A DNA stretch of 64,000 bases from positions 2,795,501-2,859,500 of the forward strand of contig NZ_CP032677.1 in assembly GCF_003627215.1 (NCBI RefSeq), read 5' to 3'. A program made the translations under genes and the position numbers. Positions 1 through 64,000 of the stretch are shown here, piece after piece. A model generated the notes under the pieces. That model was not told the origin of the DNA, did no database searches, and saw nothing but the letters and a program-made list of their open reading frames with translations. Origin of the DNA: Pseudomonas sp. Leaf58 (GTDB taxonomy: Bacteria > Pseudomonadota > Gammaproteobacteria > Pseudomonadales > Pseudomonadaceae). How positions within the stretch are numbered: the first letter of the stretch is position 1; each line of letters begins with the position of its first letter.

Positions 1-1227
1 GCCGACGCTGATGCCGGCTACATCCTTGGACAGGCTCAGGCCATAGATGTCGATATTGTCGGCGTAGGCGAACTGGTACGTCGTGCTTTGCAGCGAGTTG
101 TACAGGTTGCCCACTGCGCCCTGGCGGCTGCCCGGCGGGTTGCCGAACGGGCCATTGGCGATGGTCATGCCGCGCGCGTCGAGCCAAGCCTGCGGGAGAA
201 TCTCGGAGGTTTTGCGGTAGTAAAAGCCGAGGGTGCCGCCCAGCCACTCGGGCGACCACTTGGCCATGACGCCCCAGTCGCCACTTTTACCTGGGGTGAG
301 GTCGTGGCCACGGCGGATGGTGGTCAGCGCGCCCTGCACCGGGATCAGCCCTGCAGTACCGGTGTGGCCGAGCAGGAAGCTCTGCGCGCCCTCGCCTACC
401 ACGTCCGAGCCGCCATAGTAGGTACCGGCTTCGGGCAGGCGGGCGGCATCCCAGTCGAAGAAGTACTGGGCGCCAAAGGTCAGTTCGGAGTTGACCAGGA
501 ACGAGGTCGACAACTGGTTGCGCGGCACGAACAGTTCCTTGGCCTCGGTGCCTGGCGAAGCCGCCAGTTTGGCCAGGTCCAGGCCAGACTGCCCGTAGCT
601 TAGCGAGTGCACCGGGTTGAGCAGGGTTTCACCCCAGAACAGGTTGTGCTGGCCCAGCTTGGCACTGACCTGCGAGGCTTCGCCCACGTCACGGCTCATG
701 AACACGAAGGCATCCAGCACTTCACCGGACGGGCCGCTGTAGTAACGCTGGGCGTAGTTGCTCAGGTGCGGGCTGCCCAGTGGCACGCCGGTGCCCGGCA
801 GGCCATTGAGGCTGGGGTTGATGCCCGACTGGTCACCGTTGCCGTTGACGAACGGGTTGCTGTTGGAACCGGTGTTGTCGTAGGCCTTGTCGTACCAGCT
901 GGCGGTGCTGACGCGAAAACCGGTGTTGCCCTGGTAAACCACGTCCAGCTCGGTCAGCAGGTCGACGCGGTTGGTGATGTTGGTGCCGGCCTTGCGGAAG
1001 TTGTAGTCACCGTCGTTGCTGTTGGGCGTGCCCAGCATGCGCTGGTCGGCGCTTTCGGTACGCACGCCGTAGTTGTACTTGACGGTGTTGTCGAAGCGCA
1101 CAGCCCAGCTTTCATTGCCGGTATCCACTTCGAAGGCCTGTGCGGCGGGCAGCGTGAGCAGGCCGATGGCGCAGGCGAGCAGGCAGCGCTGTGGTTTCAC
1201 AGCACGGTGAATGCGGTGTTCAGACAT
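1..1227 (-). CDS. DUF1302 family outer-membrane protein (partial, 3' end outside window)
   Basis: The frame is open from an ATG at 1227 to the left edge, so about 409 codons are present and the C-terminus is missing. The protein begins with a roughly 31-residue signal peptide (basic start, hydrophobic core, AAQA cleavage site). It continues with FEVDTGNESWAVRFDNTVKYN, the usual opening of the DUF1302 family, which are predicted beta-barrel proteins of the outer membrane. Later segments rich in aromatic and Gly residues fit a barrel. It lies 74 bp downstream of the small hydrolase on the same strand and is probably co-transcribed with it. The substrate is unknown; DUF1302 proteins often sit with ester, lipid or aromatic catabolic genes. 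The family assignment is from recall of its N-terminal pattern. An OprD-type porin was considered less likely. Confidence 0.8.
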   Translation of the reverse strand, partial: MSEHRIHRAVKPQRCLLACAIGLLTLPAAQAFEVDTGNESWAVRFDNTVKYNYGVRTESADQRMLGTPNSNDGDYNFRKAGTNITNRVDLLTELDVVYQGNTGFRVSTASWYDKAYDNTGSNSNPFVNGNGDQSGINPSLNGLPGTGVPLGSPHLSNYAQRYYSGPSGEVLDAFVFMSRDVGEASQVSAKLGQHNLFWGETLLNPVHSLSYGQSGLDLAKLAASPGTEAKELFVPRNQLSTSFLVNSELTFGAQYFFDWDAARLPEAGTYYGGSDVVGEGAQSFLLGHTGTAGLIPVQGALTTIRRGHDLTPGKSGDWGVMAKWSPEWLGGTLGFYYRKTSEILPQAWLDARGMTIANGPFGNPPGSRQGAVGNLYNSLQSTTYQFAYADNIDIYGLSLSKDVAGISVG

Positions 1228-1301
1228 TACGATGGCTCCACGTATTGTTATTGTTTTCTACGCCGCCCGTCTTTTGCGGGCGTGGCTGGGGCGTCCATGC
1301 G

Positions 1302-1880
1302 CTATAGCGGGTTGCGGTTGTCCAGTCGGCGGACCAGGGCTTCGGCCAGCGGCCAATGGCCGAAACCGGAAGCCGGGTTAAGGTGGCCGACGGCACCCAA
1401 ACTGATCAGTTCGCTGCCCCAACCGCGGGCCAGCTCTGCAGCAGCGGCGTAGCTGGCCAGGTGATCATCGCTGCTAGCGGCGACAATGCTCGGGAACGGC
1501 AGCGGCGCGGACGGTAGGGGTGACCAGCCGTTCTCGGCCAGGCTGGCCGGGCTTGGATAATGGGCAGGCCAGCGCGCATCGAGGTCCGGCGGGGCCGCCA
1601 GCAGCGCCCCTTTGATGGGCCGCTGATAGCGCGCCGCCCAGTGAGCGACCATCAATACGCCGGCGCTGTGCGCGACCAACACGACCTCGCCGTCGATCTG
1701 CTCCAGTTCGCGCTGGATCGCCTCGACCCGGGCCGTGCAGCTCAGCCCGTCGACCTGCAACGGCGGTACGCTGCGGACCTTGGCCAGGCGGTTGGCGAGG
1801 AGGGTCTGCCAGTGTTCGGCGACATGGTCGCGCAGGCCGGGGACGATCAACACGGTGGCAGTGGTTTGTAGTTTTTCCAC
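1302..1880 (-). CDS. RBBP9/YdeN-type small alpha/beta serine hydrolase
   Basis: A 192-residue protein with the compact alpha/beta-hydrolase fold of the RBBP9/YdeN family. The nucleophile is the Ser in VLVAHSAGV (near residue 72), the acid is probably the Asp pair in ASSDDHLA, and the catalytic His lies in GAVGHLNPASGFGHW. There is no signal peptide, so it should act in the cytoplasm on an ester or similar small substrate. It is the first gene of a minus-strand unit that continues into the DUF1302 protein, and it is divergent from the AraC-type regulator. Tandem 16-bp repeats in the shared upstream region suggest control by that regulator. The natural substrate cannot be read from sequence. 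Confidence 0.85.
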   Translation of the reverse strand: MEKLQTTATVLIVPGLRDHVAEHWQTLLANRLAKVRSVPPLQVDGLSCTARVEAIQRELEQIDGEVVLVAHSAGVLMVAHWAARYQRPIKGALLAAPPDLDARWPAHYPSPASLAENGWSPLPSAPLPFPSIVAASSDDHLASYAAAAELARGWGSELISLGAVGHLNPASGFGHWPLAEALVRRLDNRNPL

Positions 1881-1937
1881 GTTGGAACCTCGTATCGGGT
1901 GCAGCTCTTGAGGTTCACAGTAAACAGCCCGCCCTCG

Positions 1938-1980
1938 GGGTGCTTCACATTGGGCGTCAGGGGCTTTTCATTTGATGACA
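1938..1980. promoter_or_regulatory. Conserved promoter block with AraC-type half site (copy A, site 1)
   Basis: The 16-mer TTTTCATTTGATGACA at 1965-1980 lies between the divergent hydrolase and AraC-type genes. It recurs exactly at 9880-9895, upstream of the quinone oxidoreductase operon. The similarity extends leftward to 1938 (37 of 43 positions identical to 9853-9895). Its position and recurrence suggest an operator for the adjacent AraC-type regulator; that assignment is inference. Confidence 0.6.
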
Positions 1981-2001
1981 ATGGCCGTGCAAGGGCTTTG
2001 C

Positions 2002-2017
2002 TTTTCAATTCATGACA
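2002..2017. promoter_or_regulatory. Second AraC-type half site (copy A, site 2)
   Basis: TTTTCAATTCATGACA differs at two positions from the 16-mer at 1965-1980 and lies in the same orientation, 37 bp further along. Tandem direct repeats of about this size are typical of AraC-family binding. The site is about 70 bp upstream of the regulator's start codon, consistent with control of both divergent genes. Confidence 0.55.
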
Positions 2018-2087
2018 CGCAGTCTATAAACCACAAAACGCATGTCGGCTTGACCCACTACAAAAAACCGCATGGAAAACAACAAAA

Positions 2088-3116
2088 ATGCCTGCCCTAG
2101 TCCGTGCCGCTAGTTTGACCAACTACCTCGAAGTCTCACGCCACCTAGGCCTCAACCCCCATGCGCTGTTGGCACAGGTTGGCCTTAGCGCTGCCATGCT
2201 CGACGACCCTAACCGGCGCATCCCGGTTGCCAGCGTCATTAACTTGCTGGAGGCCTCTGCCAGCGCTACCCGCTGCGAAAGTTTTGGCCTGCGCATGGCC
2301 GAATTGCGCCAATTGTCGGATTTCGGTGAAATCAGCCTGCTGCTCAGCCACCAGCGCAACCTGCGCGATGCCCTGCAGGTGATCGTGCAGTACCGCCACC
2401 TGCTCAATGACGCCCTGGCCATTCATATCGAGGAAGCCGGCAAGACCGTGGTCATTCGCGAAGAGGTGATCAATGAGCGCGCGCCGTGCAGCCGCCAGGC
2501 CACTGAGCTGGCGATTGGTGTGATGATGCGCCTGTGTGCGGCGTTGCTGGGTGCCCACTGGCACCCGATCAGCGCCAACTTCACCCACGTGGCCCCTGCC
2601 GACCTGGCCACCCACCGGCGCATCTTTGGCTGCACGCTGGTGTTCGGCAGTGAGTTCAACGGCATCGTCTGCCCGGCTGCCGACCTCGACAGCGCCAGCC
2701 CACAGGCCAACGAAGCCATGGCACGCCTGGCGCAGCGCTATCTGGACACCCTGCCGGCCAGTGGTGTGCCGTCGCTGGAGCTGGAACTGCGCAAGACCAT
2801 CTACCTGCTGCTGCCTATGGGCCGCGCGACCATTGAGCAGGTGGCGCAGTCCCAGGGCATAAACGTGCGCACCCTGCAGCGGCGCCTGGAGGAAGGCGGG
2901 TTAACCTTCAAGGACTTGATCAACAGCGTGCGCCGTGACCTGGTGATGCGCTACCTGGAAAACCCCGGCTATTCGCTGGGGCGCATCGCCGACATGCTCG
3001 GCTACTCGATGCCCAGCTCGTTTACTCGTTGGTTCATCGCCCAGTTCGGCATGCCGCCGGCCAGCTGGCGGGCGCAGAATGCTGATCAGGTTACGTCAGG
3101 GCCGCCAGGCGTTTGA
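2088..3116 (+). CDS. AraC-family regulator with N-terminal arabinose-binding-like domain
   Basis: A 342-residue transcriptional regulator. Residues about 20-200 match the pattern of the OruR/ArgR-like AraC subgroup (Arabinose_bd, PF12625), a ligand-sensing domain. The C-terminal 100 residues carry two helix-turn-helix units: GRATIEQVAQSQGINVRTLQ, and SLGRIADMLGYSMPSSFTRWF with the terminal FGMPPASWR. It is transcribed away from the hydrolase/DUF1302 unit. Tandem 16-bp repeats in the shared spacer and an identical copy upstream of the operon starting at 9777 make it the best candidate regulator for both. The inducer is unknown. Confidence 0.9.
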   Translation: MPALVRAASLTNYLEVSRHLGLNPHALLAQVGLSAAMLDDPNRRIPVASVINLLEASASATRCESFGLRMAELRQLSDFGEISLLLSHQRNLRDALQVIVQYRHLLNDALAIHIEEAGKTVVIREEVINERAPCSRQATELAIGVMMRLCAALLGAHWHPISANFTHVAPADLATHRRIFGCTLVFGSEFNGIVCPAADLDSASPQANEAMARLAQRYLDTLPASGVPSLELELRKTIYLLLPMGRATIEQVAQSQGINVRTLQRRLEEGGLTFKDLINSVRRDLVMRYLENPGYSLGRIADMLGYSMPSSFTRWFIAQFGMPPASWRAQNADQVTSGPPGV

Positions 3117-3129
3117 CTTGAGATTTGTG

Positions 3130-3400
3130 GTGGCTTTGAGATCGAGCGCCGCCCGCGCGGCGCTTCGCGGCACAAGGCCGCTCCCACATCTGTTTCTGGC
3201 CAATGACTCCTGTGCCAGGTGGGTTGCAGCCTTGGTGCATGCCTTGATACTGATGAACAGCAGCAGCGCAACCTTCGATATCAAGTGGAACAAACAAGGC
3301 GGCCAGAGGTGACCTCACAGGAGTGACTGGCCCCAAACAGATGTGGGAGCGGCCTTGTGCCGCGAAGCGCCGCGCAGGCGGCGCTCGATCTCACAGGCAC
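3130..3400. repeat. Long inverted repeat built from REP-like arms
   Basis: Arms at about 3130-3216 and 3316-3400 are near-perfect reverse complements, flanking about 100 bp. Each contains a GCGCCGC..GCGGCGCTTCGCGGC palindrome followed by AAGGCCGCTCCCACA, a variant of the Pseudomonas REP element. The element fills the convergent spacer between the AraC-type gene and the YeiH-type gene, where it could end transcription from both sides. Short ORFs inside it are shadows. Confidence 0.8.
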
Positions 3401-3409
3401 CACAATGCC

Positions 3410-4426
3410 TCAAGCCGACCCCACCCAGTGCATCAGCGCCAGCACCAGCAGCACCAGAAACACACTTTCCCCGACCATCAGCGCGATGGGTTTGAGCCCA
3501 ACCGACGCCAGCGCCTTGAGCTGGGTTTTCATACCCAGGGCACTGATCGCCACCACCAGGCAGCCACGCGACAGTTCATTGATACCGCCCTGCACGGCCA
3601 CCGGTACCCACCCGCTGCTGTTAACGCAGGCCAGCAGCAGAAAGCCGACGGCAAACCATGGCAACAAGGGCGGCCGCTGGCCACCGGTCTCGAGGCCTTG
3701 GCGACGGGTAATCATTGCCGCACAGACAATCACCGGCAACAGCATGGCCACCCGCATCAGCTTCACCACCGTGGCAATATCACCGGTTTCGGTAGACATG
3801 CTATAGCCCGCCCCCACGACCTGGGCCACGTCATGAATGGTCGCGCCGAGAAAGACCCCGGCCTGCGCTGGCGGTAGGTGCAACCACTGGGCGATCATCG
3901 GGTAGAGGATCATCGCCAGGGTCGACAGGGCCGACACGCCGATGACGGTGAACAGGGTTGCATGCTCCTTGCGCGGGTGCTGGGGCAGCGCGGCTGCCAG
4001 CGCCAGCGCGGCCGAGGCACCACAAATGGCCGTGGCACCACCCGTTAGCATGCCGAACAGCCGTGAAAAGCCCAGCGCCTTGGCCACCACCACCGAGACC
4101 AGGATCGTCACCACCACCAGGGTGATGACCAAGGCCACGGGCTTCCAACCCAGGCTGGCGATCTGGTCCAGGGTGATGCGCATGCCCAGCAGCGCTACAC
4201 CCAGGCGCAGTACTGCGCGGGCGGTGAATTCGATGCCGGCCTTGCACGGGCCGTCGACTGCAAGAAAGTTCAGCGCCATCCCCAGCAGCAGGGCAAACAA
4301 CATGACCGGCGCCGCATAGTGCTCGCTGAGAAAGCTGGCGGCAGCGCCGACGATAAGGCTGACTACCACCCCCGGAGCGAGGGTGCGGATACGCTGCTGG
4401 GTAGCGCTTAGTGCCAGTGTGTTCAT
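3410..4426 (-). CDS. YeiH-family putative sulfate/sulfite exporter (UPF0324)
   Basis: A 338-residue polytopic membrane protein with about ten hydrophobic segments. It has typical YeiH-family stretches: PGVVVSLIVGAAASFLSEHY at the N-terminus, AVLRLGVALLGMRIT, GGATAICGASAALA, and GATIHDVAQVVGAGYS. Family members are annotated as sulfate or sulfite exporters on the basis of their context in sulfonate-degrading bacteria. The start codon overlaps the stop of the Rieske gene in an ATGA, so it is translationally coupled and is the last gene of the seven-gene operon. Together with the TauD-like dioxygenase, this suggests removal of inorganic sulfur released from a sulfonated substrate. That link is inference. 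Confidence 0.85.
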   Translation of the reverse strand: MNTLALSATQQRIRTLAPGVVVSLIVGAAASFLSEHYAAPVMLFALLLGMALNFLAVDGPCKAGIEFTARAVLRLGVALLGMRITLDQIASLGWKPVALVITLVVVTILVSVVVAKALGFSRLFGMLTGGATAICGASAALALAAALPQHPRKEHATLFTVIGVSALSTLAMILYPMIAQWLHLPPAQAGVFLGATIHDVAQVVGAGYSMSTETGDIATVVKLMRVAMLLPVIVCAAMITRRQGLETGGQRPPLLPWFAVGFLLLACVNSSGWVPVAVQGGINELSRGCLVVAISALGMKTQLKALASVGLKPIALMVGESVFLVLLVLALMHWVGSA

Positions 4427-4749
4427 TGCCCTGTTTCCTCGCTGTCAAACACGATGTAGACCTGCCCGCCCTGCTGCTCGACCGGGTAACTGGCAACCTT
4501 TAACGCTTTGGAATTGACCAGATAGCCGCTGGCCAGGTCAAAGCGCAGGCCATGCGCGCAGCACTGGATGACACGGCCTTCCAACCGACCGCCGCACAAT
4601 GACGCGCCTTGATGCGGGCAGCTGTCGTCGATGGCATATAGCGCGTCGGCAACGTTAAACAACGCCACGCTGCGCCCTTCACAGGCCAACAGCACGCGGC
4701 CGTTGCGTTCCGGCACTTGGCTGGGGGGCAATGCAATACGCCGGCTCAT
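4423..4749 (-). CDS. Rieske [2Fe-2S] ferredoxin-like protein
   Basis: A 108-residue single-domain Rieske protein. The two cluster-binding motifs are visible: CPHQGA (C44, H46) and CCAHGLRF (C63 or C64 with H66). There is no signal peptide or membrane segment, so it is a soluble electron carrier of the kind that serves ring-hydroxylating dioxygenases or monooxygenases. It overlaps its neighbours by ATGA on both sides (DsbA-like upstream, YeiH-like downstream). No oxygenase alpha subunit or dedicated reductase occurs in the operon, so its partner is unclear. Confidence 0.88.
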   Translation of the reverse strand: MSRRIALPPSQVPERNGRVLLACEGRSVALFNVADALYAIDDSCPHQGASLCGGRLEGRVIQCCAHGLRFDLASGYLVNSKALKVASYPVEQQGGQVYIVFDSEETGQ

Positions 4750-5399
4750 GCCCGTGCAACCTCTTGTAGCGCTTCGGTCATGGCAGCGAACAGCACCTCG
4801 GCAGGTTGCGCGCCAGCAATGAGCGGCCCTTGATTGAAGCGAAAACGCGGCACGGCGCTGCCTGCGCGGCCTGCCCCATCGAGAAACGGGCTGCCGTCGT
4901 CACGCAGGCAGTCGGCGACCTGCACGGCCTCCAACCCGCAATGCTGGGCGATGCCAAGCAACACGCGGCTGTCCCCCAGGTCGCGGCCCTGGTGGAAATA
5001 GGCAATGAACAACTGCGCCAGCAAGGCTTCCAGTTGCGACGCCTGCAGCAACCCGGTAGCCCGCTGCAGCAGCCGGTGAGCATTGCCAGTGTTGGGCATG
5101 CGACGAATACGCGAAAAGTCGATGTCCTCACCTACCACACTGGCAGCAGCGCGCACCTGCGCCTGGCGCTCGCGCACGGCTTGCTCGCTGCCCAGCCGCT
5201 GCAAGTAGAACGCATGGAACGGCAAGCCATTGGCGGGCAAACCAGGCAACAGCTGCACCCCTCGCCATTGCAGTTGCACCTGTACCTGCGGCTGCTCGCG
5301 CTGCAACAGCAACAGGGCAGCCTGCAAGTGCCGCTGGCCAATCAGGCACCAAGGGCAGACAAAATCGAAGAACACCTCGACCGACAACTGCTGTTTCAC
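4746..5399 (-). CDS. DsbA-family oxidoreductase (FrnE / 2-hydroxychromene-2-carboxylate isomerase-like)
   Basis: A 217-residue thioredoxin-fold protein with the active-site motif C15-P-W-C18 inside VEVFFDFVCPWCLIGQRHL, the typical opening of the cytoplasmic FrnE-like DsbA family. There is no signal peptide. The cis-Pro loop is probably near GSAVPRFRFN. Its start overlaps the MFS gene by four bases and its end overlaps the Rieske gene. In related clusters such proteins act as thiol-disulfide oxidoreductases or glutathione-dependent isomerases of catabolic intermediates; which applies here cannot be told. Confidence 0.85.
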   Translation of the reverse strand: MKQQLSVEVFFDFVCPWCLIGQRHLQAALLLLQREQPQVQVQLQWRGVQLLPGLPANGLPFHAFYLQRLGSEQAVRERQAQVRAAASVVGEDIDFSRIRRMPNTGNAHRLLQRATGLLQASQLEALLAQLFIAYFHQGRDLGDSRVLLGIAQHCGLEAVQVADCLRDDGSPFLDGAGRAGSAVPRFRFNQGPLIAGAQPAEVLFAAMTEALQEVARA

Positions 5400-6709
5400 G
5401 GTTTCAACTCCAGGGGTGCGCTGGCATCGTTGTGTGCCGGCGTATGCAGACGCTCCATGTCGCGGTGGTAATGACGTTTGGCCAGGAAAAACACCCCTGC
5501 CGCGCCGATGCTCATCAGCGGCACCAGCTGGAAGGCCGCGTGCAGGCCGATCAGGTCAGAAACCCGCCCGGTAATCAACGGCCCGGTGGCCAGGCCCAAC
5601 AGGTTGTTGGCCAGGGTCAAGGTGGCGAATGCCGTGCCATGCACCGAGGCGTGGGTAAGGTTGGCGACCATGGCACTGGAGGGGCCGTTGGTGCCGGCGG
5701 CTATCATCATGCCCAAGCAGATCAGCACCAGTTGCGCGGTGCCTGCTGGCAGTGCGAAAGCGAGGGACAACAGCGCGCAACTGCCCAGGCAGTAGGCGAT
5801 GGCCAGGCTGATCTTGCGGTCCGGGCGCTGCCGCCCAAGGCGGTCGCAGAGCATGGCGCAGAGGATCATGCCGATGCCGCTGCACAACACGATGACCGCG
5901 GCAATCGCCCCGGCACGGTCAGTGCCCATGGCGTAATAGCGGTTCAGGTAACTGGGCATCCACACGATCACGGTGCCACCGACGAACAGTTGCAGGCCGC
6001 TGCCGACGTAGGCGGCGATAACCGAACGGCTGCTGTACAGGCTACGCAACGGTCGGCTGGCCTTGCCCTGCGACTGCGCGCACTTGGGGGCAATGCGCGC
6101 CTCCTTGACGATCATCGGGTACAGCACTGCCAGCAACAGGCCAAACAATGCCATGCCGGCAAATGCCCAGCGCCAACCCAGGTGCTGGGCCAGCACGCCG
6201 CCCAGGGCCATGCCCAGTACCGAGCCGAACATGCCGCCGGCCATGAACGCACCGGCCAGGGTCGAGCGCATGTCGCGGGGGAACACGGCGACCACCACGG
6301 CGATACCGACACTGCCGTAGGCCGCCTCGCCGACCCCGACCAGAAAACGCGCGACGAACATTTGTGGGTAGTTTTCCGCCAGGGCGCAGCCCAACGTGGC
6401 CAGGCTCCACAGCACCGCCATCAGCACCAGGCTGCGCACCCGGCCAAAGCGGTCGGCCAGCAGCGACAGGGGGAAGGTCAGCAGGCCAACCATCAAGGCG
6501 ACAATGCCGCTGAGCAGGCCAAGCTGGCTGTCGCTCAGTGCCCATTCACCCTTGAGCAGCGGGAATACCGCGTTGAGTACCTGGCGCGACATGTAGTCGG
6601 AGATCAACAGGCCAAAGGTCAGGGCAAAGACTATCCAGGCATAGCGCCGGGGGACGCTGTGGGCGGTGTCGGTGCCGGAATCTTCGGCACTGGCGAGATA
6701 GGTGGCCAT
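5396..6709 (-). CDS. MFS transporter of the catabolic operon
   Basis: The preferred start is the ATG at 6709 (MATYLASAEDSG), preceded by a strong AAGGAGGCAGC ribosome site; a longer frame to 6772 lacks one. The product is about 437 residues with 12 hydrophobic segments. It has the conserved loop 2-3 motif GLLTFPLSLLADRFGRVRSL and resembles aromatic-acid or organic-acid importers of the major facilitator superfamily. It is the fourth gene of the operon, 121 bp downstream of the beta-keto-acid cleavage enzyme and overlapping the DsbA-like gene by ATGA. It probably imports the pathway substrate. Confidence 0.88.
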   Translation of the reverse strand: MATYLASAEDSGTDTAHSVPRRYAWIVFALTFGLLISDYMSRQVLNAVFPLLKGEWALSDSQLGLLSGIVALMVGLLTFPLSLLADRFGRVRSLVLMAVLWSLATLGCALAENYPQMFVARFLVGVGEAAYGSVGIAVVVAVFPRDMRSTLAGAFMAGGMFGSVLGMALGGVLAQHLGWRWAFAGMALFGLLLAVLYPMIVKEARIAPKCAQSQGKASRPLRSLYSSRSVIAAYVGSGLQLFVGGTVIVWMPSYLNRYYAMGTDRAGAIAAVIVLCSGIGMILCAMLCDRLGRQRPDRKISLAIAYCLGSCALLSLAFALPAGTAQLVLICLGMMIAAGTNGPSSAMVANLTHASVHGTAFATLTLANNLLGLATGPLITGRVSDLIGLHAAFQLVPLMSIGAAGVFFLAKRHYHRDMERLHTPAHNDASAPLELKP

Positions 6710-6788
6710 GCTGCCTCCTTGGGTATGGGGCGTGGGTGTTGTTTTTGTTGTTATGGGTAACAGCCAGAGCACATGTTGCTTTTGGTGG

Positions 6789-6819
6789 CCTCTTCGCGGT
6801 CATGCCCGCGAAAAGGCCG
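6789..6819. repeat. Single REP-like palindrome
   Basis: CCTCTTCGCGGTCATGCCCGCGAAAAGG forms a hairpin with about 12 bp of near-perfect stem and matches the P. putida REP core. It lies in the 121-bp spacer between the beta-keto-acid cleavage enzyme and the MFS gene, where it could alter mRNA stability or relative expression of the two halves of the operon. Confidence 0.7.
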
Positions 6820-6830
6820 TGCCTGCGTTG

Positions 6831-7883
6831 TCAGGTACGCTGCGGCACACCCTTCACGCCCGGCTGGCGGTTGGGCGCCATGCCGTTGGCCTTGAGGGTC
6901 TGTTCGATGCTGTCGTACTGCTGCCCAATGCGGTAAATGGCCCGTGCCTCTTTACCGCTGGCAATCTCGCGGCCCAGTTCGTGCGCCACACGCACGGTTT
7001 GCTGGATTTGCTGCACCGAGGTAAAGCGCTTGCCGTGCTGGTCGATGATGGTGTCTTCATTGCCGCAGCGCGGGTGCAGGCCCATGGCCAGGGCCATGGT
7101 GTTGAACGGCAGTACGTTCTTCAGCAGCGATTCGGCGGTCAGGGTGCAACCGTCTGGCGCGCGGTGGATGAAGTTGAAGAAGTTGAACGGGTTGGGGCCG
7201 TCGAAGCCGCCGCCAATGCCGATCCACGTCAAGTTCAGCGGGCCCATGTAGTCACCACGGCGGACGATGCGCTCGAGCGTCTCCAGGGCATGCATGCCAG
7301 TCAGCTGGAAATGCGGCTGGATGTTGCTGGCCTGCAGGCGGCGCAGGTGCTCGCGGACCCACGCCGGGCCGGCCGGTACGGTCATTTCGCTGTAGGCGGC
7401 ATGGATGGCCGGGCTGGCCAGCGAGGTGCCTTCCAGGTACTCCGGGTACAGCAGCTCCATGATGTTCATCTGCGTGGTGTTGATGGCCACGGTCACCTGG
7501 TCGGGGCGTGGCGTCAGCTCGGCGAGCATGTGCCGGGTGTCGTCCGACAGCCATTTGGCCGCCTCGCCTTCGCCTTCGGGGGCGAAGGAAATCGACCCGC
7601 CCACCTGGATGATCATGTCCGGCACCGCTTCGCGCACCCCGGCGATCAGTTCGTTGAACTTGGACAGGCGCTTGGAGCCTTTGCCGTCCAGCTCACGTAC
7701 ATGCAGGTGCAATACCGTGGCGCCTGCCTCGTAGCAGTCGACGGCCTTCTGCACCTGCTCGTCCATGGTCAGCGGAATGTCTTCAGGGAAGTCTTCGGGC
7801 ATCCACTCCGGGCCATAGGGGGCCACGGTGATCACCACCTTTTCCATGTTTTCCGGGTGCAACGAATCGTCGAAGAATTGCAT
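6831..7883 (-). CDS. Beta-keto-acid cleavage enzyme (BKACE, 3-keto-5-aminohexanoate cleavage family)
   Basis: A 350-residue TIM-barrel protein of the BKACE family (PF05853). It opens with MEKVVITVAPYGPEW at residue 13 and carries the metal-binding HLHVRE (H59, H61) plus GLHPRCGNEDT near the C-terminus. These zinc enzymes cleave a 3-keto acid with acetyl-CoA, giving acetoacetate and a new CoA ester. The ATG at 7883 has a GCGAGGA ribosome site. It is the third gene of the operon, behind a TauD-like dioxygenase. The protein is somewhat longer than many family members (about 275-310), with extra sequence at both ends. The actual keto acid is not predictable by eye. Confidence 0.88.
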   Translation of the reverse strand: MQFFDDSLHPENMEKVVITVAPYGPEWMPEDFPEDIPLTMDEQVQKAVDCYEAGATVLHLHVRELDGKGSKRLSKFNELIAGVREAVPDMIIQVGGSISFAPEGEGEAAKWLSDDTRHMLAELTPRPDQVTVAINTTQMNIMELLYPEYLEGTSLASPAIHAAYSEMTVPAGPAWVREHLRRLQASNIQPHFQLTGMHALETLERIVRRGDYMGPLNLTWIGIGGGFDGPNPFNFFNFIHRAPDGCTLTAESLLKNVLPFNTMALAMGLHPRCGNEDTIIDQHGKRFTSVQQIQQTVRVAHELGREIASGKEARAIYRIGQQYDSIEQTLKANGMAPNRQPGVKGVPQRT

Positions 7884-7934
7884 GCTGTGGTCCTCGCTAT
7901 TGTTATTGTGCGGGTGCCGCCGATGACGGCAGGC

Positions 7935-8783
7935 TTAGAACGTAGGGCTGCCCTTGATCCCGGCGCGCTCCATCTTGCGGTGGCACGGTGGGTAGTCCAT
8001 GACGGCGTAGTGCTGGGTGCTGCGGTTGTCCCAGATCGCCACACTGTTGGGCTTCCAGCGCCAACGCACCTGATACTCGGGCAGGTAAGCCTGGCTGATC
8101 AGGTAGCGCAGCAGGTCGCTGGCGCCGGGGTTGGCGTCCTGGCCGAAACGCACCCGCTGTGGGGTGTGGTAATTGCTGAAATGGGTGGTGAAGGCGTTGA
8201 CGAACAGCACCTGCTCGCCGGTTTCCGGGTGGGTACGCACCACCGGGTGCTCGGCGTCGGGGAACTGCGCTTTCAGCGCCAGGCGCTTCTCCAGCGGCAT
8301 GGCGGCGCCAAAGCTTGCCTCGATACTGTGGCGGGCGCGCAAGCCTTCGATCTTGGCCTTCACATCGCTTGGCAGGTTTTCATAGGCCAGCACCATGTTT
8401 GCCCACATCGTGTCGCCGCCCACCGGTGGGCATTCGATGCAGCGCAGCACGCAGCCCATGGGCGGCGCCTCGCGCCAGGTAGCGTCGGTGTGCCACGCAT
8501 TTTCATAGCGGTCGTTGGGCTGCTCGGGGCGTTTGTAGATCTGCACCAGGCCCGGATGCTCCGGGTCGCTACCTGCCACCGGGTGGTCCTCCAGGTCGCC
8601 GAAGCGGCGGGCGAAGGCCACGTGCTCGGCGCGGCTGAAGTGCTGATCGCGCAGGAACAGCACACGGTGCTGAAGCAACTGCGCGCGCAGCTGGGCGAAC
8701 AGGTCATCATCGTGGATCGCGTCGGCCAGGTTGACCCCACTTACCTCGGCACCGATCGCGCAGGTCAGTTGTTCGATGTGCAT
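7935..8783 (-). CDS. TauD/TfdA-family Fe(II)/2-oxoglutarate dioxygenase
   Basis: A 282-residue protein starting at the ATG at 8783 (MHIEQLTCAIGAEVSGVNL), after a GAGGG ribosome site; the longer upstream frame is a shadow. The facial triad is visible as H98 and D100 in WHTDATW and H258 in STQHYAVMDY. R269 in CHRKMER is placed to bind 2-oxoglutarate. Family members hydroxylate taurine, other sulfonates, sulfate esters or aryloxyacetates; hydroxylation next to the heteroatom releases sulfite, an aldehyde or a phenol. It starts 14 bp after the quinone oxidoreductase stop. The substrate is unassigned. Confidence 0.9.
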   Translation of the reverse strand: MHIEQLTCAIGAEVSGVNLADAIHDDDLFAQLRAQLLQHRVLFLRDQHFSRAEHVAFARRFGDLEDHPVAGSDPEHPGLVQIYKRPEQPNDRYENAWHTDATWREAPPMGCVLRCIECPPVGGDTMWANMVLAYENLPSDVKAKIEGLRARHSIEASFGAAMPLEKRLALKAQFPDAEHPVVRTHPETGEQVLFVNAFTTHFSNYHTPQRVRFGQDANPGASDLLRYLISQAYLPEYQVRWRWKPNSVAIWDNRSTQHYAVMDYPPCHRKMERAGIKGSPTF

Positions 8784-8796
8784 GCTGTTGCCCTCT

Positions 8797-9777
8797 TCAG
8801 ATGAGGAAGATCGACGAGCCAGTGGTCCTGCGGGCTTCCAGGTCACGGTGTGCCTGGACGGCGTCCTGCAGCGCGTAGTGCTGGTTGATTTCGATGCGGA
8901 TGCGGCCACTGCTAACGTGGTCGAACAGTTCGCCGGCCAGGTCGGCCTTTTCTGCCGGGTCGGCGATGAAGTCGGCCAAGGCCGGGCGGGTGAGCTGCAG
9001 CGAACCTTTGATCGCCAGCAACTGCGGGTCGAACGGCGGGATGGTGCCCGACGCCGTGCCCACACAAACCATCAGGCCACGGCGCTTGAGCGAGTCGAGC
9101 GAACCCATGAAGGTGTTTTTGCCAACGCTGTCGAACACCACGTTGACCCCCACCCCCTCGGTCAGCTCACGCACACGCGCGGCCACATCCTCGACGCTGT
9201 AGTTGATGACGTGGTGGCAGCCGTGGGCGCGGGCCACTTCGGCTTTGGCCTCGGTGGACACGGTGCCGATCACGTTCAGCCCAAGCAGCCGCGCCCACTG
9301 CGCGACGATCAGCCCAACCCCACCGGCGGCGGCATGTAGCAGCACGCTGTCGCCAGGCTTGAAGTCATAGAGCCGACGAAGCAGGTAAGCGGAAGTCAGA
9401 CCGCGCATGGTCATGGCGGCGGCGGTTTCGAAAGCAATGGTGTCCGGCAACTTGATCAGCGCTGCGGCGGGGATCAGGCGCTCGGTGCAATAGGCGCCCA
9501 AGGTATTGAGAAAACCGGTGTAGGTGACCCGGTCACCGACCGCCACCTGGGTCACGCCCTCGCCTACCGCCTCTACTACGCCAGCAGCTTCCACGCCAAT
9601 ACCGTTGGGCAGCGGGATCGGGTAGGTACCGTTGCGGAAGTAGGTGTCGGCATAGTTCAGGCCCACCGCCACTTGGCGCAAACGCACCTGGCCCGGCCCA
9701 GGCTCGCCGACTTCGGCGTCCTCATAGCGCAGGACCTCGGGGCCACCGGTTTGATAGAAACGTACGACTTTGGACAT
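8797..9777 (-). CDS. NADPH:quinone oxidoreductase (zeta-crystallin-like MDR)
   Basis: A 326-residue medium-chain reductase without structural zinc. The start at 9777 (MSKVVRFYQTGGPEVL) has a GGAGAG site seven bases upstream; an upstream in-frame ATG at 9795 is less favourable. It has a GroES-like N-terminal half (VGLNYADTYFRNGTYP) and a nucleotide-binding half with LLHAAAGGVGLIVAQWA and VVFDSVGKNTF. It should reduce quinones or an alpha,beta-unsaturated carbonyl with NADPH. It is the first gene of the seven-gene operon; the conserved motif at 9880-9895 lies about 100 bp upstream. Confidence 0.9.
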   Translation of the reverse strand: MSKVVRFYQTGGPEVLRYEDAEVGEPGPGQVRLRQVAVGLNYADTYFRNGTYPIPLPNGIGVEAAGVVEAVGEGVTQVAVGDRVTYTGFLNTLGAYCTERLIPAAALIKLPDTIAFETAAAMTMRGLTSAYLLRRLYDFKPGDSVLLHAAAGGVGLIVAQWARLLGLNVIGTVSTEAKAEVARAHGCHHVINYSVEDVAARVRELTEGVGVNVVFDSVGKNTFMGSLDSLKRRGLMVCVGTASGTIPPFDPQLLAIKGSLQLTRPALADFIADPAEKADLAGELFDHVSSGRIRIEINQHYALQDAVQAHRDLEARRTTGSSIFLI

Positions 9778-9852
9778 GCTTGTCTCTCCAATCATCGATC
9801 TGGACGCGCGGCGTCAGTTCTGGGTGATTGGACTGTATGCCCTTGCTGTACA

Positions 9853-9895
9853 GGGTGCTTCGCATCGGACGACAGCGGGTTTTCATTTGATGACA
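9853..9895. promoter_or_regulatory. Conserved promoter block with AraC-type half site (copy B)
   Basis: TTTTCATTTGATGACA at 9880-9895 is identical to 1965-1980, and the flanking 9853-9879 also matches 1938-1964 with six substitutions. A partial second element (ATTCATGA near 9933) lies ten bases further away than its counterpart near 2008, about one helical turn. The block is upstream of the quinone oxidoreductase operon, so the regulator at 2088 may control it. The binding is inferred. Confidence 0.6.
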
Positions 9896-10004
9896 CTGCA
9901 GTGGCCGCCCATGGCTCAGCAAACCCTGCTTTATTCATGAGTCGCCTTGATGCTTATCCACGGCCAGACTAATACTTAAGTCTCTGCCTGGGGAGGCACG
10001 AAAC

Positions 10005-10211
10005 ATGCAGCCAAGATTCGTTATCGTTCCGGCTGTGCCGATCGAAAAGGAGTCGTTCCGCGTGGGTAGCCGCTATTACGCAGCCACCGTTTGTGGGGGG
10101 TTCGACATTTACGACAACCAAGCGAAGGAACGGCTAAAGCCCAGCTATCCCAGCCGCACGGATGCGCAGCTGCAATGCGAACAGCTGAATAAACGCAGTG
10201 ATATGGGCTGA
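10005..10211 (+). CDS. Small hypothetical protein
   Basis: A 68-residue soluble protein with a good GGGGAGG ribosome site before its ATG. It contains a short beta-rich core (YYAATVCGGFDIYDN, then KERLKPSYPSRTDAQLQCEQLN) and no membrane segment. I do not recognise a characterised family. It precedes osmE by 48 bp on the same strand and may share its transcript. Confidence 0.65.
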   Translation: MQPRFVIVPAVPIEKESFRVGSRYYAATVCGGFDIYDNQAKERLKPSYPSRTDAQLQCEQLNKRSDMG

Positions 10212-10259
10212 TCACTGTAGAAGCCTGCCCTCATCAGCGTTCTCCACCGGAGCACTGCC

Positions 10260-10622
10260 ATGAACCTCGCCCGTTACACGCTGATCGGCGCACTGACCGC
10301 ACTTACTGCCTGCTCCTCTAACGCTGCGCGGTACCATGACCAGCCGCTGGTGGCGAAAGTCGACACCGGCATGAGCAAAGACCAAGTCATGCAGATTGGC
10401 GGAAAACCCGATGCCGAGTCCGAGCGTATCGTGGTACCCGGCACCTGCTTCGACTACATGCTCACCCAGGCCGGCGCACGGCAACCCTACAGCGTCAGCT
10501 TCGACGGCGCTGGCAAGGTGGACAAGACGGCCTTCATGACCTGCGCCGAGTGGAGCGCGGCGCAACGCAAGGCCCGCCAGCCGGCACCCAGCATGGGCGG
10601 TTCCAGCGGTTCGGGCTACTGA
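10260..10622 (+). CDS. osmE: OsmE-like lipoprotein (SmpA/OmlA fold)
   Basis: A 120-residue lipoprotein with a short signal peptide ending in the lipobox LTAC (C18). The mature part has the SmpA/OmlA-type fold of OsmE: VDTGMSKDQVMQIGGKPD followed by the strand-rich FDYMLTQ..YSVSFDGAGKVDK and MTCAEW. It should be anchored in the outer membrane. OsmE is induced by osmotic stress in enterobacteria; no such control can be read here. A GGAG ribosome site precedes the start. Its 3' end almost meets the convergent lipoprotein gene (1 bp between stop codons). Confidence 0.85.
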   Translation: MNLARYTLIGALTALTACSSNAARYHDQPLVAKVDTGMSKDQVMQIGGKPDAESERIVVPGTCFDYMLTQAGARQPYSVSFDGAGKVDKTAFMTCAEWSAAQRKARQPAPSMGGSSGSGY

Positions 10623-10623
10623 T

Positions 10624-10953
10624 TCACTCCAGGCACTCCCGGGCCGCCTGGCGCAGTTTATCGCCTGACAGGAAGCTGCCTTTGTAGAAGGTTGCACGGC
10701 TGCCGTCGTGATACTCGACTACGTCTAGCACATCATCGGAGGCCACCGCACTCGGTGCTGTCAGCCGGTAACCGTGGGCGATCGACTTTTGCGTGGCGAG
10801 TGGCGCTAACGCTTGCCACTTGGGCAGTACGCAAGCTGCATACTGCTCGGGCTTTTTATCGGTCAATTTGCTGGCAGTGGGTTTACCAGGTGTCGCACAG
10901 CCGGCAAGGCTGGCCACCAACAACGAAGCAAGAGCGATACGAAAAATAGGCAT
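10624..10953 (-). CDS. Small lipoprotein (cassette copy 1)
   Basis: About 109 residues from the ATG at 10953; a second ATG at 10983 would add ten residues and neither has a clear ribosome site. The signal peptide MPIFRIALASLLVASLAGC gives a lipidated C19. The mature part contains EQYAACVLPKWQAL and ends in a Cys-containing helix (LRQAARECLE). It resembles the lipoprotein at 14443-14811 in order of elements: lipobox, YxxC motif, strand-rich middle, C-terminal helix with Cys. The two conserved Cys may form a disulfide in the periplasm. A 32-residue membrane protein lies upstream on the same strand, as at the second locus. Confidence 0.7.
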   Translation of the reverse strand: MPIFRIALASLLVASLAGCATPGKPTASKLTDKKPEQYAACVLPKWQALAPLATQKSIAHGYRLTAPSAVASDDVLDVVEYHDGSRATFYKGSFLSGDKLRQAARECLE

Positions 10954-11127
10954 TTGCAATTGGCCATTAAGGATACGCAGCATTTTAGCGAAGTTTAAAG
11001 CCCGACACTAACCAACCAAGGTCTTGCTGCAGTGAGCACGCACTGACCCTGCTGCCTCGACAGGGGGCAAAGCGGGTGCCACCACCGCTTTGCCTGTTGC
11101 CACTGGGCGAAAGCCCCCCAACGTGGG

Positions 11128-11226
11128 TTAGGGTTTGGCCCCCCGATAAAGCACAATAGCTGCCACATCAAGGGCCAACACGGCGGCGGCGAAGAGGAGC
11201 ATGAGGTACTGATCTTCCGGAAGCAT
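11128..11226 (-). CDS. 32-residue single-helix membrane protein (cassette copy 1)
   Basis: A 33-codon frame starting at the ATG at 11226, seven bases after a GGGGGA ribosome site. The product has an acidic N-terminus (MLPEDQY), one hydrophobic helix (residues about 8-27, containing AVLALDVAAIVL) and a basic end (RGAKP), which predicts an N-out or N-in single-pass inner-membrane protein. It aligns without gaps to the 32-residue product of 15053-15151, including M, ED/DD, Y, M at 9, AVLxLDxAA and A at 30. That similarity, equal length and similar surroundings make it very likely a real gene. Function unknown. Confidence 0.7.
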   Translation of the reverse strand: MLPEDQYLMLLFAAAVLALDVAAIVLYRGAKP

Positions 11227-11337
11227 TGCCGTTTCCCCCAAATGCGTAAGTATCCTAAGGGCAGCAATTCTCGTTCCAAGTACCTCGCGACGGGCGGCTA
11301 AACAGGTGTTGTCGGGGAATTATTTGGTCGCCGAACA

Positions 11338-12597
11338 TTACACGGTATGAACGCCCGAATCAGGCTGTAATGAACTCGATCGGCTTTCCCATTTCGCAAC
11401 CACGATTGGCGCTAGCGCGTTGCCCAGTACGTTCAGTGCCGTAACCGGCATGTCCATCAATCGGTATACCCCGGCAATCAGGGCCACGCCTTCCAGTGGC
11501 AACCCGGCCGCGGTCAGGGTTGCGGTGAGAATGACAAACATGAAACCGGGCACTCCGGCAGCGCCTTTGGATGTCAACACCATGATGAATACCAGCATCA
11601 CTTGGTCTGCCAGAGCCAATTCGATATTGTAAGCCTGGGCGATAAACAGTGTACCTAGGCCGGCAAACAGCGAGGCGCCATCCAAGTTGAATGAGTAACC
11701 CAACGGAATCACTAGAGACGTGATAGCACGGGGCACACCCCGTGCTTCGCTCTTCGCCATTAATTGTGGCATGACGGTGGCAGAGCTTGCGCTACTGAAG
11801 GCCAGTATCAGTTCATCCTTGAAGGCCCTGATAATTTCAAAGATATTCTCGCCAACAACCCTAGCCACCAGGCCCAACACCACAATCGCAAAGAACAATA
11901 CGGCTACATACGTAATGCCTATTAACTTCGCCAACGGCAGTAGCGAATCGACCCCGAACGTCGACACCGTAACCGCTATCAGGGCGAAGATTCCGACCGG
12001 TGAATAGGCCATGACCATATGAGTGATCTTGAACATCGTATCCACTACCGCCTGCAGCACAGCGACCAAAGGCCGCCGTTTGGGTTCCTCCAGCGTAGAC
12101 AATGCCACCCCGAACAAGATGGCGAAGAACAGTACTGACAACAGCTTCGCTTCTGCCATTGCGGCAACGACGTTATCAGGAATAATGCCCAGCAGTACCT
12201 TGCCAAGCCCCGACGAACTGTTTTGCACAAGTGGGGCAACCTCACCCGCCGACGGAACAGAGAAGTGCGCGCCAGTCCCGGGCTGCAGTACGTTACCGAC
12301 CAGCAAGCCAAAAACGATCGCGACCCCGGTTACCGCAAAGAAATAGACAAGACTCTTTGTTCCCACCCGACCCAGGGAGCGCCTGCCAGAGCCGGCTATA
12401 CCCACTACCATACAAGAAAACACCAAGGGCACGATGATCATTTTCATCAGCTTGATAAACGCATCGCCCGCCGGCTGGAGCACCTGATCAATCCACCAGG
12501 CCTTGTAATCTGGAAAGTGATTTAACAGCAACCCAACACTTACACCCACGACCAAACCGATTGCAATCTGCGTGATTAAATTTATTTTTATCTTCAC
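11338..12597 (-). CDS. Dicarboxylate/amino acid:cation symporter (GltP/DctA family)
   Basis: A 419-residue DAACS-family transporter with eight or more hydrophobic segments. Signature regions are visible: FIKLMKMIIVPLVFSCMVVGI, the serine-rich re-entrant loop SSASSATVMPQLM, and SLVIPLGYSFNLDGASLF near the substrate site, with GVPGFMFVILTAT in the second hairpin. It should import glutamate, aspartate or C4-dicarboxylates with H+ or Na+. It lies 17 bp downstream of the VOC gene on the same strand; the divergent LysR at 13131 probably controls both. The substrate cannot be fixed by eye. Confidence 0.92.
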   Translation of the reverse strand: MKIKINLITQIAIGLVVGVSVGLLLNHFPDYKAWWIDQVLQPAGDAFIKLMKMIIVPLVFSCMVVGIAGSGRRSLGRVGTKSLVYFFAVTGVAIVFGLLVGNVLQPGTGAHFSVPSAGEVAPLVQNSSSGLGKVLLGIIPDNVVAAMAEAKLLSVLFFAILFGVALSTLEEPKRRPLVAVLQAVVDTMFKITHMVMAYSPVGIFALIAVTVSTFGVDSLLPLAKLIGITYVAVLFFAIVVLGLVARVVGENIFEIIRAFKDELILAFSSASSATVMPQLMAKSEARGVPRAITSLVIPLGYSFNLDGASLFAGLGTLFIAQAYNIELALADQVMLVFIMVLTSKGAAGVPGFMFVILTATLTAAGLPLEGVALIAGVYRLMDMPVTALNVLGNALAPIVVAKWESRSSSLQPDSGVHTV

Positions 12598-12614
12598 GAA
12601 TTTTACTCTTGTTG

Positions 12615-13040
12615 TTATAAGGCGCGCGCGGCGGCAAAAATAGCACGGGAATCTTTGAAACCTTTGATTTCAAGCGGGTTACCACTTGGGTCCAGAAAAA
12701 ACATCGTCCACTGCTCGCCGGGTTCGCCCTCGAAACGCACAACCGGCGGAATCTCAAACTGCACCCCCGCGGTTTCAAGGCGCTCAGCCAAGGCCCGCCA
12801 ACGATCCAAGGGTAATATCACCCCGAGGTGAGGCATCAGCACCAGGTGTGCGCCAACCTTACCCGTTCGGCGGGTCTCAAAGGGCTCGCCCACATGCAGA
12901 GATATTTGGTGACCAAAGAAGTCAAAATCTACCCAAGTATCGGTGCTGCGGCCCTCGACACAACCAAGCACTTCTTTATAGAACTTTATCGCCTCATTTA
13001 AATTTCTGACATGATAAGCAACATGAAAGGGGGTCAACAT
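12615..13040 (-). CDS. VOC-family (glyoxalase/bleomycin-resistance fold) protein
   Basis: A 141-residue vicinal-oxygen-chelate protein with paired beta-alpha-beta-beta-beta modules. Candidate metal ligands are H6 in TPFHVAYHV, the His of ISLHVGEP or GAHLVLMPH, and the Glu in NPLEIKGF. The opening FHVAYHVRNLNEAIKFYKEVLGC is typical of dioxygenase-like or lyase-like VOC proteins. The start codon follows GGAG, which lies in a small palindrome (CTCCG-ATAA-CGGAG, 13048-13061). It precedes the symporter, suggesting it acts on the imported compound. The specific reaction is unknown. Confidence 0.85.
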   Translation of the reverse strand: MLTPFHVAYHVRNLNEAIKFYKEVLGCVEGRSTDTWVDFDFFGHQISLHVGEPFETRRTGKVGAHLVLMPHLGVILPLDRWRALAERLETAGVQFEIPPVVRFEGEPGEQWTMFFLDPSGNPLEIKGFKDSRAIFAAARAL

Positions 13041-13130
13041 AGCTGTACTCCGATAACGGAGCCACTATACTCCCACTGCCTCGCACTCATGTACACCAAC
13101 CAACACTTGGCCTGAGCATAAGCATTCGTT

Positions 13131-13988
13131 ATGGACATTCAAAACCTGGAGAGCCTCATATCCGTTGTTGATTGTGGCTCTATTGCTGGCGCAGCAAAAA
13201 AAGCAAACATCTCAGCCACTGCAGTAAGTTTGCGCATTCGAAAAATGGAGAAACACTTGGGGTGCACGCTTTTCAATAGAGATGCCCACTCGATAAAACC
13301 CTCCGAAAAGCTGCTGGCAGTGATTCCCCGGATACGTTGCATCGTCGAACACGCCCATCAACTCAGCAACGACCTGAACGCCGACACGTTGATCGGGGAA
13401 CTGCGCATCGGGGCTATATCAACCGCGCTCACCGGCCTTGTACCGGCGGCACTGGAACAACTATCGTCCTCCGCGCCAGGTCTAAAACTCACCATCACAC
13501 CCGGTGACTCAAAGCTTCTTTATGACAAGCTGGTCAATCAGGAACTGGATGCGGCAATTTTGGTGGCGCCACCTTTCAAAACAGAAAAATCGTTGAGGAT
13601 GGTCACACTGCGCAGCGAACCGCTGTGCCTGTTGGCGCCTGCCGCAGTCACCCAGGACGAGGCGCACAGCATGCTGGCCACCGGGCCCTATATCCGCTAT
13701 GCCGCCAGGTCTTGGGGAGGGCTGATAACCCAACGCTATCTGGATGACCTGAGCCTGGCCCCCTGTGTGACGTGCGACCTGGACGCGCTTGAGGCCATCA
13801 GCCTGCTCGTGTCGCAAGGGCAAGGTGTTTCGTTGGTACCACAATGGCCTTCACTGCTGCAGCAGTCGCCAAACGCTCACATCCTGACCAATGATCCAAA
13901 GTACTGCCGCGACATAGTGCTCGCCCACCATGCCGGGCATCACCGCGCGTCGGCAATCAAGTTATTGGCATCCGTATTAATGACCTGA
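13131..13988 (+). CDS. LysR-family regulator of the VOC/symporter unit
   Basis: A 285-residue LysR-type regulator. The N-terminal winged helix is clear (SLISVVDCGSIAGAAKKANISATAVSLRIRKMEKHLGCTLF), followed by a substrate-binding domain from about residue 85 to the end. It is divergent from the VOC/symporter pair with 90 bp between start codons, the usual arrangement for control of the neighbour. Lys/Asn-rich codons at its 5' end give slightly lower GC than its surroundings. The effector is unknown, plausibly the transported acid. Confidence 0.9.
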   Translation: MDIQNLESLISVVDCGSIAGAAKKANISATAVSLRIRKMEKHLGCTLFNRDAHSIKPSEKLLAVIPRIRCIVEHAHQLSNDLNADTLIGELRIGAISTALTGLVPAALEQLSSSAPGLKLTITPGDSKLLYDKLVNQELDAAILVAPPFKTEKSLRMVTLRSEPLCLLAPAAVTQDEAHSMLATGPYIRYAARSWGGLITQRYLDDLSLAPCVTCDLDALEAISLLVSQGQGVSLVPQWPSLLQQSPNAHILTNDPKYCRDIVLAHHAGHHRASAIKLLASVLMT

Positions 13989-13999
13989 CCCTGCATCGC

Positions 14000-14311
14000 T
14001 CAGCTGAACTTGAGCTTGGCCACTTTACTCAGCGCCCAACCGCTGAACACATAGAACGCATCCAGGTAGAAGCGGCCTTCATAGCTGGGCAGCGGTTCGC
14101 GATTCAACAGCAACTCGGGCATGTCGGGTGCAGGTGGGAACAGGGCATAGAAACCGCTAGGCAACACAGCCAGGGCGACAAGCAGCAGGTAGGTCACCGC
14201 CCGGAGCATGGCGGCACGGCCAGAGGATTGGTCGGCCCATTTCAGGCCGAACCAGGCAATCAGGCCAGCAACTGGCAACACCCAAAAATGCGTAGGAATG
14301 CCAATGAACAT
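14000..14311 (-). CDS. Small hypothetical membrane protein
   Basis: About 103 residues from the ATG at 14311 (MFIGIPTHFWVLPVAG). The frame is open to 14395, but that extension would overlap the terminator hairpin at 14397-14420 and has no better ribosome site. Two hydrophobic segments are visible (HFWVLPVAGLIAWFGL and AVTYLLLVALAVLP), followed by a soluble tail with YLDAFYVFSGWALSKVAKLKFS. No family recognised. It is convergent with the LysR gene. Confidence 0.55.
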   Translation of the reverse strand: MFIGIPTHFWVLPVAGLIAWFGLKWADQSSGRAAMLRAVTYLLLVALAVLPSGFYALFPPAPDMPELLLNREPLPSYEGRFYLDAFYVFSGWALSKVAKLKFS

Positions 14312-14396
14312 TTCGGCGACAACGCTTCTTGCTTCCACCCGGGGCTCTCTCCGCTCAAATAGGCGGATTATTGCGGCTGGCGCCCACAATTGCAAA

Positions 14397-14420
14397 AAGC
14401 CCGCTGTCGAGGGCGGGCTT
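14397..14420 (-). terminator. Rho-independent terminator of the 14443-14811 lipoprotein gene
   Basis: Read on the minus strand, AAGCCCGC-CCTCGACA-GCGGGCTT forms a perfect 8-bp stem followed by a short T run (TTTTTG including the stem end). It begins 22 bp after the lipoprotein stop codon. Confidence 0.75.
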
Positions 14421-14442
14421 ATTGTGTGGGTGGGTTAATTGA

Positions 14443-14811
14443 TCATGCTTTGGAACACATCAGCGCGGCATCCAGCAGCCTGCCATGGTCGTACCAGGCA
14501 TCACGTTGATACGCCGTGAACGGATGCTCGGTGCCTGTGCTCCGCATCACGACCAAGCCACCCGCCTTGTTGGGGTCGGTGCTGTCAAGGAACAGTGTGA
14601 CAGAGTTATCGCCATCGACCTGGTACGTTTTCACATGACCTTGAAGTTCACCTTGCACACACCCCAAGTAAGCCGGCGGGCTTTTTGCCGTGGTGCCAGA
14701 GGTATAATCGTGGCCGTCACGCACATCGGGGTTTTGTGCGCAGCCTGCCACGAACAGCGAGGTAAAAGCGGACAATAGCATTGCGCCTGCTAACGAACTT
14801 GAGCTCTTCAC
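14443..14811 (-). CDS. Small lipoprotein (cassette copy 2)
   Basis: A 122-residue lipoprotein whose signal peptide ends in the lipobox VAGC (C24). The mature part contains PPAYLGCVQGELQGH, a strand-rich middle with LVVMRSTG, and a C-terminal helix ending in LLDAALMCSKA. The layout parallels the lipoprotein at 10624-10953 (YxxC motif, middle sheet, terminal Cys helix), though overall identity is low. A strong terminator follows. A 32-residue membrane protein lies 241 bp upstream on the same strand. Function unknown. Confidence 0.75.
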   Translation of the reverse strand: MKSSSSLAGAMLLSAFTSLFVAGCAQNPDVRDGHDYTSGTTAKSPPAYLGCVQGELQGHVKTYQVDGDNSVTLFLDSTDPNKAGGLVVMRSTGTEHPFTAYQRDAWYDHGRLLDAALMCSKA

Positions 14812-15010
14812 GCGACACGCTCCTGCTGCCCCCTGGAGAAGGTAGGAAAGTGCTGCTAAGTCGCATGTCCATTTTTTGGTTCTGTTGGCATATGTTACTG
14901 CTCAATGTCAGCGTGGCCATATGCTGGTTTGCTATATCGGCTGTGGCGAGGGCATGCCGGGGAGGCTTCATGTGCCGATCAGATCGCTGCCGCCTCGCCT
15001 TGTAAGCTGC

Positions 15011-15030
15011 AAAAAAACCCGGTACTGGGT
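15011..15030 (-). terminator. Short terminator after the second microprotein
   Basis: On the minus strand ACCCAGTACCGGGT followed by seven Ts lies about 23 bp after the stop codon of the 15053-15151 gene. The stem is short (ACCC/GGGT with a six-base loop), but the T run is strong. Confidence 0.5.
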
Positions 15031-15052
15031 GCGGCTTAGCCCAGAATAGGGG

Positions 15053-15151
15053 TCAAGCAATGGCCTTCAGAAATACTAAAGTTGCCGCCAAATCCAGGAC
15101 CAGCACAGCAACCACCACAAAGACCATGTAATAGCGGTCATCTTGAGTCAT
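15053..15151 (-). CDS. 32-residue single-helix membrane protein (cassette copy 2)
   Basis: A 33-codon frame from the ATG at 15151, with a weak GGAGAGCG ribosome site. The product opens MTQDDRYYM and has one hydrophobic helix containing FVVVAVLVLDLAATLVF (residues about 11-27), then a short basic tail. It matches the 11128-11226 product over its whole length without gaps. Conserved are M1, an acidic pair at 4-5, Y7, M9, AVLxLD with D20, AA at 22-23 and A30. Conservation of a buried Asp within the helix is notable. A terminator follows. Function unknown. Confidence 0.7.
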   Translation of the reverse strand: MTQDDRYYMVFVVVAVLVLDLAATLVFLKAIA

Positions 15152-15268
15152 GTTTGCGCTCTCCGCGTTGATCAATGCTCAGGACCACAGCAATTCCCAT
15201 TTCAACAAGGCAGCTGCACCAACAGTGCTGGGCGCACTATGCTTACCTGCTTGAAAAGGGGGTGATGT

Positions 15269-15934
15269 ATGTGCGGCAGGTTGAGCCAATACCGGGGTAT
15301 ACGCGAGTTCGTTGAAACCCTGAGCTTGCCCGAGGCCTGGAACAACAATGTCGGCGACCAACCGTTAGGCCGATACAACGTCGCGCCAACCACGCCAGTA
15401 GCGGTGCTTAGCGTGGATGAGGCAGGCCCGCGGGCGGACCTGGTGCGGTGGGGGTGGCGACCACATTGGGCGACCGACCGTGCGGCACCGATCAACGCCA
15501 GGGTCGAAAAAGTTGCGCACGGCCCCTTCTTCCGAGCGATCTGGCCGCACCGCGCGATAACGCCCATTGACGGTTGGTACGAATGGGTCGATGAAGGCGG
15601 GCCTAAAAAACAGCCTTATTACATTCGCCGACGTGACGGGCGCCCTGCCCTGTGCGCATCGATTGGCCAGTTCGCCGGTAACCCGCACGACGGCTTCGTG
15701 ATCATCACGGCTGACGCCCAAGGCGGCATGGTCGATGTGCACGACCGTCGGCCTGTCGTGCTATCGCCAGAACTGGCCTGTGAGTGGATCGCGGCTGGGA
15801 TAACGAGCGAGTATGCCGAGCAACTGCTGCTCAACTTGGGTGAGCCAGCAGACGCCTTTGAATGGTACCGGGTGAGCGCGGCCGTGGGGAATGTGCGCAA
15901 CCAAGGCGCCGAACTGGTGGAAGCGCTTCAGTGA
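15269..15934 (+). CDS. yedK: SRAP-family abasic-site DNA-protein crosslink protein (YedK/HMCES)
   Basis: A 221-residue SRAP protein. It begins MCGRLSQ, so processing of Met1 would expose the catalytic C2 that forms a thiazolidine with abasic sites in single-stranded DNA. Other active-site residues are in place: N76 in PINARVE, E105 in DGWYEW, and H158 in VDVHDRRP. The length equals E. coli YedK. It protects abasic sites at stalled forks. I found no LexA box upstream despite the family's SOS-associated name. It stands alone between unrelated genes. Confidence 0.92.
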   Translation: MCGRLSQYRGIREFVETLSLPEAWNNNVGDQPLGRYNVAPTTPVAVLSVDEAGPRADLVRWGWRPHWATDRAAPINARVEKVAHGPFFRAIWPHRAITPIDGWYEWVDEGGPKKQPYYIRRRDGRPALCASIGQFAGNPHDGFVIITADAQGGMVDVHDRRPVVLSPELACEWIAAGITSEYAEQLLLNLGEPADAFEWYRVSAAVGNVRNQGAELVEALQ

Positions 15935-15962
15935 AGCGGCAGGTTCGTTAGCGCATCACCGC

Positions 15963-16256
15963 TTACGAAAACGCGTTGCGGTCCACTGCGCACAGATCGC
16001 CAGCAATACGACGCGCTCGGCCAACACCCCAAGCCAGCGCCCGGTACATTGATTCGCTGGGCCGGGAGCCGAACGCCTCTTCATACAATGCCATACCCGA
16101 CCGAGCGTAAACGCCAAGGAAAAGCTGAGTGCTGCCGGTGCGCGAAAGGCGGACCTGAACATCAATGTGGGTGCCGTCGTGCAGGGTTTCTTCATGGGTT
16201 TGGTGGTGAAGTGTGGGGTCTGCCCACGTCCAGTACACGTTGCCTCGCATTCGCAT
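15963..16256 (-). CDS. Hypothetical protein, conserved-looking
   Basis: A 97-residue soluble protein starting after a strong GGAGGGGG site. The central part (HIDVQVRLSRTGSTQLFLGVYARSGMALYEEAFGSRP) alternates polar and hydrophobic residues like a beta-sheet, followed by a helix with ALAWGVGRARRIAGDLCA. It resembles short hypothetical proteins common in Pseudomonas, by recall only. No function can be assigned. It converges with the SRAP gene. Confidence 0.65.
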   Translation of the reverse strand: MRMRGNVYWTWADPTLHHQTHEETLHDGTHIDVQVRLSRTGSTQLFLGVYARSGMALYEEAFGSRPSESMYRALAWGVGRARRIAGDLCAVDRNAFS

Positions 16257-16429
16257 ACAGCCCCCTCCACCGCCGGTTGATGATGTGCAAGCAGAACGGA
16301 TAAGCCCCCCTTAGTTAGGATTAAGCCTATCCAACTAGCTTGACCACCGGCCACGACCAAAAGCTCCATTTTTTTGCTGCTTCGCGCCTATTTACAGTGC
16401 CACGTGATCACGGGGTCCTGGCCCTTGCT

Positions 16430-17299
16430 CTACTGGGCGTATTTCTTGGCCCCGGCAACACAAATGACAGCGCCCAGCGTCACGACAAGCATCATCCAGC
16501 TGACTTGCTCGTGCAAAAGCAACGCTGCAAGCCCAAGCCCCATGAACGGCTGAAAGAGTTGCAGTTGGCCCACCGCTGCAATGCCACCCTGGACGAGCCC
16601 GCGGTACCAAAACACAAACCCAATCAGCATGCTGAACAGTGAAACGTAACCGAAGCTGAACCACGCTGGGGCGCTTACCTTGGCAAAGGCACCGGGCGCT
16701 GGAAGATTAGCGATAGTCAACAGCAGCATTAACGGCAACGCTACAAGCAATGCCCAACTGATCACTTGCCAACCACCCAATGTTCGCGAGAGACGCGCCC
16801 CTTCGGCATAACCCAACCCACACACAACCACCGCAGCCATCATCAGCAGATCACCCACCGCCGACGCCTCTGCTCCACTCATCAACGCATAGCCAACGAC
16901 TAGCCCAGCCCCTGTCAACGAGAACAACCAGAACAGAGGCCGGGGTCGCTCACCACCGCGCAGAACGGCAAACCCTGCGGTACAGAGCGGCAGAAGCCCG
17001 ACAAAAACAATGGAATGAGCAGAGGTGACGTGCTGGAGGGCCAGTGCCGTGAGCAGCGGGAAGCCGATAACAACGCCAAGCGCTGTTACCGCCAATGACG
17101 ACAAATCACCACGCTTAGGTGGCGGCTGGCGCAGTACGATCAAAAAAAGTGCACCCAATATTGCAGCGATTGTGGCTCTGGCACAGGTCAGAAACGTAGG
17201 TTCGAAGGCCGCCACTGCCACACGGGTCGCCGGCAACGAGCCCGCAAAAATGGCGACGCCTATGAAGCCATTGATCCACCCGCTTGTTGATTTTTCCAT
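16430..17299 (-). CDS. DMT-family (EamA) exporter
   Basis: A 289-residue membrane protein with ten hydrophobic helices in two EamA repeats. Hallmarks include GFIGVAIFAGSLPATRVAVAAFEPTFLTCARATIAA in the first repeat and WFSFGYVSLFSMLIGFVFWYRGLVQGGIAAVGQLQLFQPFMGL in the second. A GAGGG ribosome site precedes the ATG at 17299. It is divergent from the MocR-type regulator at 17421, with repeated CAGTACA-like elements between them. EamA/MocR pairs often export amino acids or their analogues; the substrate here is unknown. Confidence 0.9.
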   Translation of the reverse strand: MEKSTSGWINGFIGVAIFAGSLPATRVAVAAFEPTFLTCARATIAAILGALFLIVLRQPPPKRGDLSSLAVTALGVVIGFPLLTALALQHVTSAHSIVFVGLLPLCTAGFAVLRGGERPRPLFWLFSLTGAGLVVGYALMSGAEASAVGDLLMMAAVVVCGLGYAEGARLSRTLGGWQVISWALLVALPLMLLLTIANLPAPGAFAKVSAPAWFSFGYVSLFSMLIGFVFWYRGLVQGGIAAVGQLQLFQPFMGLGLAALLLHEQVSWMMLVVTLGAVICVAGAKKYAQ

Positions 17300-17325
17300 T
17301 GGTAAACCCTCGATAAGCCGGGGTT

Positions 17326-17410
17326 CAGTACATCACTGACAGGCTCACCAAGGCTAGGTACAATCCAGTACAGTTTAACCGAACTGTTATGCACACAAAT
17401 CCACTACAGT
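17326..17410. promoter_or_regulatory. Repeated CAGTACA elements, probable MocR operator
   Basis: CAGTACA occurs at 17326-17332 and 17366-17372, and CACTACA at 17402-17408. The last two lie in longer direct repeats (ATCCAGTACAGT and ATCCACTACAGT, 36 bp start to start). They fill the divergent spacer between the EamA exporter and the MocR gene. Directly repeated half sites on spaced helical turns are known for MocR proteins; assignment is inference. Confidence 0.5.
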
Positions 17411-17420
17411 CGAGCGTGCA

Positions 17421-18803
17421 ATGAAACGCAACGGAACGCGAATTCGAGCGGTCATGGGTGAGATCCAGTCCAGGATTGCCTCACGAACCTACACACCTGG
17501 CGCGAGAATTCCTTCCGTCCGCGCAATGGCTCAGACCATGCAAGTATCGGTTTCTACCGTGCTTGAGGCCTATGAACGGTTGATGGCAGAGGGAGCCCTT
17601 AGCTCCCGCCCTGGCGCCGGCTTTTACGTAGCCGGGCCAGTGGCGCCATTGGTACTCACCGAGCTCGGCCCCAAACTGGATCGTGACGTCGACCCGCTGT
17701 GGATCTCGCGCCAGTCTCTTGAAACGTCCAGCGATGCATTGAAACCAGGCTGCGGCTGGTTACCTGCAGCGTGGATGTACGAAGCCGGCATGCGTAAAGC
17801 GCTTCGAGTCGCTGCCCGTTCTGACACGTTGGAACTGGCTGAGTACGCTTCACCGTGGGGGCATCCGCCCCTCCGGCAATTCTTGTCGCGACGACTGGCA
17901 GGCATCGGGATCGATGCCCCTCTGGAGCAGATCATGCTCACTGAGTCCGGCACTCACGCCATTGACCTGATTTGCCGTTTCCTGTTAGAGCCAGGAGACA
18001 CCGTGCTGGTCGACGACCCCTGCTATTTCAATTTTCACGCACTACTGAAAGCCCATAGGGTGAAGATTGTAGGAGTACCGTACACGGAGACGGGCCCAGA
18101 CATCGATGCATTTGGCGCTGCCTTGCTCAACCACTCTCCCCGGTTGTACATAACCAATTCAGGCATCCACAACCCAACCGGGGCCACCCTGTCTCCGGTC
18201 ACAGCGCACCGGCTGCTAAAGCTAGCCGACGCCTCTGGCCTGGTAATTGTCGAGGACGACATCTTCGGGGATTTCGAGAGTACTCCGGCCCCACGGCTGT
18301 CCGCTTTCGATGGTCTCTCTCATGTCATCCAGATAGGCAGCTTTTCCAAGACCATTTCCGCTTCAATTCGATGCGGTTACATCGCTGCTCGGCGGGAATG
18401 GATCGAGGGCCTGGTCGACCTCAAAATTGCGACCACCTTCGGCGGTGGCCGCTTGGCCGCAGACATCATCCATCAAGCGATTACCGATAGTGGGTACCGA
18501 AAACACATGGAAAGCATTCGTCTCCGGTTAGCCGAGGCAATGGACAGAACAGTAGCGAGGCTTCAGGCCATTGGAATCGAGCCCTGGATGATGCCCCAGG
18601 CAGGCATGTACGTCTGGTGCCAACTCCCTCAAGGTAAGGATGCAGCAACGCTGGCTAGGGCGTGTTTGAATGAAGGTGTAGTGCTAGCACCCGGAAATGC
18701 CTTTAGCCAGTCCAGGACTGCGGGGGGGTTCCTCCGTTTCAACGTTGCTCAATCTGAAGACGCAAAAATCTACGAAGTGTTGAAGCGCGCCCTGAGTGCT
18801 TAG
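17421..18803 (+). CDS. MocR-type regulator (GntR HTH fused to aminotransferase fold)
   Basis: A 460-residue fusion. Residues about 1-75 form a GntR winged helix (RTYTPGARIPSVRAMAQTMQVSVSTVLEAYERLMAEGAL). The rest is a fold-type-I aminotransferase-like domain with PLP-binding Lys in IGSFSKTISASIRCGYI and Asp in VIVEDDIFGDF. Such proteins usually sense PLP with an amine or amino acid rather than catalyse transamination. It is divergent from the EamA exporter and likely its regulator. Confidence 0.92.
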   Translation: MKRNGTRIRAVMGEIQSRIASRTYTPGARIPSVRAMAQTMQVSVSTVLEAYERLMAEGALSSRPGAGFYVAGPVAPLVLTELGPKLDRDVDPLWISRQSLETSSDALKPGCGWLPAAWMYEAGMRKALRVAARSDTLELAEYASPWGHPPLRQFLSRRLAGIGIDAPLEQIMLTESGTHAIDLICRFLLEPGDTVLVDDPCYFNFHALLKAHRVKIVGVPYTETGPDIDAFGAALLNHSPRLYITNSGIHNPTGATLSPVTAHRLLKLADASGLVIVEDDIFGDFESTPAPRLSAFDGLSHVIQIGSFSKTISASIRCGYIAARREWIEGLVDLKIATTFGGGRLAADIIHQAITDSGYRKHMESIRLRLAEAMDRTVARLQAIGIEPWMMPQAGMYVWCQLPQGKDAATLARACLNEGVVLAPGNAFSQSRTAGGFLRFNVAQSEDAKIYEVLKRALSA

Positions 18804-18907
18804 TCGCGAGTCCAATCCACATCGCCACATCAGTTAGAACTTGCTACGACTAAAGGTGCCGACCCTACGTTTGGTTCGGGCCAGTATCCTGCGCGCATCT
18901 CAGCCCG

Positions 18908-19618
18908 TCAGACGGCTCTTTTGGCCTGCTGTTCCAGGTGCACCTGCAGTGTCGGCTCGATTTGCAGTGCACTGGCCAGCTGGTCAAGGTAGGCCCGCTC
19001 TGCGTCCTGTTGCTCATCCACCAGCATCACGCTGGCCAGGTACATTTCCGCGGCCATGGCGCGGTCCTTGGCCGACAATGCCACCTCGGCAGCATCGAGC
19101 GGCTTACTGACCTCTTCATCCAACCACTGCTGCAGTTGCGGGTCGCTGGTCTGACGTTTGATTTCAGCGTAGATCAACTGTTCTTCTTGCTTGTCGATGC
19201 GACCATCAGCTTTGGCGGCGGCAATCAGCGCGCGCAAGATTGCATGGCTATGGCCCTCGGCTTCGGGGCCAGACAATTGATCGACAGTACGCACCGCCTG
19301 TTGCGGGGCCGCCGCCTGGCTGCGCTGCCAGCTTTGATAGGCCTGGAACGCCATCATGCCCAACGACGCCAGCGCCGCGTAATTGATGCCCCCTGCAGAG
19401 CGCCCCCCGGCAGTGCCGCCAGCGCTGCTGCTACCCGCACCCAACAAGCCGCCCAGTAAACCACCCAGGCCACCGCCACCCGTTGTACTACCGCCGCCTA
19501 GCAACCCTCCGAGCAAGCCACCCAAGCTGTCTTGCGAGGCCCCGCCGCCGCTGCCTTGTTGCGCGTGCGCCCCCTGCCCGGCCCGCAGCAGCTGTTCGAG
19601 TAAGTCACGGGTGTTCAT
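18908..19618 (-). CDS. DUF533 / TerB-like protein
   Basis: About 236 residues from the ATG at 19618 (MNTRDLLEQLLRAGQG). After a helical start comes a low-complexity Gly/Ser-rich region (residues about 20-75, with repeated GGLLGGLLG). A hydrophobic stretch follows, then a C-terminal TerB-like helical domain (SHAILRALIAAAKADGRIDKQEEQLIYAEI, residues about 125-230) of the DUF533 family (YebE-like). It may be membrane associated. Function is unknown. A longer frame to 19654 lacks support. Confidence 0.85.
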   Translation of the reverse strand: MNTRDLLEQLLRAGQGAHAQQGSGGGASQDSLGGLLGGLLGGGSTTGGGGLGGLLGGLLGAGSSSAGGTAGGRSAGGINYAALASLGMMAFQAYQSWQRSQAAAPQQAVRTVDQLSGPEAEGHSHAILRALIAAAKADGRIDKQEEQLIYAEIKRQTSDPQLQQWLDEEVSKPLDAAEVALSAKDRAMAAEMYLASVMLVDEQQDAERAYLDQLASALQIEPTLQVHLEQQAKRAV

Positions 19619-19821
19619 GGCGCTAGCCTCGCTCGATGGTGGTTGCCCAGACAAGCAACGATAGCCCTCGCAAGGCGAACCGCCATGACCGCCTGGCCGA
19701 CGGTTTTGGGGTGGGTATCTGCCGTCGACAGAAGCCGCAATCAGCCCCGCCCAATCTTGTCATTTGCCAAGGCTTAAGGCAGGGTCCATACCACTGAGAT
19801 CTCTGCCAAAGGAGTCATTCC

Positions 19822-20955
19822 ATGTCAAAGCTATATCCCAGTGTCGATCCTGAGGGGCTGGTCGAGTACTCGGTGGTCTACACCGACCGCTCGCTCAACC
19901 ACATGTCGCAGACATTTCAAGGCGTGATGAAGAACATTTCCGCGACCCTGAAGCAGGTCTACAACGCCCAGGCTGTGGCGATAGTCCCGGGCAGCGGTAC
20001 ATTCGGCATGGAATCGGTAGCGCGCCAGTTCGCCACCGGCCAGCAATGCCTGGTGATACGCAACGGTTGGTTCAGCTATCGCTGGAGCCAGATCCTTGAC
20101 ATGGGCAACATCCCAGCGGCCACCGCGGTGCTGAAAGCCCGGCCGGTCGACGCGGGTCGCCAGGCTGCCTACGCGCCACCTCCGCTGGGCGAAGTGCTGG
20201 CAGCCATTCAAGCGCACAAACCGCAAATTGTCTTCGCCCCCCATGTTGAAACCTCATCAGGGATCATCCTGCCCGACGACTACCTGCGGGCCGTCGGCGA
20301 CGCCGTGCATGCGGTGGGTGGCCTGTTCGTGCTGGACTGCATCGCCTCAGGCACGCTTTGGGTTGACATGCACACGTGCGCAGTCGACCTTTTGATCAGC
20401 GCACCGCAGAAAGGCTGGAGCGCCTCCCCTTGCTGCGCTCTGGTGATGTTCAGCGCCCTGGCCCTTGAGCGCATCGAGCAGACGCAGAGCAGCAGCTTTG
20501 CCTGCGACCTTAAAAAGTGGCTTCAGATCATGCAAGCCTACGAACAGGGCGGCTATGCCTACCATGCGACCATGCCCAGTGATTCGCTTGCGCGGTTCAA
20601 CGAAGTGATGAACGAGATGCAAGCCTACGGCTTCGACAAGGTCCGCAGCGAGCAACAGGCGCTGGGCGTCAGGGTGCGCGCAATGTTGACCGGCAAAGGC
20701 ATCAAAAGCGTAGCCGCAGAAGGCTTTCAGGCCCCTGGCGTAGTGGTGAGCTACACCGATGATGCCGACATCAAGAACGGCAAGAAATTTGCCGAGCACG
20801 GCCTACAGATAGCCGCCGGGGTGCCGTTGCAATGTGACGAGCCGGCCGACTTCCAGACCTTCCGCATCGGGCTGTTCGGGCTCGAAAAACTGCACAATAT
20901 CGAGCGCACGGTCAGTACCCTTGAGCAGGCACTGGACGAAGTGCTGGTGAGCTAA
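19822..20955 (+). CDS. Class-V PLP-dependent aminotransferase (alanine-glyoxylate/serine-pyruvate type)
   Basis: A 377-residue class-V aminotransferase with an AAGGAG ribosome site. The PLP Lys is in SAPQKGWSASP, and the cofactor-binding Asp in GGLFVLDCIASGTL. The GSGTFGMESVARQF loop binds phosphate. Members transfer the amino group from alanine, serine or 2-aminoethylphosphonate to glyoxylate or pyruvate. It heads a plus-strand group with a MocR regulator, a TIM-barrel protein and an MFS transporter, so it probably works on the compound that this MFS imports. Exact substrate unknown. Confidence 0.88.
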   Translation: MSKLYPSVDPEGLVEYSVVYTDRSLNHMSQTFQGVMKNISATLKQVYNAQAVAIVPGSGTFGMESVARQFATGQQCLVIRNGWFSYRWSQILDMGNIPAATAVLKARPVDAGRQAAYAPPPLGEVLAAIQAHKPQIVFAPHVETSSGIILPDDYLRAVGDAVHAVGGLFVLDCIASGTLWVDMHTCAVDLLISAPQKGWSASPCCALVMFSALALERIEQTQSSSFACDLKKWLQIMQAYEQGGYAYHATMPSDSLARFNEVMNEMQAYGFDKVRSEQQALGVRVRAMLTGKGIKSVAAEGFQAPGVVVSYTDDADIKNGKKFAEHGLQIAAGVPLQCDEPADFQTFRIGLFGLEKLHNIERTVSTLEQALDEVLVS

Positions 20956-21123
20956 GCGCTGATCCTGGTTGCACGGCAGGCCCAGGCCGTGGATGACTTG
21001 GGCCGCCCTTGCGCCAGACATCAACGCCGCACGGATGACTTATCGGGTATCGCTCGCTACCCTAACCTCCCCGTCGCCTGACGGTTTCCAGGTCAAGTCC
21101 CATTTCACCCAGACGAGCATGTC

Positions 21124-22629
21124 ATGAAATCCCCCACAGGTTTGCTGCTGTCGGCTATTGAACTGGACCGTGCCAGTGTCATACCCCTGTACCGTCAGCT
21201 GTATCTGCAGATTCGTAAACAGATACTCAACGGCAGAATTCAGGGGGGCGTGCGCCTGCCATCGACCCGGACCTTGAGCATTGAATTGGGGCTGTCGCGG
21301 ATCACCATTCTCAATGCTTTCGATCAGTTGATTGCCGAAGGTTTCCTGGCCTCGCGCACGGGTGCAGGTACGTACGTCGGTACTGAGTGGGAAAGCCGGA
21401 GTAGCGAGGACGAGCCACCGCGTCAGCCACCGCGGCTGTCCGAACTGAGCCAGTCGATGCTGTCGCTGCGCAGCGATCATTTTCGCGGGGTGTCGTATGC
21501 CGACTGGGATCCTGCGACGCCGACCTCTTTCCTGCCTAGTCACAGCACCTATGAAGGATTTCCGCAAGCCATCTGGCGGCGCCTGATGAACCGTCATTTG
21601 CTCAAGCCAACCAAGGCGATTCTGGGTTATGGCGAGTTACAAGGCTTGCAGGCGTTTCGCACAGCGATTGCCGAATACGTCTTCGATGCGCGAGGTATCG
21701 ACTGCACTGCCGAGCAAGTGGTGATCGTTTCCGGTGCACAGCAAGCGTTCAACCTGCTGGGCATGCTACTGCTCAATCCGCAGGACAGTGTCTGGATGGA
21801 AGACCCTGGGCACATCGCCGCGCGCATTGCGTTGCAAGCCCAGGGGGCCCAGATAATTCCGCTGCGCGTTGATGAACAGGGGATCGATGTGCAACAAGGC
21901 CTTACCGAGTGCCCTGATGCGCGCCTGGTATTTTGTACGCCTTCGCGCCAGCATCCTTTGGGTGTCACCCTGAGTTATGTGCGGCGCCAGGCACTCATCG
22001 ACTGGGCTACGCAGCATCAGAGCTGGATCATCGAGGACGATTGCGACAGCGAGTTTCGCTACAGTGGTCGACTTCTCCCAGCACTGTATGCCTTGGACCA
22101 GATGGCCCGGGTGATCTACGTCGGCACGTTCAGCAAAGTGCTCTTTCCGTCACTAAGGCTGGGTTACGTGATTTTGCCGCAGGCGCTGGTCGAGCCCTTT
22201 TGCACCCTGCGCGCGGTCATGGATCGCAGCCCGCCCACACTGCTTCAGGCCACCACGGCGGACTTCATGAGCGAAGGCCACTTCCTGGGGCACATCCGCC
22301 GCATGCGTGCACTGTACAAGGCGCGCCAGCAGGCATTGATCGAACAACTTGAAAAGCAGATCGGCAGCTTTTTCAGGATCACTCCGACGGACGCTGGCAT
22401 GCACCTGATCGCCTGGCTCCCCCCCGAACTCAGTGACACCGAGATCGCCCGGCAACTGGCCCAACACCATATTCACACCTACGCCTTGAGCGACTATCGC
22501 ATCAAGCACGACCTGCCGCCTGCCCTGTTGATAGGCTTTGCCGGCACGCCTGAAAAACAGGCGCGCGAGCGTGTCGAGGCGCTGGCCCAGGCCTTGCGCA
22601 CGCTGGGTTATCTTTCACCGACCACTTGA
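21124..22629 (+). CDS. MocR/PdxR-type regulator
   Basis: A 501-residue GntR-aminotransferase fusion. The winged helix spans residues about 15-85 (QLYLQIRKQILNGRIQGGVRLPSTRTLSIELGLSRITILNAFDQLIAEGFL). The aminotransferase-like part has PLP Lys in YVGTFSKVLFPSLRLGY and a WIIEDDCDSEFRY Asp. Unlike most MocR genes, it lies in the same direction as its neighbours, between the class-V aminotransferase (168 bp upstream) and the TIM-barrel gene (112 bp downstream), and probably controls them. Effector unknown. Confidence 0.92.
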   Translation: MKSPTGLLLSAIELDRASVIPLYRQLYLQIRKQILNGRIQGGVRLPSTRTLSIELGLSRITILNAFDQLIAEGFLASRTGAGTYVGTEWESRSSEDEPPRQPPRLSELSQSMLSLRSDHFRGVSYADWDPATPTSFLPSHSTYEGFPQAIWRRLMNRHLLKPTKAILGYGELQGLQAFRTAIAEYVFDARGIDCTAEQVVIVSGAQQAFNLLGMLLLNPQDSVWMEDPGHIAARIALQAQGAQIIPLRVDEQGIDVQQGLTECPDARLVFCTPSRQHPLGVTLSYVRRQALIDWATQHQSWIIEDDCDSEFRYSGRLLPALYALDQMARVIYVGTFSKVLFPSLRLGYVILPQALVEPFCTLRAVMDRSPPTLLQATTADFMSEGHFLGHIRRMRALYKARQQALIEQLEKQIGSFFRITPTDAGMHLIAWLPPELSDTEIARQLAQHHIHTYALSDYRIKHDLPPALLIGFAGTPEKQARERVEALAQALRTLGYLSPTT

Positions 22630-22741
22630 TGCGAGGCAAGTGGCCTTATCAATTAATTGATAATGGATCTATCGAGCGTTCCTGACTGGCGCGATAAAGG
22701 CTGCGCCGGTAGACCCGGTGTCTGAACCAGGAACGATGCTA

Positions 22742-23812
22742 ATGAACAATAAGATCCAGGAACGATTCAACGCCTTGCTGAGCCATAAGGTGGTCGAACA
22801 CGGGGCTGCTCCCGTGCTGACGGAGGCACTGGCCCAGCGGTTGCTTGAGCGCCTCGGGCAATTGCGCCTGTTTGCCCACGCCTACCCGCTACTGACCAAC
22901 CTCACCCACGGTCGAGTCACCCCCGCCGACCTGCTGGACTTCGCCTATCGCCACGAGCTGCAAGGCCTGAGCCTGCACCTGCTCGACGGCGAGGAAAACA
23001 GCCTGAGCCAAATGTCGCCAGAGCAGCTTCAGGCGTTTGCCAGCAAGGCCAAGTCGCTGGGGCTGGATGTGCACTTGGAAATCAGCAGCACGCTGAAAAA
23101 GGATGTCGACCAAGTGATCGCCATCGCCAAGGCCCTGGGGGTGCGCAACATCCGTGTTTACTCACGTTACGAGGGCACGCTGTCGCGGGTGATGGACGTG
23201 ATTGAGACCGACCTGCACTACCTCGCACAACAGGCCGACGCTAACGATCTGTACTTTGACTTCGAGCAACACGAAGAACTCAAGAGCTGCGAAATCGCGC
23301 AATTGCTCAGCCGACTCAACCACCCTCGCCTGCATGCTTTGTTCGACTTCGGCAACATGATCAATGCCTGCGAACAGCCCCTGCAGGCCCTGCACAACCT
23401 GGCGCCGCACATCCGCCAGGTTCACCTCAAGGGCGTGCGCATCGTCCCCGAACAAAACGGCTTCGGCCATTACGGCGTATTGCAAGGCAGCGACGAAGAC
23501 GATCTGCCCAGCGCCCGCATGCTGTTCGAACTGTTGATGCTGGGCGAAGCGACCCCACAGGTGATCGCGTTCATTCTTGAGCAGGAAAATCACTACATAG
23601 CCCCGGCCTTCCGCCAGAGCCTTGAAGCGGCCGATCCATTCATTGCTTACCGGGAGATGAGCGAAACACCGCTCCCCAAAGGCTACTCGCTCGAACGCAT
23701 GCTGGCCGACGAACACCGCTGGGCGAACAATCAGGTGGCCTATGTCCGACGCTTGCTGGGCGAACTGCGCACCTTGGCAGAACTGACCCTGGCCACCCCT
23801 TCCAACGCCTGA
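22742..23812 (+). CDS. TIM-barrel sugar isomerase/epimerase-like protein
   Basis: I prefer the ATG at 22742 (MNNKIQERFNALL), nine bases after an AGGA site; the frame opens earlier with a GTG at 22718. About 356 residues. The pattern of strands and charged loops (LQGLSLHLLDGEENS, GLDVHLEISSTLKKD, NIRVYSRYEG, YFDFEQHEELKS, LHALFDFGNMINA, IRQVHLKGVRI) fits the xylose-isomerase-like TIM barrel (AP_endonuc_2 superfamily). Its Glu/Asp/His residues would bind a divalent metal. It lies 33 bp upstream of the MFS gene. The reaction is unassigned. Confidence 0.75.
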   Translation: MNNKIQERFNALLSHKVVEHGAAPVLTEALAQRLLERLGQLRLFAHAYPLLTNLTHGRVTPADLLDFAYRHELQGLSLHLLDGEENSLSQMSPEQLQAFASKAKSLGLDVHLEISSTLKKDVDQVIAIAKALGVRNIRVYSRYEGTLSRVMDVIETDLHYLAQQADANDLYFDFEQHEELKSCEIAQLLSRLNHPRLHALFDFGNMINACEQPLQALHNLAPHIRQVHLKGVRIVPEQNGFGHYGVLQGSDEDDLPSARMLFELLMLGEATPQVIAFILEQENHYIAPAFRQSLEAADPFIAYREMSETPLPKGYSLERMLADEHRWANNQVAYVRRLLGELRTLAELTLATPSNA

Positions 23813-23845
23813 ACCTGACGACCCGATTACGCCCGGAGAACAATA

Positions 23846-25111
23846 ATGACAACTCAAAACAAGGCCAAATGGCTCAGATTCCTAATTCTCATCCTCGGTG
23901 GCGGCACCATTTACAAGTTGGCGAACCTCAAGGACGCCTTCTATGTCCCCATGCAGGAATTCATGGGCCTGAGCCACACTGAAATCGGCATACTGTTGAG
24001 TGCCAACGCGATCATCGCGACTGCACTGTTTGTGCTTGGCGGCCTGCTCGCTGATCGCTACGACACGGGCAAGCTGATCCCTCTCGGCCTGATCGGGACC
24101 GGAAGTCTTGGGTTGTACTTGGCAACCTTTCCGCCCTTCAGCAGCTTGCTGATCGTGTTCAGTCTGTTAGCCATCTGCGCCGACTGCCTGTTTTGGCCGT
24201 CGCTGCTCAAAGCCATCCGTAACTTGGGTGACGATCAGGAACAAGGCCGGTTGTTCGGCCTGCTGGAAGGCGGGCGTGGCGTGGTTGATACGCTGGTGGC
24301 CTTTTCCGCACTGGGCGTGTTCGTCGCCATGGGCTCGGGGGAAACCGGCCTGAAATCGGCGATCCTGTTCTACTCGGTCATCGATATTCTGGCGGGCGCC
24401 CTGACCTGGGTGCTGCTCAAGGGCGGTAAAGCGCAATCGGCCGCCAAGCCGAAAAACGGTCTGGCGAACCTGATGGAGGCGATCAAGGTACCCGGTATCT
24501 GGTTGGTCAGTCTCAACGTGTTCATGGTCTACATCGTCTACTGCGGCCTGACCTATTTCATTCCCTACCTCAAGGAAATGTATGGCTTGCCCGTGGCGTT
24601 GGTAGGCGCCTACGGCATCATCAACCAATATTTCCTGAAAATCCTCGGCGGGCCTGCCGGCGGTTTCATTGCCGACAAGCAGTTCAAGAGTACCAGCCGT
24701 TACCTAAAGTGGGCATTTCTTGCGTTATTGCCGCTGATGGGCGTGATCATGCTGATTCCTAAAAGCCCGGGCTTCATCTATGCAGGGATGGCAGCCACCC
24801 TCTCCTTCGCCCTGATTGTGTTCTCGATGCGCGGCGTGTTTTGGGCACCCATGGGCGAAGTCGGCATTCCCCAGCACATCACTGGCTCGGCCTTCGGCAT
24901 TGGTTGCCTGATCGGCTATGCACCCGGCATGTTTGCCTACGTCATCTATGGCGCGATCCTCGACCACTTCCCAGGTCAACAGGGCTACAACTATGTGTTC
25001 ACCCTGATGAGCATGCTGGCCATTGCGGGCTTCATGGTGTCCAGCCTTCTCTATCAAGCGGTGCGCAAAAAATCCATGCTCACTGGCGGGGTCAGCGCGG
25101 TACAAGCCTAA
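23846..25111 (+). CDS. MFS transporter of the aminotransferase/TIM-barrel unit
   Basis: A 421-residue membrane protein with 12 hydrophobic segments. It carries an MFS loop motif in GGLLADRYDTGKLIPLG and a helix-4 region with CLFWPSLLKAIRNLGDDQEQGRLFGLLEGGRG. The start has a CGGAGAA ribosome site. It is the last gene of the plus-strand unit; a hairpin and a T-run terminator follow within 80 bp. It probably imports the substrate processed by the preceding aminotransferase and TIM-barrel protein. Confidence 0.88.
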   Translation: MTTQNKAKWLRFLILILGGGTIYKLANLKDAFYVPMQEFMGLSHTEIGILLSANAIIATALFVLGGLLADRYDTGKLIPLGLIGTGSLGLYLATFPPFSSLLIVFSLLAICADCLFWPSLLKAIRNLGDDQEQGRLFGLLEGGRGVVDTLVAFSALGVFVAMGSGETGLKSAILFYSVIDILAGALTWVLLKGGKAQSAAKPKNGLANLMEAIKVPGIWLVSLNVFMVYIVYCGLTYFIPYLKEMYGLPVALVGAYGIINQYFLKILGGPAGGFIADKQFKSTSRYLKWAFLALLPLMGVIMLIPKSPGFIYAGMAATLSFALIVFSMRGVFWAPMGEVGIPQHITGSAFGIGCLIGYAPGMFAYVIYGAILDHFPGQQGYNYVFTLMSMLAIAGFMVSSLLYQAVRKKSMLTGGVSAVQA

Positions 25112-25129
25112 TTAACGCCATGGGTTTCA

Positions 25130-25194
25130 GGAGGAGGGATCGCCCATCATGCCGATTCCTCCTCCGCCCACAACGCCGGACGCACCGGTTTTTT
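25130..25194 (+). terminator. Hairpin plus T-run terminator after the MFS gene
   Basis: A 13-bp near-perfect inverted repeat (arms 25130-25142 and 25153-25165, GGAGGAGGGATCG) is followed by a short CCGG-ACGCA-CCGG hairpin and six Ts (25176-25194). The T run overlaps the stop codon of the convergent YcaQ-like gene. Confidence 0.55.
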
Positions 25195-26170
25195 AGCTAC
25201 AGGAAAACTCCCCCTCCACGTCCACTTGGCCATCTACCAACGCCTGGATCTCTGCGAAGACATCTGAAGCTAGGCTCGCCGGGACGCCCCAATAATCAAA
25301 GATCCCGCCCTCATCTCGATTTTGGCCACACGTAACAAAAACCCCGGTCCCAAACCGCTGCTTCAGGCGCATTGCCAGCCAGCCAACGAACCCGCTGTTA
25401 TCGGCGCCTTCCGGAAAATGGAATCTGAAGACACCAAACAGCTCTTGCTCGACGTCCGCACAGGGGACTAGTTGACTCCATACCTTGTCATCTCGTACCA
25501 GCGCCAGTGCATCCGGGCGTGCGGCACTAGAAAACGATGACAGAGGAAACTCCAGGAACGTGTACGTGCCGGGGAAGAACCGGACACGCGCTTCGGTCAT
25601 TACGTGCAACAGTCGGCGCTCCGTGTCCCGTGCCGTTTCATGGGAAATGTTCACCCTTTCATACAAATCGCCCTGCATGAACAACTTGTCCAGCGCGCGC
25701 CGGCCAGGCCCGTGGTCCCACCATGAGCCCTGACCTTTGCCCCGCTCTTTGAGGTCGCGTGTGCGCAGCATGCCTTCACCTCGCACCCGATCCAGGATTT
25801 CCGCCATCAACTTGGCGCTGACATTCCTGAAATAGGGACTCTCACCACGCCGAAAATACAGCATGCGCGGCAATGCAAAACGGTAGTCTCGAATCGGCAG
25901 GTAAGCGGCAGCGTGAAACCAATACTCAAAAACCCGCCCAGCACATGTCAGCTGGTTGAGAGCGTCCAAGGAATACCCGGGCACGCGACTCCATAGGATG
26001 TGATGATGCGCTCTCTCAACGACAGACAACGTGTCGATTTGCACATAACCTAAATGCTCTATCGCGCGGAGCGTGCCCTCAAGACCATGGCCAAATACCT
26101 TGCTCGAACCTAGGCCTTGATGATCGAGAGCCAGTCGCCGCCAATAGGTTAGATTAGATTGAATTGCCAC
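25193..26170 (-). CDS. YcaQ-like DNA glycosylase N-terminal half joined to an unrelated C-terminal domain
   Basis: About 325 residues from the GTG at 26170, seven bases after AAGG; a TTG at 26176 is the other choice. Residues about 1-175 match the YcaQ/AlkX winged-helix family (HTH_42), including QIDTLSVVERAHHHILWSRV, EYWFHAAAYLPIRDYRFALPRM and GSWWDHGPGRRALDKLFMQGDL. From about residue 180 the usual YcaQ tail is missing. In its place is FFPGTYTFLEFPLSSF..DNSGFVGWLAMRLKQRFGTGVFVTCGQNRDEGGIFDYWG, which recalls the DUF6196 family (by memory). The protein is shorter than normal YcaQ (about 400). It lies 26 bp after the GFA gene, behind a LexA box. YcaQ proteins unhook DNA interstrand crosslinks; whether this fusion retains activity is unknown. 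Confidence 0.75.
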   Translation of the reverse strand: MAIQSNLTYWRRLALDHQGLGSSKVFGHGLEGTLRAIEHLGYVQIDTLSVVERAHHHILWSRVPGYSLDALNQLTCAGRVFEYWFHAAAYLPIRDYRFALPRMLYFRRGESPYFRNVSAKLMAEILDRVRGEGMLRTRDLKERGKGQGSWWDHGPGRRALDKLFMQGDLYERVNISHETARDTERRLLHVMTEARVRFFPGTYTFLEFPLSSFSSAARPDALALVRDDKVWSQLVPCADVEQELFGVFRFHFPEGADNSGFVGWLAMRLKQRFGTGVFVTCGQNRDEGGIFDYWGVPASLASDVFAEIQALVDGQVDVEGEFSCS

Positions 26171-26196
26171 GTTCAAGCCTTGGTCGGGGGCGCCGG

Positions 26197-26592
26197 TTAT
26201 TGGTGTGGATGTTCTGGAAACTGCTGCGCGCTGTCGCAGATGTCGTACCAGCTTGGCTTTTCCTTGACGAACTCATGGAAGAGATTGGTGATTGTCAATG
26301 CCCCATCGATGCAGTTCGCAGCCACGGGAAACGAATCAGCGGTTGATGTCACCTCGCCCAATGCTGTTCCGCACTGCGAACAGAAGCAACGGTTGTACTT
26401 ATAAGGTGCTTCAGGCGTGAAAGTGGTGATGGAATCTGCGCCGGAAATCAGCTCGAACGATGAGCGCTTTACAAACACGAAGGTACTTGCTCCGACCTTT
26501 CTGCAACGAGAGCAATGACATGTTCCCATCATTGTTGGAGCACTCGACACCAAGAACCTCACCGCTCCGCAGCAGCAGCTACCCTTAAGCAT
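26197..26592 (-). CDS. GFA-domain protein (CENP-V/glutathione-dependent formaldehyde-activating fold)
   Basis: A 131-residue zinc-binding protein from the ATG at 26592, which follows GGGAGA. Three Cys clusters typical of the GFA family are visible: GSCCCGAVRF, GTCHCSRCRK and CFCSQCGTAL. Members bind two zinc ions and some bind glutathione, but most have no proven reaction. A perfect CTGT-N8-ACAG LexA box lies 23 bp upstream of the start. The gene leads into the YcaQ-like fusion 26 bp downstream, which suggests a damage-inducible two-gene operon. Confidence 0.88.
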   Translation of the reverse strand: MLKGSCCCGAVRFLVSSAPTMMGTCHCSRCRKVGASTFVFVKRSSFELISGADSITTFTPEAPYKYNRCFCSQCGTALGEVTSTADSFPVAANCIDGALTITNLFHEFVKEKPSWYDICDSAQQFPEHPHQ

Positions 26593-26614
26593 GGCTTTCT
26601 CCCATAAAAAATAA

Positions 26615-26630
26615 CTGTACATAAATACAG
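26615..26630 (-). promoter_or_regulatory. LexA (SOS) box upstream of the GFA/YcaQ-like pair
   Basis: CTGTACATAAATACAG is a perfect CTGT-N8-ACAG match to the gammaproteobacterial LexA operator, with an AT-rich core and TA flanks. It ends 23 bp before the GFA start codon, where a promoter would be. Confidence 0.75.
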
Positions 26631-26756
26631 TACACATTAAAAGAGCGCCTTACCAAAAACTTCAGGGTCTCAGATGGACGAAGGGCAGCTATGGGTTGAA
26701 AACACAAAGACGCCATGCCGCTTGCGGAACGGGTCGATCGTAAAAAACGAGAAGGC

Positions 26757-27518
26757 CTAGGTCAGATTCAACCCGCCGTCTGAAAGGAGTATCTCGCCCG
26801 TCAAGTAGTCCGACTCGACCAGCATTACCACAGCTTTTGCGATGTCGTCTGGGCTAGCCGCCCTGCGCATAGGTGCGCGAGTTCGCCACATTTCTTGCGC
26901 TTCTGTCCACCCTGCGGTCAGAGGCGTGTCGACCAAGCCAGGCGCCACAGCGTTTACGCGAATTTCTGGCCCCAACGATACCGCGAGCAAGCGGGTCATG
27001 TGATTCAGCGCAGCTTTGCTTACCGCATAAGGAATCGATGCCCCCTTAGGACGGATACCAGCATGCGAACTGATGTTCACTACGCAACCTGCTCGACGGT
27101 AACGGGCGGCATCGCGCAGTGCCGACTCGGCCAATGCGACCAGGTGGAACGGCGCCACGACATTAACCTCGTTAAGTTCGCGCCACACCGTCGAGTTGGC
27201 CGAGCCAAGGTCGCGGTGCGGAATAACTTTGCTAATACCGGCGTTATTGACCAATACGTCGAGCTGCCCCCACGCGGCGATCGCCTCGTTAATAAGCCTG
27301 ACCCTGTCAGCTTCGAATGCCAGATCAGCTTGCACGTAAACAGCCTGCTTCATTTCGGCAACCATAGCGCGTCCCGTCTCCGCAGAACTTCGCGAATGAA
27401 GCACCACCGCATAGCCTGCCTGGCTTAGCACGCGTGCAATGGCTGCGCCAATACCGGAAGTGGACCCTGTAACCAACGCGACGCGTAATACGTTATCGAT
27501 TGGCGGGTTGGGTTTCAT
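26757..27518 (-). CDS. SDR-family oxidoreductase
   Basis: A 253-residue short-chain dehydrogenase/reductase. The cofactor motif is [14 protein letters not shown], followed by NNAGISK. The catalytic Ser is in [10 protein letters not shown] and the Tyr/Lys pair in [17 protein letters not shown] after the second strand suggests NADPH. The C-terminal [18 protein letters not shown] is typical of 3-oxoacyl-ACP-reductase-like SDRs. Its ATG overlaps the stop of a 34-codon ORF (ATGA), implying coupled translation. Substrate unknown. Confidence 0.9.
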
Positions 27519-27619
27519 AGGGACATCTCAAATCGGTTGACGAATACGGCTACCGATCGACCGGGACGAGATTCCGGATTGAGTGTGATCTCGAACGGCC
27601 CTATGGCGGTGTAGTGCAT
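27515..27619 (-). CDS. 34-residue ORF coupled to the SDR gene
   Basis: It starts at the ATG at 27619 after a good AAAGGA site and ends in an ATGA overlap with the SDR start. The product opens [20 protein letters not shown], which faintly recalls the start of DUF3224 proteins but stops far short of their length. It may be a truncated gene now acting as a leader ORF, or a genuine small protein. A longer frame to 27736 exists without better support. Confidence 0.45.
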
Positions 27620-27747
27620 TTCAAATTCCTTTTGATCCGGCTTCCTGCCGGCCACCCGTAATACCCTATTCAAAATCCAATTGCCACCATGGCGCATCTG
27701 GCAATGGCGGGGGAACGCCTCCCCGGCCAGGCGCACCGATGAGCACC

Positions 27748-27969
27748 TCAGTCGACTGAGCGAGCGTCTACATCAGACGCAACGCAGGCGACGACCGCCG
27801 TGAAGCTTCCGGTGAAGCTGTGCCGCAGCTCTCGCGGCATGTCGTAGGAAAAGTTGACAAGCCAGGACCCGTCGCCCAGCAACAAAGCGTCCTGCCGGTA
27901 CTTTTCAACCTGGCTCTCTTCAATTCCGACAACTGCTGCGACTTCCTGATTTGTTGGCTCGCGGTCCAT
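27748..27969 (-). CDS. Small hypothetical protein
   Basis: A 73-residue protein. The first part (EPTNQEVAAVVGIEESQVEKYRQDALLL) looks like a short helix-turn-helix. The second (GDGSWLVNFSYDMPRELRHSFTGSFTAVVACVAS) looks like beta strands. No known family recognised. It starts at the ATG at 27969 with a weak ribosome site and ends 129 bp upstream of the 34-codon ORF. Confidence 0.5.
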   Translation of the reverse strand: MDREPTNQEVAAVVGIEESQVEKYRQDALLLGDGSWLVNFSYDMPRELRHSFTGSFTAVVACVASDVDARSVD

Positions 27970-28149
27970 CGGGAATTCAACTCACTGGTCTGGAATCACA
28001 ACCAATAGCCCAAATGAAATCAAATTGCCACCAGTGCACGCCTCACCGGCGAAGGCGGCGCCGCCAGGCTTGATCACGCCTGCCGCCGAACACCGAGCCA
28101 AGTGTTACAATCCGTCAATTCAAATCGGCGCTAAAGGCGCTGAATATCC

Positions 28150-29556
28150 GTGAATGCCGTCAGTACGACATCCGCCACAACCCTGTGCCTCATGCTTAGG
28201 ATGAACCCCGGGCTCATCGCGAACCCGCTTACGCCCCTTCCATTCCCCAACCACCAGCATCGGTGCGGTAGCTGCCGATCGCGCCCCCCTGGCTTTTCAG
28301 AGACTGCATTCTTGGAACACTCAAGTCGTCCCGCCTCACACGACCGCGCCCTCGACTGGCTGAACTTCTTTTTGGCTGATGTGCGCGACGGCCTCGGGCC
28401 CTACCTCGCCATCTACCTGCTTGCCGTGCACCAGTGGCAGCCGGCAAGCATTGGCCTGGTGATGAGCCTGGCAGGCATCGCTGCACTGGTGGCGCAAACG
28501 CCGGCTGGAGCCTTGATCGACCGCACGACGGCCAAGCACGCGGTGGTGGTAATCGCCGCCGTACTGGTGACTGGCAGCTGCCTGCTGCTGCCGTGGATTT
28601 CGTCGTTCGGCGGGGTGGCCTTAACCCAGACGGTCGGTGCCCTAGCAGGTTCGCTGTTCGCGCCGGCGATTGCCGCTATCTCGCTAGGCATCGCCGGCCC
28701 CAAGGCCTTCACTCGTAGGGTGGGCCGCAACGAGACTTTCAACCACGCGGGCAATGCCTGCTCAGCATTGCTGGCCGGTGGCTTGGCGTACCTGTTCGGC
28801 CCGGCGGTGGTGTTCTATCTCATGGCGGTTATGACCGTAGCCAGTATCGTGGCGATGGGGCGTGTGCCGGCAGCGGCCATCGACCACCAGTTGGCTCGCG
28901 GCCTTGCCCATGGTCCGGGTCATGATCACAACCTTGCCCAGCTCAAGGTCCTTGTGCACAACCGCACGCTCTTGGTGTTCGCTGTGTGCTGCGCCTTGTT
29001 CCACTTGGCCAACGCGGCGATGCTGCCGCTGGTGAGCCAGAAGCTGTCGCAAGTCGACCTGCGCTTGGCCACCCCGCTCACATCCGCCTGCATCGTCGCA
29101 GCGCAGTTGGTGATGGTGCCGATGGCGCTGCTGGTAGGTGCAAAGGCCGAGACTTGGGGGCGCAGGCCGTTCCTTCTGGCCGGCTTTTTCATCTTGCCGC
29201 TGCGCGGAGCCCTGTACGTGGCGTCCGACAATCCATTCTGGCTGGTTGGCGTGCAATTACTCGACGGAATCGGCGCGGGCATCTTCGGTGCGTTGTTCCC
29301 GATCGTGGTCAAGGACTTGACCGAAGGCACCGGGCGCTTCAATGTCAGCCTCGGCGCGCTGGCGGCGGTGTTCGGGCTGGGCGCTGCGCTCAGCCCTGGG
29401 ATTGCAGGGTTGGTTGTTCAAGTAGCCGGCTACGATGCTGCATTCTTGACCTTGGCCGGCATTGCCTCGGTCGCATTCGTACTCGTGCTGATGGCGCTGC
29501 CCGAGACTCACCCCCGCGTCACACCATCGCCCCTGCCGACCCCTGCCGGAACCTGA
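28150..29556 (+). CDS. MFS transporter paired with an ArsB-like permease
   Basis: The frame opens with a GTG at 28150, but the first helix starts near residue 70 (DWLNFFLADVRDGLGPYLAIYLL). The true start may therefore be the ATG at 28192 or 28201, or a later codon; no site is convincing. Twelve hydrophobic segments follow, with GALIDRTTAKHAVVV as the MFS loop motif and a His-rich central loop (HGPGHDHN). It ends 7 bp before the ArsB-like gene and is surely co-transcribed. The pairing suggests efflux of metalloids or toxic oxyanions. Confidence 0.82.
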   Translation: MNAVSTTSATTLCLMLRMNPGLIANPLTPLPFPNHQHRCGSCRSRPPGFSETAFLEHSSRPASHDRALDWLNFFLADVRDGLGPYLAIYLLAVHQWQPASIGLVMSLAGIAALVAQTPAGALIDRTTAKHAVVVIAAVLVTGSCLLLPWISSFGGVALTQTVGALAGSLFAPAIAAISLGIAGPKAFTRRVGRNETFNHAGNACSALLAGGLAYLFGPAVVFYLMAVMTVASIVAMGRVPAAAIDHQLARGLAHGPGHDHNLAQLKVLVHNRTLLVFAVCCALFHLANAAMLPLVSQKLSQVDLRLATPLTSACIVAAQLVMVPMALLVGAKAETWGRRPFLLAGFFILPLRGALYVASDNPFWLVGVQLLDGIGAGIFGALFPIVVKDLTEGTGRFNVSLGALAAVFGLGAALSPGIAGLVVQVAGYDAAFLTLAGIASVAFVLVLMALPETHPRVTPSPLPTPAGT

Positions 29557-29563
29557 ACGCCTC

Positions 29564-30817
29564 ATGCCTCTCAGCGAAAACGCTTCGATTATCTGGCTGC
29601 TAGCCGCTTTGGCGACCTGCGGAGTCATCCTGCGCCCATGGCGGATACCGGAATACGTCTGGGCCATGGGCGGTGCGCTGCTACTGATTGGCCTAGGCCT
29701 GATCACACCGCGCAGCGCTCTAGCGGCAGTGGCCGAAGGTGGCGACGTGTACCTCTTCCTGGTAGGCATGATGGTGCTGGCCGAGCTTGCACGCCAGGAG
29801 GGGCTGTTCGACTGGCTAGCCCGCTACGCGGTCCGCCACGCCCGGGGTTCGGGGCAACGGCTGTTCGACCTGGTATTTCTGGTGGGCACGCTGGTCACCG
29901 TATTCCTGTCCAACGATGCAACAGCGGTTGTGCTGACCCCTGCGGTATATGCAGCGTGCAAGGCTGCCAAGGCCGAGCCTTTGCCCTACCTGTTCATCTG
30001 TGCCTTCATCGCCAACGCCGCCAGTTTCGTGCTGCCGATTTCCAACCCAGCCAACCTGGTAGTCTTCGGCAGCCAGATGCCCCCGCTACTGGACTGGCTG
30101 CGGCAGTTCAGCCTGCCATCGCTTGTGGCGATCGCGCTGACCTTTCTAGTGCTGCGCCTGACCCAGCGCCGGCAGCTCCGCAAACCGCTGACGCTGAATG
30201 TGGATACCCAGCCGCTGTCTCCAGGCGCCCGCCTATGCGCAGTGGGCATCGCGCTCACCGCTACTTTGCTGCTGGGGGCCTCCGCGCTGGACCGGGCACT
30301 CGGCCTACCGACGTTCTGTGCCGGCGTGGCGACCACAGCGCTGATCCACTTACGCCAACGGCGCAGCCCGATGCCGGTACTGCGCCATGTGGCGTGGGGC
30401 GTGCTACCGCTGGTGGCGGGCTTGTTCATACTGGTAGAAGCTGTCGCCCAAACCGGCCTGATCGTGCGGCTTGCCCAGGCGCTGGCCACCCTGGCAGCAG
30501 AGTCGCCGATCAGGGCCAGTTGGGTGGGCGGCGTAGGCGTGGCCATCGCCAGCAACCTGATGAACAACTTGCCGACTGGGCTGATAGCCGGGTCCATGGG
30601 TTCGCTAGTGGCGCTGCCGCAGCAGGCGACCGCTGCGCTGCTAATCGGCGTCGACCTAGGGCCGAACCTGTCGATTACCGGATCCCTGGCCACCCTTTTG
30701 TGGCTGGTGGCGATCCGTCGCGAAGGGGAGCATGTCAGCGCCTGGCACTTTTTGCGCCTGGGGCTGCTGGTGACGCCCCCTGCACTGGCAGCGGCACTGC
30801 TGGCGCTTTGGGTGTGA
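29564..30817 (+). CDS. ArsB/NhaD-like ion transporter (putative arsenite exporter)
   Basis: A 417-residue permease with about ten hydrophobic segments of the ArsB/SLC13 superfamily (IT). Characteristic stretches are VFLSNDATAVVLTPAVY in the first re-entrant loop region and SNLMNNLPTGLIAGS in the second, together with FVLPISNPANLVVFG. These Asn/Asp-containing loops match ArsB-type arsenite/antimonite permeases. It follows the MFS gene by 7 bp. No arsR, arsC or arsH lies nearby, so the arsenic role is only suggested. An integrase remnant follows. Confidence 0.82.
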   Translation: MPLSENASIIWLLAALATCGVILRPWRIPEYVWAMGGALLLIGLGLITPRSALAAVAEGGDVYLFLVGMMVLAELARQEGLFDWLARYAVRHARGSGQRLFDLVFLVGTLVTVFLSNDATAVVLTPAVYAACKAAKAEPLPYLFICAFIANAASFVLPISNPANLVVFGSQMPPLLDWLRQFSLPSLVAIALTFLVLRLTQRRQLRKPLTLNVDTQPLSPGARLCAVGIALTATLLLGASALDRALGLPTFCAGVATTALIHLRQRRSPMPVLRHVAWGVLPLVAGLFILVEAVAQTGLIVRLAQALATLAAESPIRASWVGGVGVAIASNLMNNLPTGLIAGSMGSLVALPQQATAALLIGVDLGPNLSITGSLATLLWLVAIRREGEHVSAWHFLRLGLLVTPPALAAALLALWV

Positions 30818-30899
30818 ATCGGTCACGCCCGGAGATACCGTCCAGGTGCCAAAGAAGCTGATGCCGTGAGCGCCGCAGCCAAAGTGCTGGCCCCCTGCA

Positions 30900-31322
30900 G
30901 CGCCAGCCGCATGATGTGGTTCGACAAGGAAGACGGGCTTTGCACGCGATCCAGTTCGCCGGGCATTACGCGGACCGCCGCAGGGATAGGAAGGGAGTGG
31001 TGACCGAAACACCGTTCCTGCTCCCGCCTTCCAAGAACTCCGAGTACGTGAAACAGACCTCCGGTCTGCAAAAACAGTGGGTACCGGTGCTGAATGAATT
31101 GGGGATCAGGCGTCGACCCCATACAACTGCCGTCATACCTATGCGACAATGTGCGTAATGTCCGGCCTCAACCCCGCATTTATCGCCCAACAGCTGGGTC
31201 ACAGCGTGCAGATGCTGCTGTCGACGCATGCCCGTTGGCTTAACTCAAGCTCCAACTGGAGCGAGCTGGAAAAACTCAAGATTGGTATCAAATCGGTATC
31301 AGCTGAAAGCCCAGCGTCGTAA
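30900..31322 (+). pseudogene. Decayed tyrosine-recombinase (phage/island integrase) remnant
   Basis: Only the C-terminal part of an integrase can be read. One frame gives FLLPPSKNSEYVKQTSGLQKQWVPVLNELGIRRRP, then a one-base deletion in a C run near 31114-31117 shifts the frame. The next frame gives NCRHTYATMCVMSGLNPAFIAQQLGHS and LLSTHARWL. The Arg/His box (RHTY) and LGHS are present, but the nucleophile Tyr of the usual STYARWL is His. The gene is therefore dead through 5' truncation, a frameshift and loss of the catalytic residue. The remnant ends 20 bp before the ybiT start. The 82 bp before it (30818-30900) show no recognisable gene. Confidence 0.8.
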
Positions 31323-31342
31323 GTTACTGATAGGTAAGCCCT

Positions 31343-32929
31343 TTGATCTCCACCGCTAACATCACCATGCAGTTCGGCTCCAAGCCGCTGTTCGAAAACG
31401 TTTCCGTCAAATTCAACAACGGCAACCGCTACGGCCTGATCGGTGCCAACGGTTGCGGCAAGTCGACCTTCATGAAAATCCTCGGCGGCGACCTGGAACC
31501 GTCCGGTGGCCAGGTCATGCTCGAGCCGAACACCCGCCTGGGTAAACTGCGCCAGGACCAGTTCGCCTACGAGGAATTCACCGTAATCGACACGGTGATC
31601 ATGGGTCACGGCCAGCTATGGAAGGTCAAGGCCGAGCGCGACCGCATCTACTCGCTGCCAGAAATGACCGAAGAAGACGGCATGGCCGTCGCCGAGCTGG
31701 AAACCGAATTCGCCGAAATGGACGGCTACACCGCCGAATCCCGTGCCGGTGAACTGCTGCTGGGCCTGGGTATTCCGCTGGAACAGCACTTCGGCCCGAT
31801 GAGCGAAGTGGCACCAGGCTGGAAGCTGCGCGTGCTGCTGGCCCAGGCACTGTTCTCGGACCCGGACGTGCTGCTGCTCGACGAACCCACCAACCACCTG
31901 GACATCAACACCATTCGCTGGCTGGAAACGATCCTCACGGCGCGTAACAGCACCATGATCATCATTTCCCACGACCGGCACTTCCTCAACAGCGTCTGCA
32001 CCCACATGGCCGACCTGGATTACGGCGAGTTGCGCCTGTTCCCGGGCAACTATGACGAGTACATGACCGCGGCCACCCAGTCGCGCGAGCAACTGCTGTC
32101 GGACAACGCCAAGAAAAAAGCCCAGATCGCCGAACTGCAAACCTTCGTCAGCCGCTTCTCGGCCAACGCCTCGAAGGCCAAGCAGGCGACTTCGCGTGCC
32201 AAGCAGATCGACAAGATCCAGCTGGCCGAGGTCAAGCCATCCAGCCGTGTCAGCCCGTTCATTCGCTTCGAGCAAAACAAAAAACTGCACCGCCAGGCTG
32301 TGGTCGTCGAGAAGATGGCAAAAGCTTTCGATGACAAGGTGCTGTTCAAAAACTTCGACATAACCGTCGAAGCGGGCGAGCGCGTAGCGATCATCGGCCC
32401 CAACGGTATTGGCAAGACCACCTTGCTGCGCACCTTGGTCGGCGAGATGACCCCGGATGCGGGCTCGGTGAAGTGGACCGACAGCGCCGAAGTGGGCTAC
32501 TACGCCCAGGACCACGCCCACGACTTCGAAGACGACATGACCCTGTTCGACTGGATGGGCCAGTGGACCTCCGGCGAGCAGGTGATCCGCGGCACCCTCG
32601 GGCGCATGCTGTTCTCCAACGACGAGATCCTCAAGTCGGTGAAGGTGATCTCTGGTGGTGAGCAAGGCCGCATGCTGTTCGGCAAGCTGATCTTGCAAAA
32701 GCCGAACGTGCTGGTGATGGACGAACCGACCAACCACCTGGACATGGAATCGATCGAAGCGCTGAACCTGGCGCTGGAAAACTACCCGGGCACCCTGCTG
32801 TTCGTCAGCCACGACCGTGAGTTCGTGTCGTCGCTGGCCACGCGCATCATCGAGCTGTCGGCTGATGGTGTGGTGGACTTCAGCGGCACCTACGACGATT
32901 ACCTGCGTAGCCAGGGCGTGTTGGTCTGA
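31343..32929 (+). CDS. ybiT: ABC-F ATPase YbiT
   Basis: A 528-residue soluble protein with two ABC domains and a linker, closely resembling E. coli YbiT along its length. Walker A motifs are GANGCGKST and GPNGIGKTT; Walker B segments are [11 protein letters not shown] and [11 protein letters not shown]. The second signature is ISGGEQGR while the first is replaced by VAPGWKLR, as in YbiT. ABC-F proteins act on the ribosome. The start is a TTG at 31343 with AGGTAA upstream, only 20 bp after the integrase remnant, so the native upstream region has been replaced or displaced. Confidence 0.93.
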
Positions 32930-32940
32930 TTGAAGGGTAA

Positions 32941-32966
32941 GGCCCGGCCATTGGCGTGGCCGGGCC
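32941..32966 (+). terminator. Hairpin terminator after ybiT
   Basis: GGCCCGGCCA-TTGGCG-TGGCCGGGCC is a perfect 10-bp stem 11 bp after the ybiT stop codon. No T run follows and a REP element abuts it, so it may act as an attenuating or mRNA-protecting structure rather than a classic terminator. Confidence 0.55.
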
Positions 32967-33059
32967 GGCCTCTTCGCGGGTAAACCCGCTCCTACAGTAA
33001 TTTCACTGGTTCTAAAGCCCATCAAGTACCTGTGGGAACGGGCGAGCCCGCGAAGAACC
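32966..33059. repeat. REP pair
   Basis: Two P. putida-type REP elements in opposite orientation: CCGGCCTCTTCGCGGGTAAACCCGCTCCTACAG near 32966-32997, and CTGTGGGAACGGGCGAGCCCGCGAAGAACC near 33030-33059. They occupy the ybiT/MFS spacer. Confidence 0.85.
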
Positions 33060-33177
33060 TAGCGCCAATTTCACACGCTGACACTCCCCCAACGAATAAT
33101 TCGTTAGCCTGCTTTCATTTCCTTCGCGCTACGGCCATGATGGGACCACGCCCAACCGCCCGCCCGCGAACGAGCCC

Positions 33178-34371
33178 ATGACCGCGCAACAACCCTCCCC
33201 CGCCAGCAACACGCAGCGCATCACCCTGCAGATCCTGTCGATCGTTTTCTACACCTTTATTGCCTTCCTCTGCATCGGCCTGCCGATTGCCGTGCTGCCC
33301 AGCTATGTGCACGACCAGCTGGGGTTTGGCGCGGTGGTTGCTGGGGTGACCATTGGCCTGCAATACCTGGCTACCCTGCTCAGCCGCCCGTTTGCCGGGC
33401 GAGTGGCAGATAGCCTGGGCGGCAAACGGGCCATTCGCTTCGGCCTGCTGGGGATTGCCGGCTGCGGGGTGTTGACGCTGTTTTCGGCCTGGACCTTGCC
33501 CCTACCGCTGCTGAGTCTGGCACTGCTGCTCGGCGGGCGCGTGCTGCTGGGCATCGCCCAGGGGTTGATTGGCGTGGCCACGCTGAGCTGGGGCATCAAC
33601 CAGGTCGGCCCCGAACACACCGCCAGGGTAATTTCCTGGAACGGTATTGCCTCCTATGGCGCCATCGCCATTGGCGCCCCCGTGGGCGTACTGGCTGTGG
33701 ACGGGCTGGACTTCAGCGTGCTGGGGCCGACATTACTGGTGCTGGCGCTGCTCGCTTTGCTGGTACTGCGCAAGCGGCCTGACGTAGTGGTAGTGCGCGG
33801 CGAGCGCCTACCCTTCTGGTCGGCATTCGGCCGGGTCGCGCCCTGTGGCTTAGGGCTAACCTTGGCTTCGATTGGCTATGGCACCCTGACCACCTTCGTC
33901 ACTCTGTATTACCTGGAGCGCGGCTGGGCCGGCGCGGCCTGGTGCCTAAGCGCGTTCGGTGTGTGCTTCATCATTTCGCGGTTGCTATTCGTCAACGCGG
34001 TCAACCGGTTTGGTGGTTACACCGTGGCGGTCGCGTGCATGGCCACCGAAGTGCTTGGCCTCAGCCTGCTGTGGCTAGCGCCATCGCCGCCATTAGCGCT
34101 GGTCGGCGCGGGGCTTACCGGTTTTGGGTTGTCGCTGGTGTACCCGGCGCTGGGGGTGGAGGCGATCAAGCAGGTGCCCAGCAGCAGCCGCGGCGCGGGG
34201 CTGGGCGCCTACGCGGTATTTTTCGACTTGGCCCTGGCTGTCGCTGGGCCGGTGATGGGTGCAGTGGCCGCACACTTGGGCTATGCCTCGATCTTCTGTG
34301 TGGCGGCGCTGCTGGCCCTGGCCGGTGTAGGCCTAACGCTGTTGCTGGCGCGGCGCGCTGGTCGCCGCTGA
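33178..34371 (+). CDS. MFS transporter (YhhS/YfcJ-like)
   Basis: A 397-residue membrane protein with 12 hydrophobic segments. It is recognisable as the YhhS/YfcJ group by FLCIGLPIAVLPSYVHDQLGFG, SRPFAGRVADSLGGKRAI and GIAQGLIGVATLSWGINQVGPEH. Family members are poorly characterised drug or sugar efflux pumps. Its 3' end overlaps the convergent hydrolase gene by 39 bp. It stands alone after the REP pair. Confidence 0.9.
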   Translation: MTAQQPSPASNTQRITLQILSIVFYTFIAFLCIGLPIAVLPSYVHDQLGFGAVVAGVTIGLQYLATLLSRPFAGRVADSLGGKRAIRFGLLGIAGCGVLTLFSAWTLPLPLLSLALLLGGRVLLGIAQGLIGVATLSWGINQVGPEHTARVISWNGIASYGAIAIGAPVGVLAVDGLDFSVLGPTLLVLALLALLVLRKRPDVVVVRGERLPFWSAFGRVAPCGLGLTLASIGYGTLTTFVTLYYLERGWAGAAWCLSAFGVCFIISRLLFVNAVNRFGGYTVAVACMATEVLGLSLLWLAPSPPLALVGAGLTGFGLSLVYPALGVEAIKQVPSSSRGAGLGAYAVFFDLALAVAGPVMGAVAAHLGYASIFCVAALLALAGVGLTLLLARRAGRR

Positions 34372-35379
34372 ACGCTCGGCCGGCTGCGGCGCGCCCAGCG
34401 CCTGGCTGAAGAACGCCGCGGTTTCGCGTTGCAGTGAATGGTGGATATGGCGGCGATCCACGCCTTCGGCGTCCTTGCACAGCGCCGGCATCCGCGCGTA
34501 CTGCTCGGCATCGCAATGGGCCATGAACACGAAGTGCCCGGCGCCGGCCAAGCGGCGGTAGTCTGGCGTGACCGGCAGCTTGCGCGCCAAGGCTTCGGCG
34601 TTCCGGTCCACCGCCACCAGCTGGTCGCTGTCGCCGCTATAGATCAGCGCCGGCACCTGCACGCCGGCCAAGGCATGGCGCCCAAACAGCAAACTTAGCG
34701 GCGCCATCAGCATGACCGCGCCCACCCGTGGGTCAGCCACCGGCGCCAGTTCGCTGCGGTCGGCAATCAGTACACCGTGGGTTTTGCAGGCGTCGGCGTC
34801 TTCTGGGCGATCCAGGCAGTACCGGCGCAAGCGGTCTAGGTCGGGGCGTGCACCCGACAGGATCAACGCCGTTTCACCCCCCGCCGAGTAGCCGATCACC
34901 CCCACCTTGCCATCGCTCAGGTAGGGCCCCAGCAAGGTGTCATCGCGAGCGGCGGTGATGGCTGCACTGATTTGCAGCGGCCGGCCATAGAGGTTGCTGA
35001 GGGTGCCCAAGCGGCTGTGGTCGCGGGCGTTGTCCCCAGGGTGCACCACCGCCACCACGACAAAACCCTGCCGCGCCAGCCACGTTGCCAAGTAATGCAA
35101 AGCCAGCGGGCTACCGGTATTGCCGTGGGACACTACCAGTAACGGGAACTGCCCCATGGCCACGGGCGCTTCTTCGGCCACGACGATTGGATAACCGTCC
35201 AGGCGGCGGCTGCGGGGTTCGCCAACGGCCGGGTAAAACGCCAGCGCTTGCATCGGGCGGGCATCGACCGGGTCGGCCAGGGTCATGTGGTGCAGGCCGG
35301 CGACCCGCGGCGCGGCGTCGGCCTGGGCCAGCAGGCCGCCGAGCAGGGCAAGCGCCAACACACGGCAAGGGATTTTCAT
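34333..35379 (-). CDS. Exported alpha/beta hydrolase (dienelactone-hydrolase-like)
   Basis: About 348 residues from the ATG at 35379, which begins a clear signal peptide (MKIPCRVLALALLGGLLAQADA). A longer frame to 35469 would bury it. The nucleophile Ser is in VGVIGYSAGGETALI, the Asp in ALIYSGDSDQLV, and the His in LAGAGHFVF. It has an oxyanion-region SHGNTGS and a family-typical lid with several Cys (RRYCLDRPEDADAC). It is probably periplasmic. Substrate unknown. It overlaps the MFS gene tail to tail. Confidence 0.87.
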   Translation of the reverse strand: MKIPCRVLALALLGGLLAQADAAPRVAGLHHMTLADPVDARPMQALAFYPAVGEPRSRRLDGYPIVVAEEAPVAMGQFPLLVVSHGNTGSPLALHYLATWLARQGFVVVAVVHPGDNARDHSRLGTLSNLYGRPLQISAAITAARDDTLLGPYLSDGKVGVIGYSAGGETALILSGARPDLDRLRRYCLDRPEDADACKTHGVLIADRSELAPVADPRVGAVMLMAPLSLLFGRHALAGVQVPALIYSGDSDQLVAVDRNAEALARKLPVTPDYRRLAGAGHFVFMAHCDAEQYARMPALCKDAEGVDRRHIHHSLQRETAAFFSQALGAPQPAERSAATSAPRQQQR

Positions 35380-35578
35380 CTGCCGGCAATTCCGTGCAGG
35401 GCAATCAGTAGCCCAGCATAGAACCGCCCTGGCGTGGGCCGGATGAAACCTGGATGAAACCATGGTCATGTGTTTTGCGCCGGCGTGTTATGCAATTGCG
35501 CTTTTTGCCGAACCCGTGGCATAGATGTAGGTCGACGTCTTTACGTGACCGTTTCGCGCCATTGAAGGAGACTCATGC

Positions 35579-36418
35579 ATGAGCAAGCCTGCCTACGTGC
35601 CACCCAAGGTCTGGCGCAACGACGCAGCGTCCGGCGGCCAGTTCGCCAGCATCAACCGCCCGGTTGCTGGCCCCACGCACGACAAGGACTTGCCGCTGGG
35701 CAAGCACCCGCTGCAGCTGTACTCCCTGGCCACGCCCAATGGTGTCAAGGTCACCATTGCGCTCGAAGAGCTGCTCGCGCTGGGCCATCAAGGCGCCGAA
35801 TATGATGCCTGGCTGATCCGCATTGGCGAGGGCGACCAGTTTTCCAGCGGCTTCGTCCAGGTCAACCCCAACTCGAAGATCCCCGCCCTGCTCGACCGCA
35901 GCGTCGAACCGCCGGTGCGGGTGTTCGAGTCGGGCTCGATCCTGTTGTACCTGGCGGAAAAATTCGGCGCTCTGCTGCCCCAGTCGCCGGCTGCACGTAC
36001 CGAGAGCCTGAACTGGCTGTTTTGGCAAATGGGCGCGGCACCTTACTTGGGCGGTGGCTTTGGCCACTTCTATGTGTATGCGCCGGAAAAGTTCGAATAC
36101 GCAATCAACCGTTTCACTATGGAAGCCAAGCGTCAGCTGGATGTACTCGACCGTCGCCTGGCCGAAAGCCGCTACCTGGGCGGCGAGCAATACAGCATCG
36201 CCGACATCGCCGTGTGGCCGTGGTACGGCCAGTTGGTGCGCGGCAACCTGTATGGTGCGGCGGAGTTTCTGGCGGTGGACGAGTACCCGCATGTGCAGCG
36301 CTGGGCCGAGGAGATTGCCCTGCGCCCGGCGGTGCAACGCGGTACCCGGGTGAACCGGACCTGGGGCGATGAGGCCAGCCAGGTACCGGAGCGGCATGTA
36401 GCAGCGGACTTGGACTGA
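35579..36418 (+). CDS. yghU: YghU-like glutathione-dependent disulfide-bond oxidoreductase
   Basis: A 279-residue GST-fold protein. The thioredoxin-like domain covers about residues 45-130 (LQLYSLATPNGVKVTIALEEL, VNPNSKIPALLD, VFESGSILLYLAEKFG). The alpha-helical C-domain follows with WLFWQMGAAPYLGGGFGHF, a YghU hallmark. It reduces disulfides with two bound glutathiones. A GAAGGAG ribosome site lies before two overlapping ATGs; the one at 35579 is in frame. It is a single gene. Confidence 0.92.
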   Translation: MSKPAYVPPKVWRNDAASGGQFASINRPVAGPTHDKDLPLGKHPLQLYSLATPNGVKVTIALEELLALGHQGAEYDAWLIRIGEGDQFSSGFVQVNPNSKIPALLDRSVEPPVRVFESGSILLYLAEKFGALLPQSPAARTESLNWLFWQMGAAPYLGGGFGHFYVYAPEKFEYAINRFTMEAKRQLDVLDRRLAESRYLGGEQYSIADIAVWPWYGQLVRGNLYGAAEFLAVDEYPHVQRWAEEIALRPAVQRGTRVNRTWGDEASQVPERHVAADLD

Positions 36419-36566
36419 GCGCAATCGGGGCCGCTCATGCCTTCAGCAGGCCCCGACAATGCCCGCCTGCATAAAACCATTTGCCCCCGCGCAAGCCTGC
36501 GCCCGTCAAGCCCTTCTTGTACACTCCTCGCATTAGCCCCCACCTGCACAATTTTTTGGTGAACGC

Positions 36567-38270
36567 ATGATCGAGGTAACCGAGGTTTCCATTGCCGAGC
36601 TGCGCGATGCGCTCGAGTCGGGCCGCACGACGGCGGTCGAGCTGGTCAAGGCCTACTTGGCGCGTATCGACGCCTACGATGGCGCCGACACCGCCACGGC
36701 CCTGAACGCCGTGGTGGTGCGTAACCCAGAGGCGCTGAACGAAGCCGAGACATCCGACGCCCGCCGCGCCAAAGGCCAGGTATTGAGCCCGCTGGACGGT
36801 ATCCCCTACACCGCCAAGGACAGCTACTTGGTCAAAGGCCTGACCGCTGCCTCCGGCAGCCCGGCCTTCAAGGACCTGGTGGCCCAGCGCGACGCCTTTA
36901 CCATCGAACGCCTGCGCGCCGCCGGCGCCGTGTGCCTGGGCAAGACCAACATGCCGCCCATGGCCAACGGTGGCATGCAGCGTGGCGTGTATGGCCGCGC
37001 CGAAAGCCCGTATAACGCCAACTACCTGACTGCGCCCTTCGCCTCCGGCTCGTCCAACGGTGCTGGTACCGCCACCGCCGCCAGCTTCAGCGCCTTCGGC
37101 CTGGCCGAAGAAACCTGGTCCAGCGGCCGTGGCCCGGCTTCCAACAACGGCCTGTGTGCCTACACCCCGTCGCGCGGGGTGATCTCGGTACGTGGCAACT
37201 GGCCGCTGACGCCCACCATGGACGTGGTGGTGCCGTTTGCCCGCACCATGGCCGACCTGCTGGAAATCCTCGACGTGGTGGTAGCCGATGACGCCGACAA
37301 GCGCGGCGACCTGTGGCGCCTGCAACCCTGGGTACCCATCCCCGCGGCATCCGAGGTGCGCCCGGCTTCGTACCTGGACCTGGCGGTGGATGCCAGCGCG
37401 CTCAAGGGCAAGCGCTTTGGCGTGCCACGCATGTACATCAACGCTGATGCCGAGGCTGGTACCTCAGAAAAACCCGGCATCGGCGGCCCAACCGGCCAAC
37501 GCATCAACACCCGCGCTACGGTGATCGACCTGTGGCAGCAGGCACGCCAGGCCCTGGAGGCGGCCGGCGCCGAAGTGCTGGAAGTGGACTTCCCGTTGGT
37601 GTCCAACTGCGAGGGCGACCGCCCAGGCGCACCGACCGTGTACAACCGTGGCATCGTCAGCAAAGAGTTCCTGCATGATGAGCTGTGGGAGCTGTCGGGT
37701 TGGGGTTTCGACGACTTCCTGCGGGCCAACAACGATCCCAAGCTTAACCGCCTGGCCGATGTCGATGGCCCACAAATCTTCCCCCACGACCCGGGTACCC
37801 TGCCCAACCGTGAGGACGACCTGGCCGCTGGCATGGACGAGTACGTCAACATGGCCAAGCGTGGCCTGAAGACCTGGGACCAGATCGAGACCCTGCCCGA
37901 CGGCCTGCGCGGCCTGGAGCAGACCCGCAAGCTGGACCTGGAAGACTGGATGGACAACCTGGGCCTGGACGCGGTGCTGTTCCCCACCGTGGCCGACGTG
38001 GGCCCGGCGGATGCCGACGTCAACCCGGCATCGGCGGACATCGCCTGGAGCAACGGTATCTGGGTGGCCAACGGCAACCTGGCGATCCGTCACCTGGGCG
38101 TGCCAACCGTGACCGTACCGATGGGCGTGATGGCCGATATCGGCATGCCGGTGGGGCTGACCTTTGCTGGCCGGGCTTACAGCGACAACGCGCTGCTGAG
38201 CTTTGGTGCGGCCTTTGAAGCCACCGGTTCGCGACGGATGATCCCACCGCGCACCCCAGCCTTGGGCTGA
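36567..38270 (+). CDS. Amidase-signature-family amidase
   Basis: A 567-residue amidase-signature enzyme. The catalytic Lys is K84 in IPYTAKDSY. The Ser-rich signature FASGSSNGAGTATAASFSAFGLAEETWSSGRGPA provides the cis-Ser and nucleophile Ser. A large insert between about residues 290 and 430 and the C-terminal VPTVTVPMGVMADIGMPVGLTFAGRAYSD are typical. It hydrolyses a carboxylic amide to acid and ammonia; the substrate is unknown. It is a single gene followed by a REP pair. It is not a GatA, given its length and lack of gatB/C. Confidence 0.9.
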   Translation: MIEVTEVSIAELRDALESGRTTAVELVKAYLARIDAYDGADTATALNAVVVRNPEALNEAETSDARRAKGQVLSPLDGIPYTAKDSYLVKGLTAASGSPAFKDLVAQRDAFTIERLRAAGAVCLGKTNMPPMANGGMQRGVYGRAESPYNANYLTAPFASGSSNGAGTATAASFSAFGLAEETWSSGRGPASNNGLCAYTPSRGVISVRGNWPLTPTMDVVVPFARTMADLLEILDVVVADDADKRGDLWRLQPWVPIPAASEVRPASYLDLAVDASALKGKRFGVPRMYINADAEAGTSEKPGIGGPTGQRINTRATVIDLWQQARQALEAAGAEVLEVDFPLVSNCEGDRPGAPTVYNRGIVSKEFLHDELWELSGWGFDDFLRANNDPKLNRLADVDGPQIFPHDPGTLPNREDDLAAGMDEYVNMAKRGLKTWDQIETLPDGLRGLEQTRKLDLEDWMDNLGLDAVLFPTVADVGPADADVNPASADIAWSNGIWVANGNLAIRHLGVPTVTVPMGVMADIGMPVGLTFAGRAYSDNALLSFGAAFEATGSRRMIPPRTPALG

Positions 38271-38293
38271 GTTTTACAGGGGCCGCTTTGCGG

Positions 38294-38376
38294 CCCATTC
38301 GCGGGCAAGCCCGCTCCCACAGGTACTCCACCGGGCTGCTAGAGTACCTGTGGGAGCGGGCTGGCCCGCGAATGGG
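38294..38376. repeat. REP pair with 35-bp inverted arms
   Basis: Arms 38294-38328 and 38342-38376 are reverse complements with one mismatch and contain the REP core TTCGCGGGCAAGCCCGCTCC. The 13-bp centre gives a long cruciform or mRNA hairpin that may protect or terminate the amidase transcript. Confidence 0.9.
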
Positions 38377-38448
38377 CCTGAAAAAGTAAATCGCGAAATT
38401 CAACTTAACGTGTAAAAATACACAAAATGTTGATATGCGCGATTTGCC

Positions 38449-39123
38449 ATGCCCATTACTCCCCGTGAAGAACGCCAGCTCACCCTCACCGTGCTCAAAG
38501 CCGCCATCCAGGCCTTGGGCAGCGTTGCCGCGCGCAACATGGAAATCCTCCTGCATGACCTCGACCACCCAGAGCACTCCGTGGTGGCGATCGTCAACGG
38601 CCATCTTTCTGGCCGCAGCGTCGGCAGCCCAATCCTCGCGGCCCCCGAACAGGACCAGGGTTTCAAGGCACTGCTGCAGGCCTCTGCCGACCAGCATGGC
38701 GGCGAGCCGGTCGTGCTGCCCGACTACCCCACCACCCTCAAGGGCCGCAGCTTACGCAGCGCCACGGCAATCTTCCGTGACAGCAGCGGCCACCCCTTTG
38801 CCAGCCTCTGTATCAACACCGACGTTACCGGCCTGGACGCGGCCATGAGTTTTCTCCAGCAGTTCCAACCGCTGGGCGTCGCACCTAGCGTCGATGAGCC
38901 CGCTGACATGGAACTGTTGATGAACGAGATCATCCAGGCCTCACTGCAGCGCAGTGGCCAGGGGCGGATGAACAAGCAGGCCAAGGTCGAGGCCGTGCGC
39001 GTGATGCAGGAGCGCGGCCTGTTCATCGTCAAGGGCGGCGTGGAAAAGGCTGCCAGCGCCTTGGGCGTGACCCGTTACACCATTTACAACTACCTCGAAC
39101 AACTGCGCGGAGCCCAGCAATGA
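38449..39123 (+). CDS. YheO/DauR-like PAS-HTH transcriptional regulator
   Basis: A 224-residue regulator. Residues about 10-130 form the YheO-type PAS domain (LGSVAARNMEILLHDLDHPEHSVVAIVNGHLSGRSVGSP). The C-terminal HTH_22 region includes MNKQAKVEAVRVMQERGLFIVKGGVEKAASALGVTRYTIYNYL. DauR, a relative, controls D-arginine catabolism in Pseudomonas. The stop codon overlaps the next start in ATGA, so it is coupled to the PLP-dependent enzyme it probably regulates. Confidence 0.9.
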   Translation: MPITPREERQLTLTVLKAAIQALGSVAARNMEILLHDLDHPEHSVVAIVNGHLSGRSVGSPILAAPEQDQGFKALLQASADQHGGEPVVLPDYPTTLKGRSLRSATAIFRDSSGHPFASLCINTDVTGLDAAMSFLQQFQPLGVAPSVDEPADMELLMNEIIQASLQRSGQGRMNKQAKVEAVRVMQERGLFIVKGGVEKAASALGVTRYTIYNYLEQLRGAQQ

Positions 39124-40037
39124 CCTTGCATATCCATACCCCCCTGCTCGAATCCCGCCCGCTGTCGCTGGCCGCAGGCCGCAACATCTGGCTCAAGCTC
39201 GATGCCCTGCAGCCCTGCGGCTCGTTCAAGCTGCGTGGCGTGGGCCACGCCTGCGAAGTGCACCATGCCCGTGGCGCGCGGCACTTCGTTTCCTCCTCGG
39301 GTGGTAACGCCGGCCTGGCGGTGGCCTATGCCGGGCGCAAGCTGGGCGTGCCGGTGACCGTGGTAGTGCCCGAGACCACCACCGAGCGGGCCAAGCAGCT
39401 GCTACGCCTGGAAGACGCCAAGGTGGTGGTGCACGGCAGCTCCTGGCAAGAGGCCAACACCCTGGCGCAAACCCTGGTCGGCGCGGATGACGCCTTTATC
39501 CACCCGTTCGACGACCCGCTGCTGTGGGCCGGGCATGCCAGCCTGGTGGATGAAGTTGCCGAGGCTGGCGTAAAGCCGGATGCCGTGGTGTTGTCGGTGG
39601 GTGGTGGCGGTTTGCTCAGCGGCGTGGTCGAGGGGCTGCAGCGCAACGGCTGGGGCGATGTGCCAGTGCTGGCGGTGGAGACCGAGGGCGCGGCATCGCT
39701 GCATGCGGCCATGCAGGCCGGGCATTCGGCGGAACTCGAACGCATCGCCTCGGTGGCGACATCACTGGGGGCCAAGCGTGTCGCCGATCAGGCGCTGGTG
39801 TGCGTGCAGCAGCACCCGGTGCGTAGCCATCTGGTCACCGACCGCGCGGCGCTGGAAGCCTGCGAGCGGTTCTTGCTGGACCATCGCGTGCTGGTAGAGC
39901 CGGCGTGCGGGGCGGCGCTGGCATTGGCGTATGCCCCCGGCGCCCTGGCGAACTACCAGAATGTGCTGGTGGTGGTGTGTGGCGGGGCTACAGCGACGCT
40001 GGAGCAGATCCGGGCGTGGTTGAAGCAGGTCGATTGA
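39120..40037 (+). CDS. PLP-dependent serine/threonine dehydratase-like enzyme
   Basis: A 305-residue fold-type-II PLP enzyme. The PLP Lys is K38 in PCGSFKLRGVG. The substrate loop is SSSGGNAGLAVAYAGR and the phosphate loop is LSVGGGGLLSGVVEG. Length and motifs match the mammalian-type L-serine dehydratase (SDS-like) group, which lacks an ACT domain. It deaminates Ser or Thr to a 2-oxo acid and ammonia, although stereospecificity is unknown. It is translationally coupled to the YheO-like regulator. Confidence 0.9.
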   Translation: MTLHIHTPLLESRPLSLAAGRNIWLKLDALQPCGSFKLRGVGHACEVHHARGARHFVSSSGGNAGLAVAYAGRKLGVPVTVVVPETTTERAKQLLRLEDAKVVVHGSSWQEANTLAQTLVGADDAFIHPFDDPLLWAGHASLVDEVAEAGVKPDAVVLSVGGGGLLSGVVEGLQRNGWGDVPVLAVETEGAASLHAAMQAGHSAELERIASVATSLGAKRVADQALVCVQQHPVRSHLVTDRAALEACERFLLDHRVLVEPACGAALALAYAPGALANYQNVLVVVCGGATATLEQIRAWLKQVD

Positions 40038-40049
40038 GGTTGCCTGTAC

Positions 40050-40153
40050 CGGCCTCTTCGCGGGTGAACCCGCTCTCATAGGGCGCCCATCGGGTTGCAC
40101 AGCACTCGAAGCCGGCGCAATCCTTGTAGGAGCGGGTTCACCCGCGAACACGG
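40050..40153. repeat. REP pair in the 346-bp spacer before nspC
   Basis: Inverted REP copies at about 40050-40080 and 40124-40153 (CGGCCTCTTCGCGGGTGAACCCGCTC and TTGTAGGAGCGGGTTCACCCGCGAA). The remaining 230 bp to the nspC start contain no gene I can support and presumably hold its promoter and leader. Confidence 0.85.
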
Positions 40154-40383
40154 GCGCAGCCCGTGCCATCCCATGCACAACGTAGCTCATCGGATTCTCC
40201 TTGCTGCCCACTGCCGGTGATTACGATAGTCACATGCCGCTGTTCTACTGAGCCCGTCGCAACCGGAAAACCCCCTCGCAATGTCAGCAACCCTGACGAA
40301 ATGCGTATCCCACCCTTTCGGTATGCGGCAAGTGAAGGCACAATGCGTGTCCTTTTTTTGGCCGGCCTGGCCGGGGGCCTTAA

Positions 40384-41481
40384 ATGATCAAGACGCCGTA
40401 TTACCTCATCGATAAAACCAAGCTGCTCAGCAACATGGAGAAGATCGCCTACGTGCGCGAACACTCCGGTGCCAAAGCGTTGCTGGCCCTCAAGTGCTTT
40501 GCCACCTGGTCGGTCTTCGACCTGATGCAGCAGTACATGGACGGCACCACCTCGTCGTCCCTCTTCGAGCTCAAGCTCGGCCGCCAGAAGTTCGCCGGCG
40601 AAACCCATGCCTACAGCGTGGCCTGGGCCGACGACGAGGTCGAGGAAATGCTTGAGAACTGCGACAAGATCATCTTCAACTCGATCGGCCAACTGCAGCG
40701 CTTCGCCGAACAGTCCGAAGGCAAAGTCCGTGGTCTGCGCGTCAACCCACAGGTCAGCAGCTCCGACTACCTGCTGGCCGACCCGGCGCGCCCGTTCAGC
40801 CGCCTGGGCGAATGGGACCCGGCAAAGATCGAACAGGTGATCGAGCAGATCTCTGGCTTCATGTTCCACAACAACTGCGAGAACGGTGACTTCGGCCTGT
40901 TCGACAAGATGCTCACGCATATCGAAGAGCGCTTCGGCCACCTGTTGCACAAGGTTGACTGGGTCAGCCTGGGTGGCGGCATTCACTTCACCGGTGAAGA
41001 CTATGCGGTAGACGCCTTCTGCGCGCGCCTTAAAGCCTTCTCGGAACAGTACGGCGTGCAGGTATACCTGGAGCCCGGCGAAGCCGCCATCACCAACAGT
41101 GCTTCGCTGGAAGTCACTGTGCTCGACACCCTGTACAACGGCAAGCACCTGGCCGTGGTCGACAGCTCGATCGAAGCGCACCTGCTCGACCTGCTGATTT
41201 ACCGCCTCAATGCCAAGATGGCCCCCAACCATGGCGAGCACACCTACATGGTCTGCGGCAAATCGTGCCTGGCTGGTGACATCTTCGGCGAATACCAATT
41301 CGATCGTCCGCTGGCCATTGGCGATCGCCTGTCGTTCATCGACACGGCGGGTTACACCATGGTCAAGAAAAACTGGTTCAACGGTCTGAAGATGCCTTCC
41401 ATCGTGGTCAAGCAACTCGACGGCAGCGTCGAAGTGGTCCGCGAGTTCGGTTTTGAAGACTACGTTTCCAGCCTGTCGTAA
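40384..41481 (+). CDS. nspC: Carboxynorspermidine/carboxyspermidine decarboxylase
   Basis: A 365-residue fold-type-III PLP decarboxylase of the NspC group. The PLP Lys is K37 in AKALLALKCFATWSVF. Other family elements are GLRVNPQVSSSDY, FMFHNNCENGDF, WVSLGGGIHFTGEDY, YLEPGEAAI and the active-site Cys loop TYMVCGKSCLAGDIFGEY. It removes the carboxyl group from carboxy(nor)spermidine, the last step of the alternative triamine pathway. The synthase gene follows 33 bp downstream. Confidence 0.93.
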   Translation: MIKTPYYLIDKTKLLSNMEKIAYVREHSGAKALLALKCFATWSVFDLMQQYMDGTTSSSLFELKLGRQKFAGETHAYSVAWADDEVEEMLENCDKIIFNSIGQLQRFAEQSEGKVRGLRVNPQVSSSDYLLADPARPFSRLGEWDPAKIEQVIEQISGFMFHNNCENGDFGLFDKMLTHIEERFGHLLHKVDWVSLGGGIHFTGEDYAVDAFCARLKAFSEQYGVQVYLEPGEAAITNSASLEVTVLDTLYNGKHLAVVDSSIEAHLLDLLIYRLNAKMAPNHGEHTYMVCGKSCLAGDIFGEYQFDRPLAIGDRLSFIDTAGYTMVKKNWFNGLKMPSIVVKQLDGSVEVVREFGFEDYVSSLS

Positions 41482-41514
41482 GACCGGCTTACCAAGTAAG
41501 GAGCAAAAGGTAAA

Positions 41515-42759
41515 TTGAAGAAGAACGTTCTTATCATTGGTGCAGGAGGTGTCGCCAAGGTGGTGGCCCACAAGTGCGCGCAGCATAACGACGAACTGGG
41601 TCGTATCGCTATCGCGTCACGGAACATCTCCAAATGCCAGGCCATCATCGACAGCGTCAAGGCCAAGGGTAGCCTCAAGGTACCCGCCGATATCCAAGCC
41701 TTCTCGCTCAACGCCCTCGATATCGAGGCCACCAAGGCACTGATCCGCGAGACCGAATCGCAGATCGTGATCAACGTGGGCTCTGCGTTTCTCAACATGT
41801 CGGTGCTGCGCGCCTGCATCGATACCGGCGTGGCCTACCTGGACACCGCCATCCACGAAGAGCCGGGCAAAATCTGCGAAACCCCGCCGTGGTACGGCAA
41901 CTACGAGTGGAAACACCTCGAAGAGTGCCAACAAAAGAACATTACCGCCATTCTCGGTGTCGGTTTCGACCCGGGTGTGGTGAACAGCTACGCCAAACTG
42001 GCGCAGCAGCAATACTTCGACCAGATTGACTCGATCGATATTCTCGATGTCAATGCCGGTTCGCATGGCAAGTACTTTGCCACCAACTTCGACCCGGAAA
42101 TCAACTTCCGCGAGTTCACCGGGCAAGTGTGGAGCTGGCAGAACAGCCAGTGGACCAGCAACAGCATGTTCGAGGTCAAGCGTACCGACGACCTGCCAGT
42201 GGTGGGTTCGCAAAACCTGTACCTGACCGGCCACGACGAAGTTCACTCGATTTCGAAGAACCTCAACGTGCCGAACGTGCGCTTCTGGATGAGCTTCGGC
42301 GAGCACTACATCAACGTGTTCACCGTGCTGAAAAACCTTGGCCTGCTCTCCGAGCAACCGGTGAGAACTGCCGAAGGCCTGGAAGTGGTACCGCTGAAAG
42401 TGGTCAAGGCCGTGCTGCCCGACCCAGCCTCGCTGGCCCCAGGCTACACCGGCAAGACCTGCATCGGCGACCTGGTCAAAGGCACCAAGGATGGCCAGCC
42501 GCGCGAAGTGTTCATCTACAACGTGGCCGACCACGCAGAAGCCTACGCCGAGACCGACAGCCAGGGTATTTCCTACACCGCCGGTGTACCGCCAGTGGCT
42601 GCCGCCCTGTTGGTTGCCCGTGGCGAGTGGGATGCCAAGCGCATGGTCAACGTCGAGGAGCTGCCCGCCGAGCCGTTCCTCAAGGCGCTGGACGTGATGG
42701 GCCTGCCGACCCGCGTCAAAGATGAAAAAGGCGATCGTCCGTGGGACGCTGAAGCCTAA
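41515..42759 (+). CDS. Carboxynorspermidine synthase (saccharopine-dehydrogenase-like)
   Basis: A 414-residue NADPH-dependent enzyme that condenses putrescine or diaminopropane with aspartate semialdehyde to the carboxy-triamine. The N-terminal Rossmann fold carries VLIIGAGGVAKVVAHKCAQ. Family landmarks are GVAYLDTAIHEEPGKICE, TAILGVGFDPGVVNSYAKLAQ and YNVADHAEAYAETDSQGISYTAGVPPVAAALL. The start is a TTG at 41515; GGAG lies upstream at about 41501, and an AAGGTAA is closer. It forms an operon with nspC. A bidirectional terminator follows. Confidence 0.92.
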   Translation: MKKNVLIIGAGGVAKVVAHKCAQHNDELGRIAIASRNISKCQAIIDSVKAKGSLKVPADIQAFSLNALDIEATKALIRETESQIVINVGSAFLNMSVLRACIDTGVAYLDTAIHEEPGKICETPPWYGNYEWKHLEECQQKNITAILGVGFDPGVVNSYAKLAQQQYFDQIDSIDILDVNAGSHGKYFATNFDPEINFREFTGQVWSWQNSQWTSNSMFEVKRTDDLPVVGSQNLYLTGHDEVHSISKNLNVPNVRFWMSFGEHYINVFTVLKNLGLLSEQPVRTAEGLEVVPLKVVKAVLPDPASLAPGYTGKTCIGDLVKGTKDGQPREVFIYNVADHAEAYAETDSQGISYTAGVPPVAAALLVARGEWDAKRMVNVEELPAEPFLKALDVMGLPTRVKDEKGDRPWDAEA

Positions 42760-42768
42760 GCAGCACAA

Positions 42769-42799
42769 CAGAAGGGGCACCAATAAGGCGCCCCTTCTG
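42769..42799. terminator. Bidirectional terminator between the triamine operon and the methyltransferase
   Basis: CAGAAGGGGC and GCCCCTTCTG form a perfect 10-bp stem around an 11-base loop, starting 9 bp after the synthase stop and ending 18 bp before the convergent methyltransferase stop. A short CTTTC follows on the plus side. Confidence 0.7.
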
Positions 42800-42817
42800 C
42801 TTTCGCAGGCCCGGCCT

Positions 42818-43864
42818 CTACTTACGGGCCTCCAGAATCAGGTTGAACGGCGTTTGCGTGGCCCGGCGGAACCGGCTGAACCCCGCCTCTTCGAACACCG
42901 CCCGCAAGCGCGCCTCCCCGGCCTGCGCCCCCAGCCCCAGCCCCACCTCCTGCGACAACGAGTTCGGTGTGCAGATGAACGTCGACGCCGCATAGAACAA
43001 ACGCCCAACCGGCGTCAGGTTGCCCTCCAGCGAATCCTCGGCATACGGTTCCACCAGCATCACCGTGCCGTCGGCCTTCAACGCGCGGTAGGCATGCTTC
43101 GCGGCCCCCACCGGGTCGCCCATGTCGTGCAGGCAATCGAAAAAGCACACCAGGTCATGGTCATGCCCCGGGTAGTCCTTGGCACTGGCCTGCTGGAAAC
43201 TCACCCGCTGCGCCAAACCTGCCTCGCGCGCACGCTCGTTGGCAATGGTGATGGAAGGCCCATGGTAGTCGTAGCCGACGAAGGTGGACGCCGGAAATGC
43301 CTGGGCCATGACCAGCGTCGAAGCACCATGCCCACAGCCCACGTCCGCCACCTTGGCGCCTGCCTGCAACTTCGCCACCACGCCCTCCAGCGCCGGTAGC
43401 CATTCAGCTACCAGAAAGGTGCGGTAGCCCGGCCGGAAGAACCGCTCGGTGCCGCTGAACATGCACGGGTGGTGGTCGCCCCAGGCCAGCCCGCCGTCGC
43501 TGCGCATGGCGGCGACCAGCTTGTCCTTGTCATGAAACAGCGCCGCTATTACTGACGCGCCACCGGCCATGTACGCCGGGGAATCCTCCAGCGCCAGGGC
43601 CATGGCCTGCTCTTCTGGCAACACGAAGCGGCCATTGTCATGCACCATATAGCCCGAGGCGGCTTGCGCGTTCAGCCATTCGCGCACCAGCCGCGGGTGG
43701 CAGCCGGTCTTTTCTGCCAGCGCCTCCGGGGTGGTCGGCTGGCTGTCGGCCATGGCCCGATACAACCCCAGTTCATCGCCAAGAATAACGTTGGCCAAGG
43801 TCGCCGCCGCGCCCATGTCGCCCACCAGCTTGCCCATGAAGTCGTGAAGCCTTGCCTCGTCCAT
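42818..43864 (-). CDS. Class I SAM-dependent methyltransferase with N-terminal winged helix
   Basis: A 348-residue protein. Residues about 20-85 form a winged helix dimerisation domain (ANVILGDELGLYRAMADSQPTTPEALAEKTGCHPRLVREWL). The C-terminal domain carries SAM motif I VADVGCGHGASTLVMAQAFP, with FVGYDYHGPSI and CFFDCLHDMGDP. This matches the Rv2258c-like group of methyltransferases, whose substrates are mostly unknown. It is a single gene facing the triamine operon. Confidence 0.88.
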   Translation of the reverse strand: MDEARLHDFMGKLVGDMGAAATLANVILGDELGLYRAMADSQPTTPEALAEKTGCHPRLVREWLNAQAASGYMVHDNGRFVLPEEQAMALALEDSPAYMAGGASVIAALFHDKDKLVAAMRSDGGLAWGDHHPCMFSGTERFFRPGYRTFLVAEWLPALEGVVAKLQAGAKVADVGCGHGASTLVMAQAFPASTFVGYDYHGPSITIANERAREAGLAQRVSFQQASAKDYPGHDHDLVCFFDCLHDMGDPVGAAKHAYRALKADGTVMLVEPYAEDSLEGNLTPVGRLFYAASTFICTPNSLSQEVGLGLGAQAGEARLRAVFEEAGFSRFRRATQTPFNLILEARK

Positions 43865-43984
43865 GACCTGCCCTCCTCTTCAAGAAGGCCATCGCCAACG
43901 AGGGACGTTTGCTCCGGGGAGGCGGTGGTCGATTGGATGGTGTCGGCCTGCCTTGCTTTTACCCAATGCAGGCCAATTTTAAGT

Positions 43985-44848
43985 CTAGATGCCTTGATCG
44001 GTGCGCTTTGCCCGCTCACTCAATTTTTCCAACAGCACCTTGGCCAGCGCCTTGTCGGAGAACGGGTTCTGCCCAGTGATCAGTTCGCGGTCCACCACCA
44101 CGTTGGGGTGCCAGGCCTTGGCGTAGCCCATGTTCCCCCCCGCTGACGCCATGGCATTGGCCGGGTAGAACAACAAGCGCTGATCCTTGAGCGAGCCCTC
44201 GAATACCTGCTCCTCCGGGTCGGAGAAAATGGTCATCTTGTAGCCCTTGTACAACCAGTCATTGGCCGCCGGCTTTTCGCCACGCGCCAGCGCCGACTGG
44301 TAGCCTGCCGGGTCCTGCTGGGCCGAGAGCAAGGCAATGGGGCCATGGCAGATGGCCGCAGTGGGTTTGCCAGCCTGGTGGAAGTGCCGCAGCAACACGC
44401 CCACGTCCGGGTTGTTGGCAAGGTCGATCAACGGCGCGTGGCCGCCAGGTATGAACAACCCGGCATAGCGGCCCAGGTCTCCCGCCAGCACCTCTTTCAC
44501 CGACAGCGTATCGTCGATACCTGGTAGGCCTTGCACGACCTTCTCGATCCGGCGCATCTCGGCGGCATCACCGGCAAAGTAACTTGGGTCGATCGAACGC
44601 TGGTCGACACGAGGGGCATTGCCCTTGGGGGTAACCAGTACCAGCTTGTAGCCCGCTTTCAGCAACTGGTCGGCAGGCACCCCGAACTCGTTGAGGTAGT
44701 AGCCGGTGGCGTAGTGTTTGCCATCCTGCAGCGGCAGCTGCTGCTCGCTGGACAGCAGCACCAGCACCTCGCCCTTCGGCGCGGCATGGGCGCCAGCAGC
44801 AAGCAATGTGCTGGCAACAGCCAAGGCAAGCTTGGACATTTTGGTCAT
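43985..44848 (-). CDS. Exported DJ-1/PfpI-family protein (Hsp31-like)
   Basis: About 287 residues from the ATG at 44848, after AGGAGA. A signal peptide is evident (MTKMSKLALAVASTLLAAGAHA), unusual because most DJ-1 proteins are cytoplasmic. The nucleophile Cys lies in PTAAICHGPIALL, with the preceding LFIPGGHAPLIDL. Relatives act as chaperones or glyoxalase III, which converts methylglyoxal to lactate. It is divergent from a LysR gene, with a palindrome in the spacer. It is likely regulated by that LysR. Confidence 0.87.
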   Translation of the reverse strand: MTKMSKLALAVASTLLAAGAHAAPKGEVLVLLSSEQQLPLQDGKHYATGYYLNEFGVPADQLLKAGYKLVLVTPKGNAPRVDQRSIDPSYFAGDAAEMRRIEKVVQGLPGIDDTLSVKEVLAGDLGRYAGLFIPGGHAPLIDLANNPDVGVLLRHFHQAGKPTAAICHGPIALLSAQQDPAGYQSALARGEKPAANDWLYKGYKMTIFSDPEEQVFEGSLKDQRLLFYPANAMASAGGNMGYAKAWHPNVVVDRELITGQNPFSDKALAKVLLEKLSERAKRTDQGI

Positions 44849-44926
44849 ACAACAATCTCCTGATCTGGCAAATGGGCGATCCGCTGACGTTGGCGGGATG
44901 CGCACAGACTAACGGCAAGGCTATGA

Positions 44927-44940
44927 TTCGATAATTCGAA
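44927..44940. promoter_or_regulatory. Palindrome in the DJ-1/LysR spacer
   Basis: TTCGA-TAAT-TCGAA has perfect 5-bp arms and the general shape of a LysR recognition site. It sits 8 bp before the LysR start and 78 bp upstream of the DJ-1 start. Binding by the adjacent LysR is inference. Confidence 0.4.
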
Positions 44941-44947
44941 AGCCTGC

Positions 44948-45901
44948 ATGCCTGTGATCCAGAAAATGAATATCACCAGCAAGGACCTCAACCTGCTGTA
45001 CCTGTTCCATGTGCTGTACCAGGAACGCAACGCTACCCTCGCCGCCCAGCGCATGGCCCTGAGCCAGCCTGCGCTCAGCCACAAGCTCAACAAGTTGCGC
45101 CATCAGTTTGGCGACCCTTTGTTCGTGCGCGCGCCCAGGGGGCTCACGCCCACGCCGCGCGCCCATGAGTTGGCGCCCGAAGTAGAACGCCTGGTTGAGG
45201 GCTTGGAAGGTTTTTATGAACGCTGCGAAGGGCTGGACTTTCTCAGCCGCCCTGCCCGCCTGCACCTGTACAGCACCGATTATGTGGAACAAACACTGTT
45301 ACCCAGGCTGCTGCCGATTCTGCGCAGCCAGGCACCGAACCTGGCATTGGTCACCCACAACACACGCGGGCTACTACCCCGCGAAGAATTGGAAAAAGGC
45401 ACCTGTGACTTGGCCGTTGCCGGGTTTTACAGCGACCTGCCAGAAACCTTCCACCAACAGCGGCTGCTCAGCGAGCACTTTGTAGTGCTGGCCTCACGCA
45501 GCCATCCAGGCCTGGGCAATGGCCTGGACCTCGACACCTTCCTTGCCAGCGAACACCTGCTCACCACACTCACCGGCGACCTTGACGGCTTGGTCGACCG
45601 CGCATTGCACACGCAAGGCAAGCACCGACGGGTCGTGGCTGGCCTATCGAGTTTCGTCGCACCCACGCGCCTGCTGCGCGGCACCGACCTGCTGCTAACG
45701 TGCCTACGCTCGTTGGCCATCGAAGCCACCGAACGTGATGACGACCTGCTCATGTACCCACTGCCGTTGGCACTGCCTGCAGTCGAGGTGATGCAGATCT
45801 GGCACCAACGCACCCATACCGACCCCTTGCGTCGGTGGTTCCGCCAACAGCTATGGGCTGTTGCCCAAGCGACGACGGCCTGCGTAGGTCACAATTCCTA
45901 A
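44948..45901 (+). CDS. LysR-family regulator divergent from the DJ-1 gene
   Basis: A 317-residue LysR regulator. The winged helix is in LNLLYLFHVLYQERNATLAAQRMALSQPALSHKLNKLRHQFGDPLFVR, followed by the effector domain from about residue 100. The sequence recalls the NodD/LinR/PcpR-like subgroup. The ATG at 44948 is used here; an in-frame ATG at 44966 is possible. It faces away from the exported DJ-1 protein and probably controls it. Confidence 0.9.
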   Translation: MPVIQKMNITSKDLNLLYLFHVLYQERNATLAAQRMALSQPALSHKLNKLRHQFGDPLFVRAPRGLTPTPRAHELAPEVERLVEGLEGFYERCEGLDFLSRPARLHLYSTDYVEQTLLPRLLPILRSQAPNLALVTHNTRGLLPREELEKGTCDLAVAGFYSDLPETFHQQRLLSEHFVVLASRSHPGLGNGLDLDTFLASEHLLTTLTGDLDGLVDRALHTQGKHRRVVAGLSSFVAPTRLLRGTDLLLTCLRSLAIEATERDDDLLMYPLPLALPAVEVMQIWHQRTHTDPLRRWFRQQLWAVAQATTACVGHNS

Positions 45902-45949
45902 ACAACAATGTGACATTTTTTTTCAGCTTTCTCGCCAAGGAGCTGTTAA

Positions 45950-47287
45950 ATGAAGGTCACGGTTTTCGGTACCGGCTATGTCGGCCTCACCCAGGCAGTG
46001 TGCCTGGCCCAAGTGGGGCACTCGGTGTTGTGCATGGACGTCGACGCCAAGCGGGTCGCCACCCTTAATGAAGGCCATTGCCCGCTCTTCGAGCCCGGCC
46101 TTGCGCCGCTGCTGCAAAAAAACCTGGCCTGTGGCCGCCTGCGCTTCACCACCGATGCCGGGGAGGCGGCCAACTATGCCAGGTTGCAGTTCATTGCCGT
46201 TGGCACCCCGCCACAGGCCGATGGCAGCGCCGACCTGAAGCACGTGTTTGCCGTGGTCGACAGCATCCTCGAACATGCCCATGGCCCAAAGGTCATCGTC
46301 AACAAATCCACCGCGCCGGTCGGCACGGTGCAGCGCATCAAGGCGCGCATCGCCCAGGCTGTGGCCGACACCGGGCGTTTCCAGGTCATCAGCAACCCCG
46401 AATTCCTCAAGGAAGGCTCGGCAGTGGACGACTGCATGCGCCCTGAACGCATCATCATCGGCGGCGCGGAACCGGCCGAAGTGGAACTGCTGCGCGAGCT
46501 GTACCTGCCGTTCAGCCGCAACCGCGAAAAGCTCATGGTCATGGACGCGCGCAGTGCCGAACTGACCAAATACGCCGCCAACTGCATGCTGGCGACCAAG
46601 ATCTCCTTCATCAATGAAATCGCCAACCTGGCCGAGCACCTGGGGGCCGACATCGAAATGGTGCGCCGCGGCATCGGCTCAGACCCGCGCATCGGCTACG
46701 ACTTCATCTACGCCGGCTGTGGCTTTGGCGGCTCGTGCTTCCCCAAAGACTTGCAGGCCCTGCGCCGCAGCGCCGAGGCCGAAGGTTTCGAGCCTCAACT
46801 GCTGCGCGCGGTGGAGTCGGTTAACCAGCAGCAAAAGGGCCGGCTGTTCAGCAAAATCCAGCGCCACTACCCACGCGGCCTGCGCGGCAAGGTGTTCGCC
46901 TTGTGGGGGTTGTCGTTCAAACCCAATACCAACGACATCCGCGAGGCTTCCAGCCGGGTCCTGCTGGAAGCCCTGTGGGCCGCCGGCGCGCGGGTGCAGG
47001 CCCATGACCCGCAAGCGATGGAGGAGATCCAGCGGCATTATGGCCCCCGGCCCGATTTGCTGCTGGCGCCGTGCAAGGACGATGCGCTGCATGGCGCCGA
47101 TGCCTTGGTGATCGTCACCGAATGGCAGGACTACCGCGTGCTCAACCTGGACAAAGTGCCGCAACAGCTGGCTGACCGGGTGGTGTTCGACGGGCGCAAC
47201 CTGTTCGAACCCGAACACATGGCCGCCGCCGGCCTGACGTACTACGGCATCGGCCGTGGCCAGGTGCAGCCAACATGCCCGTACTGA
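45950..47287 (+). CDS. ugd: UDP-glucose 6-dehydrogenase
   Basis: A 445-residue enzyme that oxidises UDP-glucose to UDP-glucuronate with two NAD+. It has an N-terminal Rossmann motif VTVFGTGYVGLTQAVCLAQ, a NKSTAPVGT loop, the active-site Cys in AGCGFGGSCFPKDLQAL, and FALWGLSFKPNTNDIREASS in the C-terminal domain. An AAGGAG site precedes the ATG. It is the first gene of a five-gene unit and overlaps the epimerase gene by 13 bp. Confidence 0.94.
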   Translation: MKVTVFGTGYVGLTQAVCLAQVGHSVLCMDVDAKRVATLNEGHCPLFEPGLAPLLQKNLACGRLRFTTDAGEAANYARLQFIAVGTPPQADGSADLKHVFAVVDSILEHAHGPKVIVNKSTAPVGTVQRIKARIAQAVADTGRFQVISNPEFLKEGSAVDDCMRPERIIIGGAEPAEVELLRELYLPFSRNREKLMVMDARSAELTKYAANCMLATKISFINEIANLAEHLGADIEMVRRGIGSDPRIGYDFIYAGCGFGGSCFPKDLQALRRSAEAEGFEPQLLRAVESVNQQQKGRLFSKIQRHYPRGLRGKVFALWGLSFKPNTNDIREASSRVLLEALWAAGARVQAHDPQAMEEIQRHYGPRPDLLLAPCKDDALHGADALVIVTEWQDYRVLNLDKVPQQLADRVVFDGRNLFEPEHMAAAGLTYYGIGRGQVQPTCPY

Positions 47288-48249
47288 TTACCGGCGTTGC
47301 CGGCTTCATCGGCTACCACCTCGCCCGCCGCTTGTGCGAGGCAGGCATTGAAGTGGTCGGTATCGATAACCTCAATGGCTACTACAGCGTCCAGCTGAAG
47401 CAGGCGCGCCTGCAGCAGTTGCTCGGCTTGGCCAACTTCCGCTTCCACATCCTCGACATCGCCAACCCAGCTGAACTGCAACAGCTGTTCGCCGGGCAGG
47501 CTTTCACTGAAGTGATCCACCTGGCGGCGCAGGCCGGGGTGCGTTATTCGCTGGACAACCCCGGCGCCTATGGCCAGGCCAACCTGGTGGGTTTTCTCAA
47601 CATCCTTGAGGCCTGCCGCCAGCAGCCACCCGCCCACCTGATCTACGCCTCCAGCAGTTCGGTGTACGGCGCCAACGCCAAGCTGCCGTTCCGCGAAGAC
47701 GACCCGGTCGAGCAGCCGATGTCACTGTATGCCGCCAGCAAGCGCGCCAATGAGCTGATGGCGCACAGCTATGCCCACCTGTACCAGCTGCCAACCACCG
47801 GCCTGCGCTTTTTCACCGTCTACGGCCCCTGGGGCCGCCCCGACATGGCGCTGTTCAAGTTTACCCGAGCAATGCTCGAAGGCCGGCCGATCGAGGTCTA
47901 CAACAACGGCCTGATGGGGCGTGACTTCACCTACATCGACGACATCGTCGAAAGCATCGTGCGCTTGCGCCGGAAACCGCCACAGCCAGCCGAGGGGCAA
48001 CCGCCCTGCCAGCTGTTCAACATCGGCCGCGGCCAGCCGGTACGGCTGCTGCACTTTGTCGACTGCCTGGAGCAGGCTTTAGGCATCAAGGCACGGCGCG
48101 ACTACCTGCCGCAACAAGCCGGTGACGTGCTGGAAACCTGGGCGGACGTGGGCGCGCTGGCGCGCTGGATCAACTACTCCCCAGGCACTTCGCTGGCACA
48201 CGGCGTCAACGCCTTCGTTGGCTGGTACCGGGATTTCTACCGGGTTTGA
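47275..48249 (+). CDS. UDP-glucuronate 4-epimerase-like SDR
   Basis: A 324-residue extended SDR. The cofactor motif is ITGVAGFIGYHLARRL, followed by GIDNLNGYYSVQLKQARL, which is typical of UDP-glucuronate 4-epimerases. The catalytic SSSSVYG and YAASKRANE (Tyr/Lys) are present, as is YGPWGRPDMALFKF. It should convert UDP-glucuronate made by Ugd to UDP-galacturonate. The 13-bp overlap with ugd supports joint action. Confidence 0.9.
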   Translation: MPVLITGVAGFIGYHLARRLCEAGIEVVGIDNLNGYYSVQLKQARLQQLLGLANFRFHILDIANPAELQQLFAGQAFTEVIHLAAQAGVRYSLDNPGAYGQANLVGFLNILEACRQQPPAHLIYASSSSVYGANAKLPFREDDPVEQPMSLYAASKRANELMAHSYAHLYQLPTTGLRFFTVYGPWGRPDMALFKFTRAMLEGRPIEVYNNGLMGRDFTYIDDIVESIVRLRRKPPQPAEGQPPCQLFNIGRGQPVRLLHFVDCLEQALGIKARRDYLPQQAGDVLETWADVGALARWINYSPGTSLAHGVNAFVGWYRDFYRV

Positions 48250-48283
48250 TCCGCGCAACCACAACAAGATCACAGGTAGCCCC

Positions 48284-49027
48284 ATGACAGATCCACTGGA
48301 CCTCTCGGTACTCATTCCGGCCAAGAACGAGGTCGACAACCTGCCGTCACTGCTGATGGAAATACGCACCGCACTGGCGGCTGAAGACTATGAAGTGCTG
48401 GTGGTCGATGACGGCAGCAACGACCGCACCCTAAGCGTACTGCAGCAACTAAAAAGCCAGGGTTACAAGCAACTGCGCATACTTCGTCACCCGCGTTCGC
48501 TAGGCCAAAGTACCTCGCTGTGGCATGCCGCCCAGGCGGCTCGCGGGCGCTGGCTAGCGACCCTGGACGGCGATGGCCAGAACGACCCGGCGGACATCCC
48601 CGGCATGCTGGCCTTGGTACGTGCCAACCAGGACCTGGCCGGCGGCGTCAAGCTGGTGGCCGGGCACCGGGTCAACCGTCGCGACAGCGCCAGCAAGCGC
48701 TGGGCCTCACGCTTTGCCAACGGCCTGCGCCGCCGCCTGCTCAAGGACGCCACGCCAGACACCGGCTGCGGGTTGAAACTGATCGAGCGTGCGGCCTTCC
48801 TGCGCCTGCCCTATTTCGACCACATGCACCGTTTCATCCCGGCGCTGATCCTGCGCCACAACGGCCGCATGCTGGTGCACCCGGTCAACCACCGGCCACG
48901 TCACGCCGGGGTGTCCAAGTACGGCAACCTGGACCGCGCCCTGGTTGGCATCCTCGACCTGTTCGGGGTTTGGTGGCTGATCCGCCGCACCCGCCTGGAT
49001 GCGCGCCCTCAGGAGCTCGAAGGATGA
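48284..49027 (+). CDS. Family 2 polyprenyl-phosphate glycosyltransferase (ArnC/RgtE-like)
   Basis: About 247 residues from the ATG at 48284 (MTDPLDLSVLIPAKNE); upstream open frame is shadow of the epimerase. The GT-A motifs are VLVVDDGSNDRT and ATLDGDGQNDPADIPGM, with VAGHRVNRRDSASKRWAS and HAGVSKYGNLDRALVGILDLFGVWWL. It resembles dolichol-phosphate-mannose-synthase-type enzymes but lacks the C-terminal transmembrane helices. Predicted role: transfer of a uronic acid from UDP onto undecaprenyl phosphate. It overlaps the next gene by ATGA. Confidence 0.88.
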   Translation: MTDPLDLSVLIPAKNEVDNLPSLLMEIRTALAAEDYEVLVVDDGSNDRTLSVLQQLKSQGYKQLRILRHPRSLGQSTSLWHAAQAARGRWLATLDGDGQNDPADIPGMLALVRANQDLAGGVKLVAGHRVNRRDSASKRWASRFANGLRRRLLKDATPDTGCGLKLIERAAFLRLPYFDHMHRFIPALILRHNGRMLVHPVNHRPRHAGVSKYGNLDRALVGILDLFGVWWLIRRTRLDARPQELEG

Positions 49028-49296
49028 CCCGCGATACGCTCTGGTTGGTCATCGGTTTCGCCGGCCAGGCCGTGTTTACCGGGCGCTTCGTGCTGCAATG
49101 GCTGTACAGCGAGTTCAAGCGCCGCAGCGTGATCCCGGTGGGCTTCTGGTACCTGAGCATGCTCGGCAGTGCGTTGCTGCTGGCCTACGCCATCTACCGC
49201 CAGGACCCAGTGTTCATCATCGGCCAGAGCTTCGGCTTTCTGGTTTACCTGCGCAACTTGCAGTTGATCGCCCGCCACCAGGAACAGAAGGAATAG
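49024..49296 (+). CDS. Small membrane protein with LpxB N-terminal-like (LAB_N) domain
   Basis: A 90-residue protein with two or three hydrophobic segments. It matches PF07578 (lipid A biosynthesis N-terminal domain) by FAGQAVFTGRFVLQWLYSEFKRRSVIPVGFWYLSMLGSALLLAYAIYR and GQSFGFLVYLRNLQLI. Standalone copies often lie between a GT2 and a GT39 gene, as here. A flippase or accessory role for the polyprenyl-linked sugar is a guess. It starts in an ATGA overlap. Confidence 0.88.
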   Translation: MTRDTLWLVIGFAGQAVFTGRFVLQWLYSEFKRRSVIPVGFWYLSMLGSALLLAYAIYRQDPVFIIGQSFGFLVYLRNLQLIARHQEQKE

Positions 49297-49299
49297 CCT

Positions 49300-50820
49300 G
49301 TGCCAAGGTTCAACACCCTCGGGGCCGAGCGCCTGGCCCTGATTACCCTCGCGCTATTGCTGGTAGGCGCGGGTATCGGCTGGCGCCAACCGATGAATGT
49401 GGACGAAGAACGCTTTCTCGGCGTCGCCCTGGAAATGCTGCAGAGCGGCAACTGGTTCATCCCGCACCGAGCAGCGGAGATCTACGGCGACAAGCCACCG
49501 CTGTTCATGTGGACCGTGGCCCTGTTCAGCCACCTGACCGGCTCGCCCACGGTCGCCCTGTACCTGCCTGGGCTGTTGTCGGCGGCAACCATCACCTGGG
49601 TGCTACATGACCTCGGGCGGCGCCTGTGGCACCGGCGCATCGGCGTCATCGCCGCCCTGCTTTTCCTGGCCACCTATCAGAGCTACAGCATCCTGCGCAC
49701 CGGGCAGATCGATAGCTTCCTGTGCCTGTGGGTGGCGCTGGGCTTCTATGGCATGGTTCGCCATCTGCTGCTGGGGCCCGCCTGGGGCTGGTTCTACCTC
49801 GCGTGCGCGGCCATGGGGCTGGGCATCATCAGCAAAGGCGTGGGCTTTGTCCCAGCACTGATGCTGCTGCCCTATGCCTGGGCGGTGCGCCAGCGCTGGC
49901 ATGGGGTGGTGGCCATGCCGGGCCAGGCTTGGCGCTGGAGCCTGGGCCTGGTGTGGCTGCTGGGCGGTTGCGCGGTGTGGCTGGTGCCTTTGCTGGCGTC
50001 GATTGCCCATGGCGGTGGTGCGGCGGAGCTGGCCTACCTGACGGAAATCCTGCTGCGCCAGACCGCCAGCCGCTATGCCAATGCCTGGGACCATCGCGAA
50101 CCGTTCTGGTATTTTTTCGTCAAGGTCATCCCCAAGTACTGGCTGCCCCTGGTGCTGGCCCTGCCCTGGCTGGTACCGGCCTGGCGCCGGCAGCTGCAAA
50201 AGCGCGACGGGCGCTTCCTGCTGCTGCTCGGCTGGGTGGCGCTGGTGCTGCTGTTTTTCAGCCTCAGCAGCGGCAAGCGCAAAATTTACATCTTCCCCGC
50301 GTTGCCAGGCCTGGTGTTAGCCATCGCACCACTGCTGCCGTGGCTGCTCAAGCGCTGGCTACAGCGCCGACCAGCGTGGCGCAAAGCGTTCACTGCCGTG
50401 GCCTTGGCCTGGTTCGCGCTGTGGTTCGCACGCGGCTTCGTCGAACCCCTGAAAGAAGGCCACAACCCGCATGACACCTTGATGAGTGAAGCCGCGCGCG
50501 CCACCGGCGGCGCCGAACTGGTACTGGTCAACTGGCGTGAGGGGCACTGGCTGTTTGCCCGGCAACCCATCGTGCACTTCGGTTTCACCGAGCAATCAAA
50601 GGTGGAGGCAGCCGCCTATTGGCTACGTCACAACCCCACCGCCTTCGCCTTGGTCCCGGCCACGGAACTGGGCCGCTGCTTCACTGCCGACAAAGCGCGC
50701 AGGCTGGGCGAGACCTCACGCGCCGAGTGGTATGTGGTCGGTGCCGATGCCGACAATGGCCAGTGCCAGGCCAACGCCCCCAGCCACGTCTACCACTTCG
50801 CCTGGGCGGGCTCGACTTAG
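49300..50820 (+). CDS. ArnT-like GT39/PMT-family glycosyltransferase
   Basis: A 506-residue integral membrane protein starting with GTG at 49300, three bases after the LAB_N stop. The first periplasmic loop has MNVDEERFLGVALEMLQSGNWFIPH and GDKPPLFMW, with the acidic and Lys residues typical of ArnT and the Rgt enzymes. About 11 further hydrophobic segments and a soluble C-terminal domain follow. It should transfer a sugar from a polyprenyl carrier to lipid A or core. With Ugd and the epimerase upstream and no arnA/arnB, galacturonate is a likelier donor than aminoarabinose. Confidence 0.88.
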   Translation: MPRFNTLGAERLALITLALLLVGAGIGWRQPMNVDEERFLGVALEMLQSGNWFIPHRAAEIYGDKPPLFMWTVALFSHLTGSPTVALYLPGLLSAATITWVLHDLGRRLWHRRIGVIAALLFLATYQSYSILRTGQIDSFLCLWVALGFYGMVRHLLLGPAWGWFYLACAAMGLGIISKGVGFVPALMLLPYAWAVRQRWHGVVAMPGQAWRWSLGLVWLLGGCAVWLVPLLASIAHGGGAAELAYLTEILLRQTASRYANAWDHREPFWYFFVKVIPKYWLPLVLALPWLVPAWRRQLQKRDGRFLLLLGWVALVLLFFSLSSGKRKIYIFPALPGLVLAIAPLLPWLLKRWLQRRPAWRKAFTAVALAWFALWFARGFVEPLKEGHNPHDTLMSEAARATGGAELVLVNWREGHWLFARQPIVHFGFTEQSKVEAAAYWLRHNPTAFALVPATELGRCFTADKARRLGETSRAEWYVVGADADNGQCQANAPSHVYHFAWAGST

Positions 50821-50839
50821 TGGCAGACAGCTGGTTTTA

Positions 50840-52417
50840 CTAGGGCGCAGTGGTGCTCGCCGGAGGATCAAGCTGCAGCAGCTCGTTGGTGTACGCCCAC
50901 TCCTGCTGTACCTGGTCGGGGTGGTCGTTCAGGCGAATGCCGTAGGACGGGATGATCTGTTTGATCTTCGCCTGCCACTCGGCGGATGCCACCTTGTCCT
51001 TGAACACCTTGTTCAGCACCTCAAGCATGATCGGCGGCGCGGTGGAGGCGCCGGGCGAGGCGCCGAGCAAGCCGGCGATGCTGCCGTCCTTCGAAGTAAC
51101 CACTTCAGTACCGAGCTTGAGCACGCCACCCAACGCCTCGTCTTTCTTGATGATCTGCACCCGCTGGCCCGCTTGCCACAGCCGCCAGTCTTCCTTTTTT
51201 GCCTCGGGGAAGTAGGTGCGCAGTGCTTCGAAGCGATCATCGTCCGATTGCAGCACCTGGCCGACCAGGTACTGCACCAAGTCAAACTCGCGCACCCCAA
51301 CCCGCACCATTGGCCAGGTGTTGTGCACACTGACACTGGCAAACAGGTCAAGCAGTGAACCCTGCTTGAGGAACTTGGTCGAGAAGGTGGCGAACGGCCC
51401 AAACAGGATCATGTGCTTGCCATCGAGCACGCGGGTGTCCAAGTGCGGAACCGACATTGGCGGTGCACCGGTGGCGGCGATGCCGTAGGCTTTGGCCATA
51501 TGGCGTTGGGCGATGGCCGGGTTGTCAGTGACCAGGAACGAACCACCGACCGGGAAGCCGGCATAGTCCTTGGCTTCGTCTATCCCTGACTTCTGCAGCA
51601 ATGGCAGCGCCGCGCCGCCAGCACCGATGAACAAGAACTTGGCGTCGGTGGCTGCGGTATTGCCATCCTTGAGGTTCTTGTACTCGACATGCCAGGAGCC
51701 GTCACCGTTACGCGTGATCGCCTGCACCTCGGTGGAGAGCGTGAGGTTGAAGTTCGGCTGGGTCTGCAGGTAGCCCACGTACTGCCGGGTAATCTCGCCA
51801 AAGTTGACGTCGGTGCCGATCGGCGTCCAGGTCGCGGCTAATTTCTGCTTGGGGTCACGCCCTTCCATCATCAGCGGCACCCACTTGCGAATCTGCTCAG
51901 GGTCTTCGGAATACTGCATGGGCTTGAACAGCGGGCTGGCCTGCAGCGCCTCATAGCGCTTCTTCAGAAAGCGGATATTGTCGTCACCCCAGACAAAGCT
52001 CATGTGCGGGGTGGTGTTGATGAAGGAATGCGGGTTTTTCAGCACGCCCTGCTTCACCTGCCAGGCGAGGAACTGGCGGGTGACCTGAAACGACTCGTTG
52101 ATCTCCACCGCCTTGCTGATGTCGATCTTGCCGTCTTTTTCCGGCGTGTAGTTCAGTTCGGCCAAGGCCGAATGCCCGGTGCCGGCGTTGTTCCAGCCGT
52201 TGGAGCTTTCTTCGGCGACCTTGTCCAGGCGTTCGACCATTTGCATCGACCAGCCCGGCTCGAGTTCGTTGAGCCATACCGCTAAAGTCGAGCTCATGAT
52301 GCCGCCGCCTACCAGCAAAACATCGACCTTGTTGGGCTCTGCCGCCTGGGCATTGAGCATGCCCAACGCCACTACTAACCCCGCAAGCGCCAACTTTGGC
52401 TTGATCGTGATCGTCAT
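50840..52417 (-). CDS. mqo: Malate:quinone oxidoreductase
   Basis: About 525 residues from the ATG at 52417, after GGGAGCG. The FAD motif is [19 protein letters not shown], then [23 protein letters not shown], very close to E. coli Mqo throughout. A signal-like hydrophobic N-terminus ([18 protein letters not shown]) is present, as in the E. coli enzyme. It oxidises malate to oxaloacetate and passes electrons to quinone at the inner membrane. P. putida carries several mqo paralogues. It is divergent from the radical-SAM gene. Confidence 0.94.
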
Positions 52418-52563
52418 ATTCGCTCCCGCGGGGCAACACACGCCCCACTGCTGTCCGAAAAGTCCAGCTACAAGCTTAGCTGAGGGATTTAGTCGGGTAT
52501 GCCGAGCGCACCATTAACGCTGTATTCGTCACAGGCACTTGCAATCGGAGCCTTCTCAAAATA

Positions 52564-52579
52564 CTGTATGAATAATCAG
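52564..52579 (+). promoter_or_regulatory. LexA (SOS) box upstream of the radical-SAM/DUF4130 pair
   Basis: CTGTATGAATAATCAG fits CTG-N10-CAG and lies in TACTG..CAGTA, close to the consensus known for Pseudomonas SOS genes. It ends 16 bp before the ATG at 52596. Confidence 0.78.
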
Positions 52580-52595
52580 TATTCGGGATAGACCC

Positions 52596-53816
52596 ATGCA
52601 ACTCATCGCCAAACTCGGCATCCTCGCCGACGCCGCCAAGTACGACGCCTCCTGCGCCAGCAGCGGCGCGCCCAAGCGCAACTCGCGCGGCGCTGATGGC
52701 CTGGGCGCTACCAACGGCATAGGCATCTGCCACAGCTATACTCCCGACGGCCGCTGCGTATCACTGCTCAAGGTGCTACTGACCAACTTCTGCCTGTACG
52801 ACTGCCAGTACTGCGTAAATCGCCGCTCCAGCAATGTGCCCCGCGCCCGCTTCACCCCCGAAGAGGTAGTACGCCTGACCTTGGATTTCTACCGGCGCAA
52901 CTGCATCAGTGGCCTGTTCCTGAGCTCTGGCATTATCCGCTCGGCGGACTACACCATGGAGCAATTGATCCGCGTGGCCCGATTGCTCCGCGAGGAACAC
53001 AACTTCCGCGGCTACATTCATCTAAAGACCATCCCTGATGCCGACCCGCTGCTGATCGAAGAGGCCGGCCGCCTGGCCGACCGCCTCAGCGTCAACATCG
53101 AACTGCCCACTGACGCCAGCCTGAAGCGCTTGGCGCCGGAAAAACACGCACACACCATTCGCCAGGCCATGGGCGTGATCCACCTCGGCCAACAAGCTGT
53201 GGCCAACGAACCCAAGGCCCCACGCTTCACCCCCGCTGGGCAAAGCACCCAGGTCATCGTCGGCGCCGACAGCACCGACGACAGCACCCTGCTACGCAAT
53301 GCCGAATCGCTGTACCAAGGCTATGGCCTAAAGCGTGTGTACTACTCCGCCTTCAGCCCGATTCCCGACAGCCCGGGCAGCGTGCCTTTGGCCGCGCCGC
53401 CGCTGCTGCGCGAACACCGCCTGTACCAAGCTGACTTCCTGCTGCGTGGCTACGGTTACAAGGCCGGCGAACTGCTGGGCCAAAGCGGCAACCTGGCGCT
53501 GGACATCGACCCCAAGCTGGCCTGGGCGCTGGCCAACCGCGAGGTCTTCCCACTGGACGTGAACCGCGCCGAGCCCGCGTTGCTGGCGCGTATTCCGGGT
53601 ATCGGCCTGCGCAGTGTGCAGCGCCTGGTGGCGTTGCGGCGCGAACGACGCATCCGCTATGACGACCTGATTCAGCTGCGCTGCGTGTTGGACAAGGCCC
53701 GCCCTTTCATTGTCACCAGCGACTACCGCCCAGCCGAGGGCGAGTTGCGCAGTGGCCTGCTGCGGGCGCGCTTGCGTGAACCGCAAGCGCCGGTGCAGAT
53801 GGGGTTGTGGGGGTGA
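52596..53816 (+). CDS. Putative DNA modification/repair radical SAM protein
   Basis: A 406-residue radical SAM enzyme. Its cluster motif is C66-x3-C70-x2-C73 in TNFCLYDCQYCVNRRSS. The C-terminus carries a helix-hairpin-helix DNA-binding element (LLARIPGIGLRSVQRLVALRRERRI). This is the rSAM family that always pairs with a DUF4130 protein (TIGR03916/TIGR03915). The pair is believed to act in DNA repair or modification, but no reaction is established. It overlaps the partner gene in GTGA and sits behind a LexA box. Confidence 0.92.
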   Translation: MQLIAKLGILADAAKYDASCASSGAPKRNSRGADGLGATNGIGICHSYTPDGRCVSLLKVLLTNFCLYDCQYCVNRRSSNVPRARFTPEEVVRLTLDFYRRNCISGLFLSSGIIRSADYTMEQLIRVARLLREEHNFRGYIHLKTIPDADPLLIEEAGRLADRLSVNIELPTDASLKRLAPEKHAHTIRQAMGVIHLGQQAVANEPKAPRFTPAGQSTQVIVGADSTDDSTLLRNAESLYQGYGLKRVYYSAFSPIPDSPGSVPLAAPPLLREHRLYQADFLLRGYGYKAGELLGQSGNLALDIDPKLAWALANREVFPLDVNRAEPALLARIPGIGLRSVQRLVALRRERRIRYDDLIQLRCVLDKARPFIVTSDYRPAEGELRSGLLRARLREPQAPVQMGLWG

Positions 53817-54655
53817 TCGCGCTCGACTGCGACGACCTGTTCACCACCTGGCGAGATCAGGCCCGGGTGCTGCTGGGGCATGGTATCGATCCCGCGCAGG
53901 TCACCTGGTCGCAAGGGCCGATGGCTGACTTGTTGGCGGTGCCAGCGACGCCCCCAACAGGCCCCGGCCCTTTTCGCGCCAAGGTCCCGGCGGCGCTGCT
54001 AAGCCAGCTGGAACAGGCTGCCCGCTACCGTGGCCAGCAACGCTGGAACCTGCTGTACGAGGTGCTGTGGCGCGTGGCCCATGGCGACCGCACCGCCATG
54101 CTGGCCGGTGACCGCTTGGGTAGCGAGCTGCAGCGGCGGATCAAACAGGTCAGCCGCGAGGCGCATCACCTGCATGCCTTTGTGCGTTTCGTGCCGCTGC
54201 CAGATGAACTGGCTGAGCTTTTGCAGCTTGACCTGGTGGCTTACCACGAGCCGGCCCATGACATTCTGCAAAGTGCCAGCCCGCACTTCGCCGACCGGCT
54301 GGGGCGTTTGCGCTGGTTGATCGCTACACCGGGCGATGGCATACGTTTCGACGGCCAGGCGTTCGATTACCAACGCCAGTGCCCTGAAGCCTGGCGCCAA
54401 TGGGCCCACAATGCTGAGGACCCGGGCGCCGAGCTATGGCGCACCTATTACCGCCATACCTTCAACCCTGCCCGCCTCAACCCCGATGCCTTACGCCTGC
54501 ACATGCCCGGGCGGTTCTGGCGGCACTTGCCGGAGGGGATGCTGATACCCCAACTCGAGGGCCTGGCGCGCCAGGGCAAGCAACGGGACGGCCAGGCTCA
54601 GGAAGTCGCCGCCCAAGCCGGCAAACAAATCAGTAAACCAGCGCGATCGATGTAG
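53813..54655 (+). CDS. DUF4130 (TIGR03915) partner of the radical SAM protein
   Basis: About 280 residues from a GTG at 53813 that overlaps the preceding stop (GTGA); a GTG at 53807 is also possible. The family pattern is visible in WNLLYEVLWRVAHGDR, REAHHLHAFVRF, DLVAYHEPAHDIL, ASPHFADRLGRLRW, and FNPARLNPDALRLHMPGRFWRHLPEGMLI. In other bacteria DUF4130 is fused to a uracil-DNA-glycosylase domain. It lacks an obvious catalytic motif. Coupled translation supports a complex with the radical SAM protein. Confidence 0.9.
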   Translation: MIALDCDDLFTTWRDQARVLLGHGIDPAQVTWSQGPMADLLAVPATPPTGPGPFRAKVPAALLSQLEQAARYRGQQRWNLLYEVLWRVAHGDRTAMLAGDRLGSELQRRIKQVSREAHHLHAFVRFVPLPDELAELLQLDLVAYHEPAHDILQSASPHFADRLGRLRWLIATPGDGIRFDGQAFDYQRQCPEAWRQWAHNAEDPGAELWRTYYRHTFNPARLNPDALRLHMPGRFWRHLPEGMLIPQLEGLARQGKQRDGQAQEVAAQAGKQISKPARSM

Positions 54656-54679
54656 CCACGGGCTTGCCCGCGAACAGGG
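54653..54679. repeat. Single REP fragment
   Basis: GCCACGGGCTTGCCCGCGAACAGGG matches one arm of the local REP family, in the 29-bp convergent spacer between the DUF4130 and PAAR genes. Confidence 0.6.
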
Positions 54680-54684
54680 TTCCC

Positions 54685-54942
54685 TCAATCCAGCATCCAG
54701 CCAGCATCGCCCTCTTCCAGCACACCGCCGTGATCAGTCCGATCACCTATGCGCGCCACGGCCGCGCCTTCGATCAGGAAATGCTCAGCGCCACTCTCGA
54801 TCACTGCGCCACACGTGGTCCGGTCCCCCACCCTGGCAACTGGCCGGCCATTGAAGGTATACCTGGCACTGCCGCTTTCCACCTGATTGGGGCCGTGCAG
54901 CGGGCAGAAGTGTCGATGGCCTACAAGGACGACAGGCTTCAT
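54685..54942 (-). CDS. PAAR-domain protein (T6SS spike tip)
   Basis: An 85-residue PAAR protein. It opens MKPVVLVGHRHFCPLHGPNQVESG and has the repeated GRPVARVGDRTTCGAVIESG and GAAVARIGDRTDHGG units with His/Cys ligands for zinc. PAAR proteins cap the VgrG spike and carry effectors. Its start overlaps the DUF6708 gene by ATGA. The adjacent vgrG is broken, so this PAAR may serve another spike. Confidence 0.92.
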   Translation of the reverse strand: MKPVVLVGHRHFCPLHGPNQVESGSARYTFNGRPVARVGDRTTCGAVIESGAEHFLIEGAAVARIGDRTDHGGVLEEGDAGWMLD

Positions 54943-55754
54943 CGGACCTCTCCTTCAGACGGTGCGGTGCGGGATTCACGGTCAATGTCCTCTGGCCATT
55001 TAACCTTCGGCGCCAGGCAGTGCATGGGGCTCAGGCCATCGTCATCGTTCCAGTCACGGGGTGGATGCACGAACTTCGGCAGGGCTTCGGGGCCTTGCTG
55101 CATGAACAGCCGAGCGATGGCCCAGTAGGCTTCGCCGTGGTAGAGGTCGTGGGTGAAGAACACGCGGTCGATGACTTCGTTGGTTTCCGGGTTGCGCACC
55201 GACAGCATGACGTTTTCGATCAGGCCGCCGTGGCCGGGGGCGTAGACTCGGTAGACTTCGGCGGTTACGTCGTCCCAGTTGTAGGCGACCGGTTTGACGC
55301 CCCAGTGTTTGCGGCTGAAGATGAAAATGCGATCATATCGAAACTCATAAATATATATCTTTTGGCGAAGTCGATTGAAGCGAATTGGCTCATCCCTAGG
55401 AACAACCAAATCAAGCTTAATATCAGGAATCAAAGCCCCTAATATTGCCGGAGTAATAATTATAACCAATGAATTCATAAACCAATCGCGCTGCCAACCA
55501 TCATGCAAAAAATTCCAGCACAAGTAAATCGTCACTCCGAGAAGAAAAAGCAAACCAGGAACGCCGATTAGGAATATAAAACCGCGAACACTGGTACTGC
55601 TCCGCGGCAATTCGAGATACACGCCATCGAAATAGTTGGGGGCTGGCTTTACACTCGCCCACCCAATCCGCCACTTTGGCACTTCGTCCATCTTGGGCAG
55701 ATCATAACTCCAGCCTAAAGCACGTTCCCACAAAACTTTGGCATCACGTTTCAC
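54939..55754 (-). CDS. DUF6708-like membrane protein of the T6SS island
   Basis: A 271-residue protein with two hydrophobic helices (GFIFLIGVPGLLFLLGVTIYL and NSLVIIITPAILGALIP). The following soluble part contains LRQKIYIYEFRYDRIFIFSRKHWG and WAIARLFMQQGPEALP, recalling DUF6708 proteins near PAAR and VgrG genes. It is coupled by ATGA on both sides. It may be an immunity or adaptor protein for the neighbouring effector. Its N-terminal two thirds are AT-richer than the flanking chromosome. Confidence 0.75.
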   Translation of the reverse strand: MKRDAKVLWERALGWSYDLPKMDEVPKWRIGWASVKPAPNYFDGVYLELPRSSTSVRGFIFLIGVPGLLFLLGVTIYLCWNFLHDGWQRDWFMNSLVIIITPAILGALIPDIKLDLVVPRDEPIRFNRLRQKIYIYEFRYDRIFIFSRKHWGVKPVAYNWDDVTAEVYRVYAPGHGGLIENVMLSVRNPETNEVIDRVFFTHDLYHGEAYWAIARLFMQQGPEALPKFVHPPRDWNDDDGLSPMHCLAPKVKWPEDIDRESRTAPSEGEVR

Positions 55755-56604
55755 TCGTTAATCTCCCTGACGCAAACTTCAAGGTACCCACTAGGCAGGC
55801 TCCGATCCGGCCAGTACATCACCAACAGCGTAGCTGCTAAAATTGTGGATTTTCCTATAGTCGCCATGAGCGGTATCGAACCTGAAATTTCTAACTGGCA
55901 GAGTCTCGCATCGTCAGAAGAATATTTTTTTCTCTCAATTGCATAGTCGCGCTCATAGTCGGGGAGCCATGGCGATGCAAAGCTAGAAAATGAAGAGGAT
56001 GATGATAGGGATTCAGCAGAATTTGCAAAAAAATCGCCCGAAGCAATAACTTCCCCACCAACGTAATCAGGATGAATACCATCACCGCGACGGTGTACAA
56101 TCAATCTCCAGCGGTATCCCGAACGCCGTTCATTGTACATGGGAAAAACTATGAAAAACTTGAGCCTTCTAATTGTTTCAATACTAATTAAACCACCTAT
56201 TTTCGGGAGACCTGGATCAGTCGCCAAGCGCGACTCAAAATCCACCTTCGCCTGGACGCCTAGCGTGACGGCATTGAGTTCGGCAAAGGCGATATCCGCA
56301 TGCTCTGGACTATTCCAATGAATGGCAGGCTTTTCGTCCGCTCTTCCAAAGTAGCACCGCCTTATCCAGCGTTCCAAATCAGTTGATTCATTCTCCTGAG
56401 CGCGTTTACTCAGTCCATAAGCAGCAAGCGTAACGGCTACCGCCAGTCCCACCGGCCCAAAAACCAAGGGTCGGAGTACTGCAGCACCAAACGCCAAAGT
56501 GCCAGAGCCATACAAGAGGAATGAAAAAAAATGTTGATACTTCGCTGCATCATCACCCGCAGCGGCAGTGCGCCTCGTCGCATTAATTGCTTGATGCTGC
56601 TGTC
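55751..56604 (-). pseudogene. C-terminal remnant of a VasX/BTH_I2691-like T6SS effector
   Basis: The readable protein (254 residues from an ATG at 56515) starts with a hydrophobic pair of helices (GTLAFGAAVLRPLVFGPVGLAVAVTLAAYGL), then STDLERWIRRCYFG and YWPDRSLPSGYLEVCVREINE. These look like the C-terminal part of large pore-forming T6SS effectors of the VasX/BTH_I2691 type. The frame is open upstream to about 56604 (DDAAKYQHFFSFLLYG), where it meets the broken vgrG in another frame. Most of the effector is missing. Codon use is AT-rich, suggesting horizontal origin. Confidence 0.65.
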
Positions 56605-57396
56605 CGCCGCGCGGTGTTCCTGGCGGTAGGCCGGGTTGGTGAACGTATAGTCGCGTTGCACCTGCCGCGCAGTCCGTACCTGTTCGCTGTAACGCAGGTG
56701 GCGCAGGCAGGGCCCGGCCTGATCACCGCCGCGGGTGGCGCGGTACAGCACCTGGTTGGGGTCGATGTCGTCCTCTTCGAAGAAGCCTTCATCATCGTCA
56801 TCAGTCTCGATCGCCCCCCGGCTGATCTGGCCCAGCGCCAGCAGCCGGTCGGTGATGATCAGATGGTGGTGTTTCGGGGTGTGCTCGAAGCGGTAGACGA
56901 AGCCTTCTTCGCTAGCCAGGCGGGCAATGAAGTCCAAGTCGGTTTCACCAGCCTGCACGCAGAACTCGCGCACCTGATGGTTGCTGATGCTCTTGATCTC
57001 GAAACGGCTGATGCCTTGGCGCTGGAGCATCAGTTCGAGAATTTGCGGCACGGTTTTCTGCTGGAAGATACGCCAGTTCGAACGCAGCCCAGCCCGGGCC
57101 AGCACGGGCTCGACCAAGGCGCGGTAACGGGTGCGATAAAAGCCCGTCTCGCCCTGGCTGAAGCTGCTGACCAGGCCATGCACGTAGCGCAGTGGGCGCT
57201 CGCCCCGCCAGAGGGTGAACAGCACCGGTTTGTCGAGCAACTGACCGAAGTCGACATCGTCTTCGAAACTGATCAATTCCAGCTTCAGCTGGAACGGTGA
57301 GCTGATCGCTTCGTCGAGTTCGAACGAAACCACTTCGAATTCAAGCCGGCCAGCCAGCGGCTGGAAGGTAAAGTGCAAATCGGATTGGCTAGACAT
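56437..57396 (-). pseudogene. vgrG: Truncated vgrG (N-terminal gp27-like part only)
   Basis: Residues 1-264 match VgrG: the phage gp27-like opening LHFTFQPLAGRLEFEVVSFELDE, PLRYVHGLVSSFSQGETGFYRTRYRALVEP, and YTFTNPAYRQEHRAA. A normal protein would continue for about 400 more residues with the gp5-like needle. Here homology stops near 56605, and the remaining 55 codons are an out-of-frame reading of the effector remnant. A deletion has evidently removed the needle and most of the effector. It lies 12 bp after tssL. Confidence 0.85.
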
Positions 57397-57408
57397 GTGG
57401 CTCCCCTG

Positions 57409-58278
57409 TCACTGCTGCAAAATACCGTTGAGCGACTCCAGAACCTCGGCGGTCAGCAAGTCGAGGCGGTAGCTGTAGTAGCTGTAGGCACAGGCCATGG
57501 CGATGGCGGAGATGACCAGCGGGCTCCACCAAGGCCACTCCCACCGGCGCATGCGGTAAGGGCGATGGACCACGTTGGTGTAGGGGTCGGAGGGGAATTC
57601 CGGCGCGGGGCCACGCAGTTCGCGAATGACCTTGTGCATCCGCGAGATCAGGGCCTTGATGATGTCCTCGCACTTGGGATCAAGGGCGTACTTGCCTCTA
57701 AGGCCTAGGCAAAAGCAGAAGTACAGAAACTCCAGCACATCCTGGAACTCCTCGGGCGATTGCATGATGCGTTCAAGCAGGACGAAGATCTTCTCGCCGC
57801 CTTGGGTTTCGTCGTGGAAGATGCTCAGCAGCGGTGCTTGGCTCCAGCACGAATTGTTGCCCCAGGGGCGACTCATCACGGCCTCGTCCAGATATAGACA
57901 CAAGCCGTACGAATAGACTTCGAGATGCGTAGTGGAATAGCCGTGCTGCTGTATTTCTTGGCGGATGGCGCTGACCTGAGTTTGCAGGGCCTTGTGCACG
58001 TATTCGATGTTGGGCAGGTCATCTAGCGTGCGCAGGCGTATGACCAGGCCGAACAGTGGGCTTGCTGCGTCGAGCATCAGGTTGTCGAAGCCGCCACGCA
58101 GCTGGAAATCGGGGTCGGCCGGGTAGCCTGCCAGGTCTGCTGGCGCGCCTGCGCCGGCCAAGTAAGGCGACGAACTGCCTTCCGAGGTTTCGAGCAATGT
58201 ATGCAGGCTGTTTTCAGTAACGCCACGGGCCTTGCAAGCGCCCTGGGAACCAGTATGAGAAGGGGTTTGGCCGGGCAT
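57409..58278 (-). CDS. tssL: TssL/DotU-like T6SS membrane protein (orphan)
   Basis: A 289-residue protein of the short TssL (DotU) type. The cytoplasmic domain contains AASPLFGLVIRLRTLDDLPNIEYVHKALQTQVSAI, YGLCLYLDEAVMSRPWG, LSIFHDETQGGEKIFVLLERIM and EFLYFCFCLGLRGKY. A single C-terminal membrane helix follows (WWSPLVISAIAMACAYSYYSYRL). It belongs to the T6SS membrane complex, but tssJ, tssK and tssM are not in the window. An RBS AAGGA precedes the ATG. Confidence 0.9.
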   Translation of the reverse strand: MPGQTPSHTGSQGACKARGVTENSLHTLLETSEGSSSPYLAGAGAPADLAGYPADPDFQLRGGFDNLMLDAASPLFGLVIRLRTLDDLPNIEYVHKALQTQVSAIRQEIQQHGYSTTHLEVYSYGLCLYLDEAVMSRPWGNNSCWSQAPLLSIFHDETQGGEKIFVLLERIMQSPEEFQDVLEFLYFCFCLGLRGKYALDPKCEDIIKALISRMHKVIRELRGPAPEFPSDPYTNVVHRPYRMRRWEWPWWSPLVISAIAMACAYSYYSYRLDLLTAEVLESLNGILQQ

Positions 58279-58460
58279 GAAGAGGTCCTTGTCTTCCAGC
58301 AGACTGAAGACAGGAACGCTATACGGGAATGAATTCTCTGGGGAGTCCGGCGCTTCCTAACCTGTTGTAGGAATTTTCGACTTGACTCCCCGTTCTGGAC
58401 TGAACAATGTGCGTTTGCTGAAACGACCTGGCGGGGGCGGCGACCCGCCACTCCGCTCAA

Positions 58461-59432
58461 TCAGCCAAACAACCGGGCCAGAAAACCCAGCTTCTTCTTG
58501 TACGAGCGCCGAGCCTGCAGTGCATCCTCCAGGCTCACCGCCAAGAACCGCGCCTGCTGGTTGGGCTGCATCTGGCCGATCAAATCCAGATCGGCACTGA
58601 TCACCGTGCCGATCATCGCATAGCCGCCGCCCGACACCGCGTCACGGTGCAGGACGATCGGTTCAAGCCCCGCCGGCACCTGGATCGAGCCAATCGGGTA
58701 GCAGCTGTCGACGATGTTCGACGGGTCCGAGCCCGCCCCGAACGGCTGCTCCCGTGGCTGGAAGCTCAAGGCACTGCCGCCCTTGTAGCGGTAGCCGATT
58801 CGATCGGCTTCTGAGCCAACCGTCCAGGCCTCGGTGAAAAAGCTCTGGGCGGCTGCTTCGGTCAGGCGATGGAAATACAGCCCTGGCACCACCCGCAACA
58901 CTACTTCACCGCCCAAAGCCTGGCGCAGCGCCATCGGCAGGCTTGCGCCGGCGCGGGCCTTGCCGTTGGGCACACCAACCGGCAGCAGGTCGCCCGCCAT
59001 CAACTTGCGCCCATGGAACCCACCCAAGGCTCCCAGCGCATAGGTGGAGCGGCTACCGAGCACCTCGGGGACGTCGATACCACCGGCCACGGCCAGATAA
59101 GCGCGGGCGCCTGCGCTGGGGAAGCCAAAGCGCAACACCTGCCCGGCACGCACGGCGAACGCGGTGTCCGGGCGTTGTTCGCGGCCATCGAGCAACGCTG
59201 GCATCTGCGCACCGCACACTGCCACCCGTGCATCCTGCTGAAACTCCAGCTCCGGCCCCACCAGCGCGCACTCCAGGCCCGCAGCGCCGGCCGGGTTGCC
59301 TACCAAGTGGTTGGCCGCACTCAGCGCATACTGGTCGAGCGCGCCCGATGGCGGGATGCCCAGGTGATAGTAGCCTTCGCGGCCCAGGTCCTGCACCGAG
59401 GTGGCCAGGCCGGGTTTAAGTACCTTGATCAT
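58461..59432 (-). CDS. pxpC: 5-oxoprolinase subunit PxpC (biotin-dependent carboxyltransferase fold)
   Basis: A 323-residue KipA/AHS2-family protein. It opens MIKVLKPGLATSVQDLGREGYYHLGIPPSGALDQYA and contains CALVGPELEF and SEADRIGYRYKG, then PSNIVDSCYPIGSIQVPAGLEPIVLHRDAVSGGGYAMIG. With PxpA and PxpB it forms the prokaryotic ATP-dependent 5-oxoprolinase that turns pyroglutamate into glutamate. It overlaps pxpB by ATGA. Confidence 0.94.
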   Translation of the reverse strand: MIKVLKPGLATSVQDLGREGYYHLGIPPSGALDQYALSAANHLVGNPAGAAGLECALVGPELEFQQDARVAVCGAQMPALLDGREQRPDTAFAVRAGQVLRFGFPSAGARAYLAVAGGIDVPEVLGSRSTYALGALGGFHGRKLMAGDLLPVGVPNGKARAGASLPMALRQALGGEVVLRVVPGLYFHRLTEAAAQSFFTEAWTVGSEADRIGYRYKGGSALSFQPREQPFGAGSDPSNIVDSCYPIGSIQVPAGLEPIVLHRDAVSGGGYAMIGTVISADLDLIGQMQPNQQARFLAVSLEDALQARRSYKKKLGFLARLFG

Positions 59433-60316
59433 GCCAGCGCCTCCTGCAAAGTCCGTGGGTAGCCGACCGGGTCGGCGAGGAACGCGTCGAGGGAGAATTC
59501 CACCGGGCGAATGCGCAGGTCGAAGCGGCCCTCTTCGACATCCGCCACCGCTTGGTCGTAGGTACGCCGGTCGATGGGCTTGAACTGCACGATGTCACCC
59601 GGCCGGAAGAACACCATGTGCTGCTTCAGGTAATTCAGGGTTTGCTGCGGGTCGTAGATCGGCGCCGGGGTAACGCCGAACATCTGGTAGCCGCCTGCCC
59701 CGCGCACCGAGTAAATGCAGCCGAAGCAGCCACCGTGGCCGAGGGTGAGCTTGGGCGTGTCGGTACGCGGGCGCAGGTACTTGGGCACCTGCAATTGCCG
59801 CTCGCGCTCGACCATCTGGAACATGAAGGGCAAGCCAGCCACGAAGCCGACCATCGACACGAACCACGGCGCGCCACTGTGCGCGGCAATGAACGCCTCG
59901 ACATCGGCCAGGCCGTTGATGCGGGCGGCGTACTCCAGGTCGGTACTGCCCGGGTCTTGGTGACGGTCACGAAAACGCATCAGCGTTTCATGGGTCCAGG
60001 GGTCGTTGTACAGCACCGGAATCTCGATGATCCGCGTTTGCAGCGAGCGCTCGGCCACCGCCTGCGCTTCGGCACGGCGCACCGCTGCAAGTAGCGCCTC
60101 CGGTGCGATGCGGTCCGGGTCGAAGCGGATCTGGAACGAGGCATTGGCCAGGCACACGTCCAGCACGCCATCCAGAGCCAACCGCTGCACCGCTCGGGTG
60201 ACGGCCATGCCCTTGAAGAAGGCTTGCAGCGACATGCTGTCGCTGACTTCGGCAAACAGGTGCTCGTCGGCGCCGAAGCTGTAACGGATTGGGGTTGTAG
60301 CAAGCGGTTCGGCCAT
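59429..60316 (-). CDS. pxpB: 5-oxoprolinase subunit PxpB
   Basis: A 295-residue KipI/AHS1-family protein, longer at its N-terminus than E. coli PxpB (about 218). Hallmarks are IPVLYNDPWTHETLMRFRD.., FVSMVGFVAGLPFMFQM, and GGCFGCIYSVRGAGGYQMFGVTPAPIYDP. It forms a complex with PxpC. It lies 89 bp after pxpA and overlaps pxpC. Confidence 0.92.
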   Translation of the reverse strand: MAEPLATTPIRYSFGADEHLFAEVSDSMSLQAFFKGMAVTRAVQRLALDGVLDVCLANASFQIRFDPDRIAPEALLAAVRRAEAQAVAERSLQTRIIEIPVLYNDPWTHETLMRFRDRHQDPGSTDLEYAARINGLADVEAFIAAHSGAPWFVSMVGFVAGLPFMFQMVERERQLQVPKYLRPRTDTPKLTLGHGGCFGCIYSVRGAGGYQMFGVTPAPIYDPQQTLNYLKQHMVFFRPGDIVQFKPIDRRTYDQAVADVEEGRFDLRIRPVEFSLDAFLADPVGYPRTLQEALA

Positions 60317-60405
60317 GACTGTTCCTTTTCTTGACGTCTTATAGAAAGGCAGGCGAAAGCAAAGGTCACGGGCTGCGGCTTGTGCGCGCCGGATGCCCTG
60401 CGCAC

Positions 60406-61164
60406 TCAGCGTGGGGCGCGCACCGCGATACCGGCAGCGTCCAGCGCTTGGCGCGTGGCCTCGACCAGGTCGAGCGCGCCAGGTGTGTCGCTGTGCAAGC
60501 AGATCGAATCGAATTCGATAGCCAAGTCCTGCCCTTCAACGGTGCGCACCACACCTTGCTGGCAAGCCCGCAACACCCGCTCAGCAACCGCCTTGGGCTG
60601 GTAGCCGCGCACATTGCGGGTGAACACGATCGAACCGCTCAGGTCGTACTCGCGGTCGGCATAAAATTCGCGCACCACGGGCTGGCCGAGTGCTTGGGCA
60701 ATACGGCAAATCACCGAACCCGGCATGCAGTACAGCAGCAGTTCCGGCTCGATCAGCTGCAGGTTTTCCACCAGCAGCTGCGCGGCTTCTTCATCGCGCG
60801 CCAGGTGCATGTACAGCGCCCCGTGCGGTTTGATGTGCTGCAGGCGCACGCCCTGGACGCGGGCAATCTCACGCAAGGCGCCGAGCTGGTAGAGCATGTC
60901 GTCGACCAGTTCCTGGGCCGCGGCGTTGATATGCCGACGGCCGAAGCCAACCAGGTCGCGGAAGCCTGGGTGGGCACCTACCGCAACGCCCAAGGCCTTG
61001 GCCCGCTCGACGGTGCGGCGCATGGTGCCGGGGTCGCCGGCATGGAAGCCAGTGGCGATGTTGGCGCTGCTGATATAGCCCATCAGCTGGTTGTCGACGC
61101 CATCGCCAATAGTCCACGGGCCAAAGCCCTCACCCATGTCCGAATTGAAATCCACCACCTGCAT
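60406..61164 (-). CDS. pxpA: 5-oxoprolinase subunit PxpA (LamB/YcsF family)
   Basis: About 252 residues from the ATG at 61164 ([17 protein letters not shown]), which has AGGAGAGAC upstream; a longer frame to 61203 is unlikely. The YcsF signature is [38 protein letters not shown], followed by [17 protein letters not shown] and [15 protein letters not shown]. It phosphorylates or binds 5-oxoproline in the PxpABC complex. It is the first gene of the operon and is divergent from a LysR. Confidence 0.94.
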
Positions 61165-61283
61165 GACTGTCTCTCCTGGCGCTTGTGACTGCTTGAGAGC
61201 CACGTTAGATTCTCCATACCCCCTTGGGAAGATTTATAAACAGATAGGGTGTCTTCGGAAAATCAGATACCCAGGAGCCTACC

Positions 61284-62201
61284 GTGTCACTTACCCTGCG
61301 CCAGGTTCGCTACTTTGTCGCCACTGCCGAGATTGGCCAGATCTCCCAGGCAGCGATCCATTTGAACATCTCCCAATCGGCGGTGACCACAGCCATCAAA
61401 GAGCTGGAGGCGATGCTCGGCGTGTTGCTGTTCCAGCGCTCGGCCCAGGGCATGAGCCTGACCGAGGCCGGTAGGCACTTCCTCAACCGTGCCTACGTGA
61501 TCCTGCGCAGCGTGGATGATGCGCTGAACAGCCCGCTGCCGAACGTGCGCGCCAGTGGCCTGCTGCGCTTGGCGGCCAGTTATACAGTGATCGGCTACTT
61601 CCTCCCGCACCACCTGCAGCGGCTGGAGCATTGGCACCCAGACGTGACGCTGGAGCTGTACGAGCAAGAGCGCAGCGCCATTGAGCAAGGCCTGCTGGCG
61701 GGGCACTTCGACATGGCGGTGGTACTCACTGCAAACCTCACCCACCCCGACATAGTTTCCGAGACCTTGTTCAACTCCGAACGCCGGCTGTGGCTGCCTG
61801 GGCACCATCCGCTGTGCGAGCGCTCGGCGGTAAGCTTGGCCGACGTGGCCTGCGAACCGTTCATCCTGCTGACCGTGGACGAGGCCGAGCAAAGCGCCAT
61901 GCGCTATTGGGAACAAGCCGGGCAGCGGCCGAAGGTGCGGGTGCGGACCAGTTCGGTGGAGGCGGTGCGTAGCATGGTCGCCAATGGCAGTGGCGTGGCG
62001 ATCCTGTCGGACCTGGTGCACCGGCCCTGGTCGCTAGAGGGCAAGCGCATCGAGACGGTGACCATCAGCGACCCGGTGACCGCGATGAGCGTGGGGCTGG
62101 CCTGGCACCGGGAGCGGGCGTTCAGCCCGGCGATGCAGGCGGTGCGCGATTACTTCCATGATGCGTTTCTGGCACCGCAGCAGTTGTCTGCCCGGCGTTG
62201 A
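61284..62201 (+). CDS. LysR-family regulator of the pxp operon
   Basis: A 305-residue LysR regulator, with the winged helix in LTLRQVRYFVATAEIGQISQAAIHLNISQSAVTTAIKELEAMLGVLLFQR and an effector domain from about residue 90. It starts at a GTG at 61284 after AGGAGCC. It is divergent from pxpA with 119 bp between starts. The near palindrome CTTGGGAAG in that spacer is a possible but weak operator. Confidence 0.9.
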   Translation: MSLTLRQVRYFVATAEIGQISQAAIHLNISQSAVTTAIKELEAMLGVLLFQRSAQGMSLTEAGRHFLNRAYVILRSVDDALNSPLPNVRASGLLRLAASYTVIGYFLPHHLQRLEHWHPDVTLELYEQERSAIEQGLLAGHFDMAVVLTANLTHPDIVSETLFNSERRLWLPGHHPLCERSAVSLADVACEPFILLTVDEAEQSAMRYWEQAGQRPKVRVRTSSVEAVRSMVANGSGVAILSDLVHRPWSLEGKRIETVTISDPVTAMSVGLAWHRERAFSPAMQAVRDYFHDAFLAPQQLSARR

Positions 62202-62215
62202 CCCTGCTTTAGCAG

Positions 62216-62263
62216 GCCCGGTCTCTTCGCGGCCTATGCGAGCTGGCGTGCCCGCGAAACTAT
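62216..62263. repeat. REP-like element
   Basis: GGCCCGGTCTCTTCGCGGCCTATGCGAGCTGGCGTGCCCGCGAAAC is a degenerate REP arm pair (TTCGCGG.. and GCCCGCGAA) in the spacer between the LysR gene and treS. Confidence 0.6.
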
Positions 62264-62335
62264 GCTCAAGCCGAACGATCAGCCGGCCGTGCCGTCATAA
62301 CCTGAGCCGGTGCCGACACGCAAAGAGGATGCGAA

Positions 62336-64000
62336 ATGACCCAGCCAGACCCGTCATATGTCAAATGGCTTGAAGACCGCGCCATGCTCAAGGCTTCACA
62401 ACAGCGCGCCAGCCTGTACTCCGGCCAGTCGCGCCTGTGGCAGCAACCCTACGCCGAAGCCCAGCCCCGCCGTGCCATCGAAATCGCCTCGGTCTGGCTG
62501 ACGGTTTACCCCGACGCGATCATCGCCCCTGAAGGCTGTTCGGTGCTCGGCGCCCTGGCCCATGAGGCGTTGTGGAAGCGCCTGTCCGAAATCGGCATCC
62601 AGGGCCTGCACACCGGCCCGATCAAGCTGTCTGGCGGCTTGCGTGGTCGCGAGCTCACCCCCAGCGTAGACGGTAACTTTGACCGCATCAGCTTTGACAT
62701 CGACCCGTTATACGGCAGCGAGCAGGAGCTGATCCAGATGAGCCGCATGGCCGCCGCACACAACGCCGTGACCATCGACGACCTGATCCCCTCGCACACC
62801 GGCAAAGGTGCTGACTTCCGCTTGGCCGAGATGGCCCACGGCCCCTACCCTGGGCTGTATCACATGGTCGAGATCCGTGAAGAAGATTGGCCGTTGTTGC
62901 CCGACGTGCCCGCTGGCCGCGACGCGGTCAACCTGCTGCCGGCCCAGTGCGATGAACTCAAGGCCCGTCATTACATCGTTGGCCAACTGCAGCGGGTGAT
63001 TTTCTTTGAACCGGGCGTGAAGGAAACCGATTGGAGCGCCACGCCGCCGGTGACCGGTGTGGATGGCAAGACCCGGCGCTGGGTGTACCTGCACTATTTC
63101 AAGGAAGGCCAGCCGTCACTGAACTGGTTAGACCCGACTTTCGCCGCCCAGCAGATGATCATCGGCGATGCCCTGCACGCCCTGGATTGCCTGGGCGCCC
63201 GCGGCTTGCGCCTGGACGCCAATGGCTTTCTCGGTGTAGAAACGCGCGCCAGCGGCACCGCCTGGTCGGAAAGCCACCCGCTGTCACTGGTCGGCAACCA
63301 ACTGATCGGCGGCATGATCCGCAAAGCCGGCGGTTTCAGCTTCCAGGAGCTGAACCTGACCCTTGATGACATCGCGCAGATGTCCAAGGGCGGCGCCGAC
63401 CTGTCCTACGACTTCATCACCCGCCCGGCCTACCAGCATGCGCTGCTGACCGGCGACACCGAATTCCTGCGCCTGATGCTCAAGGAAATGCACGCCTTCG
63501 GTATCGACCCGGCCTCGTTGATCCATGCCCTGCAGAACCATGACGAGCTGACCGTAGAGCTGGTGCATTTCTGGACGCTGCACGCCCACGACATGTACCT
63601 GTACAAAGGCCAAACCCTGCCCGGCGGCATCCTGCGCGAACATATCCGCGAAGAAATCTACGAACGGCTGTCGGGCGAGCATGCGCCGTACAACCTGCGT
63701 TTCGTCACCAATGGGATCGCCTGCACCACCGTCAGCCTGATCGCTGCAGCGCTGGGCATCCGCGACCTGGGGCAGATCGGCGCAGCGCAGATCGAGCTGA
63801 TCCAGAAGGTGCACCTGCTGCTGGTGATGTACAACGCCATGCAGCCGGGAGTCGTCGCGCTGTCTGGCTGGGACCTGGTGGGCGCCCTGCCCTTGCCCGC
63901 CGAAGCGGTTGCGCAGCGCATGACGGATGGCGATACCCGTTGGATTCACCGGGGCGGTTACGACCTGGCGGGGTTGCACCCAGAGGCCGAAGCGTCAGTA
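62336..64000 (+). CDS. treS: Trehalose synthase (partial, 3' end outside window)
   Basis: The first 555 codons of a GH13 enzyme, expected to be about 690 residues. It closely recalls the P. putida trehalose synthase from its [19 protein letters not shown] opening onward. GH13 motifs are visible: [13 protein letters not shown] (region I), the nucleophile Asp in [14 protein letters not shown] (region II), the acid Glu in FSFQELNLT (region III) and [10 protein letters not shown] (region IV). It interconverts maltose and trehalose in the cytoplasm. An AGAGGA site precedes the ATG. Confidence 0.93.

Follow-up and report, generated by a model that had tools for sequence, protein, structure and literature searches.

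The GFA gene of Pseudomonas sp. Leaf58 described here is likely to encode a thiol-type zinc protein from a distinct clade within the SOS response, and the gene behind it is a cut and fused copy of a YcaQ-like gene. The LexA-type box before the GFA gene of the window (the whole stretch of 64,000 nucleotides that was analysed, to which all coordinates refer) is real, and it stands beyond chance once its genome and ortholog context are counted. In other bacterial classes, relatives are preceded by the version of the damage switch that belongs to their own class, a pattern that points to an overlooked damage-response gene, and this comparison makes it very probable that the clade belongs to the SOS response. 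Only the GFA gene itself is conserved as a damage-controlled unit; a GFA-YcaQ pair is real in other loci but uncommon.

Results

The LexA-type box in the window and in the host genome

The original prediction placed a perfect CTGT-N8-ACAG operator, CTGTACATAAATACAG, at 26615-26630 before the GFA gene, and the site is there as described, with flanks that give an ACTGT-N8-ACAGT-like context; since the start codon occupies 26592-26590, the spacing is 22 bases and not the 23 bp first given (Table 1). The window holds two exact CTGT-N8-ACAG sites against 0.81 expected by shuffling, and at least two were present in 19 of 100 shuffles, so the match to CTGTACATAAATACAG by itself is not beyond chance. 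The other exact site, CTGTCTCCGGTCACAG at 18189-18204, has a GC-rich interior and is perhaps a chance occurrence.

The 6.3 Mb host genome (G000) supplies a wider context. TACTGT-N8-ACAG has 14 matches there (11 distinct places, three of them counted on both strands) versus 2 for the reversed control pattern. Four of the six genes scanned behind these boxes could be named, as a PA0069-family radical SAM protein, YebG, a DUF1654 protein and a Dam-type methyltransferase, and no family was found for the other two. The Dam-type methyltransferase gene has two host copies (L126, L132) behind LexA-type boxes, perhaps in prophages. Pseudomonas putida has two LexA systems, and in the present host the LexA DNA-binding domain occurs in two genes: lexA has CTGTACAAAAAGACAG directly upstream, and the second gene is preceded by GTACAAATGTGC, a different site. 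The exact box, the genome-wide pattern and the same box type before lexA together identify an operator of the host-LexA type in the GFA promoter region.

Table 1. Features of the GFA locus in the window, with coordinates and strand
Feature	Position	Strand	Remarks
LexA-type operator CTGTACATAAATACAG	26615..26630	.	exact CTGT-N8-ACAG; conserved before GFA orthologs
Upstream stretch holding the box	26593..26691	-	common to L037 and L039 up to 26691 (blastn, window vs loci)
GFA gene, 131 aa, ATG at 26592	26197..26592	-	PF04828; cysteines; model and fold match
In-frame fusion of the YcaQ N-terminal part and DUF6196, 327 aa counted from a TTG whose use as start is uncertain	25193..26176	-	
YcaQ-derived part	25659..26176	-	keeps Q46-I47-D48; 92-93% DNA identity to intact ycaQ of L037, L039
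DUF6196-derived part	25196..25664	-	PF19696, 195 bits; 90% DNA identity to L002
Fusion point	25659..25664	-	two homologies overlap by six bases (blastn)

Conservation of the box across classes

A scan of genome_contigs gave 135 relatives, of which 80 were taken in and 55 left out; the 80 loci comprise 54 from alphaproteobacteria, 21 from beta- and gammaproteobacteria and 5 others, with classes assigned by hand from the record titles. Within 150 bases upstream of the GFA gene in this first set, the alphaproteobacterial loci carry GTTC-N7-GTTC in 46 of 54 cases and CTGT-N8-ACAG in 0/54, the beta/gamma loci carry CTGT-N8-ACAG in 17 of 21 and GTTC-N7-GTTC in 0/21, and the five loci from other phyla have neither motif (0/5). 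Control ORFs of the same loci have GTTC-N7-GTTC in 2/455 cases (alpha) and CTGT-N8-ACAG in 2/165 (beta/gamma), and the motifs occur in 0.16% and 0.19% of mononucleotide-shuffled upstream regions. For the final counts, later loci were added to both groups and duplicates taken out, six of them alphaproteobacterial: GTTC-N7-GTTC stands 26-45 bases before the start in 62 of 73 alphaproteobacterial clade loci, and CTGT-N8-ACAG stands at 22-65 bases in 20 of 24 beta/gamma clade loci. The operator is thus conserved among orthologs in each host's LexA form, the GTTC form being likewise used for alphaproteobacteria in the text of PMC6473078. Absence of the box from orthologous loci had been named as the outcome that would speak against LexA control, and the boxes are present; the predicted control of the GFA gene by LexA is strongly supported by this comparison.

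Some loci depart from the pattern. Four of the 24 beta/gamma loci are without the exact box, and two of these, L052 and L068, have CTGG-N8-ACAG, one mismatch from it. Five of the six Pseudomonas genomes with a close GFA gene have the exact box at a similar place; G154 has none, and attC-like sites lie upstream of its unboxed GFA gene. Among the loci from other phyla, only L089 of Pyxidicoccus has a LexA-like site, some 80-97 bases upstream of GFA and one mismatch from the Myxococcus SOS box in the form given in the text of PMC9705874, and it is the sole place with at most two mismatches in that 12 kb locus. No LexA site was recognised in the Bacteriovoracaceae locus with the motifs tried, nor in two cyanobacterial loci with the proteobacterial motifs, the only ones tried there. 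Two GTTC-N7-GTTC sites, 11 bases apart, precede a single GFA gene in L118 and in L099, and L056 has a second, different GFA-type frame (CHCLDC) downstream of its boxed GFA gene.

The GFA protein and its clade

The identification as a GFA protein was borne out. The product scores 61.6 bits against PF04828, for which the cut-off is 24.3, and its structure model matches the fold of solved GFA members (VIA-align). Within the GFA/CENP-V family (Paracoccus Gfa, 1x6m; PA2722, 8ajq; RSP_2168, 3fac) it is thus alike in family score, fold and cysteine sets. Seven zinc-type cysteines (C6, C8, C25, C27, C30, C71, C74) form the sets C-x-C, C-x-C-x-x-C and C-x-x-C and are all kept in 86 of 86 clade rows; when aligned to the solved chains, the first set lies two columns off in 1x6m and in line in 3fac and 8ajq. 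The clade differs from the rest of the family by its LexA box and by R29, E80, E107 and other residues that mark it and are nearly absent in 52 other GFA rows; the clade protein is highly conserved, with a mean column identity of 68%. DNA binding by the GFA protein is not favoured, the mean net charge of the clade being -1.9 and K+R equalling D+E in the window protein.

In a tree of 138 GFA proteins, built on few columns and with its bootstrap not settled, a single branch (support 100/94) gathers 86 rows, 69 of them boxed within 200 bases upstream, and the 52 rows outside it have no box in the same interval (0/52). L065 (too short), L147 and L157 (duplicates) were left off this tree, as were L241 and L242, which were placed outside the clade by score alone. 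Likewise, where 30 of the 87 GFA places in 12 genomes were fetched as loci, both clade members are boxed and the other GFA genes are not (0/28), and none of 24 more distant GFA genes fetched from the phylum sample has a box. By this comparison, the LexA box is a property of one GFA clade. The alphaproteobacterial member from Aurantiacibacter (L082) lies inside a branch (99/95) of beta/gamma rows and yet carries the alpha box, which adaptation of the operator to a new host would predict.

Unboxed alphaproteobacterial members

Each of the 11 alphaproteobacterial members that lack a LexA box carries TGCTGACA or TGTCAGCA no more than 200 bases away. By comparison, 1 of the 68 members with a box and 8 of the 987 control ORFs have either motif, counts that include six duplicate boxed loci. 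A relative of the regulator found in L105 is present in the locus of five of the 11, and the three scanned of these five (L084, L105, L111) combine HTH_11 and WYL domains and are divergent to GFA. WYL proteins such as PafBC and DriD can sense DNA damage. We infer that a WYL-type regulator binds the TGCTGACA/TGTCAGCA motif.

The fused gene of the window and intact pairs elsewhere

The neighbouring gene had been read as YcaQ-like, which holds for its N-terminal part. Residues 39-171 match the AlkZ-like domain (PF06224), and the Q-hydrophobic-Q/D catalytic motif, as defined in the text of PMC7367128, is present as Q46-I47-D48; the match covers model positions 1-137 of 329, so the domain is truncated, and unlike the AlkZ/YcaQ glycosylases, and unlike related loci with an intact partner, the window copy is without the C-terminal half. 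About 172 YcaQ-like residues are kept and joined in frame to a DUF6196 domain at residues 175-314 of the fused frame. The homology to L037 and L039 covers 25659-26691, and the DUF6196 homology to L002 covers 25196-25664; in the relatives G002 and G021, similarity to the window breaks off at 25109, the end of an MFS gene. The dN/dS of the YcaQ part, 0.17 against L037 and 0.23 against L039, is similar to the 0.17 between the intact copies. Cut and fused, the gene is probably no longer a glycosylase. No other AlkZ-like match was found in the host genome at E 0.001, and thus a full-length gene of this kind is absent from it, whereas 152 of the 199 genomes searched in the genus had a YcaQ match. 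DUF6196 is a family without known function, and its gene stands free in other Pseudomonas (L002, L003, L004, L005).

A damage-inducible GFA-YcaQ pair had been proposed for the window. Intact pairs behind one box do exist in L037 (the same as L042), L039, L045 and L047, from two other Pseudomonas, a Polaromonas and a Comamonas. With four query proteins at E 1e-5, however, YcaQ lies near GFA in only 3 of the 80 loci taken from the 135 relatives, and YcaQ homologs away from GFA, 8 from clade genomes and 23 from other Pseudomonas, are boxed within 600 bases in none of 31 cases; the neighbourhood survey thus upholds the pair as a real but occasional arrangement, and for the window copy the fusion speaks against it. 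The ycaQ of G183 has an in-frame stop, after which homology is lost. L037 and L039 have one block of 1.7 kb in common, which starts some 100 bases ahead of GFA and closes shortly after ycaQ; at E 1e-5, the rest of their 13-14 kb shows no further similarity. The common part of L044 and L045 is the upstream stretch and GFA only.

Distribution and mobility

The GFA clade is uncommon and patchy, since close GFA genes were found in 6 of 398 Pseudomonas genomes, the clade in 21 of 244 genomes of the alphaproteobacterial order of G474 (19 of the 21 boxed, six of the loci repeating ones from earlier sets), and matches in 5 of 369 genomes of a class sample. Three of these five score as clade members (G000 and G1055, boxed, and L240, unboxed), and the two below the clade score are unboxed. 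The phylum sample of 398 genomes contains six members, boxed in G000, G474, G757 and G761 and unboxed in G154 and G751.

Several loci bear signs of mobility. Attachment-site-like (attC-like) pairs lie near GFA in L046, L049 and, less convincingly, L071 among the 80 loci; L049 has the LexA box inside the attC-flanked cassette, and L046 has attC-like pairs and no box. The pairs in L046 and L049 point to GFA as a potential integron cassette. Transposase-like frames, judged by eye, adjoin the G183 copy in L006. In L039 (G237), 15-base perfect inverted repeats at 5583-5597 and 7307-7321 bound the GFA-ycaQ block, and these repeats were not found in the other loci compared. Phage carriage was set aside: not one of the 6 pattern matches from a scan of viral_contigs was a relative, and nine phage records match at 24-32% identity. 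A single plasmid record, with 45.6% identity, passed the E-value limit applied, and the DNA of 25000-26760 matched 3 Acinetobacter records over 5-13% of its length. Rfam returned two tRNAs only on seven loci. A common operon partner was also rejected: in a neighbour survey with mechanically picked ORFs, no family across genera offered an explanation, the largest clusters came from near relatives such as Leisingera, and no pathway pointed to a chemical role for the clade.

Discussion

The GFA clade resembles the known LexA (SOS) regulon, in its CTGT-N8-ACAG and GTTC-N7-GTTC types, in carrying the host-class operator at an almost constant position upstream of the start codon, and host lexA is preceded by the same type of box; it differs in being patchy and not a core SOS gene. 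The papers searched, by their main text and few of them from subscription journals, gave no instance of a GFA gene described as a LexA target, and an earlier prediction of the GFA gene as an SOS member may exist, for example in supplements or preprints. Among the matches listed, no paper pairs LexA with a GFA family protein or COG3791, and none was found that joins mitomycin with the formaldehyde-activating enzyme; the SOS response and that enzyme come together in one formaldehyde-stress paper among the matches listed (PMC7916467). The main text of PMC6473078, which lists predicted LexA targets of Dinoroseobacter, is without the words formaldehyde and glutathione.

In undamaged cells, a host LexA of the CTGT-N8-ACAG type would sit on 26615-26630 and repress the GFA gene, and after DNA damage the RecA-driven cleavage of LexA would release it, as we infer from the presence, position and conservation of the box. 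The gene would encode a small, two-zinc, thiol-type GFA protein with clade-only residues; in the weakest step of the model, this protein would most likely remove a reactive small molecule, or a thiol adduct, that arises together with DNA damage. Some Pseudomonas and Comamonadaceae have the GFA gene and a YcaQ-type glycosylase gene side by side behind one box, in a block of about 1.7 kb within unrelated surroundings. A broader reading, tentative and somewhat doubtful as a whole, is that of an SOS effector spread by horizontal transfer, in which a zinc enzyme removes a genotoxic electrophile or its thiol adduct as a chemical-detoxification arm of the SOS response, with the unboxed alphaproteobacterial lineages under another regulator, probably of the WYL type, and with some lineages bundling a YcaQ-type glycosylase into a mobile genotoxin-tolerance block.

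Other explanations were weighed against SOS control of the GFA clade. The box might have arisen by chance or serve a different regulator, with the GFA gene outside the SOS response, and the window match taken alone would allow as much; this is very improbable, given two motifs, each its class's LexA form, which recur at an almost constant position upstream of the genes of one GFA clade and are absent before other GFA genes. It is also improbable, if less strikingly so, that SOS control serves the spread of the gene instead of the cell, with GFA a passenger of mobile blocks or integron cassettes that is on when the elements move. Discrete blocks in unrelated surroundings would fit a passenger, as would the attC-like pairs flanking GFA in L046 and L049, the transposase-like frames of L006 and the inverted repeats around the L039 block, but a shared mobile element is unseen at many alphaproteobacterial loci, the protein is highly conserved, and the box was retained after the transfer suggested by L082.

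Unlikely, too, is the proposal that the GFA protein and a crosslink glycosylase form a damage-inducible pair acting jointly on formaldehyde-type DNA crosslinks. The intact pairs behind one box speak for it, and E. coli YcaQ is described in the text of PMC7367128 as unhooking crosslinks, but the rarity of YcaQ beside GFA, the unboxed YcaQ homologs at a distance from it and the truncated window copy argue against joint action, and the formaldehyde reaction is reported as not catalysed by Paracoccus GFA. The text of PMC7367128 also gives E. coli ycaQ expression as unchanged by mechlorethamine, unlike what a LexA-controlled copy would do. We do not accept formaldehyde or crosslink repair as an established role, either being unproven.

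On the preferred reading, that of a GFA clade under SOS control, the retention of a LexA box across classes while its form changes would imply selection for damage control of the gene. A gene present in a few percent of genomes is easily overlooked because SOS regulons have mostly been described species by species. The GFA/CENP-V family, long vague, would become testable through a clade with a defined expected inducer, one that offers clade-only residues beside the zinc ligands in the sequence and a DNA glycosylase that is sometimes attached.
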